Assembly (NCBI RefSeq): GCF_002007105.1
Contig: NZ_MVBC01000014.1
Span: 1 to 64,000, forward strand
Length of the DNA: 64,000 nt
Source: Hymenobacter sp. CRA2
Lineage (GTDB): Bacteria; Bacteroidota; Bacteroidia; Cytophagales; Hymenobacteraceae
Reading direction: 5' to 3'
Shown: in pieces, positions 1 to 64,000 of the stretch
Layout of the letters: every line of letters begins with the position of its first letter
Numbering within the stretch: position 1 is the stretch's first letter
The notes under the pieces: model-generated
The model's database searches: none
The model's input: the letters and a program-made list of their open reading frames with translations, nothing else
What the model was told of the DNA's origin: nothing
Translations under genes and position numbers: made by a program

Positions 1-79
1 CGCAAAAGCGCGCGGCCACTTGGGCCTGCCGGGCGCCCGGCTCGGCCAGCGCCTGCGCCACGCGCTGACGCAAATCCAT
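1..79 (-). CDS. IS630-family transposase, N-terminal fragment cut by window edge
   Basis: The reverse strand reads an ATG at 79 followed by about 26 codons beginning MDLRQRVAQALAEPGAR and running off the window start. The pattern (D-L-R-x-R-V, then Q-x-x-V-A-x-R-F) is the N-terminal helix-turn-helix seen at the start of IS630-type DDE transposases. Only the DNA-binding part is visible, so whether the element is intact is unknown. A 14-base palindrome (GTATGC-TT-GCATAC, 83-96) lies just upstream of the start and may belong to the element's end. A host HTH regulator is the alternative reading. Confidence 0.5.
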   Translation of the reverse strand, partial: MDLRQRVAQALAEPGARQAQVAARFC

Positions 80-162
80 CGAGTATGCTTGCATACAGCC
101 GCTTACGTACGCGGAGCGCCAGCAGCTACATTGTCTGTGAATCTGCTATAACCTACTTGACA

Positions 163-600
163 ATGCCTTGCCACCTGACTTTCGCCGCAAAAAACCTTGA
201 TGTAGACGCTTTAACGCCCACGCTAGCAAGGACACCTGACAGCATTTTTCGGGCTGGCGACCGTAATGGCCGGCAGGAATATTCGGGCCTGTCTTTTGAC
301 ACCAGCAATGCCGATTTCGATGATCTGGAGCTTCAGATAGAAGACACACTTGGCTTCCTGCGCGAACATGAAGCTGATTTACTCCAGATCGGCCAGCTGA
401 TTCGATGCTGCGACGAGTATTGGTGCCGACTAGATTTTGGCTTCAGCACCCGAATGTTCGACGAAAAGGTGGGCATCCAGATTGACTCCTTTCCTGCTGA
501 ATTATTGGCGCGCTTGGGCTGTATTGGGGCAGATTTAATGATTTCGCAGTACCCGCCCATGACCGATGGACAGTCAGGCGCGGCTGCAAGTGAAGATTAG
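163..600 (+). CDS. DUF4279 domain-containing protein
   Basis: A 145-residue soluble protein with no signal peptide or membrane segment. The order of motifs fits the DUF4279 family: an N-terminal strand followed by N-L-D-x-D-A-L-T-P, a 'FRAGDR' turn near residue 33, a long central helix (DTLGFLREHEADL), and the C-terminal 'F-P-A-E-L-L-A-R-L-G-x-x-G-A-D-L' segment. The in-frame ATG at 163 (MPCHLTF) is preferred over the upstream start at 85, which would add a low-complexity extension overlapping the transposon edge. DUF4279 proteins are often found beside polymorphic toxins and are suspected immunity proteins; no toxin is visible here. It sits between a transposon end and rnpB. Confidence 0.65.
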   Translation: MPCHLTFAAKNLDVDALTPTLARTPDSIFRAGDRNGRQEYSGLSFDTSNADFDDLELQIEDTLGFLREHEADLLQIGQLIRCCDEYWCRLDFGFSTRMFDEKVGIQIDSFPAELLARLGCIGADLMISQYPPMTDGQSGAAASED

Positions 601-603
601 CCC

Positions 604-611
604 TACCTTTG
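604..611 (+). promoter_or_regulatory. Bacteroidetes -7 promoter element for rnpB
   Basis: TACCTTTG matches the Bacteroidota -7 consensus TAnnTTTG exactly. Its 3' end lies about 7 bases before the first base of the RNase P RNA P1 helix (619), where transcription of the RNA should begin. No convincing -33 TTG box was identified. Confidence 0.7.
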
Positions 612-616
612 CCCGC

Positions 617-1091
617 AAGTGATGCGCCGCCCTACCGCTGCGCGAACCGGGCAACCGGGGAGCGGAGAGGAAAGTCCGGGCAACGCAGAGCGCCCTGCTT
701 CCTAACGGGAAGGACGGCGGCTGGGAACGGCCGCCGGACAGCAAGTGCCACAGAAAACTACCGCCAGGCGGTGAAATGGTGATTGGTGAACTAGTGAGTT
801 TGACGTTCAACGGCACTCACCATTTCACAATTTCACCAACTCACCATCCGGTAAGGGTGAAAAGGTGCGGTAAGAGCGCACCAGCGGGCGGGTGACCGTC
901 CGGCTGGGTAAACCTCAGGGGTTGAAAGGCCAAATAGGCCGGCAGGCGGGGCCGCAAGGCCTCGCACCGGGTGGCTCGCCCGGTGTCGGCGGGTAGGCTG
1001 ATGGAGCCCGCGCGCGAGTTCGGGCCTAGATAAATGGTGGGGCCGCAGCCGCAAGGCGGCGGACAGAACCCGGCTTACAGGCGCATCACCT
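617..1091 (+). ncRNA. rnpB: RNase P RNA (bacterial class A)
   Basis: Catalytic RNA of ribonuclease P, which matures tRNA 5' ends. The universally conserved core blocks are present in order: GAGGAAAGTCCGGGC near 666, the AAACTACCGCC block near 757, GGTAAGGGTGAAAAGGTG near 850, 'TAAACC...' near 908, and the 3' block ACAGAACCCGGCTTAC near 1063. The ends are set by a perfect 10-base P1 helix (619-628 with 1080-1089). At about 475 nt it is longer than usual for the class. The excess sits mainly in the P12 region (about 768-848), made of repeated GGTGAA/TTCACC units in inverted orientation. A TAnnTTTG promoter precedes it and a strong hairpin follows. Confidence 0.95.
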
Positions 1092-1144
1092 AAACATGGA
1101 ACCGGCCGTCGTTGCACAAGCAGCGGCGGCCGGTTCCATGTTTA
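1091..1144 (+). terminator. Hairpin downstream of rnpB
   Basis: A perfect 18-base inverted repeat (1091-1108 with 1127-1144, arms TAAACATGGAACCGGCCG) starts exactly where the P1 helix of rnpB ends. The loop is 18 bases and no long U-tract follows, so it may act as a terminator or as a 3' processing/stabilising structure. Confidence 0.65.
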
Positions 1145-1180
1145 GGAGAAATAGTGCTGACAGGATGAGGTCAAGCGGCG

Positions 1181-1398
1181 GTTCACCCCGCTGTCATTGC
1201 GAGGAGGCAAGACATTCCGCGCATCAAGCGGCGTCAATCCTTCCCCTAGTAGCAGAAACAGCACAAGACCCACCAACCGAAAACAGCACCGCCAGAAACT
1301 GTAGCTACTGGTTCCGGGCGGTGCTCATTTGTACGGTTGGCACATTGTACAGGACCGATTGCTTCGTCATTCTTCCTCGCAATGACAGCGGGGTGAAC
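1181..1398. repeat. MITE-like inverted-repeat element, family C copy 1
   Basis: A 218-bp segment bounded by 24-base perfect inverted arms (1181-1204 and 1375-1398) containing CTGTCATTGCGAGG. Its interior shares blocks with the copy at 4815-5006 in opposite orientation, for example GACATTCCGCGCATCAAGCG, GCGGTGCT and AGGACCGATTGCTTCG. No convincing ORF lies inside, so it looks like a non-autonomous mobile or REP-type element. Confidence 0.75.
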
Positions 1399-1429
1399 CG
1401 CCCGCCTTTTACGGCTAAGAGCGTTTTGA

Positions 1430-1888
1430 CTACTTATTCGAGGCTCGCACGGCTTTCACTTCCGCTGCTTTCACAGCCGAAGCTTTGTTACCGAAGCTGT
1501 TGCGCACGTAGGTCAGCACGTCGGCAATCTGCTGGTCGGTGAGGTCCTGGGCAGGCATCACGTTGCGGTACGGCTCCCCGTCGATGTCTTGGTCCTGCAG
1601 GCCGTTGAGCAGCACCTTGATCAGGCGGGTTTTTTCGCCGAGCACCCAGGTGGTTTTGCTCAGCGGCGGATTCATGGTCTCTACTCCGCCGCCGTCGGCC
1701 ATGTGGCAGGTGAGGCAGTTTTGGGTGTAGATAGTTTTGCCGGCGGCCAGCATGGCCGGCGTCACAGCGCCCGAAACAGCTGGCTTAGCGGCGGTTTTGC
1801 CCTTCGGCGTGGGTTTCTTTTGCTGCGCCAGGGCAGCAGGAGTTGCGCCAATCAGCAGACCGAGCAGAGTTACCAGAGCGAATTTCAT
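1430..1888 (-). CDS. c-type cytochrome (exported, monoheme)
   Basis: A 152-residue protein with an N-terminal signal peptide (about residues 1-21, ending ALAQ). A single heme-binding CLTCH motif sits at 58-62, followed by a helical cytochrome c fold with a likely distal ligand Met at about 111 (N-V-M-P-A-Q-D-L). The Lys/Pro/Ala-rich stretch at 24-40 is a probable linker. It lies 7 bases downstream of the PQQ-type sugar dehydrogenase gene and in the same direction, so it is inferred to accept electrons from that enzyme in the periplasm. The ATG at 1888 is chosen because it starts directly at the signal peptide; the upstream alternative overlaps the preceding gene. Confidence 0.9.
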   Translation of the reverse strand: MKFALVTLLGLLIGATPAALAQQKKPTPKGKTAAKPAVSGAVTPAMLAAGKTIYTQNCLTCHMADGGGVETMNPPLSKTTWVLGEKTRLIKVLLNGLQDQDIDGEPYRNVMPAQDLTDQQIADVLTYVRNSFGNKASAVKAAEVKAVRASNK

Positions 1889-1895
1889 AGCAGGC

Positions 1896-3176
1896 TTACT
1901 TCTGGTACACAATGCGGAAGATGGTGCCCTTCTTGTCGTCGGTGACGTAGAGCGAGCCGTCCGGGCCTTGGGCTAAGCCGCAGGGCTTGTGGTCGGGGCG
2001 GCCGGCAGCAGCTTTGGCCGCGTCGCCGGCGAAGTTGTCGGCAAAGATTTCCCAGTCGCCGGAGGGCTTACCGTTCTTGAAGGGCTGAAACACCACGTAG
2101 TAGCCTTTCTGCGGCTCGGGGGCGCGGTTCCAGGAGCCGTGGAAGGCGATGAACGCGCCGTTGCGGTACCTCTCGGGGAACAGGGTGCCGGTGTAGAACA
2201 GCAGGCCGTTGGGCGCGGTGTGGGCCGGGAATGCCGCCGCCGGCTCGATGAAGTTGCCGGTAGCCTCTTTCTTACCGTCACCGCCGTACTCGGGTGCCAT
2301 CATTTTCTTGCGCTGCTGCCCGTCGTAGTACATGTAGGGCCAGCCGGCGTTGTCACCTTTCTTCAGCGCGTACAGGCACTCGGCCGGCAGCTCCGCCGAC
2401 TGCTGGGTGGTATACATCTCGGGGAAGATGTCGTGCAGTTGGTCGCGGCCGTGCTGAATCACGAAGAGTTGGCCCGCCTGCGCGTTCCAGTCGAGGCCGA
2501 CCACGTTGCGCAGGCCGGTGGCGTAGCGCGTGCCGGTGCCGTAGTTCTGGTTCAGCTTATCGGCCCGGAACTGCCAGATGCCGCCCGCCGAGTCCAGAAT
2601 CGGGCAATTGGGCTGGCCCAGGGAGCCTTTCTGCCGGTCCTTCACCTGGCAGGAGTTGGAGTACGCGCCCACGTTCACGTACAGGTTGCCGTCGTTGTCG
2701 ACCACCACCGACTTGCTCTCGTGCTGGCGCCGGTTGATGAGGCCCGTCACCACTTTCTCCGGCTTGTCGGGGTTCACGACTTCGCCCTTGGCATTGAGCT
2801 GGTAGCGGAACACTTCCTCGTCGGACGAGGCGTAGAGGTAGCCACCTTTGGCGTAGATGCCGGTGCCGCCGTAGTTACCGAACCCGCCCACCGCTTCAGC
2901 CTTGCCGGTAGCGGTGCTGCGCAGGGTCAGAATCCCCTTGCCGGCCGCGTTGGGGCGGTTCAGCTTCACGTAAATCAAGCCCTGCGGCGTGACGGTAATG
3001 TGGCGGGCGCGGCCGCCGGTTTCGGCTGCTACCAGGGCTTTAAAGCCTGCGGGCAGCTTCAGGCCGGCGTTGTCGGGGTCGGGCACCACGCGCTCTTCGC
3101 TGCGCAGGGCGTACAGGGACAGGCTGCCGACGAGCGCCGCGGGCAGCAATAAATAGCGGAGTACGGAGGTTTTCAT
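1896..3176 (-). CDS. PQQ-dependent sugar (sorbosone-type) dehydrogenase
   Basis: A 426-residue exported beta-propeller enzyme of the soluble glucose/sorbosone dehydrogenase family, expected to oxidise an aldose or related alcohol with PQQ in the periplasm. It has an N-terminal hydrophobic signal (MKTSVLRYLLLPAALVG). Family-typical segments follow: 'LPAGFKA' with the propeller start, 'GLRNVVGLDW', 'HGRDQLHDIFPE', 'NAGWPYMYY', 'FIAFHGSWNR' and the closing 'GSLYVTDDKKGTIFRI'. The next gene is a cytochrome c, a common electron-acceptor pairing. ATG 3176 is preferred over the upstream TTG. The substrate cannot be read from sequence, and no PQQ biosynthesis genes are in the window. Confidence 0.85.
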   Translation of the reverse strand: MKTSVLRYLLLPAALVGSLSLYALRSEERVVPDPDNAGLKLPAGFKALVAAETGGRARHITVTPQGLIYVKLNRPNAAGKGILTLRSTATGKAEAVGGFGNYGGTGIYAKGGYLYASSDEEVFRYQLNAKGEVVNPDKPEKVVTGLINRRQHESKSVVVDNDGNLYVNVGAYSNSCQVKDRQKGSLGQPNCPILDSAGGIWQFRADKLNQNYGTGTRYATGLRNVVGLDWNAQAGQLFVIQHGRDQLHDIFPEMYTTQQSAELPAECLYALKKGDNAGWPYMYYDGQQRKKMMAPEYGGDGKKEATGNFIEPAAAFPAHTAPNGLLFYTGTLFPERYRNGAFIAFHGSWNRAPEPQKGYYVVFQPFKNGKPSGDWEIFADNFAGDAAKAAAGRPDHKPCGLAQGPDGSLYVTDDKKGTIFRIVYQK

Positions 3177-3643
3177 GAAAGGCAAATAGTCAAGGTCGGA
3201 TTGCAGAGGGCGAAGGTAAACGGAAGCACCTTAGCCGGCTGTAGAGACACCCACTTGCGCCTTGCCGTTGAACAGTTGGCGTTTATCGACGTGACGACGT
3301 ACAAGGCTCCTGTTCAGTGTCAACAAGGATGGAGGCACGCACATGCCCTGCCTCAACCCTGCCTGACTGCGCAGTGCTAGGCACTTACTGCGTCGGCCGG
3401 GGCGGGGTTGTCGCCTTACCGCTGCGGGCAGCATCAGACGAGGAAAGCCGACCGGGCTTGTAGCCTTGGCGGGATTCGAAGCGCAGTCTGGTAAGGGCTG
3501 ACTTGCGGTTACGTTCTGATGCTACACAGCCTAAAATTTCAATTTTGGATTATGGGCCGTAGCGCGTGCTACTCTGCCGGGAACCAACCGCCGACGCCCC
3601 GCTTTTCGTTACTTTGGTCTCCGACTGACATACCCGTTGCTAC
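3177..3643. other. Intergenic region without recognised gene
   Basis: This gap separates the divergent PQQ dehydrogenase and NtrC-type regulator genes. It contains half of a GTAGAGACnC repeat arm near 3240 (related to the element at 23951) and a TTACTTTG motif near 3608-3615 that resembles, but does not exactly match, TAnnTTTG and may be the regulator's promoter. The short ORFs here show no coding features. Confidence 0.5.
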
Positions 3644-4801
3644 ATGCCTCGCATCCTCATCATCGACGACGAAAAAGCCATCCGCTACACGCTCAAGGAA
3701 ATCCTCGAGTTTGAGAACTATACCGTCGACCAAGCCGAAGACGGGCCGGCCGGCCTCGACATGCTCATCAAGGACAAGTACGACGTGGTGCTCTGCGACG
3801 TAAAAATGCCCAAGATGGACGGCCTCGAAGTGCTGGAGCGCGCCCAGAAAATTTCGCCCGATACGGCCTTCATCATGGTGTCGGCCCACGGCAACATCGA
3901 AATGGCCGTGGACGCCACCAAGAAAGGCGCCTTCGACTTCATCCCCAAGCCCCCGGACCTGAACCGCCTACTGGTAACGGTGCGCAACGCCCTGGACCGC
4001 AGCAAACTGGTGACGGAAACCAAGACGCTGAAGAAGAAAATTGCCAAGAGCTCGGAAATGGTGGGCTCCTCCCCCGCCCTCGAAGCCGTGCGCAAGGCCA
4101 TCGAGAAAGTCGCCCCTACCGATGCCCGCGTGCTGGTGACGGGCCCCAACGGCGCCGGCAAGGAAATGGTGGCCCGCCAGATTCACGAGCTGAGCAACCG
4201 CGCCGGTGGCCCGATGGTGGAGGTGAACTGCGCCGCCATTCCTTCGGAGTTGATCGAGTCGGAGCTGTTCGGCCACGAAAAAGGCTCGTTCACCTCGGCC
4301 GTGAAGCAGCGCATCGGTAAGTTCGAGCAAGCCGACGGCGGCACCCTGTTCCTCGACGAAATCGGCGATATGAGCCTTTCGGCTCAGGCCAAGGTGCTGC
4401 GCGCCCTGCAGGAAAACAAGATTACCCGCGTGGGCGGCGAAAAGGAAATCAGCGTGAACGTGCGCGTGGTGGCCGCCACCAACAAAAACCTGCTGCAGGA
4501 AATTGCCGACCGCAACTTTCGCGAAGACCTTTACCATCGGCTCTCGGTCATCCTCATCCAAGTGCCCGCGCTCAACGACCGCCGCGACGACATTCCGGCC
4601 TTGGTGGAAAAGTTCCTGGCCGACATCGGGGGCGACTACGGCACCAAGCCCAAGAAGATCAGCCCCGATGGCATGAAGTACCTGCAGGGCCTCGACTGGC
4701 GCGGCAACATCCGCGAGCTGCGCAACGTGGTGGAGCGCCTCGTCATCATGGGCGGCGACCCGATTACGGAGGACGACGCGAAGAGCTTCGCCGGCAAGTA
4801 A
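3644..4801 (+). CDS. Sigma-54-type (NtrC-like) response regulator lacking a DNA-binding domain
   Basis: A 385-residue protein with a receiver domain (residues 1-120; acidic pair DDE at 8-10, phospho-acceptor D52 in V-L-C-D-V-K-M-P, conserved Lys in FIPKPPD). An AAA+ sigma-54 activator domain follows (about 140-365; Walker A G-P-N-G-A-G-K, Walker [10 protein letters not shown]-finger region F-R-E-D-L-Y-H-R-L). The sigma-54 contact loop reads GSFTSA instead of GAFTGA, keeping the key F-T. The protein stops after the lid ([15 protein letters not shown]) and lacks the Fis-type helix-turn-helix. HTH-less forms of this kind occur in Bacteroidota. No adjacent kinase; its targets are unknown. Confidence 0.85.
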
Positions 4802-4814
4802 GCGGTAGCCCCCG

Positions 4815-5006
4815 CTGTCATTGCGAGGCGTAGCCGAAGCAATCGGTCCTGGCCAGCGTGCCGACCAAACGAGAAGCACCGCCCAAAACCAGCATCTGTG
4901 GTTTCGAGCGGTGCTTCGCGTTTGGTACGGTCTGTACCGTTTGTGCCGCGAGAGGAAGGGTTGACGCCGCTTGATGCGCGGAATGTCCTGCGTCCTCGCA
5001 ATGACA
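4815..5006. repeat. MITE-like inverted-repeat element, family C copy 2
   Basis: Bounded by CTGTCATTGCGAGG (4815-4828) and CCTCGCAATGACA (4994-5006). It is a diverged copy of the element at 1181-1398 in the opposite orientation, sharing the interior blocks CATTCCGCGCATCAAGCGGC and CGATTGCTTCGG. It fills most of the gap between two convergent genes. Confidence 0.75.
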
Positions 5007-5022
5007 ACCAAGTGAGCCGGCT

Positions 5023-6042
5023 CTACCCCGCCAGCTGACTGCAGCCCCGGATATCGGAGTTGTCCAGGCGGCCCAGCACCTCAAAGGAGCCGTCGGGGTG
5101 GCGGCGGCCCAGGTCGCGGGTTTCAAGGAAGGCGCAGCTGTCCACGTTGGCCAGGTCGATGACGTTGATGGCGCCGGCGGCACGCTCAAAATCGGGGCTG
5201 AACGGGTCGGTAGGCTCCCGCAGCAGGATTTGCAGGGCAGCCGGGGCGTAGAACAAGCCATTGCCGGGGCTATAGGCCTGCGACAGCAACTCCGTCATAC
5301 CATATTCAGAGTGAATGACCTGCTGGCTGAAACCGGCCATCAGCTCGGCGTGCAGCTCCTCGCGAATCATTTCGCGCCGCCGGCCCTTCATGCCGCCCGT
5401 TTCCAGCACGGCATCCGGCAGGGCCAAAGCCGGGTGCCCAGGGTACGCCGCCAATAGGTCCAGCAGTGCGTACGTCACGCCGATGAGCATCAGCTTACGG
5501 CTGGGCTGTTCCTGTTTGGCCTGCTGCATGGCAAGCAGCAAGGCCTCGTGGTCGTGCAGGAAAAAGGCCTCCTGCTGCGTCTGGTTCGAGGCCCGCACGA
5601 AGTGCTCCACCATATCCACCAACGACGACTCGCCCTGCTCCAGGTACGAGGGCAGCAGCGCCAGAAACGTCCAGCCGCTGAGCCGGCCGTACTGCTGCTC
5701 GAAGATGCGGGCGGCGTGCCGGTGGTAGAGCTCAGGGTCGCGCACGAGGTGGCGGCTGCGCTGCGCCATGGTGGTGCCGCTGCTGCGAAATACCTGCGCG
5801 GGTTGCCACGCGTCGTCGGGCGTGAGGGTCACAACCTGCTGCGTCTTGAAGAACTCGATGGGCAGAAACGGTATTTCTTCGAGGTGCGCCACGTGCTGCC
5901 ACTGGCAGCCCAGCTGCTGCAGCCACTGGCGGTAGGGCGCGCAGTGCTGGGCCTGGTGGCGGAACAGGCGCAAAGCCAGCGCGGGGGCCGTGGCGGGCGT
6001 CACGCGGGCCAGGTCGGACAAGTAGTTGGCGCGGAAACTCAT
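5023..6042 (-). CDS. LuxE-superfamily acyl transferase / acyl-protein synthetase-like
   Basis: A 339-residue cytosolic protein resembling the LuxE acyl-protein synthetase family, adenylate-forming enzymes that activate an acyl group. Visible motifs are 'IPFLPIEFFKTQQV', the nucleotide-binding-type loop F-R-S-S-G-T-T (near residue 88), 'LPSYLEQGESSLVDMV', E-T-G-G-M-K-G-R-R-R-E-M, and 'SEYGMTELLSQAYS' near the C-terminus. The start at 6042 (MSFRANY) is preferred; the longer form adds a poorly conserved leader. It is a single gene with no luciferase or fatty-acid reductase partner, so the acyl substrate is unknown. It is transcribed convergently toward the regulator at 3644, with a repeat between them. 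Confidence 0.75.
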   Translation of the reverse strand: MSFRANYLSDLARVTPATAPALALRLFRHQAQHCAPYRQWLQQLGCQWQHVAHLEEIPFLPIEFFKTQQVVTLTPDDAWQPAQVFRSSGTTMAQRSRHLVRDPELYHRHAARIFEQQYGRLSGWTFLALLPSYLEQGESSLVDMVEHFVRASNQTQQEAFFLHDHEALLLAMQQAKQEQPSRKLMLIGVTYALLDLLAAYPGHPALALPDAVLETGGMKGRRREMIREELHAELMAGFSQQVIHSEYGMTELLSQAYSPGNGLFYAPAALQILLREPTDPFSPDFERAAGAINVIDLANVDSCAFLETRDLGRRHPDGSFEVLGRLDNSDIRGCSQLAG

Positions 6043-6159
6043 TAAGGACAAACCGGGTTTGGGAAAAGCATAACAAATGCGCCGGCTCAGCGTTCTGTGC
6101 AAAGTAAATGCGTACTTTTTGCCGCCGGATCCTGACTCTTCCTGCTTAGTCTTCTTCTT

Positions 6160-6693
6160 ATGCTGCGCATACTTTTACGTTCGGCTTTGCTGGTAGCCGC
6201 CGCCGGCCTGGGGCTGGCAGCCTGCGAAAACGCTCCTACCTACCCTATCGAACCATCCATTGAAGTAGCGGGCCCGATCCAGCGCTACCGGGTCTCGGAC
6301 GACTTCGGCGACCGGGACTCGCTGGTAATCAGCCTAAACTGGAAAGACGGCGACGGCGACCTAGGCCTTTCGCTGGATGATACCACAGGTGTATATACTG
6401 CCCGCGGCCGTAACCGCTTCTACTACAACTACTTCATTCAGCCTTACCTGCTGGATCAAGGTCGCTGGACCCCGATCAACTTCGGTATTTCCTACAACGG
6501 CCGCTTCCCGCGCATGCCGCTGGCCAACCCCGATCAGAAGGAAACGCTGCGCGGAGTGCTGAACTACTCGGCCGTCAAGTTCCCGGTGGGCTACTTCCCC
6601 CGCAACGCCCAGGTGCGCTTCGAAATTAGCATTGCCGACCGCGCCCTGCACGAAAGCAACACCGTCACCACCGATCCGGTAACGCTGCCCTAA
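6160..6693 (+). CDS. Putative lipoprotein of unknown function
   Basis: A 177-residue protein with a classic lipoprotein signal: MLRILLRSALLVAAAGLG followed by the lipobox LAAC (Cys at 22). The mature part is beta-rich and contains a conspicuous acidic segment (N-W-K-D-G-D-G-D-L-G-L) that may bind calcium, then aromatic-rich strands (F-Y-Y-N-Y-F). I do not recognise a named family, though such proteins are common in Bacteroidota outer membranes. A TACTTTTTG element near 6113 is a near match to the lineage promoter. A strong terminator follows. Confidence 0.75.
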   Translation: MLRILLRSALLVAAAGLGLAACENAPTYPIEPSIEVAGPIQRYRVSDDFGDRDSLVISLNWKDGDGDLGLSLDDTTGVYTARGRNRFYYNYFIQPYLLDQGRWTPINFGISYNGRFPRMPLANPDQKETLRGVLNYSAVKFPVGYFPRNAQVRFEISIADRALHESNTVTTDPVTLP

Positions 6694-6722
6694 GCAAGCT
6701 TCTGCTAGAAGCCTGAAAAACT

Positions 6723-6767
6723 CACCGCCCCGCTGCCGGCCAAGCCGATAGCGGGGCGGTGGCGTTT
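6723..6767 (+). terminator. Rho-independent terminator
   Basis: A perfect GC-rich stem CACCGCCCCGCT / AGCGGGGCGGTG (6723-6734 with 6750-6761) is followed by GCGTTTTA. It lies between the converging lipoprotein and E1 genes and probably serves the lipoprotein gene. Confidence 0.8.
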
Positions 6768-6785
6768 TACGGCCCCTGGCGGGCG

Positions 6786-9206
6786 CTAGTAGATGTTCGG
6801 GAACTGCTGCGGGGCAACTTCCTGCATCACCTCGTACACCACGTCGAACACGTCTTCGGCATTGGGCTTCGAGAAATAGTCGCCGTCGGAGCCGTAGGGC
6901 GGGCGGTGCGCATGGGCCGAGAGGCAGCGCGGCTGCGAGTCGAGGAAGCGGTAACCGCCCTGCTCGTCGAGCACCTGCTGCAGCATGTAGGCGGTGGCGC
7001 CGCCTGGCACGTCCTCGTCGGCGAAGAGCACGCGCGAAGTCTTCTGAATCGACTCCAGAATCACGCCTTCGCGGTCGAAGGGCAGCAGCGTCTGCACGTC
7101 CACCACTTCCACCGAAATGCCTACCTGCTCCAGCTGCTTGGCCGCGTCCAGCACGATGCGGCACATCGAGCCGTAGGTGACGATGGTCAGGTCGGAGCCC
7201 TCGCGCAGCACCTGCGGCACGCCCAGCGGCACGGTAAATTCGGCCACGTTGGTGGGGATGCGCTCCTTGAGGCGGTAACCATTGAGCGGCTCGATGACGA
7301 TGGCCGGCTCGTCGCTCTTGAGCAGGGTGTTGTACATGCCGGCGGCCTGCGTCATGTCGCGGGGTACGCACAGGTGCATGCCGCGGATGGAGCCCAGAAT
7401 CATCTGAATGGGCGAACCGCTGTGCCAGATGCCTTCCAGCCGGTGCCCGCGGGTACGCACGATGAGCGGCGCCTTCTGCCCGCCCTTGGTGCGGTACTGC
7501 AGCGAAGCGAGGTCGTCGCTGAGAATCTGGATGGCGTAGAGCAGGTAGTCCAGGTACTGAATCTCAGTAATCGGCCGCAGCCCGCGCAGGGCGGCGCCGA
7601 TGCCCTGCCCCACGATGGTGCACTCGCGGATACCGGTGTCGGTGACGCGCAGCTCGCCGTACTTCTCCTGCAGGCCGGCAAAGGCCTGGTTCACGTCGCC
7701 GATGCGGCCCACGTCTTCGCCGATGGCAAACACGCGCGGGTCGCGGGCCAGGATGGCGTCGAAGCAGGCCTGCAGCACCTCGCGGCCGTCGACTTGCGCG
7801 GCGTCGGGAGCATACTCGGCCTTCACCTCTTCCACCTGCAGCGCCGATTCTTCGCTCTGGCTGTGCAGGTGCGAGTTGTAGCGGTCGGCGTTGTCGGCCA
7901 AGGCCTGCTCGTGCCAGCGGCGCAACTCGGCGCGGGCGCCGCTGCGCTTCACGTCGCGCACCAGGCGCAGGGAGCGGCGCACAGCCCGCATGATGTCGGC
8001 GCGTACCGGCGTGGGGTTCTGCTCCAGCTGGTGGATCAGCTCGTGCAGCTCGTTTTCGCGGCCGGTTTCGGTAGCCAGCTGGTTGAGCAGCTGCACGGCC
8101 TCGTCGCGCTCGGCCTTAACGGGATTGAAGAAGCCTTCCCAGGCGGCGGCGCGGGCCTGGCGCACGGTTTCGCGGGCTTCGCTCTCAATGAGGTCCAGCT
8201 CCACTTCGGTGGCGTGGCCTTCCTGCAGCAGCCACAGGCGCATCTGGCGCAGGCAGTCGTACTCCTGCTCCCAGGTCAGGCGGTCCTTGCTCTTGTACCG
8301 CTCGTGCGAGCCGGAGGTGCTGTGGCCCTGGGGCTGAGTCACCTCGGTCACGTGGATGAGCACCGGCACGTGCTCCCGGCGGCACACCTCGGCGGCGCGC
8401 TGGTAGGTATCGACGAGGGCCGCGTAGTCCCAGCCTTTCACCACGAAGATTTCAAAGCCCTGCTCGCCCGGCGCGTTGCGCTGGAAGCCGGCCAGGATTT
8501 CCGAAATGCTCTGCTTGGTGGTCTGGTACTCGGCCGGCACCGAAATGCCGTAGTGGTCGTCCCACACACTCATGAGCATGGGAATCTGGAGCACGCCAGC
8601 GGCATTGATGGCCTCGAAGAACATGCCCTCCGAGGTGCTGGCGTTGCCGATGGTGCCGAAAGCCACCTCGTCGCCGTTGTGCGAAAACTGCGTCAGCTCG
8701 CGCAGGGCGGGGTTGTGGCGGAACAGCTTGGAGGCGTAAGCCAGGCCCACGAGGCGGGGCATCTGCCCGCCGGTGGGCGAAATATCAGCGGAGGAGTTTT
8801 TGCTCTCGGCCAGGTTCTTGAACTGCCCGTCCTCGTCGAGGATGCGGGTGCCGAAGTGGCCGTTCATGGCGCGGCCAGCGGTGCTGGGCTCAGCCTCCAC
8901 GTCGGGGTGAGCGTAGAGCTGGGCGAAGTACTGCTGCAGCGTCAGTTCGCCGATGGCAAACATGAAGGTCTGGTCGCGGTAGTAGCCCGAGCGCCAGTCG
9001 CCGGGGCGGAAGGCACGGGCCATGGCCAGCTGCGGCAGCTCTTTGCCGTCGCCGAAGATGCCAAATTTGGCTTTGCCCATGAATACTTCCTTGCGGCCGG
9101 TGAGCGACGCCTGCCGGCTTTCCCAGCCAAGGCGGTAGTCGCGGAGCAGTTCTTCCTTGCTAAGCGTGGCGGCGGCCGGAGCAACGGCCGATTCGGCGGT
9201 GGACAT
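6786..9206 (-). CDS. Fused alpha/beta E1 component of a 2-oxoacid dehydrogenase
   Basis: An 806-residue thiamine-diphosphate enzyme joining the E1-alpha part (about residues 15-420; G-Y-Y-R-D-Q-T region near 95, TPP-site segment G-T-I-G-N-A-S-T-S-E-G) to the E1-beta part (about 470-806; 'FAIGEDVGRIGDVNQAF', 'ECTIVGQGIGAALRGLRPITEIQYLDY', 'LFADEDVPGGATAYM'). It decarboxylates a branched-chain or similar 2-oxoacid as the first step of the multienzyme complex. The fusion is typical of Bacteroidota. No E2 or E3 gene is adjacent. ATG 9206 (MSTAESA) is chosen because it sits downstream of an exact promoter element at 9281-9288. In the TPP motif the usual Asp position appears as Asn (GNASTSEG). Confidence 0.9.
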   Translation of the reverse strand: MSTAESAVAPAAATLSKEELLRDYRLGWESRQASLTGRKEVFMGKAKFGIFGDGKELPQLAMARAFRPGDWRSGYYRDQTFMFAIGELTLQQYFAQLYAHPDVEAEPSTAGRAMNGHFGTRILDEDGQFKNLAESKNSSADISPTGGQMPRLVGLAYASKLFRHNPALRELTQFSHNGDEVAFGTIGNASTSEGMFFEAINAAGVLQIPMLMSVWDDHYGISVPAEYQTTKQSISEILAGFQRNAPGEQGFEIFVVKGWDYAALVDTYQRAAEVCRREHVPVLIHVTEVTQPQGHSTSGSHERYKSKDRLTWEQEYDCLRQMRLWLLQEGHATEVELDLIESEARETVRQARAAAWEGFFNPVKAERDEAVQLLNQLATETGRENELHELIHQLEQNPTPVRADIMRAVRRSLRLVRDVKRSGARAELRRWHEQALADNADRYNSHLHSQSEESALQVEEVKAEYAPDAAQVDGREVLQACFDAILARDPRVFAIGEDVGRIGDVNQAFAGLQEKYGELRVTDTGIRECTIVGQGIGAALRGLRPITEIQYLDYLLYAIQILSDDLASLQYRTKGGQKAPLIVRTRGHRLEGIWHSGSPIQMILGSIRGMHLCVPRDMTQAAGMYNTLLKSDEPAIVIEPLNGYRLKERIPTNVAEFTVPLGVPQVLREGSDLTIVTYGSMCRIVLDAAKQLEQVGISVEVVDVQTLLPFDREGVILESIQKTSRVLFADEDVPGGATAYMLQQVLDEQGGYRFLDSQPRCLSAHAHRPPYGSDGDYFSKPNAEDVFDVVYEVMQEVAPQQFPNIY

Positions 9207-9280
9207 GCAGTTGAGAGTCGGGGGATACGATGGGAGCAGCGCCCGGTGGGATGGGCGGCCTGGCCGCTCGGACAGGCGAG

Positions 9281-9288
9281 CAAAAGTA
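9281..9288 (-). promoter_or_regulatory. Bacteroidetes -7 element for the E1 gene
   Basis: On the minus strand this reads TACTTTTG, an exact TAnnTTTG match, placed 75 bases upstream of the ATG at 9206. It also argues for the downstream start codon. Confidence 0.6.
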
Positions 9289-9351
9289 CGCAAAACGAGC
9301 GTTAGGGTACGGACCTGCCCTTGGGCTTGCACAGGGCCCGCTCGTTATGGT

Positions 9352-9359
9352 TATATTTG
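9352..9359 (+). promoter_or_regulatory. Bacteroidetes -7 element for the DUF1573 gene
   Basis: TATATTTG matches TAnnTTTG exactly. A TTG at 9327-9329 lies 22 bases upstream, in range for the -33 box. The coding start follows at 9477, leaving a leader of roughly 110 bases. Confidence 0.65.
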
Positions 9360-9476
9360 CTGACGGGCCATGCTGGAGCACTTCGTTCCCGGGCCCGACG
9401 CCATCATCACGCGGTCTTCATGGTGCCGGGTGGTGGTTGCGGCTTGCTACCTTTCGGCTGTTCAACCTCTTGTCGT

Positions 9477-10271
9477 ATGCTGCGCAACATTTTTACTTCT
9501 CTTCGCCTGACGCTGGCCCTGGTGCTGCTGACCGCCCTGAGCGCGTCGGCGCAGGGCGTGATGGAATTCACCGAAACCCAGTTCGACTTCAGCAACGTGG
9601 CCGAGGGCAACATGGCCACCCACGAGTTTAAGTTCAAGAACACCGGTAACCAGCCCGTGGTCATCAGCAACGTGCAGGCCTCCTGCGGCTGCACCACCCC
9701 TGATTGGACCAAGACGCCCATCCTGCCGGGCAAAACGGGCTTTGTGCGCGCCGCCTACAACAGCGCCGGCCGCCCGGGCCAGTTCAACAAAACCGTGACC
9801 ATCACCAGCAACGCCGCCACGCCCACGCTGATGCTCACCATCAAGGGCACGGTGGTGGACAAGGCCGAAATGGTCAAGAAGTACACCCCAGCTGAAATGG
9901 CCAAGTCGCCTAAGCTGGTGCTCGACCGCACCGCCGTGGACTTCGGCAAGATGGAAACGGGCCAGCAGCCGGTGGCCAAGTTCACGGTGAAGAACACCGG
10001 CAAAAGCCCGCTGGAAATCAGCTCGATTACCTCCAGCTGCTACTGCGTGACGGCCAAGAACATGCCCAAGCCCCTGCAGCCCGGCCAGTCGGGCACCTTC
10101 GAGCTGCAGTACAGCCAGCGCCAGATCGGGCAGATGGCCGACGTGGTGACGCTGCACTCCAACGACATCACCGGCGCCGACGCCAAGATTACGCTGAAGG
10201 CCAACATCGTGGGCAGCCTCACCCAGCAGAGCATGCTGAAGGAAGGCGGCGCGGCTGTACCGTTCAAGTAA
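9477..10271 (+). CDS. Exported DUF1573 protein with two domains
   Basis: A 264-residue protein with a signal peptide (MLRNIFTSLRLTLALVLLTALSASAQ). Two DUF1573 (Ig-like, ASPM/SPD-2/Hydin-related) repeats follow. Repeat 1 (about 30-130) contains F-D-F-S-N-V-A-E-G and C-G-C-T-T-P-D-W; repeat 2 (about 155-255) contains V-D-F-G-K-M-E-T-G and C-Y-C-V-T. The paired cysteines are characteristic. These proteins are common, poorly characterised periplasmic or surface proteins of Bacteroidota. ATG 9477 is chosen because it starts at the signal peptide; the upstream-extended frame contains the promoter element. Confidence 0.85.
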   Translation: MLRNIFTSLRLTLALVLLTALSASAQGVMEFTETQFDFSNVAEGNMATHEFKFKNTGNQPVVISNVQASCGCTTPDWTKTPILPGKTGFVRAAYNSAGRPGQFNKTVTITSNAATPTLMLTIKGTVVDKAEMVKKYTPAEMAKSPKLVLDRTAVDFGKMETGQQPVAKFTVKNTGKSPLEISSITSSCYCVTAKNMPKPLQPGQSGTFELQYSQRQIGQMADVVTLHSNDITGADAKITLKANIVGSLTQQSMLKEGGAAVPFK

Positions 10272-10377
10272 GAATCACGGATTGCAGCGGATTTGACGAA
10301 TTGCACGGATTTCGCGGACGATTGATTTGAATCTTTCCGCCTGACGCTGACCCTACTTCGTAAATTCCTGCCAGTTT

Positions 10378-10412
10378 TGATGCCACGGCCGCCGGTCGTG
10401 GCATCATTTTTT
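10378..10412 (+). terminator. Rho-independent terminator
   Basis: A stem TGATGCCACG / CGTGGCATCA (10378-10387 with 10397-10406) is followed by a run of six T. It lies between the DUF1573 gene and the next lipoprotein gene. Confidence 0.85.
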
Positions 10413-10472
10413 AAGGGCGGTGCGTTGGCCGTCCGTTGGCCCCTTCCCTCTCTCATCAGCCATCGTATTCCT

Positions 10473-10970
10473 ATGCGTTTTCCGCTACTCTCCCTGCTCG
10501 TGCTATCGGCTGCGGCGCCGCTGCTCACGGGCTGCGCCCGCAACGTGCAGGTGCCCGTCACTACGCCGCAATACGGCCTGCAAATGCGCGTGAGCCTGCC
10601 GCCCATTCAGCCCGGCGACGACCTCGATAACGTGCGCGTGGCGGTGGAGCTGACCAACAACAACGACCTGCCCTTTACCGTGTCGGACCCGGCCCAGACG
10701 CAAGCCTGCCTGCCGGTGGTGTGGGTAAACGGCGAAGCCCGCCGCTGGGAGCTGCACATGCGCCGTGCCAAAGACCAGCTCGTAACCGTTCCTGCGCACG
10801 CCACCTACCGCGCCACCTACGAGCTGCCGCTGGGCCAGTACGCCGGCCGCCAGCGCCCGAGCGGCCCCGAGGAGTACCAGTTGCAGCTGTTTTACCACCC
10901 CAAAGTGTACTCACCTTCGGGCAGCTTTGCCCGCGTCATCGAGATACCCAGCAACAAGCACCGGTTTTAG
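10473..10970 (+). CDS. Putative lipoprotein, unknown function
   Basis: A 165-residue protein with the signal MRFPLLSLLVLSAAAPLLTGC, so Cys21 is the expected lipidation site. The mature domain looks like a single beta-sandwich (V-R-V-A-V-E-L-T-N-N-N-D-L-P-F-T-V), similar in feel to intracellular-protease-inhibitor/BsuPI-type Ig folds, but I cannot assign it to a family. ATG 10473 is used because the longer frame starts inside the terminator hairpin. Confidence 0.75.
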   Translation: MRFPLLSLLVLSAAAPLLTGCARNVQVPVTTPQYGLQMRVSLPPIQPGDDLDNVRVAVELTNNNDLPFTVSDPAQTQACLPVVWVNGEARRWELHMRRAKDQLVTVPAHATYRATYELPLGQYAGRQRPSGPEEYQLQLFYHPKVYSPSGSFARVIEIPSNKHRF

Positions 10971-11128
10971 AGTCACGCCCGATTCAACTGGGAATCAGCT
11001 CTGCTGCGCAAAACAACGGTTCAATATAGCTGCAGAGCTATTTGCTGCCGGTCAGGGGCTCATGGCTGCTAGCCAGGATCTTTCGGGCAAACTAACCCCT
11101 GGCCGCCCGCCCGCGCGCAAACCTTGCC

Positions 11129-11136
11129 TATATTTG
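11129..11136 (+). promoter_or_regulatory. Bacteroidetes -7 element for ald
   Basis: TATATTTG, an exact TAnnTTTG match, lies 40 bases upstream of the ald start codon. A TTG at 11124-11126 is too close to serve as the -33 box. Confidence 0.65.
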
Positions 11137-11176
11137 CCGGCGTTTTCCCCGTCATCACATCCCCATCATCATTCCC

Positions 11177-12307
11177 ATGATCATCGGCGTACCGAAGGAG
11201 ATTAAAAATAACGAAAACCGGGTGGGCGTAACGCCTGCCGGCGTGGCCGAATTCCGCAAGGCGGGCCACACGGTGTACGTACAAGCCAGCGCCGGCGTCG
11301 GCAGCGGCTTCTCGGACGCCGAGTACGAACAAGCTGGCGCCCTGCTGCTGCCGACCATCGAGGAGGTGTACAGCCAGGCCGAGATGATCGTGAAGGTGAA
11401 GGAGCCGATTTCGGAGGAGTACGGCCTGATCAAAGAAGGTCAGCTGCTGTTCACCTACTTCCACTTTGCCTCGTCGGAGGAGCTGACGCACGCCATGATC
11501 GAGCGGAAAGCTACCTGCCTGGCCTACGAAACCGTGGAGCTGCCCAACCGCTCGCTGCCCCTGCTGGTGCCGATGAGCGAAGTGGCCGGCCGCATGGCCC
11601 CGCAGGAAGGCGCCAAATACCTGGAGAAGCCGCTGAAAGGCCGTGGCATCCTGCTGGGCGGCGTGCCCGGCGTGCGTCCCGCCCAAGTACTCATCCTGGG
11701 CGGCGGCGTGGTAGGTACCAACGCCGCTAAAGTGGCCGCGGGCCTCGGCGCGCAGGTAACCATCATGGACATCAGCCTGAACCGCCTGCGCGAGCTGGAC
11801 GACATCATGCCGAAGAACGTGGTGACCCAGTATTCCAACGACTACAACATCCGCGAAGCCATCAAGACGGCCGACCTCGTGATTGGCGCCGTGCTGATTC
11901 CGGGCGCCAAGGCCCCTCACCTGGTGACGCGCGAGATGCTCAAGGACATGAAGCCCGGCGCCGTGGTGGTGGACGTGGCCGTGGACCAGGGCGGGTGCAT
12001 CGAGACCTGCACGCCCACGACCCACGAAAACCCGACTTTCATCATCGACGACGTGGTGCACTACTGCGTGGCCAACATGCCCGGCGCGGTGCCCTACACC
12101 TCGACGCTGGCCCTAACCAACGCCACCCTGCCCTACGCCGTCAAGCTGGCCAACCTGGGCTGGCGCGAGGCCTGCACCCGCGACGCGGCGCTGCGCCTGG
12201 GCCTGAACGTGGTGAACGGTGAGGTGGTATACAAAGGCGTAGCCGAAGCCTGGGGCCTGCCGCTGACCAACGTGTCGAAGGTGCTCGACTCGGCCTACGT
12301 GGCGTAA
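11177..12307 (+). CDS. ald: Alanine dehydrogenase
   Basis: Catalyses reversible NAD-dependent oxidative deamination of L-alanine to pyruvate and ammonia. The 376-residue length and architecture match the family. The N-terminal catalytic domain has [10 protein letters not shown]-x-x-E-x-R-V-G (including substrate-contacting Arg and Lys), the catalytic His region '[10 protein letters not shown]' near 96, the NAD-binding loop [12 protein letters not shown] near 173-184, and the conserved '[22 protein letters not shown]' region near 267. It has its own promoter and terminator, so it is probably monocistronic. Confidence 0.95.
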
Positions 12308-12387
12308 TAATGAAGAGGGAAGAATGAGGAAGAAGAAATAGCCCAACCGCTTTTCAGCCTTCTTCATTCATCTTTCCTCCTTCCCAA

Positions 12388-12424
12388 AGCCTTCCCGTCC
12401 GCACGCGACTGGGGAGGCTTTTTG
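12388..12424 (+). terminator. Probable terminator after ald
   Basis: AGCCTTCCC (12388-12396) can pair with GGGGAGGCT (12411-12419), leaving an imperfect stem, and is followed by TTTTTG. It sits 80 bases after the ald stop codon. Confidence 0.65.
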
Positions 12425-12447
12425 TTAATTCACTGCTTTTCTAGCTG

Positions 12448-13050
12448 ATGCAAGACATTACCTACATCGGGGAGCCGGTTTCGGATTCGGCGACCTTCAA
12501 GCTGCTGCCGTTTGATATGCAGGCGTTTATGCTACAGCACAACGGCCTGATTGCCTACCTGGGCGGCATTCACATCCGCGGCTGCTGCAAGGAGCCGCTC
12601 TGGCACTCCCTGCACGAAGCCTGGCAGGGCGAAACCGCCTTCTGGCGCACCTACACCTCCATCAAGCAATCAGACCTGCCCTTTGCGCAGGACGCCGTGG
12701 GCAACCAGTTCTTCCTGCGCCGCGGGCAGGTGTGGTTTCTCGATACCGAAACCGGCGAAACCCAGAACCTGGAGGTGAACTTTGGCCGGTTCATCGAGGG
12801 CGTGGACCGTTTCCCGGACCAGGCCCTGGACCTGCGCGCCGTCATCACGTTCCGCGACCTGGGGGGCGGTGCCCTGATGCCGGGCGAGTTGCTGGCCGTG
12901 TACCCGCCGTACTGCATTCAGGCCGAGGACGAAAACTTCGACCTGACCCGCATGCCGACGGATGTGCGGCTGGGGTCCCTGGCCAACTTGTACAAGCAGA
13001 TCCGCCGTCTTAAGCCGGGCCAGAAAATCCGCTTGCGCAAAGACTACTAG
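12448..13050 (+). CDS. SMI1/KNR4 (SUKH) family-like protein
   Basis: A 200-residue soluble protein. The central pattern fits the SUKH fold used by many toxin-immunity proteins: a segment like 'FMLQHNGLIAYLGGIHIRG' (28-46), then 'LPFAQDAVGNQFFLRRGQVWFLD' with the typical F-x-x-D-x-x-G-N-x-x-F followed by a G-x-V-x-x-x-D strand, and a helix 'FGRFIEGVDRF'. No toxin or polymorphic-secretion gene is adjacent, so a stand-alone immunity or regulatory role is only inference. A large palindrome follows the stop codon. Confidence 0.65.
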   Translation: MQDITYIGEPVSDSATFKLLPFDMQAFMLQHNGLIAYLGGIHIRGCCKEPLWHSLHEAWQGETAFWRTYTSIKQSDLPFAQDAVGNQFFLRRGQVWFLDTETGETQNLEVNFGRFIEGVDRFPDQALDLRAVITFRDLGGGALMPGELLAVYPPYCIQAEDENFDLTRMPTDVRLGSLANLYKQIRRLKPGQKIRLRKDY

Positions 13051-13052
13051 GC

Positions 13053-13133
13053 GTTAATGAGTTGGGGAGTTAATGAGTTAGGGAGTTGTCATTAAGCCGA
13101 CTCCCTAACTCATTAACTCCCCAACTCATTAAC
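13053..13133. repeat. Long perfect palindrome built from GAGTTAATGAGTT units
   Basis: Two perfect 34-base inverted arms (13053-13086 and 13100-13133) are separated by a 13-base loop. Each arm is itself made of tandem variants of TTAATGAGTTGGGGAG. It lies directly between the SUKH-like gene and the sulfatase gene, and could fold into a very stable hairpin that terminates or shields transcripts. Confidence 0.85.
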
Positions 13134-13152
13134 TCGCTAACTCAATACCCGA

Positions 13153-15084
13153 ATGCCTTCTCCCCTACTTCGCCTGCTGCTGCGCCGCTTTTCGCTGCTG
13201 CTGGCCGCGTACCTGTTGCTGCGCATCGGGTTTTACGCGGCCAACCACGGCGTATTCGCCGACGCCTCGGCGGGGCAGACGCTGCTGGCGTTCTGGCACG
13301 GCTTCCGGTTTGATTTGTCGGCGCTGCTGTTGCTGAACCTGCCGTTTGTGCTGCTCTCGTTCGTGCCGTGGTACGGCCGCGCGTGGCAACGCACCCTGCG
13401 CGGTGTGTACCTCACGCTGAATGCCCCGGGGCTGGCGCTGAACATCATCGACAGCCAGTACTTCAAGTTTATCGGGCGGCGCACTTCCGACGAGCTGTTC
13501 ACCATCACCGGCGACATTGAGCGGCAGGCCGGGCAGCTGGTGTGGCACTACTGGTTTCTGCTCGTGCCCTTCGGCGTGCTCTTCGGGCTGCTGTGGTACC
13601 TGTACCCTACGCCTACAGCGGCACCGGCGCCAGAAGCCCCGGGCCGGGACGTGCGCCGCATGGCTACAGCCATGGCCGAAGTGGCGCTGGTGGCGGGCCT
13701 GGCGGTGCTCGGCATTCGGGGCGGCCTGCAGCTGAAGCCCTTGCGGCCCGGCCACGCCTTCGTGCAAACGCCGCCTTCCCTGGGGCACGTGGCACTGAAC
13801 AGCACGTTCACCTTCATCAAGAGCTTCGGGCAGAAGACGCTGGAACGCCCGGAATACTTTGCCTCGGCCCCGGCCTTGCAGCAGGCCCTGGCCGCGCATT
13901 ACCCCGCCCCGCGCCCCGACGCGCCGCGCGACAACGTGGTGATTCTCCTGGTGGAGAGCTTCGCCTCGGAGTACAACGGCGTCGAAAACCCCGGCCGGCG
14001 CAGTTACACGCCGTTTTTTGACTCGCTGGCCACCAGCCCCGGCGCCCTGCTGATGCGCGAGCATTACGCCAACGGCCGCCGCTCCATTGAGTCGCTGCCG
14101 GCGGTGCTGGCCGGGCTGCCCGCGCTGATGGAGTCGCCGTTTATCACCTCCAACTTCCAGACCGACGAGCTGCACGGGCTGGGCGAGCTGCTGGGCCGCC
14201 GCGGCTACGCCACATCCGTGTTTCACGGGGCGCAAAACGGTACGATGGGCTTCAACGTGTTTGCCGGCAAAGCAGGCGTGCAGCAGTACTTCGGACTGGA
14301 AGAATACCCCGGCGGCAGCCGCAGCCCCGATTTCGACGGGCACTGGGGTATTTTCGACGAGCCTTACCTACAGTACTTTGCCCGGCAGCTCAGCCGGCAG
14401 CGGCAGCCGTTTTTCTCCACGGTGTTCACGCTGACCTCGCACGAGCCGTTCCCGGTGCCGGCGAAGTACCGCGGCCGCTTCGCCCCGGGCGAGCTGCCCA
14501 TTCACGCCTCCATCGGCTACACCGATTTCGCGCTGCGCCGCTTTTTTCAGGCAGCGGCCCGCCAGCCCTGGTACCGCAATACCCTGTTCGTGCTGCTGGC
14601 CGACCACACCTCGCAGTCGTTGCGGCCGGATTACCAAAACCTGCTCGGGGCCTACAAGACGCCGCTGCTGCTCTTCCACCCCGGCCGGCCGCTGCCCCTG
14701 GCTGATGCACACCGAATCACCCAACAAGCCGACGTGCCAGCCACTGTGCTCGACTTTCTGGGCCTGGGGGCCGACGCCGGCCAGCTCCTGCCGTTTGGAT
14801 ACTCCGTGTTCGATGCCGCGGCGCCGGGCCGGGCCTTGTTTCTCTCGGGCAATACGCACTACCTCGTGCACCACGACTACGTGACCGAGCTGACCACCGA
14901 TAACCAGGTGCGCCTCTACCCCTACCGCACCCACGATATGCCGGCCGAGCCGCTGGCCAATCCACCGGCGGCCAAGCGGCAGCAGTACGGCAATGAGCTG
15001 CGGGCCGTGGTACAGTTTTTCACCAACGGCCTGCTCGACAACGCGCTGTACCGGCCCGCCCCCGCGCAGCCGCTGGCACGCTAA
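13153..15084 (+). CDS. LTA-synthase-family membrane sulfatase / phosphoglycerol transferase
   Basis: A 643-residue inner-membrane enzyme. About four to five N-terminal hydrophobic segments lie within residues 10-200, for example LLLAAYLLLRIGFYAANH, LSALLLLNLPFVLLSFVPW and YWFLLVPFGVLFGLLWYL. An extracytoplasmic sulfatase-fold domain starts near 258 with V-I-L-L-V-E-S-F-A-S-E-Y. The nucleophile region R-R-S-I-E-S-L-P and the metal/phosphate region 'TLTSHEPF' fit alkaline-phosphatase-superfamily LtaS/OpgB-like enzymes. Gram-negative members transfer phosphoglycerol or phosphoethanolamine to envelope glycans or lipids; the acceptor here is unknown. It is read as a single-gene unit after a palindrome. 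Confidence 0.88.
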   Translation: MPSPLLRLLLRRFSLLLAAYLLLRIGFYAANHGVFADASAGQTLLAFWHGFRFDLSALLLLNLPFVLLSFVPWYGRAWQRTLRGVYLTLNAPGLALNIIDSQYFKFIGRRTSDELFTITGDIERQAGQLVWHYWFLLVPFGVLFGLLWYLYPTPTAAPAPEAPGRDVRRMATAMAEVALVAGLAVLGIRGGLQLKPLRPGHAFVQTPPSLGHVALNSTFTFIKSFGQKTLERPEYFASAPALQQALAAHYPAPRPDAPRDNVVILLVESFASEYNGVENPGRRSYTPFFDSLATSPGALLMREHYANGRRSIESLPAVLAGLPALMESPFITSNFQTDELHGLGELLGRRGYATSVFHGAQNGTMGFNVFAGKAGVQQYFGLEEYPGGSRSPDFDGHWGIFDEPYLQYFARQLSRQRQPFFSTVFTLTSHEPFPVPAKYRGRFAPGELPIHASIGYTDFALRRFFQAAARQPWYRNTLFVLLADHTSQSLRPDYQNLLGAYKTPLLLFHPGRPLPLADAHRITQQADVPATVLDFLGLGADAGQLLPFGYSVFDAAAPGRALFLSGNTHYLVHHDYVTELTTDNQVRLYPYRTHDMPAEPLANPPAAKRQQYGNELRAVVQFFTNGLLDNALYRPAPAQPLAR

Positions 15085-15096
15085 GCAGCCACTTTA

Positions 15097-15699
15097 TTAC
15101 CATTCCATCCGGGCCCGACAGGCCGGGCACAGGCGCTCCTGCGTGCGGTCCACCACGGCCCCGCGGCCGCGGGCATCGTTCATGAAGCAGTACGCGGTGC
15201 CGGCGGTGCAGTGCGGCAGGTTCATCAGGTGGCCGATTTCGTGCAGGCTGACTTTGCGCAGGCGGTTGGTTTTGCCGGCCAGCCGAAACGTGGATACCAC
15301 GCACGCGTCGCCGCCGATGTCGTTGGCCAGGCCCATCACGCCCCAGTGCGGCTGCCGACGGTTTTTGATTTCCACGTCCTGCGTCGTCAGCCCAATGATT
15401 TTGCCGTTGGTGCTATCCGGCAGCAGGGCTTGCAGCTGCTCGAGTACCATGGCAGCCCGCGGCCGGCTGCGCACCGGGCATTGCACCGCCGCAGCTAGCC
15501 GCTGAGTGGGCAGGCGGCGCACCGGCAGGCCGTAGAACTGCCCAATTACGCGCTGGACCAACTGCACCCGGGCTTCCGAAACACCGCCGAAGGAAGCCAG
15601 GTAAATCACGCGCGGCCGGGGTTGGCACGCGACCAGACAGGCCAGCAGCAAGCTGGCCCCGAGCAAATGCCCAACAATCCGTCCGCCGATGGTGCGCAT
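15097..15699 (-). CDS. Archaemetzincin-like zinc metalloprotease, predicted lipoprotein
   Basis: A 200-residue protein with an N-terminal lipoprotein-type signal (GASLLLACLVAC; lipidation at Cys21 or Cys25). The catalytic motif H-E-I-G-H-x5-H-C is at 153-164, followed by C-x-M at 171-173 and C-x-x-C at 191-194 with exactly 17 residues between the Met and the first Cys, as in archaemetzincins (HExxHxxGxxHC-x4-CxM-x17-CxxC). It differs by having Asn in place of Gly in the metzincin motif and six rather than four residues before CxM. Inferred to be an envelope-anchored peptidase of unknown substrate. ATG 15699 is chosen because it starts the signal. The gene is 8 bases after the upstream HsdR_N-like gene, probably co-transcribed. 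Confidence 0.85.
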   Translation of the reverse strand: MRTIGGRIVGHLLGASLLLACLVACQPRPRVIYLASFGGVSEARVQLVQRVIGQFYGLPVRRLPTQRLAAAVQCPVRSRPRAAMVLEQLQALLPDSTNGKIIGLTTQDVEIKNRRQPHWGVMGLANDIGGDACVVSTFRLAGKTNRLRKVSLHEIGHLMNLPHCTAGTAYCFMNDARGRGAVVDRTQERLCPACRARMEW

Positions 15700-15707
15700 A
15701 CCCGGCC

Positions 15708-16187
15708 TTACTGCGGCCGCGCCACCGCCAGCAGCTCCAGCGCCTCGGCGTAGGTGGGGATGAATGTCAGCGCCTGCGTGGTGCGCTCCAGGGAATGCAC
15801 CCGCCAGCAGTAGTGCTGCACGCCGTTGGTGACGAGCATCAACGGCGCACCCACGGTCTGGTTGTAGGTGGCAATCTGCATGGTCACGGCCGCGGTGAGC
15901 GGTACGGCGGCGGCTTTGCACTCCACCAGCAACAGCGCCTGGCCGTCGGGACCGAGGGCGTGCAGATCGGTGCGCTTGCGGCGGGTGTTGTAGGTATGCC
16001 CGCGCTCCAGGCTGAGCAGGCCGCGCGGGTAGCCCAGGTGCTCCACCAGGTAATTCACCACGTGCTGACGCACCCATTCTTCGGGCGTGCACACCACGTG
16101 GCGGCGCCGTAGCTGGTCCCAGATCAGCAGATGTTCCCCGGATTGCGTAAGTTTGTGGGCGAAAGGCGGCAGGTTCAACGCTTGCAT
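15708..16187 (-). CDS. Stand-alone type I restriction HsdR N-terminal domain protein
   Basis: A 159-residue protein with a PD-(D/E)xK nuclease-like core: 'RRKRTDLHALGPDGQALLLVECKA' gives the D...E-x-K catalytic arrangement, and 'YNQTVGAPLMLVTNG' the following strand. This is the short Bacteroidota protein annotated as an HsdR N-terminal domain; no HsdS, HsdM or helicase domain is present, so it is not a working type I system. Its role may be DNA repair or housekeeping rather than restriction. ATG 16187 (MQALNLPPF) is the typical family start, although a GTG at 16223 is possible. Confidence 0.8.
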   Translation of the reverse strand: MQALNLPPFAHKLTQSGEHLLIWDQLRRRHVVCTPEEWVRQHVVNYLVEHLGYPRGLLSLERGHTYNTRRKRTDLHALGPDGQALLLVECKAAAVPLTAAVTMQIATYNQTVGAPLMLVTNGVQHYCWRVHSLERTTQALTFIPTYAEALELLAVARPQ

Positions 16188-16368
16188 CACCTCCAAAGGT
16201 ACGGCTAAGTCAGGCTCCTGCACCCGCTTTTCGCTCCGCAGAGCCGTCGTTCAGTTCTTGTGCGACGGTTTTTTTGTACCCGCTGCTTTCGGTTGAAACC
16301 AACCGCCGCTTGGCCGGCTTCGTTTCTACACCCCAACCAAACGCCCCTTCCCCTACTTCCCATACTAC

Positions 16369-17142
16369 ATGAAGACCAAACCCGATATTGTCAAGAACTG
16401 GCTGCCCCGCTACACGGGCGTGCCGCTGGAGGAGTTCGGCCAGTACATCCTGCTGACCAACTTCATCAACTACGTGGAGATGTTTGCCAAGCAGTTCGAC
16501 GTGCCCATTCGCGGCCTCGACAAGCCCATGCAGACGGCTACGGCCAACGGCATCACCATCATCAATTTCGGCATGGGCTCCCCCATGGCCGCCACGGTGA
16601 TGGACCTGCTCTCCGCCATCAAGCCCAAAGCAGCTCTGTTCTTGGGCAAGTGCGGCGGCCTGAAGCACAATACCAAGGTCGGTGACCTGATTCTGCCCAT
16701 CGCCGCCATCCGCGGCGAAGGTACCTCCGATGACTACCTGCCGCCGGAAGTGCCCGCGCTGCCCTCCTTCCGCCTGCAGCGGGCCGTGTCGTCGATGATC
16801 AAGAAGTACGAGAAGGACTACTGGACGGGCACGGTATACACCACCAACCGCCGCGTGTGGGAGCAGGACGACAACTTCAAGGAGTACCTGAAGCAGATCC
16901 GGGCCATGGCCGTGGACATGGAAACGGCAACGATTTTCGTGGTGGGCTTCGCCAATGAAATTCCGCACGGCGCCCTGCTGCTAGTATCGGACGAGCCGAT
17001 GACGCCGGAGGGAGTGAAGACGGCCGAGAGCGACAAGAAAGTAACCACCGACTACGTGACGTCGCACTTGCAGATTGGCATCGAGTCCTTGCTGGAGCTG
17101 AAAAACTCCGGCGAATCGGTGAAGCACATGCGCTTCGAGTAG
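16369..17142 (+). CDS. amn: AMP nucleosidase
   Basis: Hydrolyses AMP to adenine and ribose 5-phosphate. The 257-residue protein is the short form, consisting of the PNP/UDP-phosphorylase-like catalytic domain without the N-terminal domain of the long enterobacterial enzyme. Family segments are 'INFGMGSPMAATVMDLLSAI' near 66, 'FLGKCGGL' near 90, 'VGDLILPIAAIRGEGTSD' near 104 and the V-D-M-E-T-A-T motif near 182 for ribose binding. 'SDEPMTPEGVKT' supplies the catalytic Asp. A terminator follows. Confidence 0.9.
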   Translation: MKTKPDIVKNWLPRYTGVPLEEFGQYILLTNFINYVEMFAKQFDVPIRGLDKPMQTATANGITIINFGMGSPMAATVMDLLSAIKPKAALFLGKCGGLKHNTKVGDLILPIAAIRGEGTSDDYLPPEVPALPSFRLQRAVSSMIKKYEKDYWTGTVYTTNRRVWEQDDNFKEYLKQIRAMAVDMETATIFVVGFANEIPHGALLLVSDEPMTPEGVKTAESDKKVTTDYVTSHLQIGIESLLELKNSGESVKHMRFE

Positions 17143-17178
17143 ACGCATTCCGCCCGGACGAATTGCACTTTATTTTGG

Positions 17179-17215
17179 GAGCCTTGGCAGTTGATGCCGA
17201 GGCTCTTCTATTTTT
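17179..17215 (+). terminator. Rho-independent terminator after amn
   Basis: GAGCCTTGGCA (17179-17189) pairs with TGCCGAGGCTC (17195-17205) with one G-T wobble, followed by TTCTATTTTT. Confidence 0.8.
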
Positions 17216-17239
17216 ACCCCTTCTCCTCCACCCTACCCT

Positions 17240-17674
17240 ATGCCCACACCTACTCCTCATTACTTATCCATCGACTACGAAGCCGACGCGGGCCTGCTGG
17301 TGGGCCGCTGGCAGCGGCTGGTGATGCCCTTCGAGCTGCACCGCGGCTACGCCCGCCTGCTCGATGCGGCGGCCGAGCACGCCTGCCGCTACTGGCTTAT
17401 CGATACCAGCCAGCGCATGATTGGGGTGGATGCCACCGACGTGCAGTGGATGATGGATAAGTTCTTTCCGCAGCTGCAGCCGCGCCTGGGCCGCACCACC
17501 TACCTGGCGTATCTGATGGCCCCGCACCAGCTGGCGGGCATGCTCACCGATCGGGCTATGCCCACGATGGATTACTTCGACGGCCGCCCCTACGACCTGG
17601 CGCGCTTCACCCACGAGGAGCAGGCCCGCGCATGGCTGCGGCAGTGTGCCTCCCAGGACGCGCAGGTAGCCTAA
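17240..17674 (+). CDS. Small STAS-like protein, paralogue 1
   Basis: A 144-residue soluble protein, unnamed. It has the layout of a short alpha/beta STAS/SpoIIAA-like domain: a strand with a W (L-V-G-R-W), a helix, the strand Y-W-L-I-D-T-S, then 'DATDVQWMMDKFFPQL', a strand region 'YLAYLMAP', and a closing helix 'FTHEEQARAWL'. The same layout, including a mid-protein D/N-D or D-T strand, a tryptophan-containing helix and the final A-R/E-x-W-L helix, recurs in the genes at 55579 and 56066, so they are probably paralogues. Function unknown. Confidence 0.65.
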   Translation: MPTPTPHYLSIDYEADAGLLVGRWQRLVMPFELHRGYARLLDAAAEHACRYWLIDTSQRMIGVDATDVQWMMDKFFPQLQPRLGRTTYLAYLMAPHQLAGMLTDRAMPTMDYFDGRPYDLARFTHEEQARAWLRQCASQDAQVA

Positions 17675-17703
17675 GCAGCGGCCGCGCTGCGTACCTTCGC
17701 CGC

Positions 17704-19380
17704 ATGATTCGTACGCTCCGCCCGTGGCAGCGGCTGGCCGGCCTGTCGGCCGCCATGTTGCCCCTGCTGGTTGGCCTCACGGCCTGCCCCAGTGCCCAGA
17801 CTTCGGCCGATCTGGTCGTGTACAACGCCACCGTCTACCCCGTGGACTCCGCGTTCAGCAAAGCGCAGGCCTTCGCCGTGCAGGACGGGCAGATTCTGTT
17901 CGTGGGCTCCTCCGACGAGGTGCGCCGCCGCTACAAGGCCCAGGAGCAAGTCGACGCGCACGGCAAGTTCATCTACCCCGGCTTCTACGACGCGCACTGC
18001 CACTTCTACCGCTACGCCCTCGGTTTGCGCGACGCCAACCTAGTGGGCACCGGCTCCTGGAGCGAGGTACTGGGCAAGCTGCGCGCCCAGCGCGGGCAGT
18101 ACCCGCAGGCCGCCTGGCTGACGGGCCGCGGCTGGGACCAGAATGACTGGGCCGTGAAGCAGTTTCCGACCAAAGACTCGCTGGACCGGCAGTTTCCCGA
18201 CGTGCCCGTGTTCATTATCCGCGTCGATGGGCACGCGGCGCTGGTCAACCAGAAAGCGCTGGACCTGGCCGGCGTTACGGCCCGCACGCCCATCAGCGGT
18301 GGCATGATTGAGCGCGACGCGCAGGGCCGCCTCACGGGCCTGCTCGTCGACAACGCGGTGGACCTGGTGTCGGCCAAGATTCCGGAGCCGACACCCGCCG
18401 AAGCGGCCAAGCTGCTCCTGCAGGCCCAGCAGGAATGCGTGGAACTGGGCCTCACCAGCCTCGCCGACGCCGGCCTGGAGCCCGGCCAGATCGAGCGCAT
18501 CGACTCGCTGCAGCAGGCCAAGCAGCTGAAGATCCGGCTGGATGCCATGATCAGCGCCACGCCGGCCAACGTGCAGTACTACCTCAAAAAAGGCCCGTAC
18601 CGCACCGACCGGCTCACCGTCAACTCCTTCAAGGTATACGCCGACGGGGCCCTTGGCTCACGTGGCGCCTGCCTGCTGCATCCTTACTCCGACCGCCCCA
18701 AGCAGACGGGCTTCCTGCTTTCCTCGGTGAAGGAATATCGCGACCTGGCCCAGCGCCTGGCGGCTAGTCCTTTCCAGATGAACACCCACGCCATCGGCGA
18801 CTCGGCCAACCGCCTGCTGCTCGACATCTACGGCGAGGTGCTGCGCGGGCAGAAAGACCGGCGCTGGCGCATCGAGCACGCGCAGGTGGTCAGCCTGGGC
18901 GACGTGGCTAAGTTTCAGCGCTACGGCATTGTGCCCTCGGTGCAGCCCACCCACGCTACCTCCGATATGTACTGGGCCGGCGAGCGGCTGGGCGCCGAGC
19001 GGCTGAAAACCGCCTATGCTTACAAGGACCTGCTGCGCGCCACCGGCCGCGTGGCCCTCGGCTCCGACTTCCCGGTGGAGTACCTCAATCCGCTGTTTGG
19101 CTTCCACGCCGCCGTGGCCCGGCAAGACGCCAAGAATTTCCCCAAGGGCGGCTTTCAGCCCGAAAACGCCCTCACCCGCCAGGAAGCCCTGCGCGGCATG
19201 ACCGAATGGGCCGCCTGGGCTGCCTTCGAGGACGACAAAAAAGGCACCCTGACCAAAGGCAAGTGGGCCGACTTCGTCATCCTCGACCAGGACATCATGA
19301 CCGCCCCGGCCGCCCAACTGCGCGCGGTGAAAGTGCTGGGCACCTACATCCAGGGGGAGAAAGTGCATGGCTCCAAGTAG
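17704..19380 (+). CDS. YtcJ-like amidohydrolase (amidohydrolase family 3), predicted lipoprotein
   Basis: A 558-residue metal-dependent hydrolase with a lipoprotein-type signal ending L-T-A-C, implying an envelope location. Metal and active-site segments of the family are present: D-A-H-C-H-F near 98, 'RVDGHAALVNQKAL' near 176, 'VYADGALGSRGACLL' near 310, 'NTHAIGDSANRLLL' near 360, 'RIEHAQVV' near 390 and 'LGSDFPVEY' near 454. The physiological substrate of this group is generally unknown. ATG 17704 is chosen because the upstream frame overlaps the previous gene. TACCTTCG at 17692-17699 is a near match to the -7 element and would give a very short leader. Confidence 0.88.
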   Translation: MIRTLRPWQRLAGLSAAMLPLLVGLTACPSAQTSADLVVYNATVYPVDSAFSKAQAFAVQDGQILFVGSSDEVRRRYKAQEQVDAHGKFIYPGFYDAHCHFYRYALGLRDANLVGTGSWSEVLGKLRAQRGQYPQAAWLTGRGWDQNDWAVKQFPTKDSLDRQFPDVPVFIIRVDGHAALVNQKALDLAGVTARTPISGGMIERDAQGRLTGLLVDNAVDLVSAKIPEPTPAEAAKLLLQAQQECVELGLTSLADAGLEPGQIERIDSLQQAKQLKIRLDAMISATPANVQYYLKKGPYRTDRLTVNSFKVYADGALGSRGACLLHPYSDRPKQTGFLLSSVKEYRDLAQRLAASPFQMNTHAIGDSANRLLLDIYGEVLRGQKDRRWRIEHAQVVSLGDVAKFQRYGIVPSVQPTHATSDMYWAGERLGAERLKTAYAYKDLLRATGRVALGSDFPVEYLNPLFGFHAAVARQDAKNFPKGGFQPENALTRQEALRGMTEWAAWAAFEDDKKGTLTKGKWADFVILDQDIMTAPAAQLRAVKVLGTYIQGEKVHGSK

Positions 19381-19394
19381 CCCGGCTTATAGCC

Positions 19395-19438
19395 AAGAAA
19401 AAGGCCGCTACCCAACCATGGGCAGCGGCCTTTTTCTT
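19395..19438. terminator. Bidirectional rho-independent terminator
   Basis: Perfect 15-base arms AAGAAAAAGGCCGCT and AGCGGCCTTTTTCTT (19395-19409 with 19424-19438) give a GC stem with A- and T-tracts on either side. It lies between the convergent amidohydrolase and DinB genes, suiting both. Confidence 0.92.
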
Positions 19439-19452
19439 GATGTATGGCCCGC

Positions 19453-19965
19453 TTATTTCTCGTCGGCCGAGGGGCCGTAGATGGCGGGTACCGGAATATC
19501 GAGCAGGCGCAGGTACACCGACAGCTGCCCGCGGTGGTGGATGAGGTGATTGAGCACCAGCACGCGCAGCACGCCGGCGCGCGGCAGCGTGCGCACCACC
19601 TGCTCGCCGCGGCGCATGGCCCAGGAGCTGTGCAGCTGCTCGTCTTCGATGCCGGCAACGACTTGCTGAATGCTGGCGGCGTTGACGTCGAAGCGGCTCA
19701 AGACTTCATCCGTGGTAGTAGCCGGCGTGGGCCACTGCACGGCCGTTATGTCGGTTTCGCTGCCCTGCAAGGAGAGTTCGAGGAAGCCGATGAGGTTGGC
19801 CATGTGCCAGGCCAGCTTGCCGATAGGCATGGATTTGGGGTGCGGGCGCCAGTCGAACTGGTCGGTGGGCACGCGCTCCAGCAGGCGGCGCGTGAGTTGC
19901 AGCTCGGTTTGTAGCTCGGCTGCAAAAGTGGCCTGCAGGGTGGGTTGGGCAGTAGCGGTTGACAT
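19453..19965 (-). CDS. DinB family protein
   Basis: A 170-residue four-helix-bundle protein of the DinB/YfiT superfamily. The three metal-coordinating histidines can be placed in 'KLAWHMANLIGFLE' (near 54) and the C-terminal 'LNHLIHHRGQLSVYLRLL' (near 139-144), with the G-Q-L typical of the family. Members are often metal-dependent thiol transferases or stress proteins; the particular reaction is unknown. The gene is alone, between a terminator and an MFS gene. Confidence 0.85.
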   Translation of the reverse strand: MSTATAQPTLQATFAAELQTELQLTRRLLERVPTDQFDWRPHPKSMPIGKLAWHMANLIGFLELSLQGSETDITAVQWPTPATTTDEVLSRFDVNAASIQQVVAGIEDEQLHSSWAMRRGEQVVRTLPRAGVLRVLVLNHLIHHRGQLSVYLRLLDIPVPAIYGPSADEK

Positions 19966-20049
19966 GGGAGAAAGGGTTATTGACTTGCCTAACCGGCCAC
20001 GCAGCGGAAGGTTGGCAATAGCGGATTGCGGCTACGGCAAGAACAGAAA

Positions 20050-20080
20050 AAAGCCCTGCTTCGGAGTGAAGCAGGGCTTT
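20050..20080 (-). terminator. Rho-independent terminator of the MFS gene
   Basis: The stem AAAGCCCTGCTTC / GAAGCAGGGCTTT (20050-20062 with 20068-20080) has a T-run on the minus strand (complement of the A-run at 20047-20052), just after the stop of the MFS gene at 20096. Confidence 0.88.
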
Positions 20081-20095
20081 CGAAAACGGACCAGT

Positions 20096-21520
20096 CTAGC
20101 GCGTCGCCGGCATACCGACGTTGGGCGTGGCGGACGGCGGAGGCACGGCCGCGGGGCCTTCGGTAGGCTCGTCGCGCAGCTTTTTGCCGCGCAGCGTGAG
20201 CAGGAATACTAGGCCCAGGATGAAGAACACAATCAGCGCCAGGATGCTGTTGCGCATCGAGCCGGTAATCTGGGCGATGTAGCCGAAAGAGAACGTGCCA
20301 ATCACGATGCTGAGCTTCTCGGTCACGTCGAAGAAGCTGAAGAAGGCGGCCGTGTTGGGCGTGTTTTCGGGGATAATCTTGGAATAAGTGCTGCGCGACA
20401 GGCTCTGAACGGCTCCCATCGTCAGGCCAATAACCGAAGCCAGGGCATAGAATGACCAACCGGCCTGCACGTAGTAGCCGGCAATGCAGATCAGGGCCCA
20501 GATAACCACCGACCAGCTCAGCGCCCGCGTATTGCCGATGCGCTCCGAGAGCTTGGCAAACAGGTAAGCGCCGAGGATACCGACGATTTGCAGCAGCAGA
20601 ATGGTGATAATCAGCGCGGTGCTTTCCAGGTGCAGTTCCTTGTCGCCGAAGATGGTGGCCACGTACATCACCGTCTGCACACCCATGTTGTAGGTAAAAT
20701 AGGCCAGCAGGAAGCGTTTCAGGTTGGGCAGGTGCTTGAGCTGGTCCCACACCTTGCCCAGCTCGTGGAAGCCGTTGAGCACCCAGCCCGAATCAGACGT
20801 GGCTGCGCCGGCGGGGCGGCCGGGGTCCTTGGGCAGCGCGGCGAAGGGAATCTGCGCAAAGCCGGCCCACCACACGCCCGTCAGCAGAAAGCCGATGCGC
20901 GTAGCCAGGCCCGTTTCCAGCCCGAACGTCTCGTGGCCCATGATGAGCACCAGGCACATAACCAGCAGCAACACCGAGCCGATGTAGCCCATGGAGAAGC
21001 CGCGGGCCGACAGCGAATCATACTTTTCCTCCGAGCTGATGACGGGCAGGTAGCTATTGTAGAACACGATGGAGCCCGAGAAGCCCACCGTAGCCGAAAT
21101 AAAGATGAAGGTGCTCAGCGTGAGCGTGTCGGGCGTAAACAGGAACAGTGCCGCGCAGGAAATGGCCCCGAGGTAGCAGAAAATCTGCATGAACAGCTTC
21201 TTGCGCCCCGAGAAGTCGGCCAGGGACGTAAGGAACGGGCTGATCAGCGCGATGATCAGGAAGGCGGCCGAAATGGCGTAGGTCAGCAGCGAAGAGCCGG
21301 GCACCTGGTAGCCCAGGAAGCTGACCACGTCGGTTTGCGGGCTGAGTTCTTTGGTGACGCTGCCCCAGTAAATCGGGAAGATGGAGCTGGTAATGACCAG
21401 CGGGTACACGGAGTTGGCCCAGTCGTAGAACGTCCAGCCGCGGGTGATGCGCTTGTCGTCCTTGGGTACGTTTTCAAAGCCCGCGTCGGCCGGGGGGGCT
21501 GCGGGCGTGGCAGTGCTCAT
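20096..21520 (-). CDS. MFS transporter, UMF1/Atg22-like
   Basis: A 474-residue inner-membrane protein with roughly twelve hydrophobic segments. The N-terminal signature 'GWTFYDWANSVYPLVITSSIFPIYW' and the later 'NSYLPVIS...SARGFSMGYIGSVLLL' fit the UMF1 (Atg22-like) branch of the major facilitator superfamily. Some members elsewhere export amino acids or are of unknown substrate. The C-terminus is a Pro/Ala-rich cytosolic tail. ATG 21520 (MSTATPA) is chosen; the longer frame overlaps the PtuB-like gene region and lacks coding features. Confidence 0.88.
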   Translation of the reverse strand: MSTATPAAPPADAGFENVPKDDKRITRGWTFYDWANSVYPLVITSSIFPIYWGSVTKELSPQTDVVSFLGYQVPGSSLLTYAISAAFLIIALISPFLTSLADFSGRKKLFMQIFCYLGAISCAALFLFTPDTLTLSTFIFISATVGFSGSIVFYNSYLPVISSEEKYDSLSARGFSMGYIGSVLLLVMCLVLIMGHETFGLETGLATRIGFLLTGVWWAGFAQIPFAALPKDPGRPAGAATSDSGWVLNGFHELGKVWDQLKHLPNLKRFLLAYFTYNMGVQTVMYVATIFGDKELHLESTALIITILLLQIVGILGAYLFAKLSERIGNTRALSWSVVIWALICIAGYYVQAGWSFYALASVIGLTMGAVQSLSRSTYSKIIPENTPNTAAFFSFFDVTEKLSIVIGTFSFGYIAQITGSMRNSILALIVFFILGLVFLLTLRGKKLRDEPTEGPAAVPPPSATPNVGMPATR

Positions 21521-21596
21521 ATAGCTCGGAAAAGGTGAAGGTGTGGTAGCGGGCAAGATAACGGGAATTGGCCGGGGCGGTTGTGGGCCGTCGAGG

Positions 21597-22430
21597 CTAG
21601 TGGCCCAGCGGCGGCCATAGTTCCGGGAAGTTAGCCCGCACCATGCCGGCGTACTGTTCCGTAGCGTGGGCAGCTTTTCGGTAGTCAAGCCGGGCTTGGG
21701 CTATCTTCCGGCCTAGCTCTTCCTCCGAGCCGTACGTTGCTATCAGCAGCTCCAGGTCCACGACGGGCGGATTATGGTCGAGGATACGCGCCAAGAACTC
21801 CTGGTTCCGCAGACAACGCAGGTAGTCGCGCCGGTAATCAAGCAGCTCTTTACGGTTCAGCCCGTAACCCACTATGGAGGCCCGGCCTTCCGGCGTGTGC
21901 CCTTTGGCTACTTCATCCTCAAAGGTGAGGTGCAAGGTCAGATCAGGCGTCACGGCAGGGTTCAGCAACAGGGGCCGCTCCTGCGTCAGGTCGTCGTGGT
22001 GGGTACGCGCCCGGCCCGCCGGGTCGTTGGCCAGCGGAAACAGCTGATGCTTCCGGATGCGGTTGCAGTCTTCGCAGGCATAGAGCAGGTTGCTCCATTC
22101 GTAGGCCAGCCAGTAGTAGCCGGGGCCCTGCACCAGCGCGGCGGCCGATTGACGGTAGCCGGCTTTGGGCCGGTAGTGCTCCACGTCGCCGGGGCTGCTG
22201 TGGCCGAAGCGGGCTTCGCAGTAGGCGCATTTGCCGTGCTGGTCTTCCTTGAGCCGCGCTTTCACGTCGCGGGCCGCGTAGATGCGCCGCAGGGGCTTCA
22301 GGGCCGGGGTGCCGGGCTGCTGGCAGGCGGCTTCGTCGGCGTCGTAGGTTTGCTCGAGCCGGGCGCGGGCCGCGCCGGCCTCCCGTTGCAGCGAGGCCGG
22401 CGCGACGGGGCTTTTCTGCACCGGAATCAT
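21597..22430 (-). CDS. ptuB: Septu-like PtuB HNH endonuclease
   Basis: A 277-residue nuclease candidate, the effector of a two-gene Septu-like anti-phage module. The zinc-finger HNH motif is clear: C68-x2-C71 (K-C-A-Y-C-E), D82-V-E-H-Y-R-P-K carrying the catalytic His85, and C119-x2-C122-N123 with K/H at 127-128. The segment Y-Y-W-L-A-Y-E-W-S-N-L-L between them is characteristic of PtuB and the related TIGR02646-type proteins. The start codon overlaps the stop of the ATPase gene by four bases (ATGA), implying translational coupling. In known Septu systems PtuB cuts nucleic acid when licensed by PtuA. No retron reverse transcriptase is present. Confidence 0.8.
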   Translation of the reverse strand: MIPVQKSPVAPASLQREAGAARARLEQTYDADEAACQQPGTPALKPLRRIYAARDVKARLKEDQHGKCAYCEARFGHSSPGDVEHYRPKAGYRQSAAALVQGPGYYWLAYEWSNLLYACEDCNRIRKHQLFPLANDPAGRARTHHDDLTQERPLLLNPAVTPDLTLHLTFEDEVAKGHTPEGRASIVGYGLNRKELLDYRRDYLRCLRNQEFLARILDHNPPVVDLELLIATYGSEEELGRKIAQARLDYRKAAHATEQYAGMVRANFPELWPPLGH

Positions 22431-23881
22431 GCGGCGGGCGCGTCGGAAGGGTTGCGGCCCAGCTTCTGCCGCAGCTGTTGCAGCACGGCGTTTACGTCGC
22501 GCTCCGAGGGCGTTTCGCCCAGGGGCTGCTGATCCAGCTCGGCGGTCAACTCTTGCAGGCGCTTCTTTTCGGCGGCCGTGCGGCGGGTTTTGCTGAGCAG
22601 GGCGGCGCGCTCGGCCAGCTTCTCTTCCGTAGCCAGGGAGCGGGCCGTTTCCAGGCCAAACAGTTCACTGGTCATAATCTGGTCGAGGCGCCAGCCGCGC
22701 ACGTCCTCGGGGTTCTGGTGTACTTTGGTCTGGTCGCCCTCGCGTTTGAGCAGCACCACGTTGGCCCCGCCGGGCTGGTCGCCGGCGGCCTGCACCACCA
22801 GCGGGCTGTGAGCGGTAGCAATGAACTGGGTGTTCTTGAAGACGCCGCTGAGGAAGCCAATGAGCTTGCGCTGCCAGCTTGGGTGCAGGTGCAAATCAAT
22901 TTCATCGATGAGCACGATGGCCGGCTCTTCCAGCGGGTTCGGGCTATCAGGGTAGCGGATGAACAGCTTGCTGGCAAAGTCCGTCAGCCACACGACCAGA
23001 GTTTGGTAGCCCAGGCTCATGTCGCGCAGGCGCACCCAATTATCAAAAAGTAGAAATTCTAGATTTATTTGAGGCTTTTGAGGTGTACCGGTTGAGGATA
23101 TGCGCAACTCGGTTACACCTGGAAGAACTTTTTTAAGCATAGATTCAACCAGATTGCGTGCATTTTCTAATTGCTTAGCATTTCCACCTGCCAATCTACT
23201 TCCATAGTCAATATTCAAGAACCATTCTTGAGGATCAAGAAGAGCAGCTCGATCATCGAATAAACTAATATAACTGTCAGAGTTGCCATACACTTCTCCT
23301 ATAGCAGAATTCCCTACTGTGCGACCAGCACCATACCCATAGCAAATTAACCCTAAAGACTTACTATCAACTAAGGAGTGTGCATTATAGACATGATCAT
23401 TAACATAGGTGCAATTTATAGTAGCCATAGTATGATCTGTTGTAGCGTCATAGACATAGCTGCGTGAGAAGTCTTCAAGTCTCTTTCCTGTGCATGCAAC
23501 ATATTTTAGATTTGTAAATTCAGCTCTTTTATTTTCCTCATTGCGCAAAAGCAACCAGTCATGCCTCCAACCATCAAAATAAGATGTTGAGTAATATTCT
23601 GCTTGCCCTACTTTCCTTGCAGTATCTGTTTCAAAGGGTCTCCTACTTGGCATTAATGCTGCAAGGGATTTTAATATTGTTGTTTTACCTACACCATTAT
23701 CACCGAGAATAATAGTCCATTGTGAAGGGACTCCATCGCCTAAATGATCTTCTGTGAATTCTTGATGTCTCACCCCACCTTCGGTAAAGTATATCGTCTG
23801 CTTTTCCCCGAAGCTGCGCACGTTTTCCAGGCTCAGCGAGAGGAAGTAAGCGGGGGGCGGCGCGGTGGTTTTCTTGGTCAT
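22427..23881 (-). CDS. ptuA: Septu-like PtuA AAA/ABC-type ATPase
   Basis: A 484-residue ATPase with an SMC/OLD-like nucleotide-binding fold. Walker A G-D-N-G-V-G-K-T-T is at 60-68, an ABC-type signature M-S-L-G-Y-Q-T at 288-294, Walker B A-I-V-L-I-D-E-I-D at 321-329 followed by L-H-L-H-P (D-loop region), and the switch His in T-A-H-S-P near 358. The C-terminal tail is charged and helical. It is coupled to a PtuB-type HNH gene, so it is inferred to be the sensor/regulator of a Septu-like defence system. The gene is mosaic: codons for about residues 31-281 (23037-23790) are strikingly AT-rich whereas both ends are GC-rich like the neighbours. ATG 23881 is chosen. Confidence 0.8.
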   Translation of the reverse strand: MTKKTTAPPPAYFLSLSLENVRSFGEKQTIYFTEGGVRHQEFTEDHLGDGVPSQWTIILGDNGVGKTTILKSLAALMPSRRPFETDTARKVGQAEYYSTSYFDGWRHDWLLLRNEENKRAEFTNLKYVACTGKRLEDFSRSYVYDATTDHTMATINCTYVNDHVYNAHSLVDSKSLGLICYGYGAGRTVGNSAIGEVYGNSDSYISLFDDRAALLDPQEWFLNIDYGSRLAGGNAKQLENARNLVESMLKKVLPGVTELRISSTGTPQKPQINLEFLLFDNWVRLRDMSLGYQTLVVWLTDFASKLFIRYPDSPNPLEEPAIVLIDEIDLHLHPSWQRKLIGFLSGVFKNTQFIATAHSPLVVQAAGDQPGGANVVLLKREGDQTKVHQNPEDVRGWRLDQIMTSELFGLETARSLATEEKLAERAALLSKTRRTAAEKKRLQELTAELDQQPLGETPSERDVNAVLQQLRQKLGRNPSDAPAA

Positions 23882-23950
23882 AGTAAGAGCAGGTAAGTAC
23901 GAAGCCGGACGGCGCAGCGGCGGCGGTTTCGGAACGAGGCAGGGCTGGGT

Positions 23951-24032
23951 GTAGAGACGCAACCTTGCGTCCCATCGTTGAACGATAACGCCCGCACGGC
24001 GCGGACGAGGAGACGCAAATATGCGTCTCTAC
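23951..24032. repeat. GTAGAGACGC inverted-repeat element
   Basis: Inverted arms GTAGAGACGCAACCTTGCGT (from 23951) and GACGCAAATATGCGTCTCTAC (to 24032, one base shorter core) with a GC-rich middle. A related half-arm occurs near 3240. It lies immediately upstream of the ptuA-like start codon and may contain or disrupt its promoter. Confidence 0.65.
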
Positions 24033-24052
24033 AACTGGCCGGAACTGCATAG

Positions 24053-24091
24053 GCGCCAAAAATAACGGGCCTGCCGGTAGCGGCAGGCCCG
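24053..24091 (-). terminator. Rho-independent terminator downstream of the HU-like gene
   Basis: Perfect stem CGGGCCTGCCG / CGGCAGGCCCG (24066-24076 with 24081-24091). Read on the minus strand it is followed by TTATTTTT, so it should stop transcripts from the HU-like gene before the ptuAB-like module. Confidence 0.85.
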
Positions 24092-24104
24092 TCGGTGGCT
24101 TTTG

Positions 24105-24168
24105 CAAGACATCCTAATGTCTGAGCTAAGACATCGGTATGTCTGAGGCAAGACATTAGGATGTCTTG
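24105..24168. repeat. Palindrome with repeated AGACAT/ATGTCT units
   Basis: Perfect 18-base arms CAAGACATCCTAATGTCT (24105-24122) and AGACATTAGGATGTCTTG (24151-24168), with a third AGACATCGGTATGTCT unit between them. Three short palindromes are therefore nested in one larger palindrome, located 11 bases downstream of the HU-like stop codon. Confidence 0.75.
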
Positions 24169-24179
24169 GCGGAAGCGTC

Positions 24180-24611
24180 CTAGCTTTTCTTCCGGGACGC
24201 CGCCCGAGCCTGGGTGGCGGGCATGGGCGCACTCACCTTGCGCAGCTCGGCGCCCTGCATGGCCTGGTCAAAGAGCTTGCCGGGCCGAAACTGCACCCGC
24301 ACGTTGTTGATAAGGGCCGCGTTGAACTCCTTTTCGGTGGCGGCGCCTTCGCCCTGCAGGCTCACGGAGAAGGAGCCGAAGTCGCCGAAGCGCACGATGC
24401 GGCCGGCGGCCAGCTCCTCAGGCACCGTCTGGAAGAAGGCTTCGAGCACGGCCATCACGTCGATGGTGCTGACGGTGCTCATCTGGTTGATGCGCTCGGC
24501 GATGCCGCGCACGGTGGTGTCGCCCTGCGAGCGGGCCGTGGCGTAGAATTTCTTGGGGTCGTTGGGCCGGGCGGGGTTGCCGCGCTCGGCCAGCGAATAC
24601 TCGATGGGCAT
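24180..24611 (-). CDS. HU-family DNA-binding protein (Bacteroidota HU-HIG type)
   Basis: A 143-residue protein of the large lineage-specific HU-like group. The start M-P-I-E-Y-S-L-A-E-R-G-N-P and 'PKKFYATARSQGDTTVRGIAERI' are typical, and the HU core 'GRIVRFGDFGSFSVSLQGEGA' supplies the DNA-binding arm region. Expected to bind DNA as a dimer in the nucleoid. The minus-strand sequence upstream has TATATTTA (24641-24648), one base off the -7 consensus. It is followed by a palindrome and a terminator. Confidence 0.85.
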   Translation of the reverse strand: MPIEYSLAERGNPARPNDPKKFYATARSQGDTTVRGIAERINQMSTVSTIDVMAVLEAFFQTVPEELAAGRIVRFGDFGSFSVSLQGEGAATEKEFNAALINNVRVQFRPGKLFDQAMQGAELRKVSAPMPATQARAASRKKS

Positions 24612-24721
24612 AGGAAATAAAGATGTTAGAAAGTTGAACCTAAATATATCACCCTCCCGGCACTTCCCACCGCTTCTTACCAGCTTTTCAACTATGTAAC
24701 TAAAGTTGCAAGACTACAGCT

Positions 24722-24890
24722 AGCTCCCCTCCTCAGCTGAGGAGGGGTTGGGGGTGGTTGATGAGATTAAGGTTACTATCCGGCATCAGCACGCGAGATG
24801 TCTCGGCTGCGCTCGACATGACGTTCTGGGTTGAATGTGCTAAACCGGGGTCAACCACCCCTAGCCCCTCCTCAGCTGAGGAGGGGAACT
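24722..24890. repeat. Family B inverted repeat (CCTCAGCTGAGG) enclosing a family A arm
   Basis: Two copies of a CCCCTCCTCAGCTGAGGAGG core, at about 24726 and 24866, are flanked by GGTGGTTGA and TCAACCACC so that the whole is an inverted repeat of about 40-base arms. Between them lies a single arm of another family (GCACGCGAGATGTCTCGGCT, from about 24789). No gene is present in 24612-24936. Confidence 0.75.
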
Positions 24891-24936
24891 AGCCCTAACC
24901 TTAACTCCAGGCTACTCCGCAACAGGGGATATTTAT

Positions 24937-25545
24937 CTATTCCGTGGTTTCGCTCAGCAGCGCGGCGTACTGCTCGGGCGTGTCCACATCGGTGGCGGCG
25001 GGCGGGAAGGATATCAGGGCCAGCTCGTCGCCGAGGCGCTGCAGCAGGGGCTTGGCCCCGGCCGTGGCGGGCAGAGCCAGCAGTTGCGGCCACACCATAC
25101 GCCCAAACACAGCCGGTACGCCTACGGCATCGGCGTAAGTGGTGGCCACGGGCAGGCCGCTCTGCCGCCAGGCCGTCAGCAGCTGGCCCAGCAGCGCGGG
25201 CGTGACGAGGGGCTGGTCGCTGAGCATGACCAGCACGGCGGCGGCTTCGGGAGCCGACTTTTCCACCGCACGCACCCCTACCCCGATGGACGTGCCAATG
25301 CCGGCCTCCCACACGTCGTTGTGCTCCAGCAGCACGGGCAGGTCGCGCACCTCGGCCGCCAGCTCCGCGTGCAGGGCCCCGGTGACCACGACGACGGGCT
25401 GGCAGCCGGCGGCCAGGGCCGTTTCGGCGGCGCGGCGCAATAGGGTGCTGCCCTGGTAGGGCAGCAGCTGCTTGGGCTGGCCCATGCGGGTGGAGGCGCC
25501 CGCGGCCAGCAGTACGGCCGCAATGGGGGGAATAGCTGGGCTCAT
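24937..25545 (-). CDS. mocA: Molybdenum cofactor cytidylyltransferase (MocA-like)
   Basis: A 202-residue nucleotidyltransferase that would attach CMP to molybdopterin for xanthine-oxidase-family enzymes. The N-terminal nucleotide-binding signature A-V-L-L-A-A-G-x-S-x-R-M-G-x-P-K is at 10-25. 'VVVVTGALH' and 'MLSDQPLVTPALL' follow, the latter carrying the metal-binding Asp. The divergent neighbour is a three-subunit molybdenum hydroxylase, which supports the MocA rather than the MobA assignment. A glycosyl/NTP transferase of another pathway is the less likely alternative. Confidence 0.85.
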   Translation of the reverse strand: MSPAIPPIAAVLLAAGASTRMGQPKQLLPYQGSTLLRRAAETALAAGCQPVVVVTGALHAELAAEVRDLPVLLEHNDVWEAGIGTSIGVGVRAVEKSAPEAAAVLVMLSDQPLVTPALLGQLLTAWRQSGLPVATTYADAVGVPAVFGRMVWPQLLALPATAGAKPLLQRLGDELALISFPPAATDVDTPEQYAALLSETTE

Positions 25546-25731
25546 CAGGAAAGGGTGCGAGTGGGTGGAATCGGGGCCTGAACGGAACGAAACGTACGGT
25601 GCTGCGTACGAAGAAAGTTTGCAGCAGGCAATTTCAGAATCTTGCCGACTGGCGCAGCCAAACCGGACGGCGCCGCGTCGGTTTTCTGCCTACGCACCCT
25701 TGTACGTCGATTATTAGCGAAACGCACCGCC

Positions 25732-26373
25732 ATGGACAACGAAATGCCGCCGCAACCTGCCGCCGAGGGCTGCGGCCACAACGAAACCCGCCGTAACTTC
25801 CTGAAGCAGTCATCCTTGCTGACGGCACTGGCGCTGGCACCGGGCCCCATCCTCAAAGCCGCCGAAGCCGAGCTGGACGAAACCGTGGCTGCCGCCTTCG
25901 AGAAAGTACCGCTCAAGCTCGACGTGAACGGCAAGAAATACAAGCTGTCGGTGGAGCCGCGCACCACCTTGCTCGATCTGCTGCGCGAGCAGCTGCACCT
26001 GACCGGCACCAAAAAAGGCTGCGACTACGGCCAGTGCGGCGCCTGCACCGTGCACGTGGACGGCAAGCGCGTGAACAGCTGCCTGACGCTGGCCGTGATG
26101 CAGGACGGCAAGAAAGTCACCACCATCGAGGGCCTGGCCGACGGCGACAAGCTGCACCCCATGCAGGAGGCCTTCCTCAAGCACGACGGCTTTCAGTGCG
26201 GCTACTGCACACCGGGTCAGATCATGTCGGCCGTGGCCTGCATCCGCGAAGGGCACGCCGATTCGGAGGGCGAAATCAAGGAATACATGAGCGGCAACAT
26301 CTGCCGCTGCGGCGCCTACCCCAACATCGTGGCGGCCATTCAGGAAGTGAAAAGCGGCGGTCAGAAAGTTTAA
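25732..26373 (+). CDS. paoA: Tat-exported 2Fe-2S subunit of a molybdenum hydroxylase (PaoA-like)
   Basis: A 213-residue iron-sulfur subunit of a periplasmic aldehyde/xanthine-type oxidoreductase. It has a twin-arginine signal (T-R-R-N-F-L-K-Q-S-S near 20), a plant-type [2Fe-2S] domain with C-D-Y-G-Q-C-G-A-C...C, and a second cluster in the helical domain with C-G-Y-C-T-P-G-Q...C-R-C. ATG 25732 is chosen because it precedes the Tat signal at a usual distance. The FAD and molybdenum subunits follow with gaps of 11 and 7 bases, forming an operon. The subunit is expected to carry the other two across the membrane as a complex. Confidence 0.88.
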   Translation: MDNEMPPQPAAEGCGHNETRRNFLKQSSLLTALALAPGPILKAAEAELDETVAAAFEKVPLKLDVNGKKYKLSVEPRTTLLDLLREQLHLTGTKKGCDYGQCGACTVHVDGKRVNSCLTLAVMQDGKKVTTIEGLADGDKLHPMQEAFLKHDGFQCGYCTPGQIMSAVACIREGHADSEGEIKEYMSGNICRCGAYPNIVAAIQEVKSGGQKV

Positions 26374-26384
26374 AGCGCAGCCCG

Positions 26385-27368
26385 ATGAACCAGTTCCAAT
26401 ACCTACGGCCCACCAAGCCCAAAGCCGCCATCGACGCGCTGGCCCGCGACACCAACGCGCAGTTTATTGCCGGGGGCACCAACCTGCTCGACCTGATGAA
26501 GCGCGGCGTGATGGCCCCGCAGAAGCTCGTCGACATCAACAAGCTGCCGCTCGACAAGATCGAGAAGCAGAACGACAGCCTGCGCATCGGGGCGCTGGCC
26601 CTGAACAGCACCGTGGCCGAGGACAAGCTGGTGCTGGAGCGCCACCCGCTGCTGGCCCAGGCCCTGAACGCGGGCGCTTCGGCGCAGCTGCGCAACATGG
26701 CCACCGTGGGCGGCAACATGCTGCAGCGCACCCGCTGCCACTACTTCTACGACACGGCCCTGCCCTGCAACAAGCGCGAACCGGGCTCCGGCTGCGGCGC
26801 CCTGGAGGGCTTCAACCGCATGCACGCCATCTTCGGCTTCTCCGACAAGTGCATTGCCGTGCACCCCTCTGATATGAGCGTGGCCCTGGTGGCCCTGGAT
26901 GCCGCCGTGCTGGTGAGCGGCCCCAAGGGCGACCGGCGCATTGCCTTCGCCGACTTTCACCGCCTGCCCGGCGACACCCCGCAGAAGGATACCAACCTGG
27001 AGCAGGGCGAGTTGATTACGGCCGTGGAAGTACCCGACAGCCCCTTCACCAAGAACGTGCACTACCTGAAGGTGCGCGAGCGGGCCTCCTACGCCTTCGC
27101 GCTGGTATCGGTAGCGGCGGCCCTGAGCCTGGACGGGCAAACCATCAAGGACGCGCGCCTGGCCATGGGCGGCGTGGCGCACAAGCCCTGGCGGCTCAGT
27201 GAAGCCGAGAAAAGCCTGATCGGCAAGCCGGCAACCGAGGCCACGTTCCGGCAGGCCGCCGACATAGCCATGCGCGGGGCCAAGGCCTTCAAGTACAACG
27301 AATACAAGCTCAAGCTGGCGCCCAACGCCATTGTGCAAGCCCTGAAAAACGCCGCTAGCGTGGCCTAA
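26385..27368 (+). CDS. paoB: FAD-binding subunit of the molybdenum hydroxylase (PaoB-like)
   Basis: A 327-residue subunit that moves electrons from the iron-sulfur clusters to FAD. The FAD-domain loop 'FIAGGTNLLDLMKRG' is near 24 and 'ATVGGNMLQRTRCHYF' near 104. A Cys-rich insert (C-H-Y-F...C-N-K-R...C-G-A...C) fits the extra [4Fe-4S] cluster known for the PaoB branch. It has no signal of its own, in keeping with hitch-hiker export by the Tat-tagged partner. Confidence 0.88.
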   Translation: MNQFQYLRPTKPKAAIDALARDTNAQFIAGGTNLLDLMKRGVMAPQKLVDINKLPLDKIEKQNDSLRIGALALNSTVAEDKLVLERHPLLAQALNAGASAQLRNMATVGGNMLQRTRCHYFYDTALPCNKREPGSGCGALEGFNRMHAIFGFSDKCIAVHPSDMSVALVALDAAVLVSGPKGDRRIAFADFHRLPGDTPQKDTNLEQGELITAVEVPDSPFTKNVHYLKVRERASYAFALVSVAAALSLDGQTIKDARLAMGGVAHKPWRLSEAEKSLIGKPATEATFRQAADIAMRGAKAFKYNEYKLKLAPNAIVQALKNAASVA

Positions 27369-27375
27369 GCTCCCG

Positions 27376-29625
27376 ATGAAAGAACAACTTCTGCAAGACG
27401 GAAAAGCGGTGGGCGACCGGCTCAGCCGCGTGGATGGCCGCCTGAAAGTGACGGGCGCCGCCAAGTACTCAGCCGAATACGAGCTACCGGGCCTGGTGCA
27501 CGGCGTGCTGGTGGGCAGCACCGTGGCCAAGGGCCGCATCACCAGCATCGATACCAAGGCCGCCGAACGCGCGCCGGGCGTGCTGGCCGTCATCACGCAC
27601 CTGAACTCGCCCAAGGTGCCGGGCTTCGCGGCCAAGAGCAACCCCGACGAGCCGCCGACCATCGGGCAGCCGCTGCGCGTGTTCTACGACGAGAAAATCT
27701 ACTTCAACGACCAGCCCATTGCCCTGGTGGTGGCTGACACGCTGGAACGGGCGCGCTACGCGGCCAGACTGGTGAAGACGCAATACGCCGCCGAGCAGCA
27801 CCGCACCAACTTCGAAGCCAACAAAAGCCGGGCTTTTCTGCCCACGCAGGCCAAGCGCAACCCCAAATCGGCGCAAAACGACTACACCCGCGGGCAGGCC
27901 GACGGCTACCAGAACGCCCCGGTGAAGCTCGAGGCTGAGTACGTGCACGAATCGGAGATGCACAACCCCATGGAGCTGCAAAGCATCATCGCGCACTGGG
28001 AAGCCCCCGACCGGCTCACGGTGTACGACAAGGTGCAGGCCGTGAAGGGCACGCAGCGGGCCTTTGCCAAGGACTGGGGCCTGCCCGAGGACCACGTGAA
28101 AGTCATTGCCACCTTCGTGGGCGGGGCTTTCGGCAACGGGCTGCACAACTGGCCCCACGAAACGGCGGCCATCATCGGGGCCAAGGTGACCAACCGGCCG
28201 GTGAAGGTGGTGCTCACGCGCGAGCAGATGTTTACGATGGTGGGCTACCGGCCCAAAACCTGGCAGCGCATCCAGATGGGCGCTACCAAGGACGGGAAAC
28301 TGGTGGGCATCTCGCACGAATCGGTAGGCCAAACCTCGACCTACGAGGAGTTTACCGAGTCGACGGTGCAGCAGACGCGCATGATGTACGCTGCCCCGAA
28401 TGTGAGCACGCGCTACCGCATCCTCGGGCTCGACATCAGCACGCCCATCTGGATGCGCGGCCCCGGCGAAGCCACCGGCGCTTTTGCGCTGGAGTCGGCC
28501 ATCGACGAAATGGCCCACCTGATCGGCATGGACCCGCTGGAGTTCCGCCTGCGCAACCACACCGACACCGACCCGGAAAAGAACAAACCCTGGTCGACGA
28601 AGTACCTGAAAGAGTGCTTTCAGGCCGGCGCCGACCGCATCGGCTGGAACAAGCGGCAGCTCAAGCCCGGCGCCCTGCGCGAGGGCGACTGGCTGGTGGG
28701 CTACGGCATGGGTGTGGGCACCTTCGGGGCCAACCGCGGCTCGGCCAAGGCCCGTGCTGCGCTGCTGGCCGACGGCTCGGTGGTGCTGCAAAGCGCTACT
28801 ACCGACATCGGCCCCGGTACCGGTACGGCCATGGTGCAGATTGCCTCGGATGCCTTGGGCCTGCCTACCGACAAGATTCGCTTTGAGCTGGGCAACTCGC
28901 TGTTTCCGCAGGCGCCTTCGCAGGGCGGCTCCTCCACGGTGAATACCGTGGGCTCGGCCGTGAACGACGCCTGCCTGGCCTTGAAAAAGAAGCTGCAGGA
29001 ACTGGGCGGCACCTCCTTTGCCAACGTGCAGCCCGAGCAACTCACGCTGACGGGCGGGCAACTCGGGCTGAAGGCCAACGGTGGCCCGCGCATGTCCTTC
29101 GCCGATTTGCGCAAAGCCAACAACGGGCAGGACATCGAGGTGACCATTGAGTCGAAGCCCGACGGCTCGACGCGGCAGAACTACTCCATGTACTCCTTCT
29201 CGGTGCACTTCGCCGAGGTGAAGGTGCACACCATGACGGGCGAAGTACGCGTGACCAAAATGGTGTCGTGCGCCGACGCGGGCACCATCGTCAACCAGAA
29301 AACGGCCGGCAGCCAGATGATTGGCGGCGCCATCGGTGGCATCGGCATGGCCCTGACGGAAGGCGCGGTGATGGACGACCGATTCGGCCGCTACGTGACC
29401 AAGGACCTGGCCGACTACCACGTGCCCGTGCACGCCGACGCGCCACCAGTGGAGGTGTTTTTCGTGAACAAGCCCGACACGCTGGTGGACCCGCTGGGCA
29501 CCAAGGGCATCGGCGAAATTGCCATTATCGGCGTGGCCCCGGCCATTACCAACGCCATCTTCAACGCCACCGGCAAGCGCATCCGGGAGCTGCCCATTAC
29601 GCCGGATAAGGTGCTGCTGGCGTAG
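27376..29625 (+). CDS. paoC: Molybdenum-binding catalytic subunit of the aldehyde/xanthine-type oxidoreductase (PaoC-like)
   Basis: A 749-residue catalytic subunit. 'VDGRLKVTGAAKYSAEYELPGLVHGVLV' is the family start. 'VGGAFGNGLHNWPHETAAIIGAKV' is the region binding the molybdenum centre, 'MRGPGEATGAFALESAIDEMA' contains the substrate/active-site Arg segment, and the C-terminal 'GTKGIGEIAIIGVAPAITNAI' carries the catalytic Glu. No XdhC/PaoD-type maturation factor is in the operon. The exact substrate (aromatic aldehydes or purines) cannot be read from sequence. Confidence 0.9.
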   Translation: MKEQLLQDGKAVGDRLSRVDGRLKVTGAAKYSAEYELPGLVHGVLVGSTVAKGRITSIDTKAAERAPGVLAVITHLNSPKVPGFAAKSNPDEPPTIGQPLRVFYDEKIYFNDQPIALVVADTLERARYAARLVKTQYAAEQHRTNFEANKSRAFLPTQAKRNPKSAQNDYTRGQADGYQNAPVKLEAEYVHESEMHNPMELQSIIAHWEAPDRLTVYDKVQAVKGTQRAFAKDWGLPEDHVKVIATFVGGAFGNGLHNWPHETAAIIGAKVTNRPVKVVLTREQMFTMVGYRPKTWQRIQMGATKDGKLVGISHESVGQTSTYEEFTESTVQQTRMMYAAPNVSTRYRILGLDISTPIWMRGPGEATGAFALESAIDEMAHLIGMDPLEFRLRNHTDTDPEKNKPWSTKYLKECFQAGADRIGWNKRQLKPGALREGDWLVGYGMGVGTFGANRGSAKARAALLADGSVVLQSATTDIGPGTGTAMVQIASDALGLPTDKIRFELGNSLFPQAPSQGGSSTVNTVGSAVNDACLALKKKLQELGGTSFANVQPEQLTLTGGQLGLKANGGPRMSFADLRKANNGQDIEVTIESKPDGSTRQNYSMYSFSVHFAEVKVHTMTGEVRVTKMVSCADAGTIVNQKTAGSQMIGGAIGGIGMALTEGAVMDDRFGRYVTKDLADYHVPVHADAPPVEVFFVNKPDTLVDPLGTKGIGEIAIIGVAPAITNAIFNATGKRIRELPITPDKVLLA

Positions 29626-29658
29626 TAGCACGATTGGCCACTGTGTAGACATATGGCG

Positions 29659-29745
29659 CGTCATGCTGAGCTGGTCGAAGCACCTCTACCGAACGATTTC
29701 GTGCGAACGAAGCGGTAGAGATGCTTCGACCAGCTCAGCATGACG
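29659..29745. repeat. Inverted repeat with terminator features (GCTGAGCTGGTCGAAGC family)
   Basis: Perfect 24-base arms (29659-29682 and 29722-29745) containing CATGCTGAGCTGGTCGAAGC, followed by TTCTTTTTTA. It ends the molybdenum-hydroxylase operon and could act as a terminator. A diverged relative lies in 42462-42712. Confidence 0.8.
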
Positions 29746-29792
29746 TTCTTTTTTAGCCCGCATGATAGCCGGCATATAGCAGCCTGCGCGAG

Positions 29793-29800
29793 TATTTTTG
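29793..29800 (+). promoter_or_regulatory. Bacteroidetes -7 element for the CLC gene
   Basis: TATTTTTG matches TAnnTTTG exactly. Its presence means that the TTG at 29798 is promoter sequence rather than a start codon, pointing to the in-frame TTG at 29819. Confidence 0.6.
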
Positions 29801-29818
29801 CCCGCTTTCTATCCGACA

Positions 29819-31126
29819 TTGTCCACCACCGGCCCTACCACCCGGCGCCGCTCCCGCTGGCCCGACCCGCTGCCCCAACTGCTCTACCTACTGCGCTGGC
29901 TGCTGATCTGTGCCGTCGTCAGCGCGTTGGCAGGCACGGCGTCGGCGGGCTTTCTGGTGGCGCTGGACTGGACCACTCGCACCCGCGAAGCGCACCCGTG
30001 GCTGGTGCTGCTGTTGCCGCTGGGCGGTTTGCTGGTGGGTCTGCTCTACCACTATTTCGGCCAGAGCGTGGCCCGGGGCAACAACCAGCTCATCGAGGAA
30101 ATCCACCGGCCGCGCGACGTGATTCCGCTGCGTATGGCCCCGCTGGTGCTGCTGGGTACCCTGCTCACGCACTTGGTGGGCGGCTCGGCGGGTCGCGAGG
30201 GCACGGCCGTGCAAATGGGCGGCGCCCTGGCCGATCAGCTTAGCCGCTGGCTGCGCCCCGGCGAGCGGCGCCTGCTGCTCATTGCCGGTATCAGCGCGGG
30301 GTTTGCGTCGGTGTTCGGCACGCCGCTGGCCGGGGCCGTGTTCGGGCTGGAAGTCTTCCTGATCGGCCGCCTGCGCTACGATGCGCTGCTGGCCAGCCTG
30401 CTGGCCGCTTTCGGCGCCGACTGGGTCACGCGTGCCTGGGGCGTGGGCCACACGCATTACCACGTGCCGGTAGTGCCGGCGCTGTCGGCGGCGGGCGTAG
30501 GCACGGCCTTGCTGCTGGGCCTGCTGAGCGGGCTCACGGCGCGAGGCTTCACGGCGGCGGTGCATGGCATTCAGGGCTGGTTCAGCCGTCGGATTGCGTG
30601 GCCGCCGTTGCGCCCAGTAGTGGGCGGGGCACTGCTGCTGGCGTTGGTGTGGCTGCTGAGCATCAGCCTAGTGCCGGATATCAGACGCTACCTTGGCCTC
30701 GGCGTGCCCACCATTGTGGCCGCGTTCGAAGCGCCCATGCCGTGGTACGGCTTCGCGCTGAAGCTGCTGCTGACTTCGCTCACGCTGGGCGCAGGCTTCA
30801 AGGGTGGCGAGGTGACGCCGCTGTTTTTCATGGGGGCAGCGCTGGGCTCGGCGTTGGCGGTGGTGCTGCCACTGCCGGTGGCTCTGCTGGCGGGCATGGG
30901 CTTCGTGGCCGTGTTCAGCGGGGCAGCCAATACCCCCCTGGCCTGCACGCTGATGGGTCTGGAGCTGTTTGGCCTGCCGGCGGCGCCTTACCTGGCATTG
31001 GCCTGCGTGGTGGCGTATCTGACTTCGGGTCACCGCGGCATCTACGGGGCGCAAGTGGTAGGCGAGGCCAAGCACCTGCGCTACGGCCGCGACTCCGGTC
31101 GGCCCCTCGCGCAGCTGCGCCGGTAA
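29819..31126 (+). CDS. CLC-type voltage-gated chloride channel family protein
   Basis: A membrane protein of about 435 residues with around ten hydrophobic segments. The CLC selectivity-filter segments are present: G-G-S-A-G-R-E-G-T with the gating Glu near residue 120, 'GFASVFGTPLAGAVFGLEV' near 160, and 'GAGFKGGEVTPLFFMGAALGSAL' near 320. Expected to act as a Cl-/H+ antiporter or channel; the GREGT form argues against the fluoride-specific subgroup, though I cannot exclude it. The start is uncertain: no ATG fits, and TTG 29819 was chosen for lying after the promoter element. Confidence 0.85.
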   Translation: MSTTGPTTRRRSRWPDPLPQLLYLLRWLLICAVVSALAGTASAGFLVALDWTTRTREAHPWLVLLLPLGGLLVGLLYHYFGQSVARGNNQLIEEIHRPRDVIPLRMAPLVLLGTLLTHLVGGSAGREGTAVQMGGALADQLSRWLRPGERRLLLIAGISAGFASVFGTPLAGAVFGLEVFLIGRLRYDALLASLLAAFGADWVTRAWGVGHTHYHVPVVPALSAAGVGTALLLGLLSGLTARGFTAAVHGIQGWFSRRIAWPPLRPVVGGALLLALVWLLSISLVPDIRRYLGLGVPTIVAAFEAPMPWYGFALKLLLTSLTLGAGFKGGEVTPLFFMGAALGSALAVVLPLPVALLAGMGFVAVFSGAANTPLACTLMGLELFGLPAAPYLALACVVAYLTSGHRGIYGAQVVGEAKHLRYGRDSGRPLAQLRR

Positions 31127-31153
31127 GGCTTGCGGACGTGGAGTTGCTGGCCG

Positions 31154-31257
31154 TGTAGCGCGAGCTTCAGCCCGCGCCTGCTAGTACGCCACCCGCCCGA
31201 ACCATACTTCCCGGATAGCACTACCCTGACGGACGCGGGCTGAAGCCCGCGCTACAT
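31154..31257. repeat. Inverted repeat with GCTTCAGCCCGCG arms
   Basis: Arms TGTAGCGCGAGCTTCAGCCC (from 31154) and GGGCTGAAGCCCGCGCTACA (to 31257) are near-perfect inverses about 58 bases apart. It is the only copy seen here and lies 27 bases after the CLC gene. The 150 bases that follow, up to 31423, hold no recognised gene. Confidence 0.75.
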
Positions 31258-31423
31258 CGCGCTACACATCATTATGTGATGAGCCTGGCGCTTCAGAACC
31301 CAAACATGTCATTGCTGAGTGCAAACGGGCGCGGTTCCTTTGTGACGACTCCGTAGCAGCTGTTCCAGCCCCAACTGTGGCGGCTGCCTGGGGTCCCGAC
31401 CAACGTCTGCCTTCCTCTCAGCT

Positions 31424-34400
31424 ATGCACAAATCCTTACGACTGCTCGGCCTGCTGAGCACCTGGGGCGCCTACTCGGCCGCCGCTCAATGTCCAGCGCC
31501 TATGGTAACATCGTACGGCTCGGCTTCCGTTTGCAACGGCCAAGTGAGCCTGATTACTTCGCTCGGCACCAACCCCGTACGCTACGCCAGCTCGGTGCTG
31601 CGCTTCAGCTCGCAGTACAGCACCAGCAGCTGGGCCGCTGCCATGGCCACGGGCGCGCCCAACGTCTATCCCCAGTACGGCGACGCAAGCGAGGCCTGGG
31701 CCAGCGGCCCAGCCGACGGCACCCGCGAATACCTGGTGCTGCGCTTCGATAACCCGGCCCCGGCCAAGCGCATTCTGGTGTGGGAAACCTACAACCCCGG
31801 CGCCATCGACTCCATTTTCGTGCGCAACCCCACCACCAACGCCTGGGTGCCGGTGTACGTGGGCACGGCCGCCGCGGCGGGCTCAAATTCGCGCATCCTG
31901 AACATCAATTTCCCGCAAACGAGCTTTCCGGTGCGCGACGTGCGGATTGCCCTCAACTCGGCCGCGGTGCCGGGCTGGAACGAAATCGACGCGGTAGCCT
32001 TGTCCGAAGAAGCGGCCAGCTACCAGTGGGCCCGCAACGGCGTAGACCTGCCGGCCGGTACCACCGGCGCCAACGGTCCGGGCCTCGCCAACATCAGCAC
32101 CACCGGCGCCTACTCGGTGCGCATGACCGACGACGCGGGCTGCACGGCTTCCTCGGCGCCCTTCAACGTGATGGCCGACACGCCGCCGAGCCTGAGCGTG
32201 TCGCCGAGCGGCAGCACCACCATTTGCTCGGGCGGCTCGGCCACGCTCACGGCCACGGCCACCAACGGTACGGCCTCGGTGGCCGGCCGCGGCCTGCGCT
32301 TCGACGGCACCGACGAGCAAGCCAGTGTGCCTGCCAGCGCCAGCCTCAACCTGAGCGCGGCCCTGACGGTGGAGGCGTGGATCAACCCCGTGGGCACGGG
32401 TTCCACCATCCAGAGCGTGGCCAGCAAATCGACGCAGAGCGTCAACTCGGGCTACATCTTCCCGCGCACCGACGCCCGCTGGGACGATTTGAGCGTGTGG
32501 CTGCACATCGGCGGCACGTGGCGCGTGTTTTCGGTGCCATACACGGCCTACAAGGGCAGCTGGCACCACGTGGCGGCCACCTACGACGGCAACCTGGTAA
32601 AAATTTTCATCGACGGGGCGAAGGTGCTGGAGCAGGCTCAGACGGGTGCCGTCAGCACCAACGCCAACGGGCTGACGCTGGGCAATCAGCCCGGCTACGG
32701 CGAGTATTACAACGGTCAGCTGGATGAGCTGCGCCTGTGGAATGTGGCCCGCACCGAGGCCCAGGTGCAGGCCGACTACAACAAAACCGTGCTGGCTACG
32801 CAGCTGGGCCTGGTAGCCTATTACCGCCTCGACGAAGGCTCGGGCTCGGCCTTTACCGACTTTACCGCCAACGCCAACCACGGCACGCTTGGCAGCGGCA
32901 GCACCACCCCGGCGTGGATCAACAATACGGCCACCATCCGCCAGGGGCTGGCCTATAGCTGGACGCCCGCCGCGGGCCTGAATGTCACCGCCGGCGGCGC
33001 CGTGCTGGCCAACCCGACGGCCACCACCTCCTACCGCGTACGGGCCACCAACGTGAACAGCGGCTGCTACACCGAGGCCACCGTGACGGTAAACGTGGGC
33101 GGCGCCTTCACGTGGAGCGGCGCGGTCAGCTCCGACTGGAACACGCCCGCCAACTGGGCCTGCGGCGTGGTGCCCACCGCCAACGACAACATCAGCATCC
33201 CGGCCGGCATGACGCGCTACCCCGTCATCAGCGCCAACGCCGCGGTGGGCAGCATCACCATCGAAAGCGGCGGGCGGCTGACCGTGACCGGCGGCACCTT
33301 CAGCGTGATGGGCCAGTTCATGAACAGCGGCCTGTTCAGCCAGACCGGCGGCACGGTGGCCATGCAAGGCGCCACCGCCGACGACATCGGCGGCACGGGC
33401 AACACCGACTTCGGCAACCTGAGCATCGGGGCGGGCGGCGCGCGGCTGATGGCGCCGGTGCAGGTACACGGCTTGCTCACGCTGGCCGGCAACCTGAACA
33501 CCAACGGCCAGATGCTCACGCTGCTCTCCAACTCCGCTGGCACGGCTGCGGTGTACAACAACGGCGGCGTGGTGCAGGGCACCGCCACGGTGCAGCGCTG
33601 GATTGACCCGGCCCTGAACCCCGGCGCCGGCTACCGCCACTTCGCGGCGCCCGTCAGCGGCTCGACGGTGGTAGACTTGAGCACTGGCAGCTTCGTACCG
33701 GTCGTGAATCCGGCCTATAACGGCGCCACCAACCCCGGCGCGGTGACGCCCTTCCCTACCGTGTTCGGCTACGACGAAGTGCGCCTGCAGCCCGGCCCGA
33801 GCAACGTGTTCGATACCGGTTGGTACTCGCCGGCCAGCCTAGGCGACGCCCTCACGCCCGGCCGCGGCTACACCGTGCAGCTCGCGCCGCAAACTGTGGA
33901 CTTCGTGGGCACCCTGAACAACGGCGCGGTGAACATTCCGCTGACGCGCGGCGCGGCTGCCCAGGGCTGGAACCTGGTGGGCAACCCCTACCCTTCGCCG
34001 CTTGACTGGGACCAGGTGGCGCGCCCGGCCAGCATCGACGCGGCTGCCTACGTGTACCGCTCCACCAGTCCCTACGCGGGCGGCTACCAAAGCTACGTCA
34101 ACGGCGTGGGGGCACCTGGCTCGCACCTCATTGCCATGGGCCAGGGCTTCTTCGTGCGAGCTAACAGCGGCGCGCCCACGCTGGCCCTGACCAACAGCGC
34201 CCGCGTAACCACCTTGGAAAATCCGGCCCTGAACCGCACCCAGGAAACCCGGCCGCTCCTGGCCCTGGCCTTGCGCCTCACGGGCGGCAGTACGGCCCAC
34301 GAGGACGTACTCTACGTGTACCAGCAAGCTGGCGCTACCACGGGCTTCGACGGCGCCTACGACGCCCTGAAGCTGCAGCTCAACAGCGGCCAGCAGCCCA

Positions 34401-34960
34401 CGCTTTACCAGCAGGCCGGCACGGATGCATTGTCGATTCAGGGCCTGCCGACGGGTAATCAGCCCCTGGATCTGCCGCTGGCCGTGAATGCTGCGGTGGC
34501 CGGCAGCTACACCTTCACGCCCCAGCAGCTTGTCAATTTCGACGCCAGCGCCCAACTGTGGTTGGAAGACCGACAGACCGGCGCCTGGCACAACCTGCGC
34601 CAAGGCGACTACGCCGCCCAGCTCCCGGCCGGCCTGCACCCCACGCGCTTCGTGCTGCACCTGAATGCCCAACGGCCGCTGTCCAGCCAACCCAACCGCC
34701 TCACCGGCGCTGCGCTGCAGGTGTACCCAAACCCGACCAACGGCCGTGAGGTAACTCTGTCGGCGGCGGGCCTGACGGGCCACAGCGCCGAGCTGCGGCT
34801 GGTGAACAGCTTGGGCCAGGTGGTGCGCCAGGAAACGGCTCCCCTCACGGGCCACCTGCTCGAACGCGCCCTGCCGGTGCAACAGCTGCCCGCCGGCGTG
34901 TACACCGTGCAAGTGCGCACCGCCGCCGGCACCCTCACCCGCAAACTGGTGCTCAACTAA
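31424..34960 (+). CDS. Large T9SS-secreted LamG-domain protein
   Basis: A 1178-residue exported protein with a Sec signal (MHKSLRLLGLLSTWGAYSAAAQ). A discoidin-like sandwich lies at about 50-195 (L-V-L-R-F-D-N-P-A-P-A-K-R-I-L-V...GWNEIDAVAL). An Ig-like repeat follows, then a laminin-G/concanavalin domain at about 287-470 (R-G-L-R-F-D-G-T-D-E, 'VEAWINP', 'YNGQLDELRLWNVARTEAQV'). Later come beta-helix-like and immunoglobulin-like segments. The end is a T9SS type A sorting domain of about 80 residues (L-Q-V-Y-P-N-P ... L-P-A-G-V-Y-T-V-Q-V), which targets it to the cell surface or medium. LamG domains suggest carbohydrate or protein binding. No catalytic domain was recognised. Confidence 0.88.
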   Translation: MHKSLRLLGLLSTWGAYSAAAQCPAPMVTSYGSASVCNGQVSLITSLGTNPVRYASSVLRFSSQYSTSSWAAAMATGAPNVYPQYGDASEAWASGPADGTREYLVLRFDNPAPAKRILVWETYNPGAIDSIFVRNPTTNAWVPVYVGTAAAAGSNSRILNINFPQTSFPVRDVRIALNSAAVPGWNEIDAVALSEEAASYQWARNGVDLPAGTTGANGPGLANISTTGAYSVRMTDDAGCTASSAPFNVMADTPPSLSVSPSGSTTICSGGSATLTATATNGTASVAGRGLRFDGTDEQASVPASASLNLSAALTVEAWINPVGTGSTIQSVASKSTQSVNSGYIFPRTDARWDDLSVWLHIGGTWRVFSVPYTAYKGSWHHVAATYDGNLVKIFIDGAKVLEQAQTGAVSTNANGLTLGNQPGYGEYYNGQLDELRLWNVARTEAQVQADYNKTVLATQLGLVAYYRLDEGSGSAFTDFTANANHGTLGSGSTTPAWINNTATIRQGLAYSWTPAAGLNVTAGGAVLANPTATTSYRVRATNVNSGCYTEATVTVNVGGAFTWSGAVSSDWNTPANWACGVVPTANDNISIPAGMTRYPVISANAAVGSITIESGGRLTVTGGTFSVMGQFMNSGLFSQTGGTVAMQGATADDIGGTGNTDFGNLSIGAGGARLMAPVQVHGLLTLAGNLNTNGQMLTLLSNSAGTAAVYNNGGVVQGTATVQRWIDPALNPGAGYRHFAAPVSGSTVVDLSTGSFVPVVNPAYNGATNPGAVTPFPTVFGYDEVRLQPGPSNVFDTGWYSPASLGDALTPGRGYTVQLAPQTVDFVGTLNNGAVNIPLTRGAAAQGWNLVGNPYPSPLDWDQVARPASIDAAAYVYRSTSPYAGGYQSYVNGVGAPGSHLIAMGQGFFVRANSGAPTLALTNSARVTTLENPALNRTQETRPLLALALRLTGGSTAHEDVLYVYQQAGATTGFDGAYDALKLQLNSGQQPTLYQQAGTDALSIQGLPTGNQPLDLPLAVNAAVAGSYTFTPQQLVNFDASAQLWLEDRQTGAWHNLRQGDYAAQLPAGLHPTRFVLHLNAQRPLSSQPNRLTGAALQVYPNPTNGREVTLSAAGLTGHSAELRLVNSLGQVVRQETAPLTGHLLERALPVQQLPAGVYTVQVRTAAGTLTRKLVLN

Positions 34961-34975
34961 CCTCCGCTTGCCTTG

Positions 34976-35185
34976 ATGAAACGTGCATTTCTCCTTCTGC
35001 TTCCACTGTTGGCCGTAGTCGGCGCAGCTTCCGCCCAGGGCCCGGGCTCAGGCGGCCCTACGCCCGGCCCGGTTACGCCTCCACCCGACCCAACGGCCGT
35101 GCCCATCGACGGCGGCGCTTCATTGCTGCTCGCGGGCGGCGCCACGTACGCCGTAGCGCGCCTGCGCAAGCGCCGACAACGATAA
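34976..35185 (+). CDS. Small PID-CTERM-like exported protein
   Basis: A 69-residue protein: signal peptide (MKRAFLLLLPLLAVVGAASAQ), a Gly/Pro-rich spacer (GPGSGGPTPGPVTPPPDP), then V-P-I-D-G-G-A-S-L-L-L-A-G-G-A-T-Y-A with a terminal Arg/Lys-rich tail. This tripartite end (P-I-D-G-G, hydrophobic segment, basic tail) is the PID-CTERM sorting tag found in many small Bacteroidota proteins; what processes it is not established in this window. It is 15 bases after the T9SS protein gene and before a terminator, so the two are probably co-transcribed. ATG 34976 is preferred over the adjacent TTG. Confidence 0.8.
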   Translation: MKRAFLLLLPLLAVVGAASAQGPGSGGPTPGPVTPPPDPTAVPIDGGASLLLAGGATYAVARLRKRRQR

Positions 35186-35196
35186 TCTGAACATAA

Positions 35197-35224
35197 AACG
35201 GCCGCCCGGGTTCGGGCGGCCGTT
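35197..35224 (+). terminator. Rho-independent terminator
   Basis: Perfect stem AACGGCCGCCCG / CGGGCGGCCGTT with a four-base GGTT loop (35197-35208 with 35213-35224), followed by CTTGTTTT. It separates the secreted-protein operon from the convergent preA. Confidence 0.92.
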
Positions 35225-35257
35225 CTTGTTTTGGGCCTTCCTCGCGGCCCCGCTCCA

Positions 35258-36676
35258 TCAGGAGGCGCTGAGCACGTCGGTAGCCGTGGGCGCCGACACC
35301 GTGGCTTCTTGGGGGCTGCCCAGGGCGCGGGCTTTGCCGGGGAGCGTCTTGTGACGCTCCTTGCCCAGGGCCGCCACCGGCTCGGGCACCCAGTGGTGCA
35401 GGCCACCGGCCCGGTCATCGTTGAAAGTCACGGGGATGGTACCGGCCTCGGTACGCTCTTTCCAGGTCAGGTGCTCGGTGGCGTCGTCGCGGCGCTCCAT
35501 GGTGATGCACTGCTCCACCGGGCACACCAGGGAGCAGAGGTTGCAGCCCACGCAGTTTTGCTCGATAATGGCCGGCACGCGGGTGCCTTCCTGCAGCCGA
35601 ATGGCCTGATGGGCGCCGTCTTCGCAGGCCGTGTAGCACAGCTGGCAGCCGATGCACTTGTCCTCGTGGATGTGGGCCTTCACCTGGTATTTCAGGTTCA
35701 GATCTTCCCAGTGCCTGACATTCGGCAGGGCCTTGCCCACGAAGTCGTAAATGGTCTGGAAGCCCTTCTCCGTCATGTACTGCTCCAGCCCGGCTGTCAT
35801 TTCACGAATGATGCCGAAGCCAAAGTGCATGGCCGCCGTGCACACCTGTACCGACGAGGCCCCAAGCAGGATATGCTCCACCGCGTCGCGCCAGTTTTCG
35901 ATGCCGCCGATGCCCGAAATGGGCAGGCGCACGTTGGGGTCCTGGGCGCAGTTCTTCACCATGTTCAGCGCAATGGGCTTCACTGCCGGCCCGCAGTAAC
36001 CGCCGTTGGTGCCCTGCCCGTCGACGATGGGGTACGGCGCAAACTTGTCCAGATCCACGCCCACGATGCTCTGAATCGTGTTGATGAGCGAGATGGCGTC
36101 GGCGCCGCCGGCGCGGGCGGCGCGGGCCGGCTCGGTGATATCCGAAATGTTGGGCGTGAGCTTGACGATAACCGGAATCCGGGCCACTTCCATCACCCAT
36201 TCCACGATGGTTTTGAGCACTTCCGGCTCTTGCCCCACGGCCGAGCCCATGCCCCGCTCGCACATGCCATGCGGGCAGCCAAAGTTCAGCTCGATGCCGT
36301 CGGCGCCGGCGTTGGTCACGTCGCGCACGATGTCGTGCCACTCCTGCCGGCTCTGCACCATCAGGGAGGCAATAACGGCGTGGTGGGGGAAGAACTTCTT
36401 GACTTCCTCGATTTCGCGCAGGTTATCCGCGAGCGGACGGTCCGAAATCAGCTCGATGTTGTTGAAGCCGATGAGGCGCTTGTCGCGGTAATTTACCCCG
36501 CCGTAGCGGCTCGACACGTTCACCACGGGCACGCCCAGGGTCTTCCACACGGCTCCGCCCCAGCCCGCATCGAAGGCTTTCATCACCTGGTAGCCGGAGT
36601 TGGTAGGCGGCGCCGAAGCCAGCCAGAACGGGTTCGGCGACTTGATGCCGGCAAAGTTTATGGAAAGATCAGGCAT
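35258..36676 (-). CDS. preA: NAD-dependent dihydropyrimidine dehydrogenase subunit PreA
   Basis: Reduces uracil or thymine to the 5,6-dihydropyrimidine, the first step of reductive pyrimidine breakdown, as a complex with PreT. The 472-residue protein has the FMN/TIM-barrel dihydroorotate-dehydrogenase-like domain (F-W-L-A-S-A-P-P-T-N-S near 18; N-F-G-C-P-H-G-M near 131; K-L-T-P-N near 175; G-I-G-G-I near 252). Near 340-400 it has two [4Fe-4S] motifs, C-I-G-C-Q-L-C...C and C-V-G-C-N-L-C...C-P. A C-terminal extension of about 50 residues beyond the second cluster is not part of the usual core. It is the last of six same-strand genes encoding the whole pathway. Confidence 0.93.
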   Translation of the reverse strand: MPDLSINFAGIKSPNPFWLASAPPTNSGYQVMKAFDAGWGGAVWKTLGVPVVNVSSRYGGVNYRDKRLIGFNNIELISDRPLADNLREIEEVKKFFPHHAVIASLMVQSRQEWHDIVRDVTNAGADGIELNFGCPHGMCERGMGSAVGQEPEVLKTIVEWVMEVARIPVIVKLTPNISDITEPARAARAGGADAISLINTIQSIVGVDLDKFAPYPIVDGQGTNGGYCGPAVKPIALNMVKNCAQDPNVRLPISGIGGIENWRDAVEHILLGASSVQVCTAAMHFGFGIIREMTAGLEQYMTEKGFQTIYDFVGKALPNVRHWEDLNLKYQVKAHIHEDKCIGCQLCYTACEDGAHQAIRLQEGTRVPAIIEQNCVGCNLCSLVCPVEQCITMERRDDATEHLTWKERTEAGTIPVTFNDDRAGGLHHWVPEPVAALGKERHKTLPGKARALGSPQEATVSAPTATDVLSAS

Positions 36677-36691
36677 GGTGGTTTGTTTAGT

Positions 36692-36816
36692 AGAACGTCA
36701 TGCCGAGCGCAGCCGAGGCATCTCGCGTGCTGACGTTGGAGGATAATGTTCTGGTGAAGGGAGTTACTGTCAGCCATCAGCACGCGAGATGTGTCGACAA
36801 GCTCGGCATGACGTTC
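36692..36816. repeat. Family A inverted repeat between preT and preA
   Basis: Left arm AACGTCATGCCGAGCGCAGC and right arm GACAAGCTCGGCATGACGTT with the characteristic inner GCATCTCGCGTGCTGACG / CAGCACGCGAGATG segments. It fills nearly all of the 144-base gap. Confidence 0.8.
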
Positions 36817-36820
36817 GGCT

Positions 36821-38149
36821 TCAGTTACCGCTCAGAAACTCGTGAATGCCCCGGGCCGTCTGCTTGGCTTCGGCGGCGGCGTTGACCACCTCGGCCCCGC
36901 CGTTCAGCGCGTCGCCGGAGGCGAAATACCTTGGGTTCGAGGTCTGCCCGGTGCGGGTATCGGCCACGATGCGGCCTTTCCCATCCAGCTGCAAACCCGG
37001 AATCAGATGCAGAAAGCCGGTCTGCTTGGCCTGGCCGGTGGCTTTGATGACCATGTCACAGGGCTCCACGAACTCCGAACCGGGCACAATCTGTACCTGC
37101 CCGTCGAGGGTGGCCGTGCGAATAAACCGGACACCCTCCACTTTGCCGTTTCCCACGATTTCCACCGGCGCCACGTTGAACAGGCCCTTCACGCCTGCGC
37201 CCTTTGCCAGGTCGTACTCGAACCCGTAGGCCCCCATTTCGCCCTTGCCGCGGCGGTAAGCGAGGGTAACGTCCTCCGCCCCCAGCCGCGCCGATTCGGA
37301 GGCCGCGTCCATGGCTGTGTTGCCGCCGCCGAGCACGATGACCTTGCGGCCCACCGCTACGTGCTGGTGCTCCGTGCGCAGCTGCTCGATAAACTCCACC
37401 GCCCCCACGCAGTTCGTGCGCTCCTCCCCGGGCAGCAGCAGGGCATTCGTCGCGCCCAGCCCGATACCCAGGAAGATGGCGTCGTACTCGTCTTCCAGCC
37501 GCTGCAGCTCCTCACGGGTGCTGATGCGGTGGTTGTAGTGCACGCGGTAGCCGAATTGCTGCTCCAGATAGTCCATTTCGGCCAGCGCCTCGGCATTGGT
37601 GATTTTGTAAGGTGCCACGCCGTATAGGGTCAGCCCCGAAGGCTGCTCGCGGGCTTCAAACACATCCACCGCGTAGCCCAAAGCGCGCAACTCGCAGGCG
37701 CAGCTGATGCCCGCCGGCCCGGCCCCGATAACCGCCACCTTGCGCCCGTTGGCCGGCCCCGGCCCGAATAGGTGTTTGCCGCTGTCGATGACCTTGCGCG
37801 TCGCGTGGCTTTGCAGCCGCCCGATTTCGATGGGCTTTTGGTCGTTGAGGTTGTACACGCAGGCGCCTTCGCACAAGACCTCCGTCGGGCACACCTTGCC
37901 GCAGGCGTTGCCGAAGTAATTGGCCTCGTAGATGGTTTTGGCCGCGCCGATGGTATTGCCGGTGTTGATCTGCCGGATAAACTGCGGAATATCGATACCG
38001 GATGGGCAAGCCTTGATGCAGGGCGCGTCGAAGCAAAACAGGCACCGCGAGCTTTCGTACAGCGCCTCGGTGTTGCTCATCAGCGGCTTGATCTGGGCAA
38101 AATTCGCCGCAAATTCCTGCTCGGTCGTGGGGGTCGGGTACTCGGCCAT
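36821..38149 (-). CDS. preT: NAD-dependent dihydropyrimidine dehydrogenase subunit PreT
   Basis: A 442-residue flavoprotein that passes electrons from NADH to PreA. The N-terminal domain contains a [4Fe-4S]-cluster Cys set (C-L-F-C-F-D-A-P-C...C-P and C-G-K-V-C-P...C-E-G-A-C). The FAD loop V-I-G-A-G-P-A-G-I-S-C-A is near 135, the NAD(P) loop V-L-G-G-G-N-T-A-M-D near 272, and the closing 'YFASGDALNGGAEVVNAAAEAKQTA' is glutamate-synthase-small-subunit-like. ATG 38149 (MAEYPTP) is used. A repeat sits between it and both neighbours. Confidence 0.92.
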   Translation of the reverse strand: MAEYPTPTTEQEFAANFAQIKPLMSNTEALYESSRCLFCFDAPCIKACPSGIDIPQFIRQINTGNTIGAAKTIYEANYFGNACGKVCPTEVLCEGACVYNLNDQKPIEIGRLQSHATRKVIDSGKHLFGPGPANGRKVAVIGAGPAGISCACELRALGYAVDVFEAREQPSGLTLYGVAPYKITNAEALAEMDYLEQQFGYRVHYNHRISTREELQRLEDEYDAIFLGIGLGATNALLLPGEERTNCVGAVEFIEQLRTEHQHVAVGRKVIVLGGGNTAMDAASESARLGAEDVTLAYRRGKGEMGAYGFEYDLAKGAGVKGLFNVAPVEIVGNGKVEGVRFIRTATLDGQVQIVPGSEFVEPCDMVIKATGQAKQTGFLHLIPGLQLDGKGRIVADTRTGQTSNPRYFASGDALNGGAEVVNAAAEAKQTARGIHEFLSGN

Positions 38150-38197
38150 GGGGGTATGGCGTTGGTTGCGAAAGGAGAGAAAAAGTCGCAAGGCCTT

Positions 38198-38312
38198 CAG
38201 GTCGAGCGAAGCCGAGACATCTCACTCGGGAGGGAACCTCTTCGTTACACACGTTGATTACGACCCGGCGTCAGCACGCGAGATGTCTCGACTGCGCCCG
38301 ACATGACGGTCT
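38198..38312. repeat. Family A inverted repeat between the ureidopropionase gene and preT
   Basis: Left arm GTCGAGCGAAGCCGAGACAT and right arm CGAGATGTCTCGACTGCGCC with the shared CAGCACGCGAGATG core. Same family as 36692 and 59349. Confidence 0.75.
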
Positions 38313-38325
38313 GTATATCATTAGC

Positions 38326-39192
38326 CTACAGTTCCACCAGCTTCTCGTAGGTTTCGGGGCGCCGGTCTCGAAAGAATTGCCAGGTGGCGCGCACTTCATC
38401 AATCATATCCAGGTCAAACTCGGCCACCAGCAGTTCGTCTTTGTATTCGTCGGCTTCGGCAATGATCTGGCCCCGGGGGTCGACGAAGTACGAGGTGCCG
38501 TAGAAGCGGCCCAGGTTCCAAGGCTTCTCCTCCCCCACCCGGTTGATGCAGCCCATGAAGTAGCCGTTGGCGGCGGCGTGGGCGGGCTGCTCCAGCTTCC
38601 AGAGGTACTGCGAGAGGCCGGCCACGGTGGCCGAGGGGTTGTACACGATTTCGGCTCCGTTCAGGCCCAGCACGCGCGCTCCGTCGGGGAAGTGCCGGTC
38701 GTAGCAGATGTACACGCCCACCTTGGCGTACTTGGTCTGGAATACCGGGTAGCCCAGGTTCCCGGGCTTGAAGAAGTACTTCTCCCAGAAGCCCGAGGTG
38801 TGCGGAATGTGATTCTTGCGGTACTTGCCCAGGTAGGTCCCGTCGGCGTCGATGACGGCGGCCGTGTTGTAGAGGAAGCCGGCTTGCTCCTTCTCGTACA
38901 CCGGCACGATGATGACCATGTTGTGCTTCTTGGCGTACTCGGCCATGCGCTCGGTCGTGGGGCCGGGCACCGATTCGGCTGAGGCGTACCAGGCTTTGTC
39001 CTGGCCGGGGCAGAAGTACGGGGTGTTGAAGATTTCCTGCAGGCACAGAATCTGCACGCCCTGCCGCCCAGCTTCCTCAATCAACGGAATGTGCTTCTGC
39101 ACCATCGCCTCCTTGATTTCCTCAATCGTGCCTTCGCCCTCGGTCATGGGCAGGCTCATCTGGATCAGGCCAGATTTAATCATTCTGGGCAT
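38326..39192 (-). CDS. Beta-ureidopropionase (nitrilase superfamily)
   Basis: Converts N-carbamoyl-beta-alanine (or the beta-aminoisobutyrate analogue) into beta-alanine, CO2 and ammonia, the third step of the pathway. The 288-residue protein has the nitrilase catalytic triad: Glu in L-Q-E-I-F near 53, Lys in K-Y-R-K-N-H-I-P near 124, and Cys in V-Y-I-C-Y-D-R-H-F-P near 163. 'PTTERMAEYAKKHNMVIIVPVYE' and 'NPSATVAGLSQYLWKLEQPAHA' match the ureidopropionase subgroup. The neighbouring dihydropyrimidinase and PreTA support the specific call. Confidence 0.92.
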   Translation of the reverse strand: MPRMIKSGLIQMSLPMTEGEGTIEEIKEAMVQKHIPLIEEAGRQGVQILCLQEIFNTPYFCPGQDKAWYASAESVPGPTTERMAEYAKKHNMVIIVPVYEKEQAGFLYNTAAVIDADGTYLGKYRKNHIPHTSGFWEKYFFKPGNLGYPVFQTKYAKVGVYICYDRHFPDGARVLGLNGAEIVYNPSATVAGLSQYLWKLEQPAHAAANGYFMGCINRVGEEKPWNLGRFYGTSYFVDPRGQIIAEADEYKDELLVAEFDLDMIDEVRATWQFFRDRRPETYEKLVEL

Positions 39193-39252
39193 TGGGGTAC
39201 GCGGTTATTTGGTTGGGAAAGGATTTGCGGGCGGATGTGCCAGAAAATAGTT

Positions 39253-39382
39253 CTAGCTCCCTGCCTCAACTGAGGGGTCGGGGGTGGTGGAAAAACCAGA
39301 ACTAAAAGGCTAGAGCTGGATGACGTTCAAATGACTAATCAACCGCCCCTGGCCCCTCCTCGTCCGAGGAGGGGAACTAGCT
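39253..39382. repeat. Family B inverted repeat between hydA and the ureidopropionase gene
   Basis: Related to the element at 24722: TAGCTCCCTGCCTCAACTGA (left) and CCCTCCTCGTCCGAGGAGGG with GGAACTAGCTC (right). It fills most of the 209-base gap. Confidence 0.7.
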
Positions 39383-39401
39383 CTAACATGCTCCTATTAA
39401 G

Positions 39402-40781
39402 TTAATAAATAGTTGGCCCTCTGCGGATAAACTGCCCATATCCGCGCCCGACTTTGGTCTCGCCCGCGTCCACGGCCACCTGCCCGCGCAGCAGCACCGT
39501 CTCGATTTTGCCGGTCAGCTCCCAGCCTTCGTAGCCGGAGTAGTCCACGTTCATGTGGTGCGTTTCGGCCGAAATCCGGTGCTTCTTTTCGGGGTCGATG
39601 AGGACCAAATCCGCGTCGGCGCCGATGCTGATAGTGCCTTTGCGCGGAAACATGCCGAAGATTTTGGCTGCGTTGGTGCTCGTGACTTCCACGAATTTCT
39701 GCAGCGAAATACGGCCCTTATTGACGCCCTCCGAGAAAAGCAGTTCCATGCGATGTTCGATGGCCGGATGCCCGTTCGGAATCTTCGAAAAGTCGTCGGC
39801 GCCCATCTGCTTCTGCTCCCACATAAAGGGGCAGTGGTCGGTGCCCACCACCTGCACCAAGCCCTGGTTGATGCCCGCCCAGAGCGTCTGCTGGTCTTTT
39901 TTCTCGCGCAGCGGCGGCGACATCACCCACTTGGCGCCCTCAAAATCGTCGCCGTAGAGCGAAGCGTCGAGCAGCAGGTACTGAATGCAGGTTTCCACGA
40001 ATACGCGCTGATTCCGCTCGGTGGCGCGGCGCACCTGGTTCAGGGCGCCCTCGCAGGTCAGGTGCACGATGTAGGCGTTGACGCCGGTGTAGTTGGCAAT
40101 GTCGGTGAAGCGGCCGGAGGCTTCGGCCTCCGTCACTTCGGGCTGCGAGAGGTAGTGGTAGCGCGGCGTGCGCTTGCCCGCGGCCCGGTGCTGAGCAATG
40201 AGCGTGTCAATCATGTCGCCGTTGGTGGCGTGGGCCGTCACCAGCCCGCCGTGCTTGCGCACCTCCTGCATCAGGCCCACCATCTGCGCATCGTCAATCA
40301 TGAGCGCGCCCTTGTAGGCCATGAAGGTTTTGAAGGAGGTAATGCCCTCGGCCACCATGTCCTTGATTTCCTCCTTGGTGCTCGGGTTGAAGTCCGTCAC
40401 GGCCATGTGGAAGCTGTAGTCGCCCACGGCGGTGCCGGTGGCCCGGCCCTGCCACTCGGTCAGCGCCTCACGCAGCGAATGGCCCTGCTTCTGCAGTACG
40501 AAGTCGATAACGGTGGTGGTGCCGCCGTGCAGCGCGGCGCGGGTACCGGTTTCGTGGGTGTCGGAGCTGAAGGTGCCCATAAAGGGCATGTCGAGGTGCA
40601 CGTGCGGGTCGATGCCGCCCGGCACGATGATTTTGCCGGTGGCGTCGATGAGTTCGGCACCGGCCGGCATCGGCAGGTTTTTCCCGATGGCGGCAATGGT
40701 TTCGCCGTCAACCAGGATGTCGCATACGCTGTCGGAATCGGCCGTCACGACGCGGCCATTTTTAATCAGCAAAGACACCAT
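39402..40781 (-). CDS. hydA: Dihydropyrimidinase
   Basis: Opens the dihydropyrimidine ring to N-carbamoyl-beta-alanine, the second step. The 459-residue amidohydrolase has the binuclear metal site: H-V-H near 61, the carbamylated Lys in 'FKTFMAYKGA' near 150, His in 'TAHATNGDMI' near 182, His in 'YIVHLTCEGAL' near 236, and Asp in 'VGTDHCPF' near 313. The C-terminal 'GYEGWELTGKIETVLLRGQVA' is typical of dihydropyrimidinase/hydantoinase. The 208-base upstream gap is AT-rich and contains a perfect hairpin, so it may have its own promoter. Confidence 0.93.
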   Translation of the reverse strand: MVSLLIKNGRVVTADSDSVCDILVDGETIAAIGKNLPMPAGAELIDATGKIIVPGGIDPHVHLDMPFMGTFSSDTHETGTRAALHGGTTTVIDFVLQKQGHSLREALTEWQGRATGTAVGDYSFHMAVTDFNPSTKEEIKDMVAEGITSFKTFMAYKGALMIDDAQMVGLMQEVRKHGGLVTAHATNGDMIDTLIAQHRAAGKRTPRYHYLSQPEVTEAEASGRFTDIANYTGVNAYIVHLTCEGALNQVRRATERNQRVFVETCIQYLLLDASLYGDDFEGAKWVMSPPLREKKDQQTLWAGINQGLVQVVGTDHCPFMWEQKQMGADDFSKIPNGHPAIEHRMELLFSEGVNKGRISLQKFVEVTSTNAAKIFGMFPRKGTISIGADADLVLIDPEKKHRISAETHHMNVDYSGYEGWELTGKIETVLLRGQVAVDAGETKVGRGYGQFIRRGPTIY

Positions 40782-40936
40782 TCAGCAGAAAAAAATAAAG
40801 GCCGTTAACCGATGGAAAATATAGGTTTTTCCGCGCTGATTTCAATTTATCAAACGGTATAATTATTACCATTTAGAAAATAGTCACCCTACCCCAGGCA
40901 ACGTGAGGTAACTATTTCCGGCAATAATGCATGCTT

Positions 40937-40975
40937 GGCAACGAAAGAGCTAAATAATTCAGCTCTTTCGTTGCC
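40937..40975. terminator. Perfect hairpin between aminotransferase and hydA
   Basis: Perfect 15-base arms GGCAACGAAAGAGCT and AGCTCTTTCGTTGCC (40937-40951 with 40961-40975), 15 bases beyond the aminotransferase stop codon. No T-run follows on the minus strand, so termination, attenuation or an RNA-stabilising role are all possible. Confidence 0.6.
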
Positions 40976-40989
40976 GACTGCAACACCGC

Positions 40990-42342
40990 TTAGTGCACGT
41001 GCTGATCGGCAATGCGGATGGCTTGCGAAATAATATCCAAGCCTTCGTCTAGCTCGTCCTTGGTGATGTTGAGCGGCGGCGCAATGAAAATGTAATTCCA
41101 GCGTACGAAGGTGTACATGCCCAGCTCACGGATTTTGGCCGCTACCTGGTTCATCACCGCCATTTGGTCGGCGCCCGCGTTCCAGGGCGCCATGGGCTCC
41201 TTGGTGTCGCGGTTCTTTACCAGCTCGATACAGCCAAAGAGGCCGGTGTTGCGCCAGTCGCCGATGCTGGGGTGCTCGGCCATCAGGTCGCACATGCGGG
41301 CATCGAGGTAACGGCCCAGATCCTGCACGTTCTGCAGCATGTTTTCTTCCTCGTAGATATCGAGTACAGCCACGGCGGCGGCGCACGATACGGGGTGGGC
41401 CGAGTACGTGAGGCCCAGCGGCAGGGGCCGCTCGTCGAAGTAACCGGCAATCTGCTCATCCACCATCACGGCACCCAGGGGCAGGTAGCCGGCGGTAATG
41501 CCTTTGGCCATGCACATCAGGTCGACTTTCACGCCGTGGTGGTCGGAGCCGAACCACTTGCCGGTGCGCCCGAAGCCGGACATGACCTCGTCGGCAATGA
41601 GCAGAATGCCGTGCTTATCACATATTTCGCGCACCCGCTGCCAGTAACCGGGCGGGTACTTGATGCAGCCCGAGGTGCCCGACTCGCCCTCCAGAATGAT
41701 GGCCGCTACGCTGCCGGGATTCTCGTAGCCGATGATGCGCTCCATAGCCGCGGCAGCCCGCTCGGCACACTCCTCGGGCGTGCGGCTGTACCAGGGGCAG
41801 CGGTAGAAGTACGGGTTTTCGACGTGCACCGTGCCGGGCATGGCCTGCGCATCGACGGCAAACTTGCGCGGGTCGCCGCCCACGCTGATGGCCCCGTAGG
41901 AAGCGCCGTGAAACGACTGGTACAACGACACAATCTTGTGCCGGCCGGTATAGATGCGGGCCAGCTTGACGGCGTTTTCGATGCTTTCGGCCCCGCCTAG
42001 GGTAAAGAAAGCCTTGGTTAGGTTGGGCGCGGTGATGTCGGCTAGCCGGCGGCCCAAGTCGCCGCGGGCCTTGGTAATCATGCCGGGGTACACGTAGCTC
42101 ACCTCGCGCATCTGCGCGGCCACGGCCTCGGTTACTTTCTGGTTGCCGTGACCGATGTTGACGTTCATCAGCTGCGACGAGAAATCGAGGTAGCGTTTGC
42201 CGTCCCGGTCCCACAGATACACGCCTTCCGCCCGCTCGATATTAATCGGATTCAGCCCAGCCTGCTTCGACCAAGAAAACAGGGTATGATCCAGATTATC
42301 TCGCAGGATTTGCTCCTTATCGGTTTCGGTGTAGGTTTCCAT
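40990..42342 (-). CDS. Class III omega-aminotransferase (likely beta-alanine/beta-aminoisobutyrate transaminase)
   Basis: A 450-residue PLP enzyme inferred to turn beta-alanine into malonate semialdehyde, the fourth step. Motifs are 'RYLDFSSQLMNVNIGHGN' near 42, 'GGAESIENAVKLAR' near 103, the PLP-contacting 'IADEVMSGFGRTGKWFG' near 242 and the lysine segment 'MCMAKGITAGYLPLGAV' near 270. Motif reading gives only a class III fold; the specific substrate is assigned from its place in the pyrimidine cluster. On the minus strand upstream, TATATTTA is a near-match to the -7 element. Confidence 0.85.
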   Translation of the reverse strand: METYTETDKEQILRDNLDHTLFSWSKQAGLNPINIERAEGVYLWDRDGKRYLDFSSQLMNVNIGHGNQKVTEAVAAQMREVSYVYPGMITKARGDLGRRLADITAPNLTKAFFTLGGAESIENAVKLARIYTGRHKIVSLYQSFHGASYGAISVGGDPRKFAVDAQAMPGTVHVENPYFYRCPWYSRTPEECAERAAAAMERIIGYENPGSVAAIILEGESGTSGCIKYPPGYWQRVREICDKHGILLIADEVMSGFGRTGKWFGSDHHGVKVDLMCMAKGITAGYLPLGAVMVDEQIAGYFDERPLPLGLTYSAHPVSCAAAVAVLDIYEEENMLQNVQDLGRYLDARMCDLMAEHPSIGDWRNTGLFGCIELVKNRDTKEPMAPWNAGADQMAVMNQVAAKIRELGMYTFVRWNYIFIAPPLNITKDELDEGLDIISQAIRIADQHVH

Positions 42343-42461
42343 CTTCTTGGCTGTGGGAGAAAGGGAGAATAAGCACGCATTTCGGCGTACTTTAAATATA
42401 GACAAAAAGGCGATTAAATAATTATTGCCAGCAAGTATAAGGCAGCAATAATTTGGGACGT

Positions 42462-42712
42462 CATGCTAGGCTGCTTGAAGCATCTCTACTGCTTCTTTAG
42501 AATGTCATTCCGAGCAAATTCGAGGACCCGAAGGCAGGCGCAAGTCAATCTCGCCGGATAGTAATTTCTAATTACTACCTGCCATCAGCACGCGAGATGT
42601 CTCGACTGCGCTCGACAGGACGGTCTTATTTGGCTGTCTACTTATGTCTACACTAAGCGGGAGAGATGCTTCGACAAGCGGACGCCAGATCAAGCATGGC
42701 GTCCCTTTTTCA
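42462..42712. repeat. Composite repeat island between mmsA and the aminotransferase gene
   Basis: Contains diverged arms of two families. The outer CGTCATGCTAGGCTGCTTGA near 42462 and AGATGCTTCGACAAGCGG near 42664 are relatives of the 29659 element. Inside lies a family A half (CATCAGCACGCGAGATGTCT near 42583, then CGACTGCGCTCGACA). One element seems to have inserted into or beside the other. No gene is present in 42343-42719. Confidence 0.65.
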
Positions 42713-42719
42713 GCCCGCC

Positions 42720-44192
42720 CTAGCTCATCCAATTCACCCGCGACTCCGGATTCCACTTCGTCGTGGTTTTCTTGAGTTGGGTCCAGAACTCGATGGAGCT
42801 TTTGCCGGTGATGTCGCAGGCGCCAAATTTCGACTCGTTCCAGCCGCCGAAGGAAAACGGCTCGCGCGGGACCGGCACGCCGATGTTGACGCCAATCATG
42901 CCAGCCGAAGCGTGGTCCATCACGTAGCGGGCCATGCTGCCGCTCTGCGTAAACACGGCCGCCGCATTGCCGTAGGGGTTGGCGTTTTCGATAGCCAGGG
43001 CCTCGTCCAGCGTATTGGTGCGCAGGATGGCCAGCACCGGCCCAAACACCTCTTCCTGCGCGATGCGCATGTCGGGCGTCACGTAGTCGACCACGGTGGG
43101 GCCCACGTAGTAGCCGTCTTCCTGGCCGGGCACTACGGCGTTGCGGCCATCGAGCAGCACCCGTGCGCCGGCCTGCTCGGCCTCAGTAATGTAGCCTTCG
43201 ATGCGCTCCTTGGCTTCGCGGCTGATGACCGAGCCCAGGCTCTGGCCGGGCACGATTTTGCGGGCTTCCTCCACCAGCTTCTGCACGATGTGGTCGACCT
43301 GACCGACGCCGACCATGGTGGAGCCGGCCATGCAGCGCTGCCCCGCGCAGCCCGACATACTCGCCGCCACGTTGGAGGCCGTCATGTCGGGGTGAGCGTC
43401 GGGCAGCACCATCAGGTGGTTTTTGGCCCCGCCGAGGGCCACGCAGCGCTTCAGATTCGAAGTAGCGCGGCGGTACACCACCTTGGCAATTCGGGTGGAG
43501 CCCACGAACGACACGGCCTCGATGCCCGGATGGTCGCAGATGGCTTCCACGATTTCCCGGTCGCCGTGCACGATGTTGAGCACGCCGTCGGGCAGGCCGG
43601 CTTCCTTCAGCAGTTCGGCGATGCGGCCGGCGCTGAGCGGCACCACTTCCGAGGGCTTCAGGATCATGCAGTTGCCGAGCACCAGGGCATTCGGAATGGT
43701 CCAGTGCGGTACCATGTTGGGGAAGTTGAAGGGCGCGATGCTGGCCACCACGCCCAGCGGCTTGCGCTCCACGCGGGCTTCCACGCCCTTGCTGACTTCC
43801 AGAAACTCGCCCTGAATAAGCTGGGGCATGGAGCAGGCAAACTCGGTCAGCTCGACGGCCTTTTCGACCTCGGCGCGGGCTTCGTCCAAGGTCTTGCCGT
43901 TCTCCTCGCGCACCAGTTCGGCCAGGGCCTGCATGTCGCGCTCCAGCAGAACTTTGTAACGGTAGAAAATCTGCACCCGCTCCTTGATCGGCGTGGCCGA
44001 CCACGCGGGGAAGGCGGCCTGGGCGGCCTGCACGGCCTGATCCAGCGCGGCGCCCCCCGACAGCGGCACCGTAGAAATCACCGCGCCGGTGAGCGGGCAG
44101 AATACCTCCAGGGTGCGCGCGCCGGCGTCCTCGACAAACTGACCGGCAACGTAGTTGCGCACCGCCGGGTACTTCAAAACTGCGACTTCCAT
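42720..44192 (-). CDS. mmsA: CoA-acylating (methyl)malonate-semialdehyde dehydrogenase
   Basis: Oxidatively decarboxylates malonate semialdehyde or methylmalonate semialdehyde to acetyl-CoA or propionyl-CoA, the final step. The 490-residue aldehyde dehydrogenase has the NAD site 'IAPFNFPNMVPHWTIPNALVLGNC' near 150, 'FVGSTRIAKVVY' near 230, 'LGGAKNHLMVLPDA' near 255 and the catalytic Cys in G-C-A-G-Q-R-C-M near 286. The A-K-N-H motif in place of the usual glutamate site is diagnostic for the MMSDH branch. It is the promoter-proximal gene of the minus-strand pyrimidine cluster and diverges from gltB. Confidence 0.93.
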   Translation of the reverse strand: MEVAVLKYPAVRNYVAGQFVEDAGARTLEVFCPLTGAVISTVPLSGGAALDQAVQAAQAAFPAWSATPIKERVQIFYRYKVLLERDMQALAELVREENGKTLDEARAEVEKAVELTEFACSMPQLIQGEFLEVSKGVEARVERKPLGVVASIAPFNFPNMVPHWTIPNALVLGNCMILKPSEVVPLSAGRIAELLKEAGLPDGVLNIVHGDREIVEAICDHPGIEAVSFVGSTRIAKVVYRRATSNLKRCVALGGAKNHLMVLPDAHPDMTASNVAASMSGCAGQRCMAGSTMVGVGQVDHIVQKLVEEARKIVPGQSLGSVISREAKERIEGYITEAEQAGARVLLDGRNAVVPGQEDGYYVGPTVVDYVTPDMRIAQEEVFGPVLAILRTNTLDEALAIENANPYGNAAAVFTQSGSMARYVMDHASAGMIGVNIGVPVPREPFSFGGWNESKFGACDITGKSSIEFWTQLKKTTTKWNPESRVNWMS

Positions 44193-44478
44193 GTTACCGA
44201 ATTGTTAAGCCCCGGCAAGTAATGAGTTTCAGGCACATGTGCAACTCTCTTGGTTAGGACATTGGGAAAGAATCAGCCCTTACAGGGGTCATTTTATTAA
44301 ATCCTGCACCCTAAAACCCAGCTACCGGCTCCAACTAAGCGGTTTTTGCGCTTGGCGCACTTATATGATTCGATGAATATTTTTTACTAACCATAGGGAG
44401 CAGCATCAACAGGTTTATTCGCTACCTTACTGATTCGCTCCGCCTTTCTGCCCGCATTCCCGCTTACCACAACTTACC
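44193..44478. other. Divergent promoter region of mmsA and gltB
   Basis: This 286-base non-coding gap is relatively AT-rich (for example AATATTTTTTACTAACC near 44373). No exact TAnnTTTG element or repeat was found on either strand, but both genes must start here. TACCTTAC near 44422 is a weak candidate for gltB. Confidence 0.5.
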
Positions 44479-47400
44479 ATGACGCCAACTCCTTCCCAGG
44501 GCCTCTACCGCCCTGAGTTCGAGCACGACGCCTGTGGGACGGGATTTATCGCGTACCTGAACGGGCAGAAGTCGCACCAAATCATCAGCGACGCGCTGAC
44601 CATGTTGGAAAACATGGAGCACCGCGGCGCCTGCGGGTGCGACTCCGATTCCGGCGACGGCGCCGGCTTGCTCCTGCAACTCCCCCACTGGTTTTTCCTT
44701 GAAGAGTGCACCGCGCTCAGCATCCGGCTGCCCGAGCCGGGCGGCTACGGCGTGGGCATGCTGTTTTTGCCCAAGGACGCGGCCCTGAAAGCCGCCTGCC
44801 GCGCCGTTATCGACGCGGCGGGCCAGCGGCTGGGCCTGCCGGTGCTGGGCTACCGCCCGGTGCCCGTGAACCCGGCCGGCATCGGCCCGACGGCGCTGGC
44901 GGCGGAGCCGGATATGGAGCAGGTATTCGTGCTGCGGCCGGCGGGGCTGGCCGCGGCCGAGGACTTCGAGCGGAAGCTGTACGTGTTGCGGCGCTTCATC
45001 ACCCGGGCGGTGGCCGAAACGGTGCCGGGTGCGGGCGCGGATTTTTACTTCGCCTCGCTCTCGTGCAAGACCATCGTGTACAAGGGGCAGCTGACCACCT
45101 ACCAGGTGCGCGGCTACTTCCCCGATTTGTCGGACCGGCGCTTGACCTCGGCGTTCGGCATGGTGCACTCGCGCTTTTCGACGAACACCATGCCCTCTTG
45201 GCGGCTGGCCCAGCCCTTCCGGCTGCTGGCTCACAATGGCGAGATAAACACGCTGCGCGGCAACCTGAACTGGTTTTACGCCGGCGTGCGCAGCTACGTG
45301 TCGCCCTGTTTCACGCCTGAAGAAATGGACATGCTGCTGCCGGTTATCGACAGCCAGCAGTCGGATTCGGCCTGCTTGGATAACATCGTGGAGGTGCTGC
45401 TGCACTCGGGCCGCCCGCTGCCGCACGTGATGATGATGCTGGTGCCCGAGGCCTGGGACGGTAACACGCAGATGGACCCGCTCAAAAAGGCCTTCTACGA
45501 GTTCCACGCCACTTTTATGGCCCCCTGGGACGGTCCGGCCGCGCTGCTTTTCACCGACGGGCAGATGCTCGGCGCCATGCTGGACCGCAACGGCCTGCGC
45601 CCCTTGCGCTACGTGCAGACCAACGACGGGCGCGTGATGGTGGCCTCGGAAGTGGGCGTGCTGGGCATTCCGGAAGATACTGTCATTCGTAAAGGCCGCC
45701 TGCAACCGGGCAAGATGCTGCTCATCGATACCCAGGCGGGCCGCATCATCACCGACGAGGAGCTGAAGGCCCGGGCCGCCGCGCAGCAGCCCTATGGCGA
45801 GTGGCTGGATAAGTACCAGATCCGGCTGGAGGAGCTGCCCGAGCCGCGGCAGGTGTTTTCGGATTTGTCGGCCGAGTCGGTGTTCAAGTACCACCAGGTG
45901 TTTGGCTACACCCGCGAGGATATCGACACCATTATTACGCCGATGGCGCTGGAAGGCAAGGAGCCCATCGGCTCCATGGGCGTGGATGTGCCGCTGGCGG
46001 TGCTGTCGGACCAGCCGCAGCACCTGAGCAGCTACTTCAAGCAGTTCTTCGCGCAGGTCACCAACCCACCCATCGACCCCATCCGGGAGCGGCTGGTGAT
46101 GAGCCTGGCAACCTTTCTGGGCAACAACGGCAACATCCTGGACGAGGACAAGATGCACTGCCATTGCGTGGCGCTGCGCCAGCCCATTCTGACGAACCAC
46201 GAGCTGGAAAAGCTGCGCAGCATCGACACGGGCCTGTTCAACGCCAAGACCTTGCTGTCTTACTTCAAGGCCGACGGCAGGCCCGGCTCCCTGGAAGCGG
46301 GCCTGGCGCGCCTGTGCCGCTACGCCGAAGACGCGGTAAACGACGGCTTCGAAGTGCTGCTGCTCTCCGACCGCGGCCTGGACTCCAAGCACGCCCCTAT
46401 ACCCTCGTTGCTGGCCGTATCGGCGGTGCATCACCACCTGATTCAGAAGGGTTACCGCGGCTCGGTGGGGCTGGTGGTGGAGGCCGGCGACGTGTGGGAA
46501 GTGCACCACTTCGCCTGCCTGCTGGCCTTCGGGGCCACGGCCATCAATCCGTACCTGGCGCTGTCGACGGTGCAGACCATGCACGCGGGCGGGCAGTTCC
46601 GCACTAGCCAGAGCTACGAAGAGCTGCGGCAGAACTATATCAAGGCCGTGTGCGACGGGCTGCTGAAGATCTTCTCGAAGATGGGCATCAGCACCCTGCA
46701 GTCGTACCACGGCGCGCAGGTGTTCGAAATTCTGGGGCTGAACCAGGACGTGGTGGACCGCTACTTCTGCGGCGCCGTCACGCGCATTGGTGGGCTGGGG
46801 CTGGACGATATTGCCCGCGAGACGCTGTACAAGCAGTTTCAGGGCTTCAAAACCTCGTCGGCCGAGGAGCAGACGCTGCTGCCCGAGGGCGGCGTGTACC
46901 AGTGGCGGCGGCGCGGCGAGGCGCACATGTTCAACCCCGAAACGGTGCACCTGCTGCAGCACGCCACGCGCACGAACAGTTACGAGGTGTACCGGCGCTA
47001 CGCCCGGCTGGTGAACGAGCAGCCGGAGCGGCTGTTTACGCTGCGCGGGCTGCTGGATTTTGCCCAGCACCGGCCCGCTATTCCACTGGAGGAAGTGGAG
47101 CCGGCCGAAAGCATCATGCGGCGCTTTGCCACCGGGGCCATGTCGTTCGGCTCCATCTCGCACGAGGCCCACAGCACGCTGGCTATTGCCATGAACCGCA
47201 TCGGCGCCAAGAGCAACACCGGCGAGGGCGGCGAGGACCCGATGCGCTACGAAGTGCTGCCCAACGGCGACTCCATGCGCTCGGCCATCAAGCAGGTGGC
47301 CTCGGCCCGCTTCGGCGTGACGGCCCAGTACCTCACCAACGCCGACGAGCTGCAGATCAAGATGGCCCAGGGCGCCAAGCCCGGGGAAGGCGGGCAGCTG

Positions 47401-49002
47401 CCCGGCCACAAGGTGGACGAGTGGATTGCGCGGGTGCGCCACGCCACGCCCGGTGTGGGGCTCATCTCGCCCCCGCCCCACCACGACATCTACTCCATCG
47501 AGGACCTGGCCCAGCTCATCTTCGACCTGAAAAACGCCAACCGCGCCGCCCGCATCAGTGTCAAGCTGGTGTCGAAGGCTGGCGTCGGGACCATTGCAGC
47601 GGGCGTGGCCAAGGCCCACGCCGACGTCATCCTGATTGCCGGCTACGACGGCGGCACCGGCGCCTCGCCTATCAGCTCTATCAAGCACGCCGGGCTGCCC
47701 TGGGAGCTGGGCCTGGCCGAGGCGCACCAGACGCTGGTGCGCAACCAGCTGCGTAGCCGCGTGGTGCTACAGGCCGATGGACAAATCAAAACCGGCCGCG
47801 ACCTGGCCGTAGCCGCCCTGCTCGGGGCCGAGGAATGGGGCGTGGCCACGGCGGCGCTGATTGCCGGCGGCTGCATCCTGATGCGCAAGTGTCACCTGAA
47901 CACCTGCCCGGTGGGCGTGGCCACCCAGGACCCGGAGCTGCGCAAGCTCTTCACCGGTCAGCCCGAGCACATCGTGAACCTATTCCGCTTCCTGGCCGAG
48001 GAGCTGCGCGAAATCATGGCCGAGCTGGGTTTCCGCACGGTGAACGAAATGGTGGGCCGGCCGCAGTTTCTGAAGCTGCGCGAAGGCCTCGACCACTGGA
48101 AAGCCCGCACCCTGGACCTGACGGATCTGCTGCAACCCGTGCCCAATCCTTCGGGCGGCACCCTGTACCACAGCGAGGATCAGGACCACGGCCTGCGCAA
48201 AATCCTGGACTGGCAGCTGCTCAAGCACGCCCGCCCGGCCCTGCAGGAACGCACGCCGGTGTCGGCCACTTTTGAGGTGCACAACACCGACCGCACCATC
48301 GGCACCCTGCTCTCGAACGAGGTAACCAAGCGCTACCAGGGCGCCGGGCTGCCCCCTGCCACCATCAATTACCGCTTCCGCGGCTCGGCGGGGCAAAGCT
48401 TCGGGGCGTTCTGCGCGCCGGGCCTCGCCTTCGCATTGGAAGGCGAAGCCAACGACTACGTGGGCAAGGGCCTGAGCGGGGCGCAGCTGGCCATTTACCC
48501 GGCACCGGACGCGCGCTTCGCGGCTGAGCAGAACATCATCATCGGTAACGTGGCGCTGTACGGGGCCACCAGCGGGGAGCTGTTTGTGCGCGGGCAGGCC
48601 GGGGAGCGGTTTGCGGTGCGCAACTCGGGCGCCACGGCGGTAGTCGAAGGTGTGGGGGACCACGGCTGCGAGTACATGACGGGCGGCCGCGCCCTCATCC
48701 TGGGCCGCACCGGGCGCAACTTCGCCGCCGGCATGAGCGGGGGCGTTGCCTGGGTGTACGACCCGGACGGCTCGTTCCCGCCGAACTGCAACCTGGAAAT
48801 GGTGGAGCTGGACCCGCTCGACGCCGACGACGAAGACCAGATTCGGGCCTTGCTGCACCAGCACCAGCAGCTTACCGGCTCGCAGCTGGCCGCCTTCCTG
48901 CTCGATAACTGGCAGGAAGAAGCCGGGCGTTTCGTGAAGGTGTTTCCCTCCGAGTACAAGAAGGTGGTGCAGGCCGCGCGCTTCGAGCCAGCCGAGCGGT
49001 AA
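44479..49002 (+). CDS. gltB: Glutamate synthase large subunit
   Basis: Makes two glutamates from 2-oxoglutarate and glutamine with GltD. The 1507-residue protein begins with an 18-residue propeptide before the N-terminal catalytic Cys19 (H-D-A-C-G-T-G-F) of the class II glutaminase domain. The central domain and FMN-binding synthase domain follow ('RFATGAMSFGSISHEAHSTLAIAMNRIG' near 880, 'ISVKLVSKAGVGTIAAGVAKAHADVILIAGYDGGTGASP' near 1030). The 3Fe-4S cysteines are in 'CILMRKCHLNTCPVGVATQDP' near 1132, and the C-terminal beta-helix domain has the repeat G-x-x-x-G segments. Length is standard. Confidence 0.96.
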   Translation: MTPTPSQGLYRPEFEHDACGTGFIAYLNGQKSHQIISDALTMLENMEHRGACGCDSDSGDGAGLLLQLPHWFFLEECTALSIRLPEPGGYGVGMLFLPKDAALKAACRAVIDAAGQRLGLPVLGYRPVPVNPAGIGPTALAAEPDMEQVFVLRPAGLAAAEDFERKLYVLRRFITRAVAETVPGAGADFYFASLSCKTIVYKGQLTTYQVRGYFPDLSDRRLTSAFGMVHSRFSTNTMPSWRLAQPFRLLAHNGEINTLRGNLNWFYAGVRSYVSPCFTPEEMDMLLPVIDSQQSDSACLDNIVEVLLHSGRPLPHVMMMLVPEAWDGNTQMDPLKKAFYEFHATFMAPWDGPAALLFTDGQMLGAMLDRNGLRPLRYVQTNDGRVMVASEVGVLGIPEDTVIRKGRLQPGKMLLIDTQAGRIITDEELKARAAAQQPYGEWLDKYQIRLEELPEPRQVFSDLSAESVFKYHQVFGYTREDIDTIITPMALEGKEPIGSMGVDVPLAVLSDQPQHLSSYFKQFFAQVTNPPIDPIRERLVMSLATFLGNNGNILDEDKMHCHCVALRQPILTNHELEKLRSIDTGLFNAKTLLSYFKADGRPGSLEAGLARLCRYAEDAVNDGFEVLLLSDRGLDSKHAPIPSLLAVSAVHHHLIQKGYRGSVGLVVEAGDVWEVHHFACLLAFGATAINPYLALSTVQTMHAGGQFRTSQSYEELRQNYIKAVCDGLLKIFSKMGISTLQSYHGAQVFEILGLNQDVVDRYFCGAVTRIGGLGLDDIARETLYKQFQGFKTSSAEEQTLLPEGGVYQWRRRGEAHMFNPETVHLLQHATRTNSYEVYRRYARLVNEQPERLFTLRGLLDFAQHRPAIPLEEVEPAESIMRRFATGAMSFGSISHEAHSTLAIAMNRIGAKSNTGEGGEDPMRYEVLPNGDSMRSAIKQVASARFGVTAQYLTNADELQIKMAQGAKPGEGGQLPGHKVDEWIARVRHATPGVGLISPPPHHDIYSIEDLAQLIFDLKNANRAARISVKLVSKAGVGTIAAGVAKAHADVILIAGYDGGTGASPISSIKHAGLPWELGLAEAHQTLVRNQLRSRVVLQADGQIKTGRDLAVAALLGAEEWGVATAALIAGGCILMRKCHLNTCPVGVATQDPELRKLFTGQPEHIVNLFRFLAEELREIMAELGFRTVNEMVGRPQFLKLREGLDHWKARTLDLTDLLQPVPNPSGGTLYHSEDQDHGLRKILDWQLLKHARPALQERTPVSATFEVHNTDRTIGTLLSNEVTKRYQGAGLPPATINYRFRGSAGQSFGAFCAPGLAFALEGEANDYVGKGLSGAQLAIYPAPDARFAAEQNIIIGNVALYGATSGELFVRGQAGERFAVRNSGATAVVEGVGDHGCEYMTGGRALILGRTGRNFAAGMSGGVAWVYDPDGSFPPNCNLEMVELDPLDADDEDQIRALLHQHQQLTGSQLAAFLLDNWQEEAGRFVKVFPSEYKKVVQAARFEPAER

Positions 49003-49014
49003 GGCCCTTACGCT

Positions 49015-49216
49015 CGCCTCACCCCGGCCCCCTCTCCAAAAAGAGCAGGGGAGCCAGCCCTCAGCAAAGTCGGGCCGGGCGGAGAGTAGCCAACTATGGC
49101 TGGGGTTACGAGCGGATCAGGACCTCATAAAATCAAACATCAACGACAACAATCAGCCTCCCAAAGTCGTCAGGCTCCCCCTCTCCTAAAGGGAGAGGGG
49201 GCCGGGGGGTGAGGCG
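49015..49216. repeat. Inverted repeat in the gltB-gltD gap (CTCACCCCGGCCCCCTCTCC family)
   Basis: Left arm from 49015 (CGCCTCACCCCGGCCCCCTC) and right arm to 49216 (GGGGGCCGGGGGGTGAGGCG) are near-perfect inverses about 150 bases apart. Internal CCCCTCTCCTAAAGGGAGAG is itself a palindrome. The right arm supplies GGGTGAGG about nine bases before the gltD ATG and so probably contains the gltD ribosome-binding site. Confidence 0.8.
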
Positions 49217-49219
49217 CAC

Positions 49220-50692
49220 ATGGGACACATCACCGGTTTCAAGGAATTTGAGCGGGAACTGCCGGCCAAGGCGGCCCCGCAGGAGCGCGTGCAGCACAAC
49301 CAGGAGTTCGTGGGGCAGTACGCCGAAAATCAGCTCACCCAGCAGGCGGCGCGCTGCATGAACTGCGGCATTCCGTTTTGCCACTCGGGCTGCCCGCTGG
49401 GCAACATCATTCCGGAGTTCAACGAGGCCGTGCACCGGCAGGACTGGGAGCAGGCTTACCAGATTCTGAGTTCTACGAATAACTTCCCCGAATTCACCGG
49501 CCGCATCTGCCCCGCGCCCTGCGAGGCGGCCTGCGTGCTGAGCATCAACCGCGCGCCGGTGGCCATCGAGGAAATCGAGAAACACATCATCGAAATAGCC
49601 TTCGCGAAGGGCTACGTGCGGCCCACGGCGCCGGTGCTCCGGTCGGGCAAGATGGTAGCGGTGGTGGGCTCGGGGCCGGCCGGGCTGGCCGCGGCGGCGC
49701 AGCTCAGGAAGGCGGGCCACTCGGTCACGGTATTCGAGCGCGACGACCGGCCCGGTGGCCTGTTGCGCTACGGCGTGCCCGATTTCAAGCTCGAAAAGTG
49801 GGTTATCGACCGCCGCATCGAGCTGCTGGAAGCCGACGGCGTGCAGTTTCGCTGCGGCGTGGAAATCGGCCGTGACTTGCCTGCCGATGCGCTGCTGCAG
49901 GGCTTCGACGCGGTGGTGCTGGCCGGCGGCGCTTTGCAGCCGCGGGATTTGCCTATCCCCGGCCGTGAGCTGCGCGGCATTCATTTCGCCATGCCCTACC
50001 TCATCCAGCACAACCGCCGCGTGGCCGGGCTGCCCATCGAGGACGAGGCGCTGTGGGCAGAAGGCGAAGACGTGGTCGTCGTCGGCAGCGGCGACACGGG
50101 CTCCGACTGCGTGGGCACGGCCAACCGGCAAGGGGCACGTTGCGTCACGCAGTTTGCCCAGATGAATGAGCCCGGCCACGAGCGGCCTGCGCACACGCCC
50201 TGGCCCTTGGAGCCGGCCATCTTCCGCAGCTCCTCTTCGCACGAGGAGGGCTGCCAGCGTTACTGGGGCATCAAAACCCGGGCCTTCCTCGGCGACGAGC
50301 ACGGCCAGGTGCGCGCCCTGCTCGTGTCCGACATCACCTGGGAAACCGACGTGCTGGGCCGCCGCCTGGGCTACACGGAAATCGAGGGCTCGGAGCGCGA
50401 AATCCCGGCGCGGCGGGTGCTGCTGGCCCTGGGCTTTACGGGCCCGGAGCCGGGCGGCCTGCTGGCGCAGCTCGGCGTGCGGCTGGACGAGCGCGGCAAC
50501 GTGCTGGCCTCGGAGCGCGACTACCGCACCAGTCTCGACAAGGTATTCGTGGCCGGCGACATGCGCCGGGGACAGTCGTTGGTGGTGTGGGCCATATCGG
50601 AAGGGCGCGAAGCGGCCCGGCAGGTCGACCAGTTTCTGATGGGCAAAACGACGCTGCCGAGCAGGAACGCGGTGGGCATGTTTGCGGGCTAA
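49220..50692 (+). CDS. gltD: Glutamate synthase small subunit
   Basis: A 490-residue flavoprotein that feeds electrons from NAD(P)H to GltB. It has N-terminal cluster Cys motifs (C-M-N-C-G-I-P-F-C...C-P and C-P-A-P-C-E-A-A-C), the FAD loop [10 protein letters not shown] near 153, the NAD(P) loop [10 protein letters not shown] near 290, and the closing '[26 protein letters not shown]'. Related to PreT in this window but in the gltBD context. The start at 49220 lies immediately after the repeat element. Confidence 0.95.
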
Positions 50693-50718
50693 AGCACGTC
50701 GGCTGCGGGCTGCCGGGC

Positions 50719-51873
50719 TTACACCTGCGTCAGCACGCCCCCGCCGCCCAACTGGTAGGTGGCCAGGGCACCGGCGCGGCGGCGGGCGTAGGCGGTCTGT
50801 ACGTGCTGCACAAAGGCATCGGCTTCGGCGGCGGGCACCAGGTTGAGGGTGCAGCTGCCCAGGCCGCCGAGCATACGGGCTCCCAGCGCCGCCGGAAACT
50901 CCTGCGCGATGTACACCAGCTCGTCCAGCTCAGGGCAGCTGACGGCGTAATCGTTGCGCAGGCCAGCGTGCGAGGCGTACATCTGCTGCCCCACGGCGCG
51001 CACGTTGCCGGCGGCTAAGTGGTAGGCAGCCAGTTCTACGCGCTGGTTTTCGGCCAGCACGAAGGCGCAGCGGCGGTAGACGCCCTCCCCCATTTCGCCG
51101 CGGTAGCGGTGCAGCTGCATGGGCGTGGCATCGCGCAGACTGCGCAGTTCGGGGAAATGGCGGCGCAGCACGGCCAGGCCCCGCGCGCACTCCTCCTGCC
51201 GCGCCGCGTAGCCCGCATCGGCGCGGCTGCGGCTCACGCCCGCGTCGCAAAGCACCCAGCGGTAGGTACTGGCGTCGAAGGGCAGGTACTCGAAGTGCAG
51301 GGAGCGGCAATCCAGCCGGGCCAGGTGCGCGGGGCGGCTGCAAAGGCTGGTGAAGTAGTCGGTGAGGCCGGCGGCACCCTCGGCATCGGCTTCGGCGCGC
51401 AGGGCCAGCCGGGCCAGCTCCATCGGGCCGAGGCCGGCGCCGAGCAGCTCGTTCAGGGCGTAGGCCAGGCCGCTGGCCACGGCGGCCGCCGCCGAAAGCC
51501 CTGCACCCACGGGCAGGTTGGCGCCGAACATGCAGTCGAAGCCGGGCACCTCGATGCCCAGCCGCTGAAAGCCCGCGGCCACGCCCAGCAGCCGCTGCAT
51601 CCAGGACTTGCCGGCGGGTGGTGCGGCCGCCAGCGAGGCGTCCACCACGACGTCGGAGTCGTAAGAATACAGGCGCGCCCGGCCGTTCCGCTGCAGCGCC
51701 ACGGCCACCACGGCGCCGCGGTCGATGCTGACGGGCAGCACCAGACCGCCAAAATGCCCGGCGTGCTTGCCTAGCAGCGTAACCCGCCCGGGCGAAAAAA
51801 CAGCTAGCGGCCGGATCTGGAAATGCTGTTCAAAATCGGCTACCAGGGCAGCAGCCAACGACGTCGCAGCCAT
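50719..51873 (-). CDS. Galactokinase-family GHMP kinase with altered sugar site
   Basis: A 384-residue kinase. The GHMP phosphate-binding loop L-P-V-G-A-G-L-S-A-A-A-A-V near 130, the core 'GLTDYFTSL' with its catalytic-base Asp, and the C-terminal 'LRNDYAVSCPELDELV' and 'GARMLGGLGSCTLNLV' are those of galactokinases. The galactokinase signature is changed: G-R-V-T-L-L-G-K-H-A-G-H-F-G-G replaces G-R-V-N-L-I-G-E-H-T-D-Y. The Glu and Asp that contact galactose are therefore Lys and Gly, making galactose an unlikely substrate. Known relatives with a G-K-H motif exist. No other sugar gene is near. ATG 51873 is used; convergent with gltD. Confidence 0.78.
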   Translation of the reverse strand: MAATSLAAALVADFEQHFQIRPLAVFSPGRVTLLGKHAGHFGGLVLPVSIDRGAVVAVALQRNGRARLYSYDSDVVVDASLAAAPPAGKSWMQRLLGVAAGFQRLGIEVPGFDCMFGANLPVGAGLSAAAAVASGLAYALNELLGAGLGPMELARLALRAEADAEGAAGLTDYFTSLCSRPAHLARLDCRSLHFEYLPFDASTYRWVLCDAGVSRSRADAGYAARQEECARGLAVLRRHFPELRSLRDATPMQLHRYRGEMGEGVYRRCAFVLAENQRVELAAYHLAAGNVRAVGQQMYASHAGLRNDYAVSCPELDELVYIAQEFPAALGARMLGGLGSCTLNLVPAAEADAFVQHVQTAYARRRAGALATYQLGGGGVLTQV

Positions 51874-52303
51874 GGGAAGGAGCAAGAAAAACCGGTGGAG
51901 CACTGCCCGGTCGACCAACCAGCGGTAAAACCGCCGAAAACAAGACCAGTAGGCGTCAAATTACTGCTCTAAAAATAACAGGGCATTTCATCAAATCACA
52001 CCCTTATCTACGCAACACCCCCTTTTTTAACAGGCATTACAGCACCATAAGTACCAAATATTGCCGCTACCCCTATATTTTTCAAGGCCATACCCATCCA
52101 CATTTCCTTCATCTAGTCAATTTCCATTTGCCACCAGCACGCGACGTGCTTGGTCACATCACCAGCGGGCCGTTGCGCTTCGCTTGGCTTTTTATGCTAC
52201 CGGCTAACGACGCGAATGAGCTATCAGAATCGGCTGGCCGGGCCAGAGCCGCGTGCTGGCGCTGCAAGTGGTTGCGGTGCATAAGCGCGTAGCAAAAGGC
52301 CGA
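51874..52303. other. Gene-free, partly AT-rich region
   Basis: No protein or RNA gene could be supported here. Minus-strand CAGTAATTTGACG near 51956 is a loose match to the promoter element and could serve the galactokinase-like gene. CAGCACGCGACGTGCT near 52136 is a short imperfect relative of the family A core. A -7 element for the next gene ends the region. Confidence 0.45.
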
Positions 52304-52311
52304 TATATTTG
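52304..52311 (+). promoter_or_regulatory. Bacteroidetes -7 element for the S74 protein gene
   Basis: TATATTTG matches TAnnTTTG exactly, 33 bases before the ATG at 52345. The overlapping TTG at 52309 is thus promoter sequence and not the start codon. Confidence 0.65.
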
Positions 52312-52344
52312 CCAGCCGCTCCTCACCACCACTCTAGCGTGCTC

Positions 52345-53514
52345 ATGTCTATCTCCACCTCTCTCCTGCGAGCCGGGCTATACGGCCTAGCGCTGCTACC
52401 GGCCGCCGCCCTGGCCCAAAACACCGATTCCCTGCTCGTCGTCCATACCACGGAGGCGGGCCATAAGGTCAGCCGCCTGACCGCATTCAAAAGCGGGGGC
52501 CTGCTGGCCGGTGGCACTTTCATCGGGAACTACGACTCTAATCAAATTCCGGCCGAAGGCGCCGGCACCCGGATGATGTGGTTTCCCGAAAACGCCGCCT
52601 TCCGGGCCGGCTACGTCAACGGCACCCAGTGGGATGCGCCCAACGTGGGCCTGTACTCCATTGCCGCCGGCTACAACGCCCGCGCTTCGGGCGACTACGG
52701 CACGGCCTTCGGCAAGGACGTGGTGGCGGCCCAGATCAACAGCACGGCCATTGGCCAGTACTCCACGGCCTCGGGCGCGGCCTCGGTGGCCTTGGGCTAC
52801 TACGCCCATACCAACGCCCGCCAGGGCTCCTTTGTGTTTGCCGACCGCTCGGTCCTCGACGACGGCAACATCTTTACTGACGAGGCCTTCCGGGCCGGGG
52901 CCAACCACTCGGCCAACTGGCGCGTAACGGGCGGCTTCCGCATTTACACGTCTTCCGACCGTAGCACCGGCGTCATTTTCCGCTACGGCAACACCACCCC
53001 TTCCTCCGACAACACCCCCAACTGGTTTCGCTCCAACGCGGCCATATCCACTTCCACCGGCGCCTACCTGAGTACCTCCGGCGTGTGGGAGAACTCCTCC
53101 GACCGCGCCAAAAAACACCGCTTTGAAACCATAGCGGGCGAAGATGTGCTGGCCCAGCTGCGCCGGGTGCCCATCACGCGCTGGAGCTACAAGACCGACC
53201 CGAGCAGTGTGCGCCACCTCGGCCCCATGGCCCAGGACTTCCGCCGCGCCTTTGGTCTGGGCCAAGACAGCACCAGCATCGGCACCGTCGATGCCGACGG
53301 CGTAGCCTTGGCCGGCGTGCAAGCCCTGGACGCGCGCACCAACGCCCAAGCAGCTCAGCTCGCCGCCCTGCAAGCTGAAAACCAAGCCCTGCGCGCCCGC
53401 CTCGACGGCCTGGAACAACGCAGCGGCGCCCCCGCTACCGCCGGCCTGCCGCTGGCCGTGGGGCTGGCGCTGGCCGGTATTGGCGTAGGTAGCCTGCTGC
53501 GTCGCCGCCGATAA
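52345..53514 (+). CDS. Secreted tail-fibre-like protein with YadA-type head repeats and S74 chaperone domain
   Basis: A 389-residue exported protein (signal MSISTSLLRAGLYGLALLPAAALAQ). Residues about 105-185 have repeats of the form A-x-G-x-x-A-x-A-x-G (YSIAAGYNARASGDYGTAFGK...STAIGQYSTASGAASVALG), as in trimeric YadA-like heads. A peptidase S74 intramolecular-chaperone domain follows (SSDRAKKHRFETI near 252; HLGPMAQDFRRAFGLG near 292) and then a coiled coil (AAQLAALQAENQALRARLDGLEQR). The tail is a hydrophobic segment ending in four Arg, resembling a sorting tail. S74 domains assemble trimers and self-cleave in phage fibres; here an adhesin-like surface role is inferred. Confidence 0.82.
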   Translation: MSISTSLLRAGLYGLALLPAAALAQNTDSLLVVHTTEAGHKVSRLTAFKSGGLLAGGTFIGNYDSNQIPAEGAGTRMMWFPENAAFRAGYVNGTQWDAPNVGLYSIAAGYNARASGDYGTAFGKDVVAAQINSTAIGQYSTASGAASVALGYYAHTNARQGSFVFADRSVLDDGNIFTDEAFRAGANHSANWRVTGGFRIYTSSDRSTGVIFRYGNTTPSSDNTPNWFRSNAAISTSTGAYLSTSGVWENSSDRAKKHRFETIAGEDVLAQLRRVPITRWSYKTDPSSVRHLGPMAQDFRRAFGLGQDSTSIGTVDADGVALAGVQALDARTNAQAAQLAALQAENQALRARLDGLEQRSGAPATAGLPLAVGLALAGIGVGSLLRRRR

Positions 53515-53544
53515 TCACAGGCGTATCGGTAAGTACTACCAGCC

Positions 53545-53592
53545 AAGCCAAAGGGCCCCGTACAACCGAAGTTGTGCGGGGCCCTTTGGCTT
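53545..53592. terminator. Long bidirectional hairpin terminator
   Basis: AAGCCAAAGGGCCCCGTACAAC and its inverse around a CGAA loop (53545-53592), with one G-T wobble. It lies between the convergent S74 protein and M28 peptidase genes and can serve both. Confidence 0.85.
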
Positions 53593-53629
53593 GATGACCG
53601 GCTGGAATCAGCGGCCAGCAATGGTGGGT

Positions 53630-55132
53630 TTACCGCTCCAGCCTGAAGCCCGGCTCGGGCGCGGGGCGCGCGTCCCGGTTGGCCACGGCCCAGCCGGTGA
53701 GGTACATCCACTGGGTCATGCGCGTGAGCTTGCCGTAGTCGATGCGGCTGGCTTCGTCCTTGGGCGTGTGGTAATCGGGGTGCAGCCAGCTGGTGTACAT
53801 CACGGCCGGAATGCCCAGGCGCGCGTAGGGCAGGTGGTCGGAGCGGAAGTACCAGCCCTCGGGGTGCGAGGCCAGGTCCCACTTCTGGTCGAGTTTAAAC
53901 TTCGGGCCTTGCTGGTTGGCGGCCAGGGCCAGGTTCACCAGGTCGGAGGAGTTGCGGTGCGGCGGAATGGAGCCCAGCAGCGCGGCCGAGTCGGGTACGT
54001 TGCGGCCCATCATTTCCGCGTTCAGCACCGCCACGATGGATTCCTTCGGCACGGTGGGCGTGGCCGCGTAGTAGCGCGAGCCGAGCAGGCCCCGCTCCTC
54101 GGCGCCGTGGTACACGAACAGGGCCGAGCGGCGGGCGGGCTGTTGCTTGAAGGCCCGCATGATGGCCAGCAGGGCCGCGCAGCCGGTGGCGTTGTCGTCA
54201 GCACCGTTCCAGATGGAGTCGCCGGCCACGGCGTGGCGTACGCCGTCGTGGTCCTGGTGGGTGCTGAAGAGCACGTTTTCGTTTTTCAGCTGGGCATCGG
54301 TGCCGGGTACCCGGGCCACGATGTTCACCGAGGGGTACAGGAAGCTTTCTACCTGCAGCTGGGCCGTGAACTGCTGGCCCGCCTGCTGCACCCAGCTCTG
54401 GGCGCTCTGCGGCAGCAGCAAGATGGGCGCACCGTCCACCACTTTGGTATTCGGGTCGCCGGGCAGACCGTAGCGGCCCCGCTCGTAGGTGTGGCCCCAA
54501 TGCTCGTAGATATCCTGGGCGCGGGCATCGGCTACCCAGGCCACGGCTACGGCGCCGGCCTTAAGCAGCTCCGCCGACTTGTCGCGCAGGGTGGCGGAGA
54601 GGAAGCGGCGGAAGCTCATATCGGCCGTCGGGTTGCCCGAAAACTGAATGGCCACGGCCTTGCCCTTCACATCGACTTTGGCCAGCTCGGCGGCCGAGCC
54701 CCTGCCCACGTACACCAGCGGCGCCTGCACGGCGGCGTTGAGCGGGGCAAATACCAGTGCGTCCTGGTTGGGCCGCAGCTGGTGCGTGCCGATGCTCAGG
54801 CGGCTGGCCTTGGTGAGGCGGGTGCGCTGCAGGTGAAAGAACTGGAAGTAGGTGCCGTCGTCGCCGGCCGGCTCCAGCCCGATGGCGCGGATCTGATCGG
54901 CCAGCCACACGGAGGCCTTCAGCTCGTCGAGGGTACCGCCCTCGCGGCCCCGAAAATGGTCGTCGGCCAGGGCAAACAGGTCGCGCTTGATGTCGCTTTC
55001 GCGGATGGCCGATTCGGCGCCGCTGGCGGAGCTGGTTTTGCGCGGCTTCTTCTGCGCGTGCAGCGGCAGGGCCAAAGCCAGCGCCAGGCTGGCCGTAAGC
55101 CAGGTTTTGGTTGTGGGAAATAAGGGTTTCAT
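53630..55132 (-). CDS. M28-family zinc peptidase, exported
   Basis: A 500-residue aminopeptidase-type enzyme with signal peptide MKPLFPTTKTWLTASLALALALPLHAQ. An inserted PA domain (about 120-260) precedes the di-zinc catalytic core. The zinc ligands and catalytic residues are in 'FSTHQDHDG' (H-x-D, near 295), 'WNGADDNATGCAALL' (bridging Asp, near 311), 'YHGAEERGLLGS' (catalytic Glu-Glu, near 345), 'VLNAEMMGR' and 'YHTPKDEASRIDY' (terminal His, near 455). Inferred to degrade peptides in the envelope or outside. No other peptidase nearby. Confidence 0.9.
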   Translation of the reverse strand: MKPLFPTTKTWLTASLALALALPLHAQKKPRKTSSASGAESAIRESDIKRDLFALADDHFRGREGGTLDELKASVWLADQIRAIGLEPAGDDGTYFQFFHLQRTRLTKASRLSIGTHQLRPNQDALVFAPLNAAVQAPLVYVGRGSAAELAKVDVKGKAVAIQFSGNPTADMSFRRFLSATLRDKSAELLKAGAVAVAWVADARAQDIYEHWGHTYERGRYGLPGDPNTKVVDGAPILLLPQSAQSWVQQAGQQFTAQLQVESFLYPSVNIVARVPGTDAQLKNENVLFSTHQDHDGVRHAVAGDSIWNGADDNATGCAALLAIMRAFKQQPARRSALFVYHGAEERGLLGSRYYAATPTVPKESIVAVLNAEMMGRNVPDSAALLGSIPPHRNSSDLVNLALAANQQGPKFKLDQKWDLASHPEGWYFRSDHLPYARLGIPAVMYTSWLHPDYHTPKDEASRIDYGKLTRMTQWMYLTGWAVANRDARPAPEPGFRLER

Positions 55133-55578
55133 AGGCAGATAAAGTATTCCCGGAGCTGCGAGGCCGGCTGCTTATCGGTGCGGGCGACCCGGGAAAAGCA
55201 ATGTTACACCAGCGTCGGCACTTTCGCGTGCGGCAGCGCCCCGGCGAGTAAAAAGCACTTCTGTTCAGGCAGTCCCCGCTCAACCTGTAGGCTGTCATAA
55301 CGAGCGCGCCTGCGGCTTCGCCTGAACCGGCAAAGCCCGCCCTGCCGAGCGCAACCGAGGCACCCCGCGGACTAACGTTGGAAGTTCATGGTTCAAAGCC
55401 CAGCCGTGATACGTGCCGGCGTATCGGCGGCCGCACGAGGTGCCCCAACTTGCCCGGCAGCATCCAAGCGGGCCTGAAAAGTACGCGCCGCGCCGGCTAG
55501 TGGCTACAACTGCGGCCAGTGCGGGAACCCCCAGGGGTGTTCCCGCCGTTCAAGGCGGCACGTTCGTCAGCTCCACCC
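55133..55578. other. Intergenic region with a degraded family A arm
   Basis: It contains CCTGCCGAGCGCAACCGAGG near 55340 and CCGCGGACTAACGTTGG near 55365, a diverged half of family A (compare the left arm at 36692). No exact promoter and no coding ORF were seen; the genes on either side diverge. Confidence 0.5.
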
Positions 55579-55998
55579 ATGTCCATACTCGCTTCGTTTC
55601 CCACCCTGGTACTGCACCTGCACTCCGGCCCCAGCCCCGCCCTCGAAACCGAATGGCTGGGCTTTACCGGCAGCAAAGACTTTCGCCGCTACCTCACCGC
55701 GGCGTTGGAGCTGGCCCGCCAGCACCGGGTACGGGGCTGGATTGCCAATGACCAGCTGCTCGGGGCCGTGCGCCCCACCGACCTGCGCTGGGTAGCCGAG
55801 CACGTGCTGCCGACCCTGGCGGAGCTGGGCGTGGTGCGCTTTGCCCGGCTCGAAGCTCAGGAAACGCTGAACCGCATGCTCATCGGGCACATGTACCAGA
55901 ACGTCACCCCTGCCCTGCCCCTGCAGGAGCAGTCTTTTGCCGACCTGACCAGCGCCCGCACCTGGGCCACCGAGCTGGCTTCACCTTTTACCGCTTAA
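55579..55998 (+). CDS. Small STAS-like protein, paralogue 2
   Basis: A 139-residue soluble protein, unnamed. The layout resembles the genes at 17240 and 56066: a strand containing W (T-E-W-L-G-F), a helix, the strand G-W-I-A-N-D-Q, then 'RPTDLRWVAEHVLPTLAELGVVRFARL' and a final helix 'FADLTSARTWATEL'. It is followed 67 bases later by paralogue 3 on the same strand. A STAS/SpoIIAA-type fold is an inference from secondary-structure pattern only. ATG 55579 is chosen because the upstream sequence looks non-coding. Confidence 0.65.
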   Translation: MSILASFPTLVLHLHSGPSPALETEWLGFTGSKDFRRYLTAALELARQHRVRGWIANDQLLGAVRPTDLRWVAEHVLPTLAELGVVRFARLEAQETLNRMLIGHMYQNVTPALPLQEQSFADLTSARTWATELASPFTA

Positions 55999-56065
55999 TC
56001 ACGTAGCATTACCTCATAACCGCCGCCGGCACCGCTGGGTTGGCCACCGTGAGCTTCCCTATTGC

Positions 56066-56476
56066 ATGACGCAAGAGCTTAAATCGTCGCTGGGCAGGGT
56101 ATTCCTGACCGTGACTACCGATACCGAGAACCGCTGGATTGACGTGAACTGGCAGGGCTACCTTACCGCCAGCAACATCCAGGAAGGTGCCCACGCTTAC
56201 ACCACGGCCTTGGCCAAGGCCGGGTTTGCGTGTGTCATCAACGATACGCGCGAGGTGCGCGGCCCCTGGGACCATTCCATGGATTGGGTTATCAACGAAT
56301 GGGCGCCGAACGCGGCTAAGGCCGGCCTGCGCTACTTCGCCATGATTACCTCGCCCGAAACACTGGCCGAAGGCTCGGCAGCCGCGTTCTACGACCAGCT
56401 CACCGCCTTCAAAGCCCAGGTGTTTACCTCGCGGCAGGCGGCCGAGGCATGGCTGCGCAGCGTGATGCAAAACTAG
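56066..56476 (+). CDS. Small STAS-like protein, paralogue 3
   Basis: A 136-residue soluble protein. It has the same order as its neighbours: strand 'WIDVNWQGYL', helix 'GAHAYTTALAKAG', strand 'CVINDTREVRG', then 'MDWVINEWAPNAAKAGLRYFAMI' and a last helix 'FTSRQAAEAWLRSVM'. The N-D-T strand and W-x-x-x-x-x-P helix match the other two copies. Function unknown; probably co-transcribed with paralogue 2. Confidence 0.68.
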   Translation: MTQELKSSLGRVFLTVTTDTENRWIDVNWQGYLTASNIQEGAHAYTTALAKAGFACVINDTREVRGPWDHSMDWVINEWAPNAAKAGLRYFAMITSPETLAEGSAAAFYDQLTAFKAQVFTSRQAAEAWLRSVMQN

Positions 56477-56559
56477 CCGGCCAGACCGTTGCGCTGCCTC
56501 CCGGCCTCAGCGACAAGTCATATCCTTAACCCAGACGCTTTGCCCCTTCCGCTACCCGC

Positions 56560-57897
56560 CTAAAACTGCAGTACCACGGCCGTACCCACCTCGGGCGCCG
56601 AGCGTACCTGTATGCTGCCTTTGTGGAGCAGCATAATTTGCTTGCACAGGCTCAGCCCGATGCCGCTGCCGTTCTTCTTGGTGGTGAAAAAGGGCACGAA
56701 TACTTTGTCGAGCACCTCCAGGTCCATGCCCGCGCCGTTGTCGGTGACGCTGACCAACGGCCGACTGCCGGCCGGCGCCGTGGCCGTGAGCGTGATACGC
56801 GGCTCGGGGCGCCCGGCCACCGCATCCATGGCATTGACCATGAGATTGATCAGCACTTGTTCGAGCAGCACCCGGTCGGCCTGCAGGGTCAGCTCCGGGT
56901 CGGGCAGCAGGAGCTCCACCCCGATGCCCTTTTGCTCCAGCTTGGGCTGCAGCAGGTGGAGCACCGCGTCGAACACCTCGTACACGCGCAGCGGCTGCAG
57001 AGTGGGCGCGGCAATCTTGCTGAGGCTGCGGTAGGTACTGGCAAATTGCAGCAGTCCGTCGCTGCGCCGCTTAATGGTTTCGATGCCCAGCTCCAGGTCT
57101 TCGCGCATTTCGGCATCGGGCGGCTTGGGGCCGGCGGCGTGCAGGCGCTGCTGCAGGGTTTCGGCCAAGGAGGCAATGGGCGCCACCGAGTTCATGATTT
57201 CGTGAGTGAGCACCCGCAGCAGCTTCTGCCAGGCGTCGGCCTCGGTTTCGTCCAGGGCCTCGCCCACGTTCTGAAACGCTACCAGTTTGTACTGCCGCCC
57301 GTCGGTCTGAAACACGCTGGCGGCTAGTAGCAACCGTACGGTGCTCGGCCCCACGGGCACGCTGACCACCTGCGGCGGGCCGGGGCGCAGCTCGGTTAGC
57401 TGGGCGGTCAGCTCGGGGTAGCGCCGGGCCAGGCCGCTGATGTTCTTGAGGTGCGGCAGGCGCAGCTGCTCCTTCAGGGCACCGTTCAGCCACCACACGG
57501 CGCCGGTATCCGGCTCGTAGGACAGGATGCCGGTGTTGATCAGCTCCAGCATGCTCTGCAGGTGCTGGTACTGCGTTTCCTTTTCCAGGCTCATGGCGCG
57601 GAAGGCCGCGTTGATTTCCCGGAAGTGCGCGTGCAGCAGCTGCAGTTCGGGCCGGTGCTGCTGCCGGCCGTACTGCCGCGTAAAGTCGCGGTAGCGGATG
57701 GCGGCGGCAAACTCGGTCAATTCGTCCTGCAAGCGCACGTGGCTGCGGTACAGGTCCAGTACGGCCCACACGGACAGCAGCAGCGGCAGCGCGGCCCAGG
57801 CGCCGTAGCCGTGCGCGCTCAGCCACCCGGCTCCGCCCACGCCGGCGGCCAGCCCCAACACGGTAGCGCCCAGGCGCCGGCGGTAACTAGAGCGCAT
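56560..57897 (-). CDS. Sensor histidine kinase of the efflux-linked two-component pair
   Basis: A 445-residue membrane kinase. Two N-terminal hydrophobic segments (about 9-28 and 34-50), a helical linker, and a PAS-like region (about 115-215, '[23 protein letters not shown]') precede the HisKA domain with phospho-acceptor H232 in [10 protein letters not shown]. The ATP-binding domain has [16 protein letters not shown] and '[15 protein letters not shown]'. It overlaps the stop of the upstream regulator gene by 11 bases and so is translationally coupled to it. The pair diverges from the HlyD-ABC-FtsX operon. Confidence 0.92.
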
Positions 57898-59230
57898 GCT
57901 TGTTGAGGCGGCGGTACAGGGCCGTGCGCGTGAGGCCCAGCTCCTGCGCCGCCCGGGTGATGTTGCCGCCGTGCTTTTCAATCACGCGCAGAATGGTGCT
58001 CTTTTCCACCTCGTTCAGGTTTAGGCTGCTACTCGCCTCGGCGGCATTCGGCGCCGAGGCGAGCTGCGAAAACAGCAGGTCCTCGGCCTGCAGCACGGGC
58101 GTTTCGGCCATGATGACGGCCCGCTCGATGGTGTACTGCAGCTCGCGCACGTTGCCGGGAAACGGGTACTGCTCCAGCTTGCGCAGGGCGGCTGGGCTGA
58201 GCGTGGGCTCGGGGCGGTGGTACTTGGCGGCATACTGCGCGGCGAAGTGGCGGGCCAGCTGCCCGATATCGGCCGGGCGGCTGCGCAGCGGGGGCACCAG
58301 CAGCTCCACCGTGTTGATGCGGTAGAGCAAATCCTTGCGGAAGCGCCGCTCGTCGGCCAGCTCGGCCAAGGGGACGTTGGTGGCGCAGATCAGGCGGATA
58401 TCCACCGGTATGGGCTGATTGGAGCCCAGGCGCGTCACCTGCCGGTTTTGCAGGGCCGTGAGCAGCTTGGCCTGCTGGCCCAGCCCCAGGTTACCGATTT
58501 CGTCGAGAAACAACGTGCCGCCGTTGGCCGCCTCGAAGCGGCCGGCGCGGTCTTCGCGCGCATCGGTGAAGGCGCCCTTCTTGTGCCCGAACAGTTCCGA
58601 CTCAAACAACGACTCCGTCAGCGCCCCCGCGTCGACCTTCACGAAGGGACCGGCGGCGCGGCGCGAGGCGCGGTGCACGGCCTGGGCCACCAGATCCTTG
58701 CCGGTGCCGTTTTCGCCGAGCACCAGCACGTTGGCGTCGGTGGGCGCCACTTTCTCGATGGTGCGAAAGATGTGCTGCATGGCCGGCGCGGCGCCCAGCA
58801 GCCCAGGCGCCGCGTTGGGCCGGGCAGCGGGCGCGGCCGCATCGTCCTTGCGCAGGGCGTCGCCGATGGTTTGCAGCAGCTTGTCGTTGTGCCAGGGCTT
58901 CACCACGAAGTCGGCGGCACCTTCCTTGAGGGCGCGCACGGCCAGCTCGATGTCGGCGTAGGCGGTAATCATGATGACGGCCGCCTGGGAACCCGACTCC
59001 TTGATGCGCCGCAGCCAGAAGAAGCCCTCGTTGCCGGTGTTCACGGCGCTGTGGTAGTTCATGTCCAGCAGAATCACGTCGAAGGCGCGGGCGGCCAGCA
59101 GCGTGGGCAGGGCTTCGGGACGCCGTTCCACCACCACTTCGCGCACCTGTGGGCGCAGCAGCAGCCGCACCGCCGTCAGGATGTCGGGGTCGTCGTCGAG
59201 GACGAGTACGGAGGCGGAACGCAGGTTCAT
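57887..59230 (-). CDS. NtrC-family sigma-54-dependent response regulator
   Basis: A 447-residue activator. Receiver domain with acidic pocket D-D-D and phospho-acceptor D56 (V-I-L-L-D-M-N-Y-H); AAA+ domain with Walker A G-E-N-G-T-G-K and sigma-54 loop G-A-F-T-D-A; and a C-terminal Fis-type helix-turn-helix ([21 protein letters not shown]). Unlike the protein at 3644 it has the DNA-binding domain. ATG 59230 is used; the longer frame adds eight uninformative residues. Inferred to switch on the divergent export operon through sigma-54 RNA polymerase. Confidence 0.93.
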
Positions 59231-59348
59231 GGCAGGGTAATGAGCAAAGGGCACGATTTAGTTTAGCACATCATGCGGAGCGCAGTCGAACCGAAGGTCG
59301 CCGTTAAGCAAGCAGCTCTACTGTTTTGGCTAAACAGCATAAAAAGAA

Positions 59349-59460
59349 CGTCATGTCGAGCGAAGTCGAGACATCTCGCCGGATAGTATTCCTCTCGTTG
59401 CACATGATCTTACTATCCAGCATCAGCGCGCGAGATGTCTCGACTTCGCTCGACATGACG
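59349..59460. repeat. Family A inverted repeat with perfect 30-base arms
   Basis: The clearest copy of the family: perfect 30-base arms (59349-59378 with 59431-59460) starting CGTCATGTCGAGCGAAGTCG, about 52 bases apart. It also contains CATCAGCGCGCGAGATGTCT. A diverged arm (GCGGAGCGCAGTCGAACC) lies near 59275. Confidence 0.85.
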
Positions 59461-59824
59461 AGCAAGAGAAGCTGGCGAAGAAGTAGTAATGCTTTGATCA
59501 GCTCACCAAAACGACCAAGCCAATCAGCTGTTGAGCAGCTTCCAAAACCGGTAGCCTCCGACAAAGCACGGTAATTTTTGAGGGCAAAATCAAGTACCGC
59601 CGCGGCCCAATCGGCGCGGTTCAATTAGGCTGCTGGTGCCGGCCGGTGTGCGGCTGTATCAGCACCGCACACCGATTGTATCAAAACCGAACACTGTCCG
59701 GAAACAGCTAATTATTAAACGTTTGAAAATTAGCCATTTGGATTTCCGGCACGCCGATGGCGACGAACCATGGCAGGAAGGGCCATAATTTTTTCGGCCG
59801 ACCGCAAAAAAACTCTCAACTGCC
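59461..59824. other. Regulatory gap upstream of the export operon
   Basis: No gene was supported. The region holds an imperfect GTGTGCGG...CCGCACAC hairpin near 59647-59676 that could be an activator site, AT-rich sequence near 59710-59730, and a possible sigma-54 promoter just before 59770. Confidence 0.5.
59746..59763 (+). promoter_or_regulatory. Candidate sigma-54 promoter (-24/-12)
   Basis: CCGGCACGCCGATGGCGA has GG (59748-59749), ten bases, then GC (59760-59761), the invariant spacing of sigma-54 promoters, with GGCACG matching the -24 element. The divergent gene encodes a sigma-54 activator, which supports this. The fit at -12 (TGGC rather than TTGC) is imperfect. Confidence 0.4.
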
Positions 59825-61078
59825 GTGGACCGAGCTATTACCCCCAAGAAGTGGACAACCCGCAAAGTGCTGCTGGCCGGCGGCCTGCCGCTGGCGCTGC
59901 TGCTGGCTGGGGCCAGTTACTACTACGGCGCGGGACCCAGCCAGCTGAACGTGGACCCGGCCCGCCTGACGGTGAGCCAGGTGCGGCAGGGCAGCTTCCA
60001 GGAGTTTATCCCCGTGAGCGGGGCCGTGCTGCCCGAAACCACCATCTACCTCGACGCGCTGGAAGGTGGCCGGGTGGAGGAAAAATACGTGGAGGATGGC
60101 GCCCTAATGAAGAAAGGCCAGCCGGTGCTGCGCCTCTCCAACGCTGACCTGGAGCTAACGCTCGTCAACCAGGAAACCTCGGTGCTGAACCTGCTCACGC
60201 AGATGCAGATTTCGCGCAACGCGGCCCAGCAGAACACCAACTCCCGCCTCAACCAGCTGGCCGACGCCGACAACGCCTACCAGGAAGCCGAGCGCGTGTA
60301 CAAGCTGCAAAAGACCCTGTACGAGCAGAAAGTCATTGCCCTACAGGACTACAAGCAGGCCGAAAACGCCTACCACTACCAGCAGAAGCGCCGCCGCCTG
60401 AGCCGCACCATGCTGCACCAGGACTCCACCGCCACCCGCCAGGAACAAGGCCAGGCCGGCCGCTCCTACGCCCGCATGCAGAACGCCCTCACGCTGATGC
60501 GCCGCAAGGTGGGCGACCTAGTGGTGCGCGCCCCCATCGACGGGCAGCTGACCTCGCTCGACGCCGAAATCGGGCAGAGCATCAACAAGGGCCAGCGCCT
60601 GGGCCAGCTCGACGCGGTGAGCGGCCACAAGGTGCGCGCCGACATCGACGAGCACTACATCTCGCGCGTGTTTCCCGGCCTGCAGGGCGAATGCACCATC
60701 GGCGGCAAACCTTATGCGCTGCAGGTGCGCAAGGTGTACACGCAGGTGACGGGCGGCCACTTCCAGGTCGACATGACCTTCGTGGAGCAGGCGCCCAAAG
60801 CCATCCGCCGCGGGCAGACGCTGCAGATTCGGCTGGCGCTGGGCGACGAAACCCGGGCCGTGCTGCTGGCCAAGGGCGGCTTCTACCAGCAAACCGGCGG
60901 CACCTGGGTGTACAAGCTCACCCCGGACGGGCGCACCGCCTACCGCGCCGACGTGCGCCTGGGCCGCCAAAACCCGGACTACTACGAAGTACTCGGCGGC
61001 CTGCAGCCCGGCGACCGGGTCATCACCTCCGGCTACGACACCTACGGCACCATGCAGGAGCTGGTGCTCAAGCAATAG
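59825..61078 (+). CDS. HlyD/RND-type periplasmic adaptor of an export system
   Basis: A 417-residue membrane-fusion protein with one N-terminal membrane anchor (about 18-38). Paired lipoyl/biotinyl-like halves ('GAVLPETTIYLDALEGGRVEEKYVEDGALMKKGQPVLRLSN' near 72-110 and 'VVRAPIDGQLTSLDAEIGQSINKGQRLGQLD' near 233-263) bracket a long coiled-coil hairpin (about 110-225). A C-terminal beta-barrel follows (V-L-G-G-L-Q-P-G-D-R-V-I-T-S-G). A GTG start at 59825 gives M-D-R-A-I-T-P-K-K-W, a familiar start for this group. It links the ABC components downstream to an outer-membrane channel not seen here. Confidence 0.9.
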   Translation: MDRAITPKKWTTRKVLLAGGLPLALLLAGASYYYGAGPSQLNVDPARLTVSQVRQGSFQEFIPVSGAVLPETTIYLDALEGGRVEEKYVEDGALMKKGQPVLRLSNADLELTLVNQETSVLNLLTQMQISRNAAQQNTNSRLNQLADADNAYQEAERVYKLQKTLYEQKVIALQDYKQAENAYHYQQKRRRLSRTMLHQDSTATRQEQGQAGRSYARMQNALTLMRRKVGDLVVRAPIDGQLTSLDAEIGQSINKGQRLGQLDAVSGHKVRADIDEHYISRVFPGLQGECTIGGKPYALQVRKVYTQVTGGHFQVDMTFVEQAPKAIRRGQTLQIRLALGDETRAVLLAKGGFYQQTGGTWVYKLTPDGRTAYRADVRLGRQNPDYYEVLGGLQPGDRVITSGYDTYGTMQELVLKQ

Positions 61079-61247
61079 CCTACTTCTACCCGCATCTGCA
61101 AGCAAAGCGCGCCGAAGCTGCCCGGCCGGACCCGGAGAATGGTGGGTCCCCAGCTGTGGTGAGTGCATGGTCCTGCCCCCGGCGGGGCGGCTTCGCGCGT
61201 GGCGCTGCCTCCTTTTTCCGCTCAACTGCTCTCTCAGCCCCTACCCG

Positions 61248-61925
61248 ATGATCAAGATTACCAACCTGGAAAAAATCTACCGCACGGAAGACGTGGAAAC
61301 GGTAGTGCTGCACGAGCTGAACCTGCAGGTGCAGGAAGGCGAGTTTGTGGCCGTGATGGGCCCCTCGGGCTGCGGCAAGTCCACGCTGCTCAACATCCTG
61401 GGCCTGCTCGACGACCCCAACGCGGGCTCCTTCGTGTTCGACGGCACCGAGACAGTGGGCTTCTCGGAGCGCCGCCGCGCCGAGCTGCGCAAGCACGCCA
61501 TCGGCTTCGTGTTTCAAAGCTTCAACCTGATCGACGAGCTGACGGTGTACGAAAACGTGGAGCTGCCGCTGGTGTATACTGGCGTGCCGGCCGCCGAACG
61601 CAAAAAGCGGGTGGAAGAGGTGCTGGACAAGATGCGCATTATGCACCGGCGCAACCACTACCCGCAGCAGCTCTCGGGCGGGCAGCAGCAGCGCGTGGCC
61701 GTGGCCCGCGCCGTGGTCAACCGCCCGCGCCTCATCCTGGCCGACGAACCTACCGGCAACCTCGATTCCAGCAACGGCAACGAGGTGATGGAGCTGCTTT
61801 CGGAGCTCAACGAGCAGGGCACGACCATCGTGATGGTGACCCACTCCGAGCACGACGCCCGCTACAGCCACCGCATCGTGCGCATGCTCGACGGGCAGAC
61901 TGTGGCCGAAAACATCCTGACGTAG
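61248..61925 (+). CDS. ABC transporter ATP-binding protein (MacB/LolD type)
   Basis: A 225-residue ATPase subunit: Walker A G-P-S-G-C-G-K-S-T near 41, Q-loop 'GFVFQSFNL' near 92, signature L-S-G-G-Q-Q-Q-R-V-A near 145, Walker B 'LILADEPTGNLDS' near 163 and the switch His in 'VTHSEHDARY'. It belongs to the MacB/LolD/FtsE group that works with FtsX-type permeases. It follows the adaptor gene after a 169-base gap and precedes the permease by 25 bases. Confidence 0.94.
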   Translation: MIKITNLEKIYRTEDVETVVLHELNLQVQEGEFVAVMGPSGCGKSTLLNILGLLDDPNAGSFVFDGTETVGFSERRRAELRKHAIGFVFQSFNLIDELTVYENVELPLVYTGVPAAERKKRVEEVLDKMRIMHRRNHYPQQLSGGQQQRVAVARAVVNRPRLILADEPTGNLDSSNGNEVMELLSELNEQGTTIVMVTHSEHDARYSHRIVRMLDGQTVAENILT

Positions 61926-61950
61926 CGCTTCACCCCCTGCCCTTCCCGCC

Positions 61951-64000
61951 ATGCTCCGTCATTACATTACCGTCACGCTGCGGAACCTGATCAAGCACAA
62001 GCTGATTTCCGCCATCAATCTCTTTGGCCTCACCGTGGGCCTGACCTGCTGCCTGCTGATTCTGGCCTACATCCTGCACGAAACCAGCTACGACCGCAGC
62101 GCGCCCCATGCCGACCGCACTTACCGCGTCACCCGGGAGTTTTTCAACCCCGACGGCGCCAGCACCCTGCAGCTCAGCTCAGTGGCCCCGCCCTTCGGCC
62201 CGCTGCTGCAGAACGACTTCCCGCAGATCGAGCAGCTGAGCCGGATGATTCTGTTGAGCCCCGTGGTGGTGCGCCACGAAGACCGTATCCTGACCGAGGA
62301 CAGCCTGTTTTTCGCCGAACCGGCGTTTCTAGAGCTGTTGGGGGTACGCATGCTGCGCGGCGACGCCCGCACCGCCCTGTCGGAACCGCGCTCCGTGATA
62401 CTGGAGCAAAGCGCGGCCCGCAAGTACTTCGGCGACCAGGACCCACTGAACCAGGAGCTGAAAATTCAATCGCGCATTTTGTGCAAGGTCACCGGCGTGT
62501 ACCAGGCCCTGCCCGAAAACAGCCACCTGCACCCGGCCGTGCTCGTGTCGTTCAGCACCCTGAACGACTCTACCATCTACGGGGAGCGAAACCTGCGCAC
62601 CAGCTGGAGCAATAACGCCTTCCACACCTACATGCGCCTGGCCCCCGGCTCCGACGCGGCCCAGCTCGAAGCCCAGTTTCCGGCCTTCCTCGACCGCCAC
62701 CTGCCCCAGCCCGAGCGGGCTACCGACTACGTGCGCCCCTCCAAGATGAGCAAGCTGGCCCTGCAGCGCCTGCCCGACATTCACCTGCACTCCAACCGTG
62801 CCGATGAGCTGGAGCCCAACGGCGACGTGAACCGGGTGTACATCTTCGGCATCATTGCCCTGTTCGTGCTGCTGATTGCCTGCATCAACTACATGAACCT
62901 AAGCACGGCACGGGCGGTGCTGCGGGCCAAGGAAGTGGGCGTGCGCAAGGTGGTGGGCGCCCAACGCTCCGAAATCATCTTGCAGTTTCTGGGCGAGTCG
63001 GTGTTCATCACGGCCGTGGCCACGCTGCTGGCGGTGGCCTGCACAGTGCTGGCCCTGCCCTGGCTGAGCCGGCTGGCCGGCACGGCCCTGCCGCCGCAGC
63101 TGCTGTGGCAGCCGCCGGTGCTGCTGGGCCTCGCGGTGTTGCCGCTGGTGGTGGGCGTGGTGTCTGGGCTGTACCCGGCCTTGTTTATGTCTTCGTTTCA
63201 GCCCCAACAGATTCTGAAGGGTTTTATGAAAGTCAGCGGCGGCCTAGCGTTTCGGCGGATGCTGGTGGTGGTGCAGTTTGTGGTGAGCATCGGGCTGCTG
63301 GTCAGCACCGCGGTGGTAGGCTTGCAGATGCGCTACCTGCAGCAGACCCCGCTGGGCTACGACCGGGCGCAGATTGTCACGCTGGACTACCCGCTGAGCC
63401 TCCGGCCCCAGTACGAAGCCTTCCGCCACGCCCTGCAGCAGCAGGCCAGCGTGCAGGCTCTGAGCCGCTCCTCACGCATCCCCACCGGCCGCCTGCTCGA
63501 CGCCAGCGACGCCGCCGCCAGCATCGGCGACTCGCTGCGGCCCACCTCGTCCAGCGTGAAGTACCTCGGCATCGACGAAGGCTTCCTGCCGACCTACGGC
63601 ATCAAGCTGGTCGCCGGGCGCAACTTCGACCGCAAGGCCTTCCCCACCGATACTGTGGGCTTTATCCTGAACGTCACCGCCGTGCGCCTGATCGGCTGGA
63701 AGTCGCCCGCCGAGGCAGTGGGCCAGGCGTTTCGCTACGGCGGGGTGATGGGCCGGGTGCTGGGCGTGACCGAAGACTACCACTTCGAATCCTTGCACCA
63801 GCCCATCGTGCCGCTAGTGATGTGTCTAAGCCCCGTCACGAATGGTTCGTCCTACAACTACATGTCGGTGAAGCTATCCGGGGCCGACGTCGCCGGCTCG
63901 TTGCAGCACCTGGAGCGCACCTGGAAGGAGTTTCTGCCCGACGAGCCCTTCACCTACACTTTCCTGGACGACAGCTACGCCAAGCTCTACCAGGGCGAGC
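61951..64000 (+). CDS. FtsX/MacB-type ABC transporter permease, 3' end beyond window
   Basis: An open frame from the ATG at 61951 (MLRHYITVTLRNLIKHKLIS) to the window end, 683 codons without a stop. It has a first membrane segment (AINLFGLTVGLTCCLLILAYILH), a large periplasmic MacB-core domain (about 45-290), then FtsX-type membrane segments (IFGIIALFVLLIACINYMNLSTARA near 305, further ones near 350 and 385), and 'RRMLVVVQFVVSIGLLV' opening a second half. These double-length permeases occur in Bacteroidota export systems of unknown substrate. The C-terminal membrane segments are missing because of truncation. Confidence 0.9.
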   Translation, partial: MLRHYITVTLRNLIKHKLISAINLFGLTVGLTCCLLILAYILHETSYDRSAPHADRTYRVTREFFNPDGASTLQLSSVAPPFGPLLQNDFPQIEQLSRMILLSPVVVRHEDRILTEDSLFFAEPAFLELLGVRMLRGDARTALSEPRSVILEQSAARKYFGDQDPLNQELKIQSRILCKVTGVYQALPENSHLHPAVLVSFSTLNDSTIYGERNLRTSWSNNAFHTYMRLAPGSDAAQLEAQFPAFLDRHLPQPERATDYVRPSKMSKLALQRLPDIHLHSNRADELEPNGDVNRVYIFGIIALFVLLIACINYMNLSTARAVLRAKEVGVRKVVGAQRSEIILQFLGESVFITAVATLLAVACTVLALPWLSRLAGTALPPQLLWQPPVLLGLAVLPLVVGVVSGLYPALFMSSFQPQQILKGFMKVSGGLAFRRMLVVVQFVVSIGLLVSTAVVGLQMRYLQQTPLGYDRAQIVTLDYPLSLRPQYEAFRHALQQQASVQALSRSSRIPTGRLLDASDAAASIGDSLRPTSSSVKYLGIDEGFLPTYGIKLVAGRNFDRKAFPTDTVGFILNVTAVRLIGWKSPAEAVGQAFRYGGVMGRVLGVTEDYHFESLHQPIVPLVMCLSPVTNGSSYNYMSVKLSGADVAGSLQHLERTWKEFLPDEPFTYTFLDDSYAKLYQGE

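Follow-up and report, generated by a model that had tools for sequence, protein, structure and literature searches.

A hypervariable AT-rich module within the ATPase of a predicted Septu (PtuA-PtuB) pair appears to be exchanged recurrently among related bacteria

Septu pairs of the ATPase PtuA and the nuclease PtuB are known from enteric bacteria, including an E. coli system with solved structures (8ee4/8eea), and PtuA and PtuB also serve as effectors of type I-A retrons (Ec78/Eco7, Ec83/Eco4). In a different kind of system, the type I restriction specificity subunits (HsdS), as in other cases of target-recognition-domain exchange, a constant frame carries a recognition part that is swapped through conserved flanks. 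What PtuAB senses is marked as unclear in the table of one review (PMC12198126). Diversified sensors in bacterial immune proteins are described in PMC10907252 for conflict systems in which a diversity-generating retroelement (DGR) directs mutation to the sensor. A hypervariable or exchanged module of PtuA was found in none of the titles and abstract openings listed, which is not proof of its absence from print.

The window, that is, the whole 64,000-nucleotide stretch of DNA that was analysed, carries two overlapping genes that are predicted to form a Septu pair with an anti-phage role (Table 1). The product of ptuA, for which a TTG at 23962 is a possible alternative start, matched the PADLOC PtuA model PDLC00304 with 416.6 bits, the match covering residues 28-502 of the 511 that the longer frame encodes. 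The stretches that we take to be Walker A, signature and Walker B were all intact, and the fold model matched solved PtuA chains, as a protein of the PtuA fold should; identity to the E. coli structures was about 20% over the aligned part. PtuB gave no match in Pfam and reached 39.9 bits with NCBIfam TIGR02646, below the cut-off of 52.15. In contrast to the type I-A retrons, no reverse transcriptase was present among the nine neighbouring proteins scanned (16369-31126), which carry other Pfam domains, and no Rfam match, for example to an msr-msd RNA, was obtained in 19000-27000, although an RNA family absent from Rfam could be missed in this way. The retron Ec78 effector models of NCBIfam also matched the pair below their cut-offs (132.4 bits against 500 for PtuA). 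The pair was therefore treated as Septu type.

Table 1. Positions in the window of the ptuAB pair and of the parts of ptuA
Feature	Position	Strand	Description
ptuA	22427..23881	-	ABC/SMC-like ATPase of the predicted Septu-type pair; 484 aa from ATG 23881
ptuB	21597..22430	-	Predicted HNH endonuclease; 4-base overlap with the end of ptuA; PADLOC PDLC00339, 249.7 bits
Constant N-terminal block	23795..23881	-	Residues 1-29, GC-rich; 91% mean pairwise identity, 22 genes
AT-rich central segment	23039..23794	-	Residues 30-281; GC3 0.26, against 0.84 outside; change-point, shuffles, genome control
Walker A GDNGVGKTT	23678..23704	-	Very AT-rich codons in the window gene and L003 only
V1, hypervariable module	23345..23653	-	103 aa, strand-rich in the fold model; pairwise identity averages 17% in 22 genes
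Semi-constant block CYGYGAGR..SLFDD	23231..23344	-	71% mean identity
V2, EWFL-WVRL part	23039..23230	-	A few types; no correlation with V1 or tail
Constant C block	22718..23038	-	Signature MSLGY 23006-23020, Walker B AIVLIDE 22901-22921; 91% mean identity
V3, tail	22430..22717	-	Co-varies with PtuB, rho 0.83
ptuAB presence/absence unit	21585..23909	-	Compared with the empty site of congener G003

The preliminary description of this DNA had placed an AT-rich centre at 23037-23790 of ptuA, between GC-rich ends. The change-point search confirmed this centre with borders only a few bases away, and GC content, which was also followed in a sliding window, was 0.385 in the centre, 0.647 in 22430-23038 and 0.609 in 23795-23881. 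The frame was open across the whole gene, both borders included, with Walker A inside the AT-rich segment and the signature and Walker B outside, as had been described. The log-likelihood gain of the change-point was 87.0, while codon shuffles (n = 30, performed for the window gene, L001, and its relative L003 only) gave 7.6 at most. Among 185 ORFs of the same genome, ptuA had the strongest GC3 break, followed by values of 57.2 and 27.5, with the 99th percentile at 32; these ORFs were called mechanically at 300-1500 aa, longer ones being skipped, in 455 kb made up of the window and 20 further stretches. The second strongest break was located outside the window in a mechanically called ORF (L213:15476-17164, plus strand, about 79476-81164 of its contig C5), with GC3 of 0.46 inside and 0.88 outside the break. 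Residues 172-350 of this ORF matched the Pfam MmeI target recognition domain and residues 512-560 an O-methyltransferase dimerisation domain, and it may be a defence protein with a further AT-rich recognition module.

Attempts to find relatives with a single-protein query in a first genome scan were not successful, and 150 genomes of the Gemmatimonadetes phylum gave no second close relative. When 204 genomes of the family were searched, some match was obtained in 74 and a close ptuA in 22, namely the window gene and 21 genes from one other genus (Hymenobacter); none of the seven other genomes of its own genus had one. The N block, the Walker A block and the C block of these 22 genes had mean pairwise identities of 0.91, 0.89 and 0.91. 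The part that separates the Walker A helix from the YGYGAGR block, V1, varied from 82 to 127 codons and had a mean identity of only 0.17 (range 0.07-0.72). V1 was AT-rich in every one of the 22 genes (GC3 0.20-0.40; C block 0.62-0.90). In 16 genes the left change-point coincided with the end of the Walker A helix (residues 59-71); it lay upstream of Walker A in five (the window gene, L003, L009, L013 and L017) and further inside in L022. The right border was at most about 10 residues from a conserved block (YGYG, SLFDD, EWFL or WVRLRDM) in 18 of the 22, in several of them in or near the CYGYGAGR..SLFDD block, and within V2 in L004, L007, L008 and L011. The V1 sequences had only a weak pattern in common, with a nearly invariant W and an invariant R. 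In the fold model, which was of modest confidence in this part (block means 54-86), V1 was strand-rich; a model built from 22 rows (pLDDT 49.8) was not used. Searches with V1 alone gave four Pfam families with one member each (best E 0.0023), which was unconvincing, and antibody chains in the PDB at E values of 0.042 and above, which were taken as chance.

What is particular to the window gene is the extent of its AT-rich part, which spans Walker A and reaches the WVRLRDM block. GC3 of the Walker A block was 0.12 in this gene, 0.17 in L003 and 0.42-0.83 in the remaining 20, despite a protein identity of 71-92% between the window gene and the other 21 in this block, so the contrast is synonymous and not driven by amino acids alone. 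A Walker A GC3 below 0.2 together with a longer loop preceding Walker A was found in the window gene and L003 alone.

The same arrangement was seen in other genera. Seven Flavobacterium genes (L164 left out) had identities of 0.88 in the N block, 0.94 in the Walker A block, 0.26 in V1 and 0.90 in the C block. V1 identity was 0.18 in both genus g16 (six genes, one a fragment) and genus g33 (12 genes, range 0.03-0.85), with 0.88 for the C block in each. GC3 of V1 was below that of the C block of the same gene in 6/6 and 11/12 cases, the means being 0.28 for V1 in both genera and 0.44 and 0.47 for the C blocks. For 17 distant genes (without L032, L054, L066 and L067, i.e. a duplicate genome, an in-frame stop and two fragments), V1 spanned 50-125 codons, and its GC3 was lower than that of the C block in 13, equal in two and higher in two. 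Since every one of the 22 close genes has an AT-rich V1, as do, relative to the C block, almost all genes of g16 and g33, the AT-richness is a property of the module itself and does not show a foreign origin. The preliminary description had read the jump in composition as a particular replacement in this genome and had named the same composition in relatives as what would speak against it; with such relatives at hand, composition no longer serves as evidence of a single swap.

Its other proposal, that the centre was exchanged by recombination and the ends kept, held up on different grounds. The clearest case of V1 exchange lies outside Hymenobacter, in two species of g16 (L079 and L082; L081 is also among the six g16 genes). 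These genes were 96.3% identical in DNA over 1370 bp up to the Walker A helix, could not be aligned in V1, and were again similar (0.84-1.00 per 15-codon window) in the YGYG-SLFxDN block and the whole of the gene that follows it; a BLAST piece extending beyond the gene was 83.7% identical. Among the close genes, the nearest relative shifted from block to block: V1 of L006 resembled that of L007 (76% in DNA), and its tail that of L009 (87%). The distances of V1, V2 and tail were mutually uncorrelated. V1 was too divergent for tree tests, which cover the other blocks; the V2, C-block, tail or PtuB data rejected one another's trees (p-AU at most 2.5e-5), with weaker results between tail and PtuB, where the PtuB tree was rejected weakly by the tail data (p-AU 0.016, p-SH 0.50) and the tail tree was rejected by the PtuB data in the AU test (3.7e-7) and not in the SH test (0.32). 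These observations show recurrent exchange, and not a single swap, in the centre of ptuA. When the 204 genomes were searched with a V1 profile, it hit each of the 22 ptuA genes used to build it once and no spare V1 cassette elsewhere, although a cassette unlike the 22 known V1 sequences would be missed. Within the reach of the profile, the exchange partner is therefore likely to be ptuA of another cell.

The tail behaved differently from V1. Its distances followed those of PtuB (Mantel p 0.002), which marks the partner interface; a re-test gave rho 0.94 for four Flavobacterium genes and 0.50 for three distant ones, too few to count. The weak correlations that remained linked the N block to PtuB (rho 0.29, p 0.016) and V2 to the C block (rho 0.27). 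The example of the tail shows that parts of PtuA can co-vary with a partner, and V1, although exchanged, might in the same way contact another PtuA, PtuB or a private partner instead of acting as a phage sensor. This is unlikely, as V1 showed no co-variation with either PtuB (rho 0.05) or the tail (rho 0.06).

We consider it probable, by a fair margin over an even chance, that V1 is a phage-recognition module kept in many alleles per genus and exchanged via its conserved flanks. PtuA would then be a constant ABC-ATPase frame carrying exchangeable modules: V1, the hypervariable strand-rich subdomain that follows the Walker A helix and precedes the YGYGAGR block, is swapped between species, presumably through homologous recombination of the conserved codons on either side, V2 varies separately, and the V3 tail goes with its own PtuB. 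V1 may recognise a phage trigger and pass its binding to the neighbouring ATP site, upon which the ATPase could release or activate the HNH nuclease PtuB via the tail. An exchange of V1 would then alter what is recognised and leave engine and effector unchanged. More tentatively, at somewhat below even chance, PtuA of this clade may be described as an allelic immune receptor, with a genus-wide V1 pool that is reassorted among cells by homologous recombination independently of V2 and of the tail matched to PtuB; recognition and killing would thus be inherited separately. The V1 pool of the Hymenobacter group was estimated at about 220 alleles (Chao1), a rough value from 22 genes, of which 20 were singletons and two formed a pair when grouped at 70% identity. 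A module replaced wholesale beside a constant engine and effector marks where to look for the trigger of PtuAB, and the V1 alleles are natural swap constructs for which the prediction is that phage range follows V1. If so, a compact two-gene nuclease system would diversify its recognition through allele exchange, as restriction specificity subunits do. The likeness to HsdS is one of working principle; a difference is that the variable part of PtuA lies inside the ATPase head, between Walker A and signature.

Attempts to find a donor of the AT-rich centre were also not successful. No donor was present in 390 genomes of the order and 395 of the class, where long matches outside the family were 24-32% identical and higher identities were limited to short conserved stretches. 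The matches in 97 plasmid records and seven phage records were all below 60% (best among the plasmid matches listed, 30% over 84% of the protein), and a viral scan yielded 49 loci, with a best long match of 31%. V1 sequences matched each other (E at most 1e-3) in 33/305 pairs within a group and in 2/1291 pairs across groups, based on 57 of 63 genes after six were dropped because their borders could not be located (49 of 63 in an earlier run). A V1 pool shared between genera was therefore rejected for the genera sampled. The genus-bound similarity also makes continual import from Flavobacterium or other low-GC genera less likely and favours long-lived alleles in each genus. That the centre of the window gene alone was recently imported from an AT-rich organism is quite improbable. 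Its borders are sharp, and AT-rich codons extend even into the conserved Walker A with a strength that 20 of the 21 relatives do not have. However, V1 is AT-rich in all the close genes, its similarity is genus-bound, an AT-rich donor did not appear in the genomes, plasmids and phages searched, and the V1 that the window gene has in common with L003 is old and evolves under constraint (dN 0.49, dS 2.03, dN/dS about 0.24, with dS near saturation). We prefer the explanation that V1 alleles may differ too much to recombine internally and so may stay near an AT-biased mutational balance; alternatively, there could be an AT-rich pool outside the sample.

The other pair sharing V1 for which rates were computed, L006 and L007, had a dN/dS of 0.20, so that V1 is under purifying selection in both, and positive selection was rejected as the sole cause of its variability. 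Synonymous divergence (pS) was 0.72 in V1, 0.81 in the YGYG block and 0.77 in V2, and 0.47 and 0.49 in the N and C blocks; composition may explain part of this contrast, which was weak in Flavobacterium. Fast evolution in place, through positive selection or lost constraint in an exposed region and in the absence of any exchange, would fit the weak common pattern, since W and R suggest that the V1 copies are homologous. It has little likelihood, no more than the single import, given the low dN/dS, the synonymous divergence raised in the centre of the gene, the abrupt borders between the near-identical flanks of L079 and L082 and the conflicting trees of the other blocks. Targeted hypermutation, e.g. 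by a DGR acting on the centre of ptuA, is very improbable indeed: conflict systems of bacteria do contain targets of this kind (PMC10907252), but the nine neighbours scanned contained no reverse transcriptase, the V1 profile (a template search at profile level) found one place in its own genome, ptuA itself, and V1 lengths vary widely. In PtuA, whole alleles are exchanged.

The variability of V1 is not a property of all PtuA proteins. In Hymenobacter type 2 (three genes), V1 and C-block identities were 0.50 and 0.72; in a third PtuA clade (seven genes) they were 0.69 and 0.80, and in one enteric pair 0.38 and 0.75. V1 is thus far less variable in these three clades than in the clade of the window gene. 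The chromosomal ptuAB of E. coli was present at no less than 80% coverage in 180/5426 genomes, and, unlike the relatives of the window gene, the 11 full carriers among the matches listed (three of them at 91% coverage in two pieces) were 99.5-100% identical. Given the lower variability of the other clades and the near-uniform E. coli carriers listed, phage recognition by V1 cannot be assumed for every Septu system. The E. coli locus lies beside smrB (L260), and 653 genomes matched the ptuAB query there, including the 180; 29 of the weaker matches listed retained nothing but the ptuB end of the query, its last 225 bases or so, as after a deletion.

Seventeen other loci were compared with this one; among the matches listed, the downstream transporter gene had a relative at 15 of them and the upstream MobA-like gene at 11. 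Four of the seven congeners carried the MobA-like and transporter genes without ptuAB, and the other three the transporter only, within a 12-kb stretch. Congener G003 had about 40 bp in place of the ptuAB unit. The empty sites together with the block evidence show that ptuAB is gained or lost as a unit at this locus and that its modules are exchanged separately within it. Close to the border of this unit and immediately upstream of ptuA, 23943-24040 form an imperfect inverted repeat with 36-nt arms, 78% complementary, on GAGACGCAA..TGCGTC. Between the HU-like gene and ptuA, a 22-nt sequence, AAGACAT..ATGTCT, is present in three tandem copies (24106-24171, 68-77% identical to the first) within an inverted repeat with 30-nt arms. 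Matches restricted to the N-terminal end of ptuA were found at G117:C211:7894-8019, G028:C2:263328-263492, G1453:C55:249266-249340 and G231:C1:5331695-5331775; these short open frames of 33-113 codons are possibly remnants left after the loss of ptuA.
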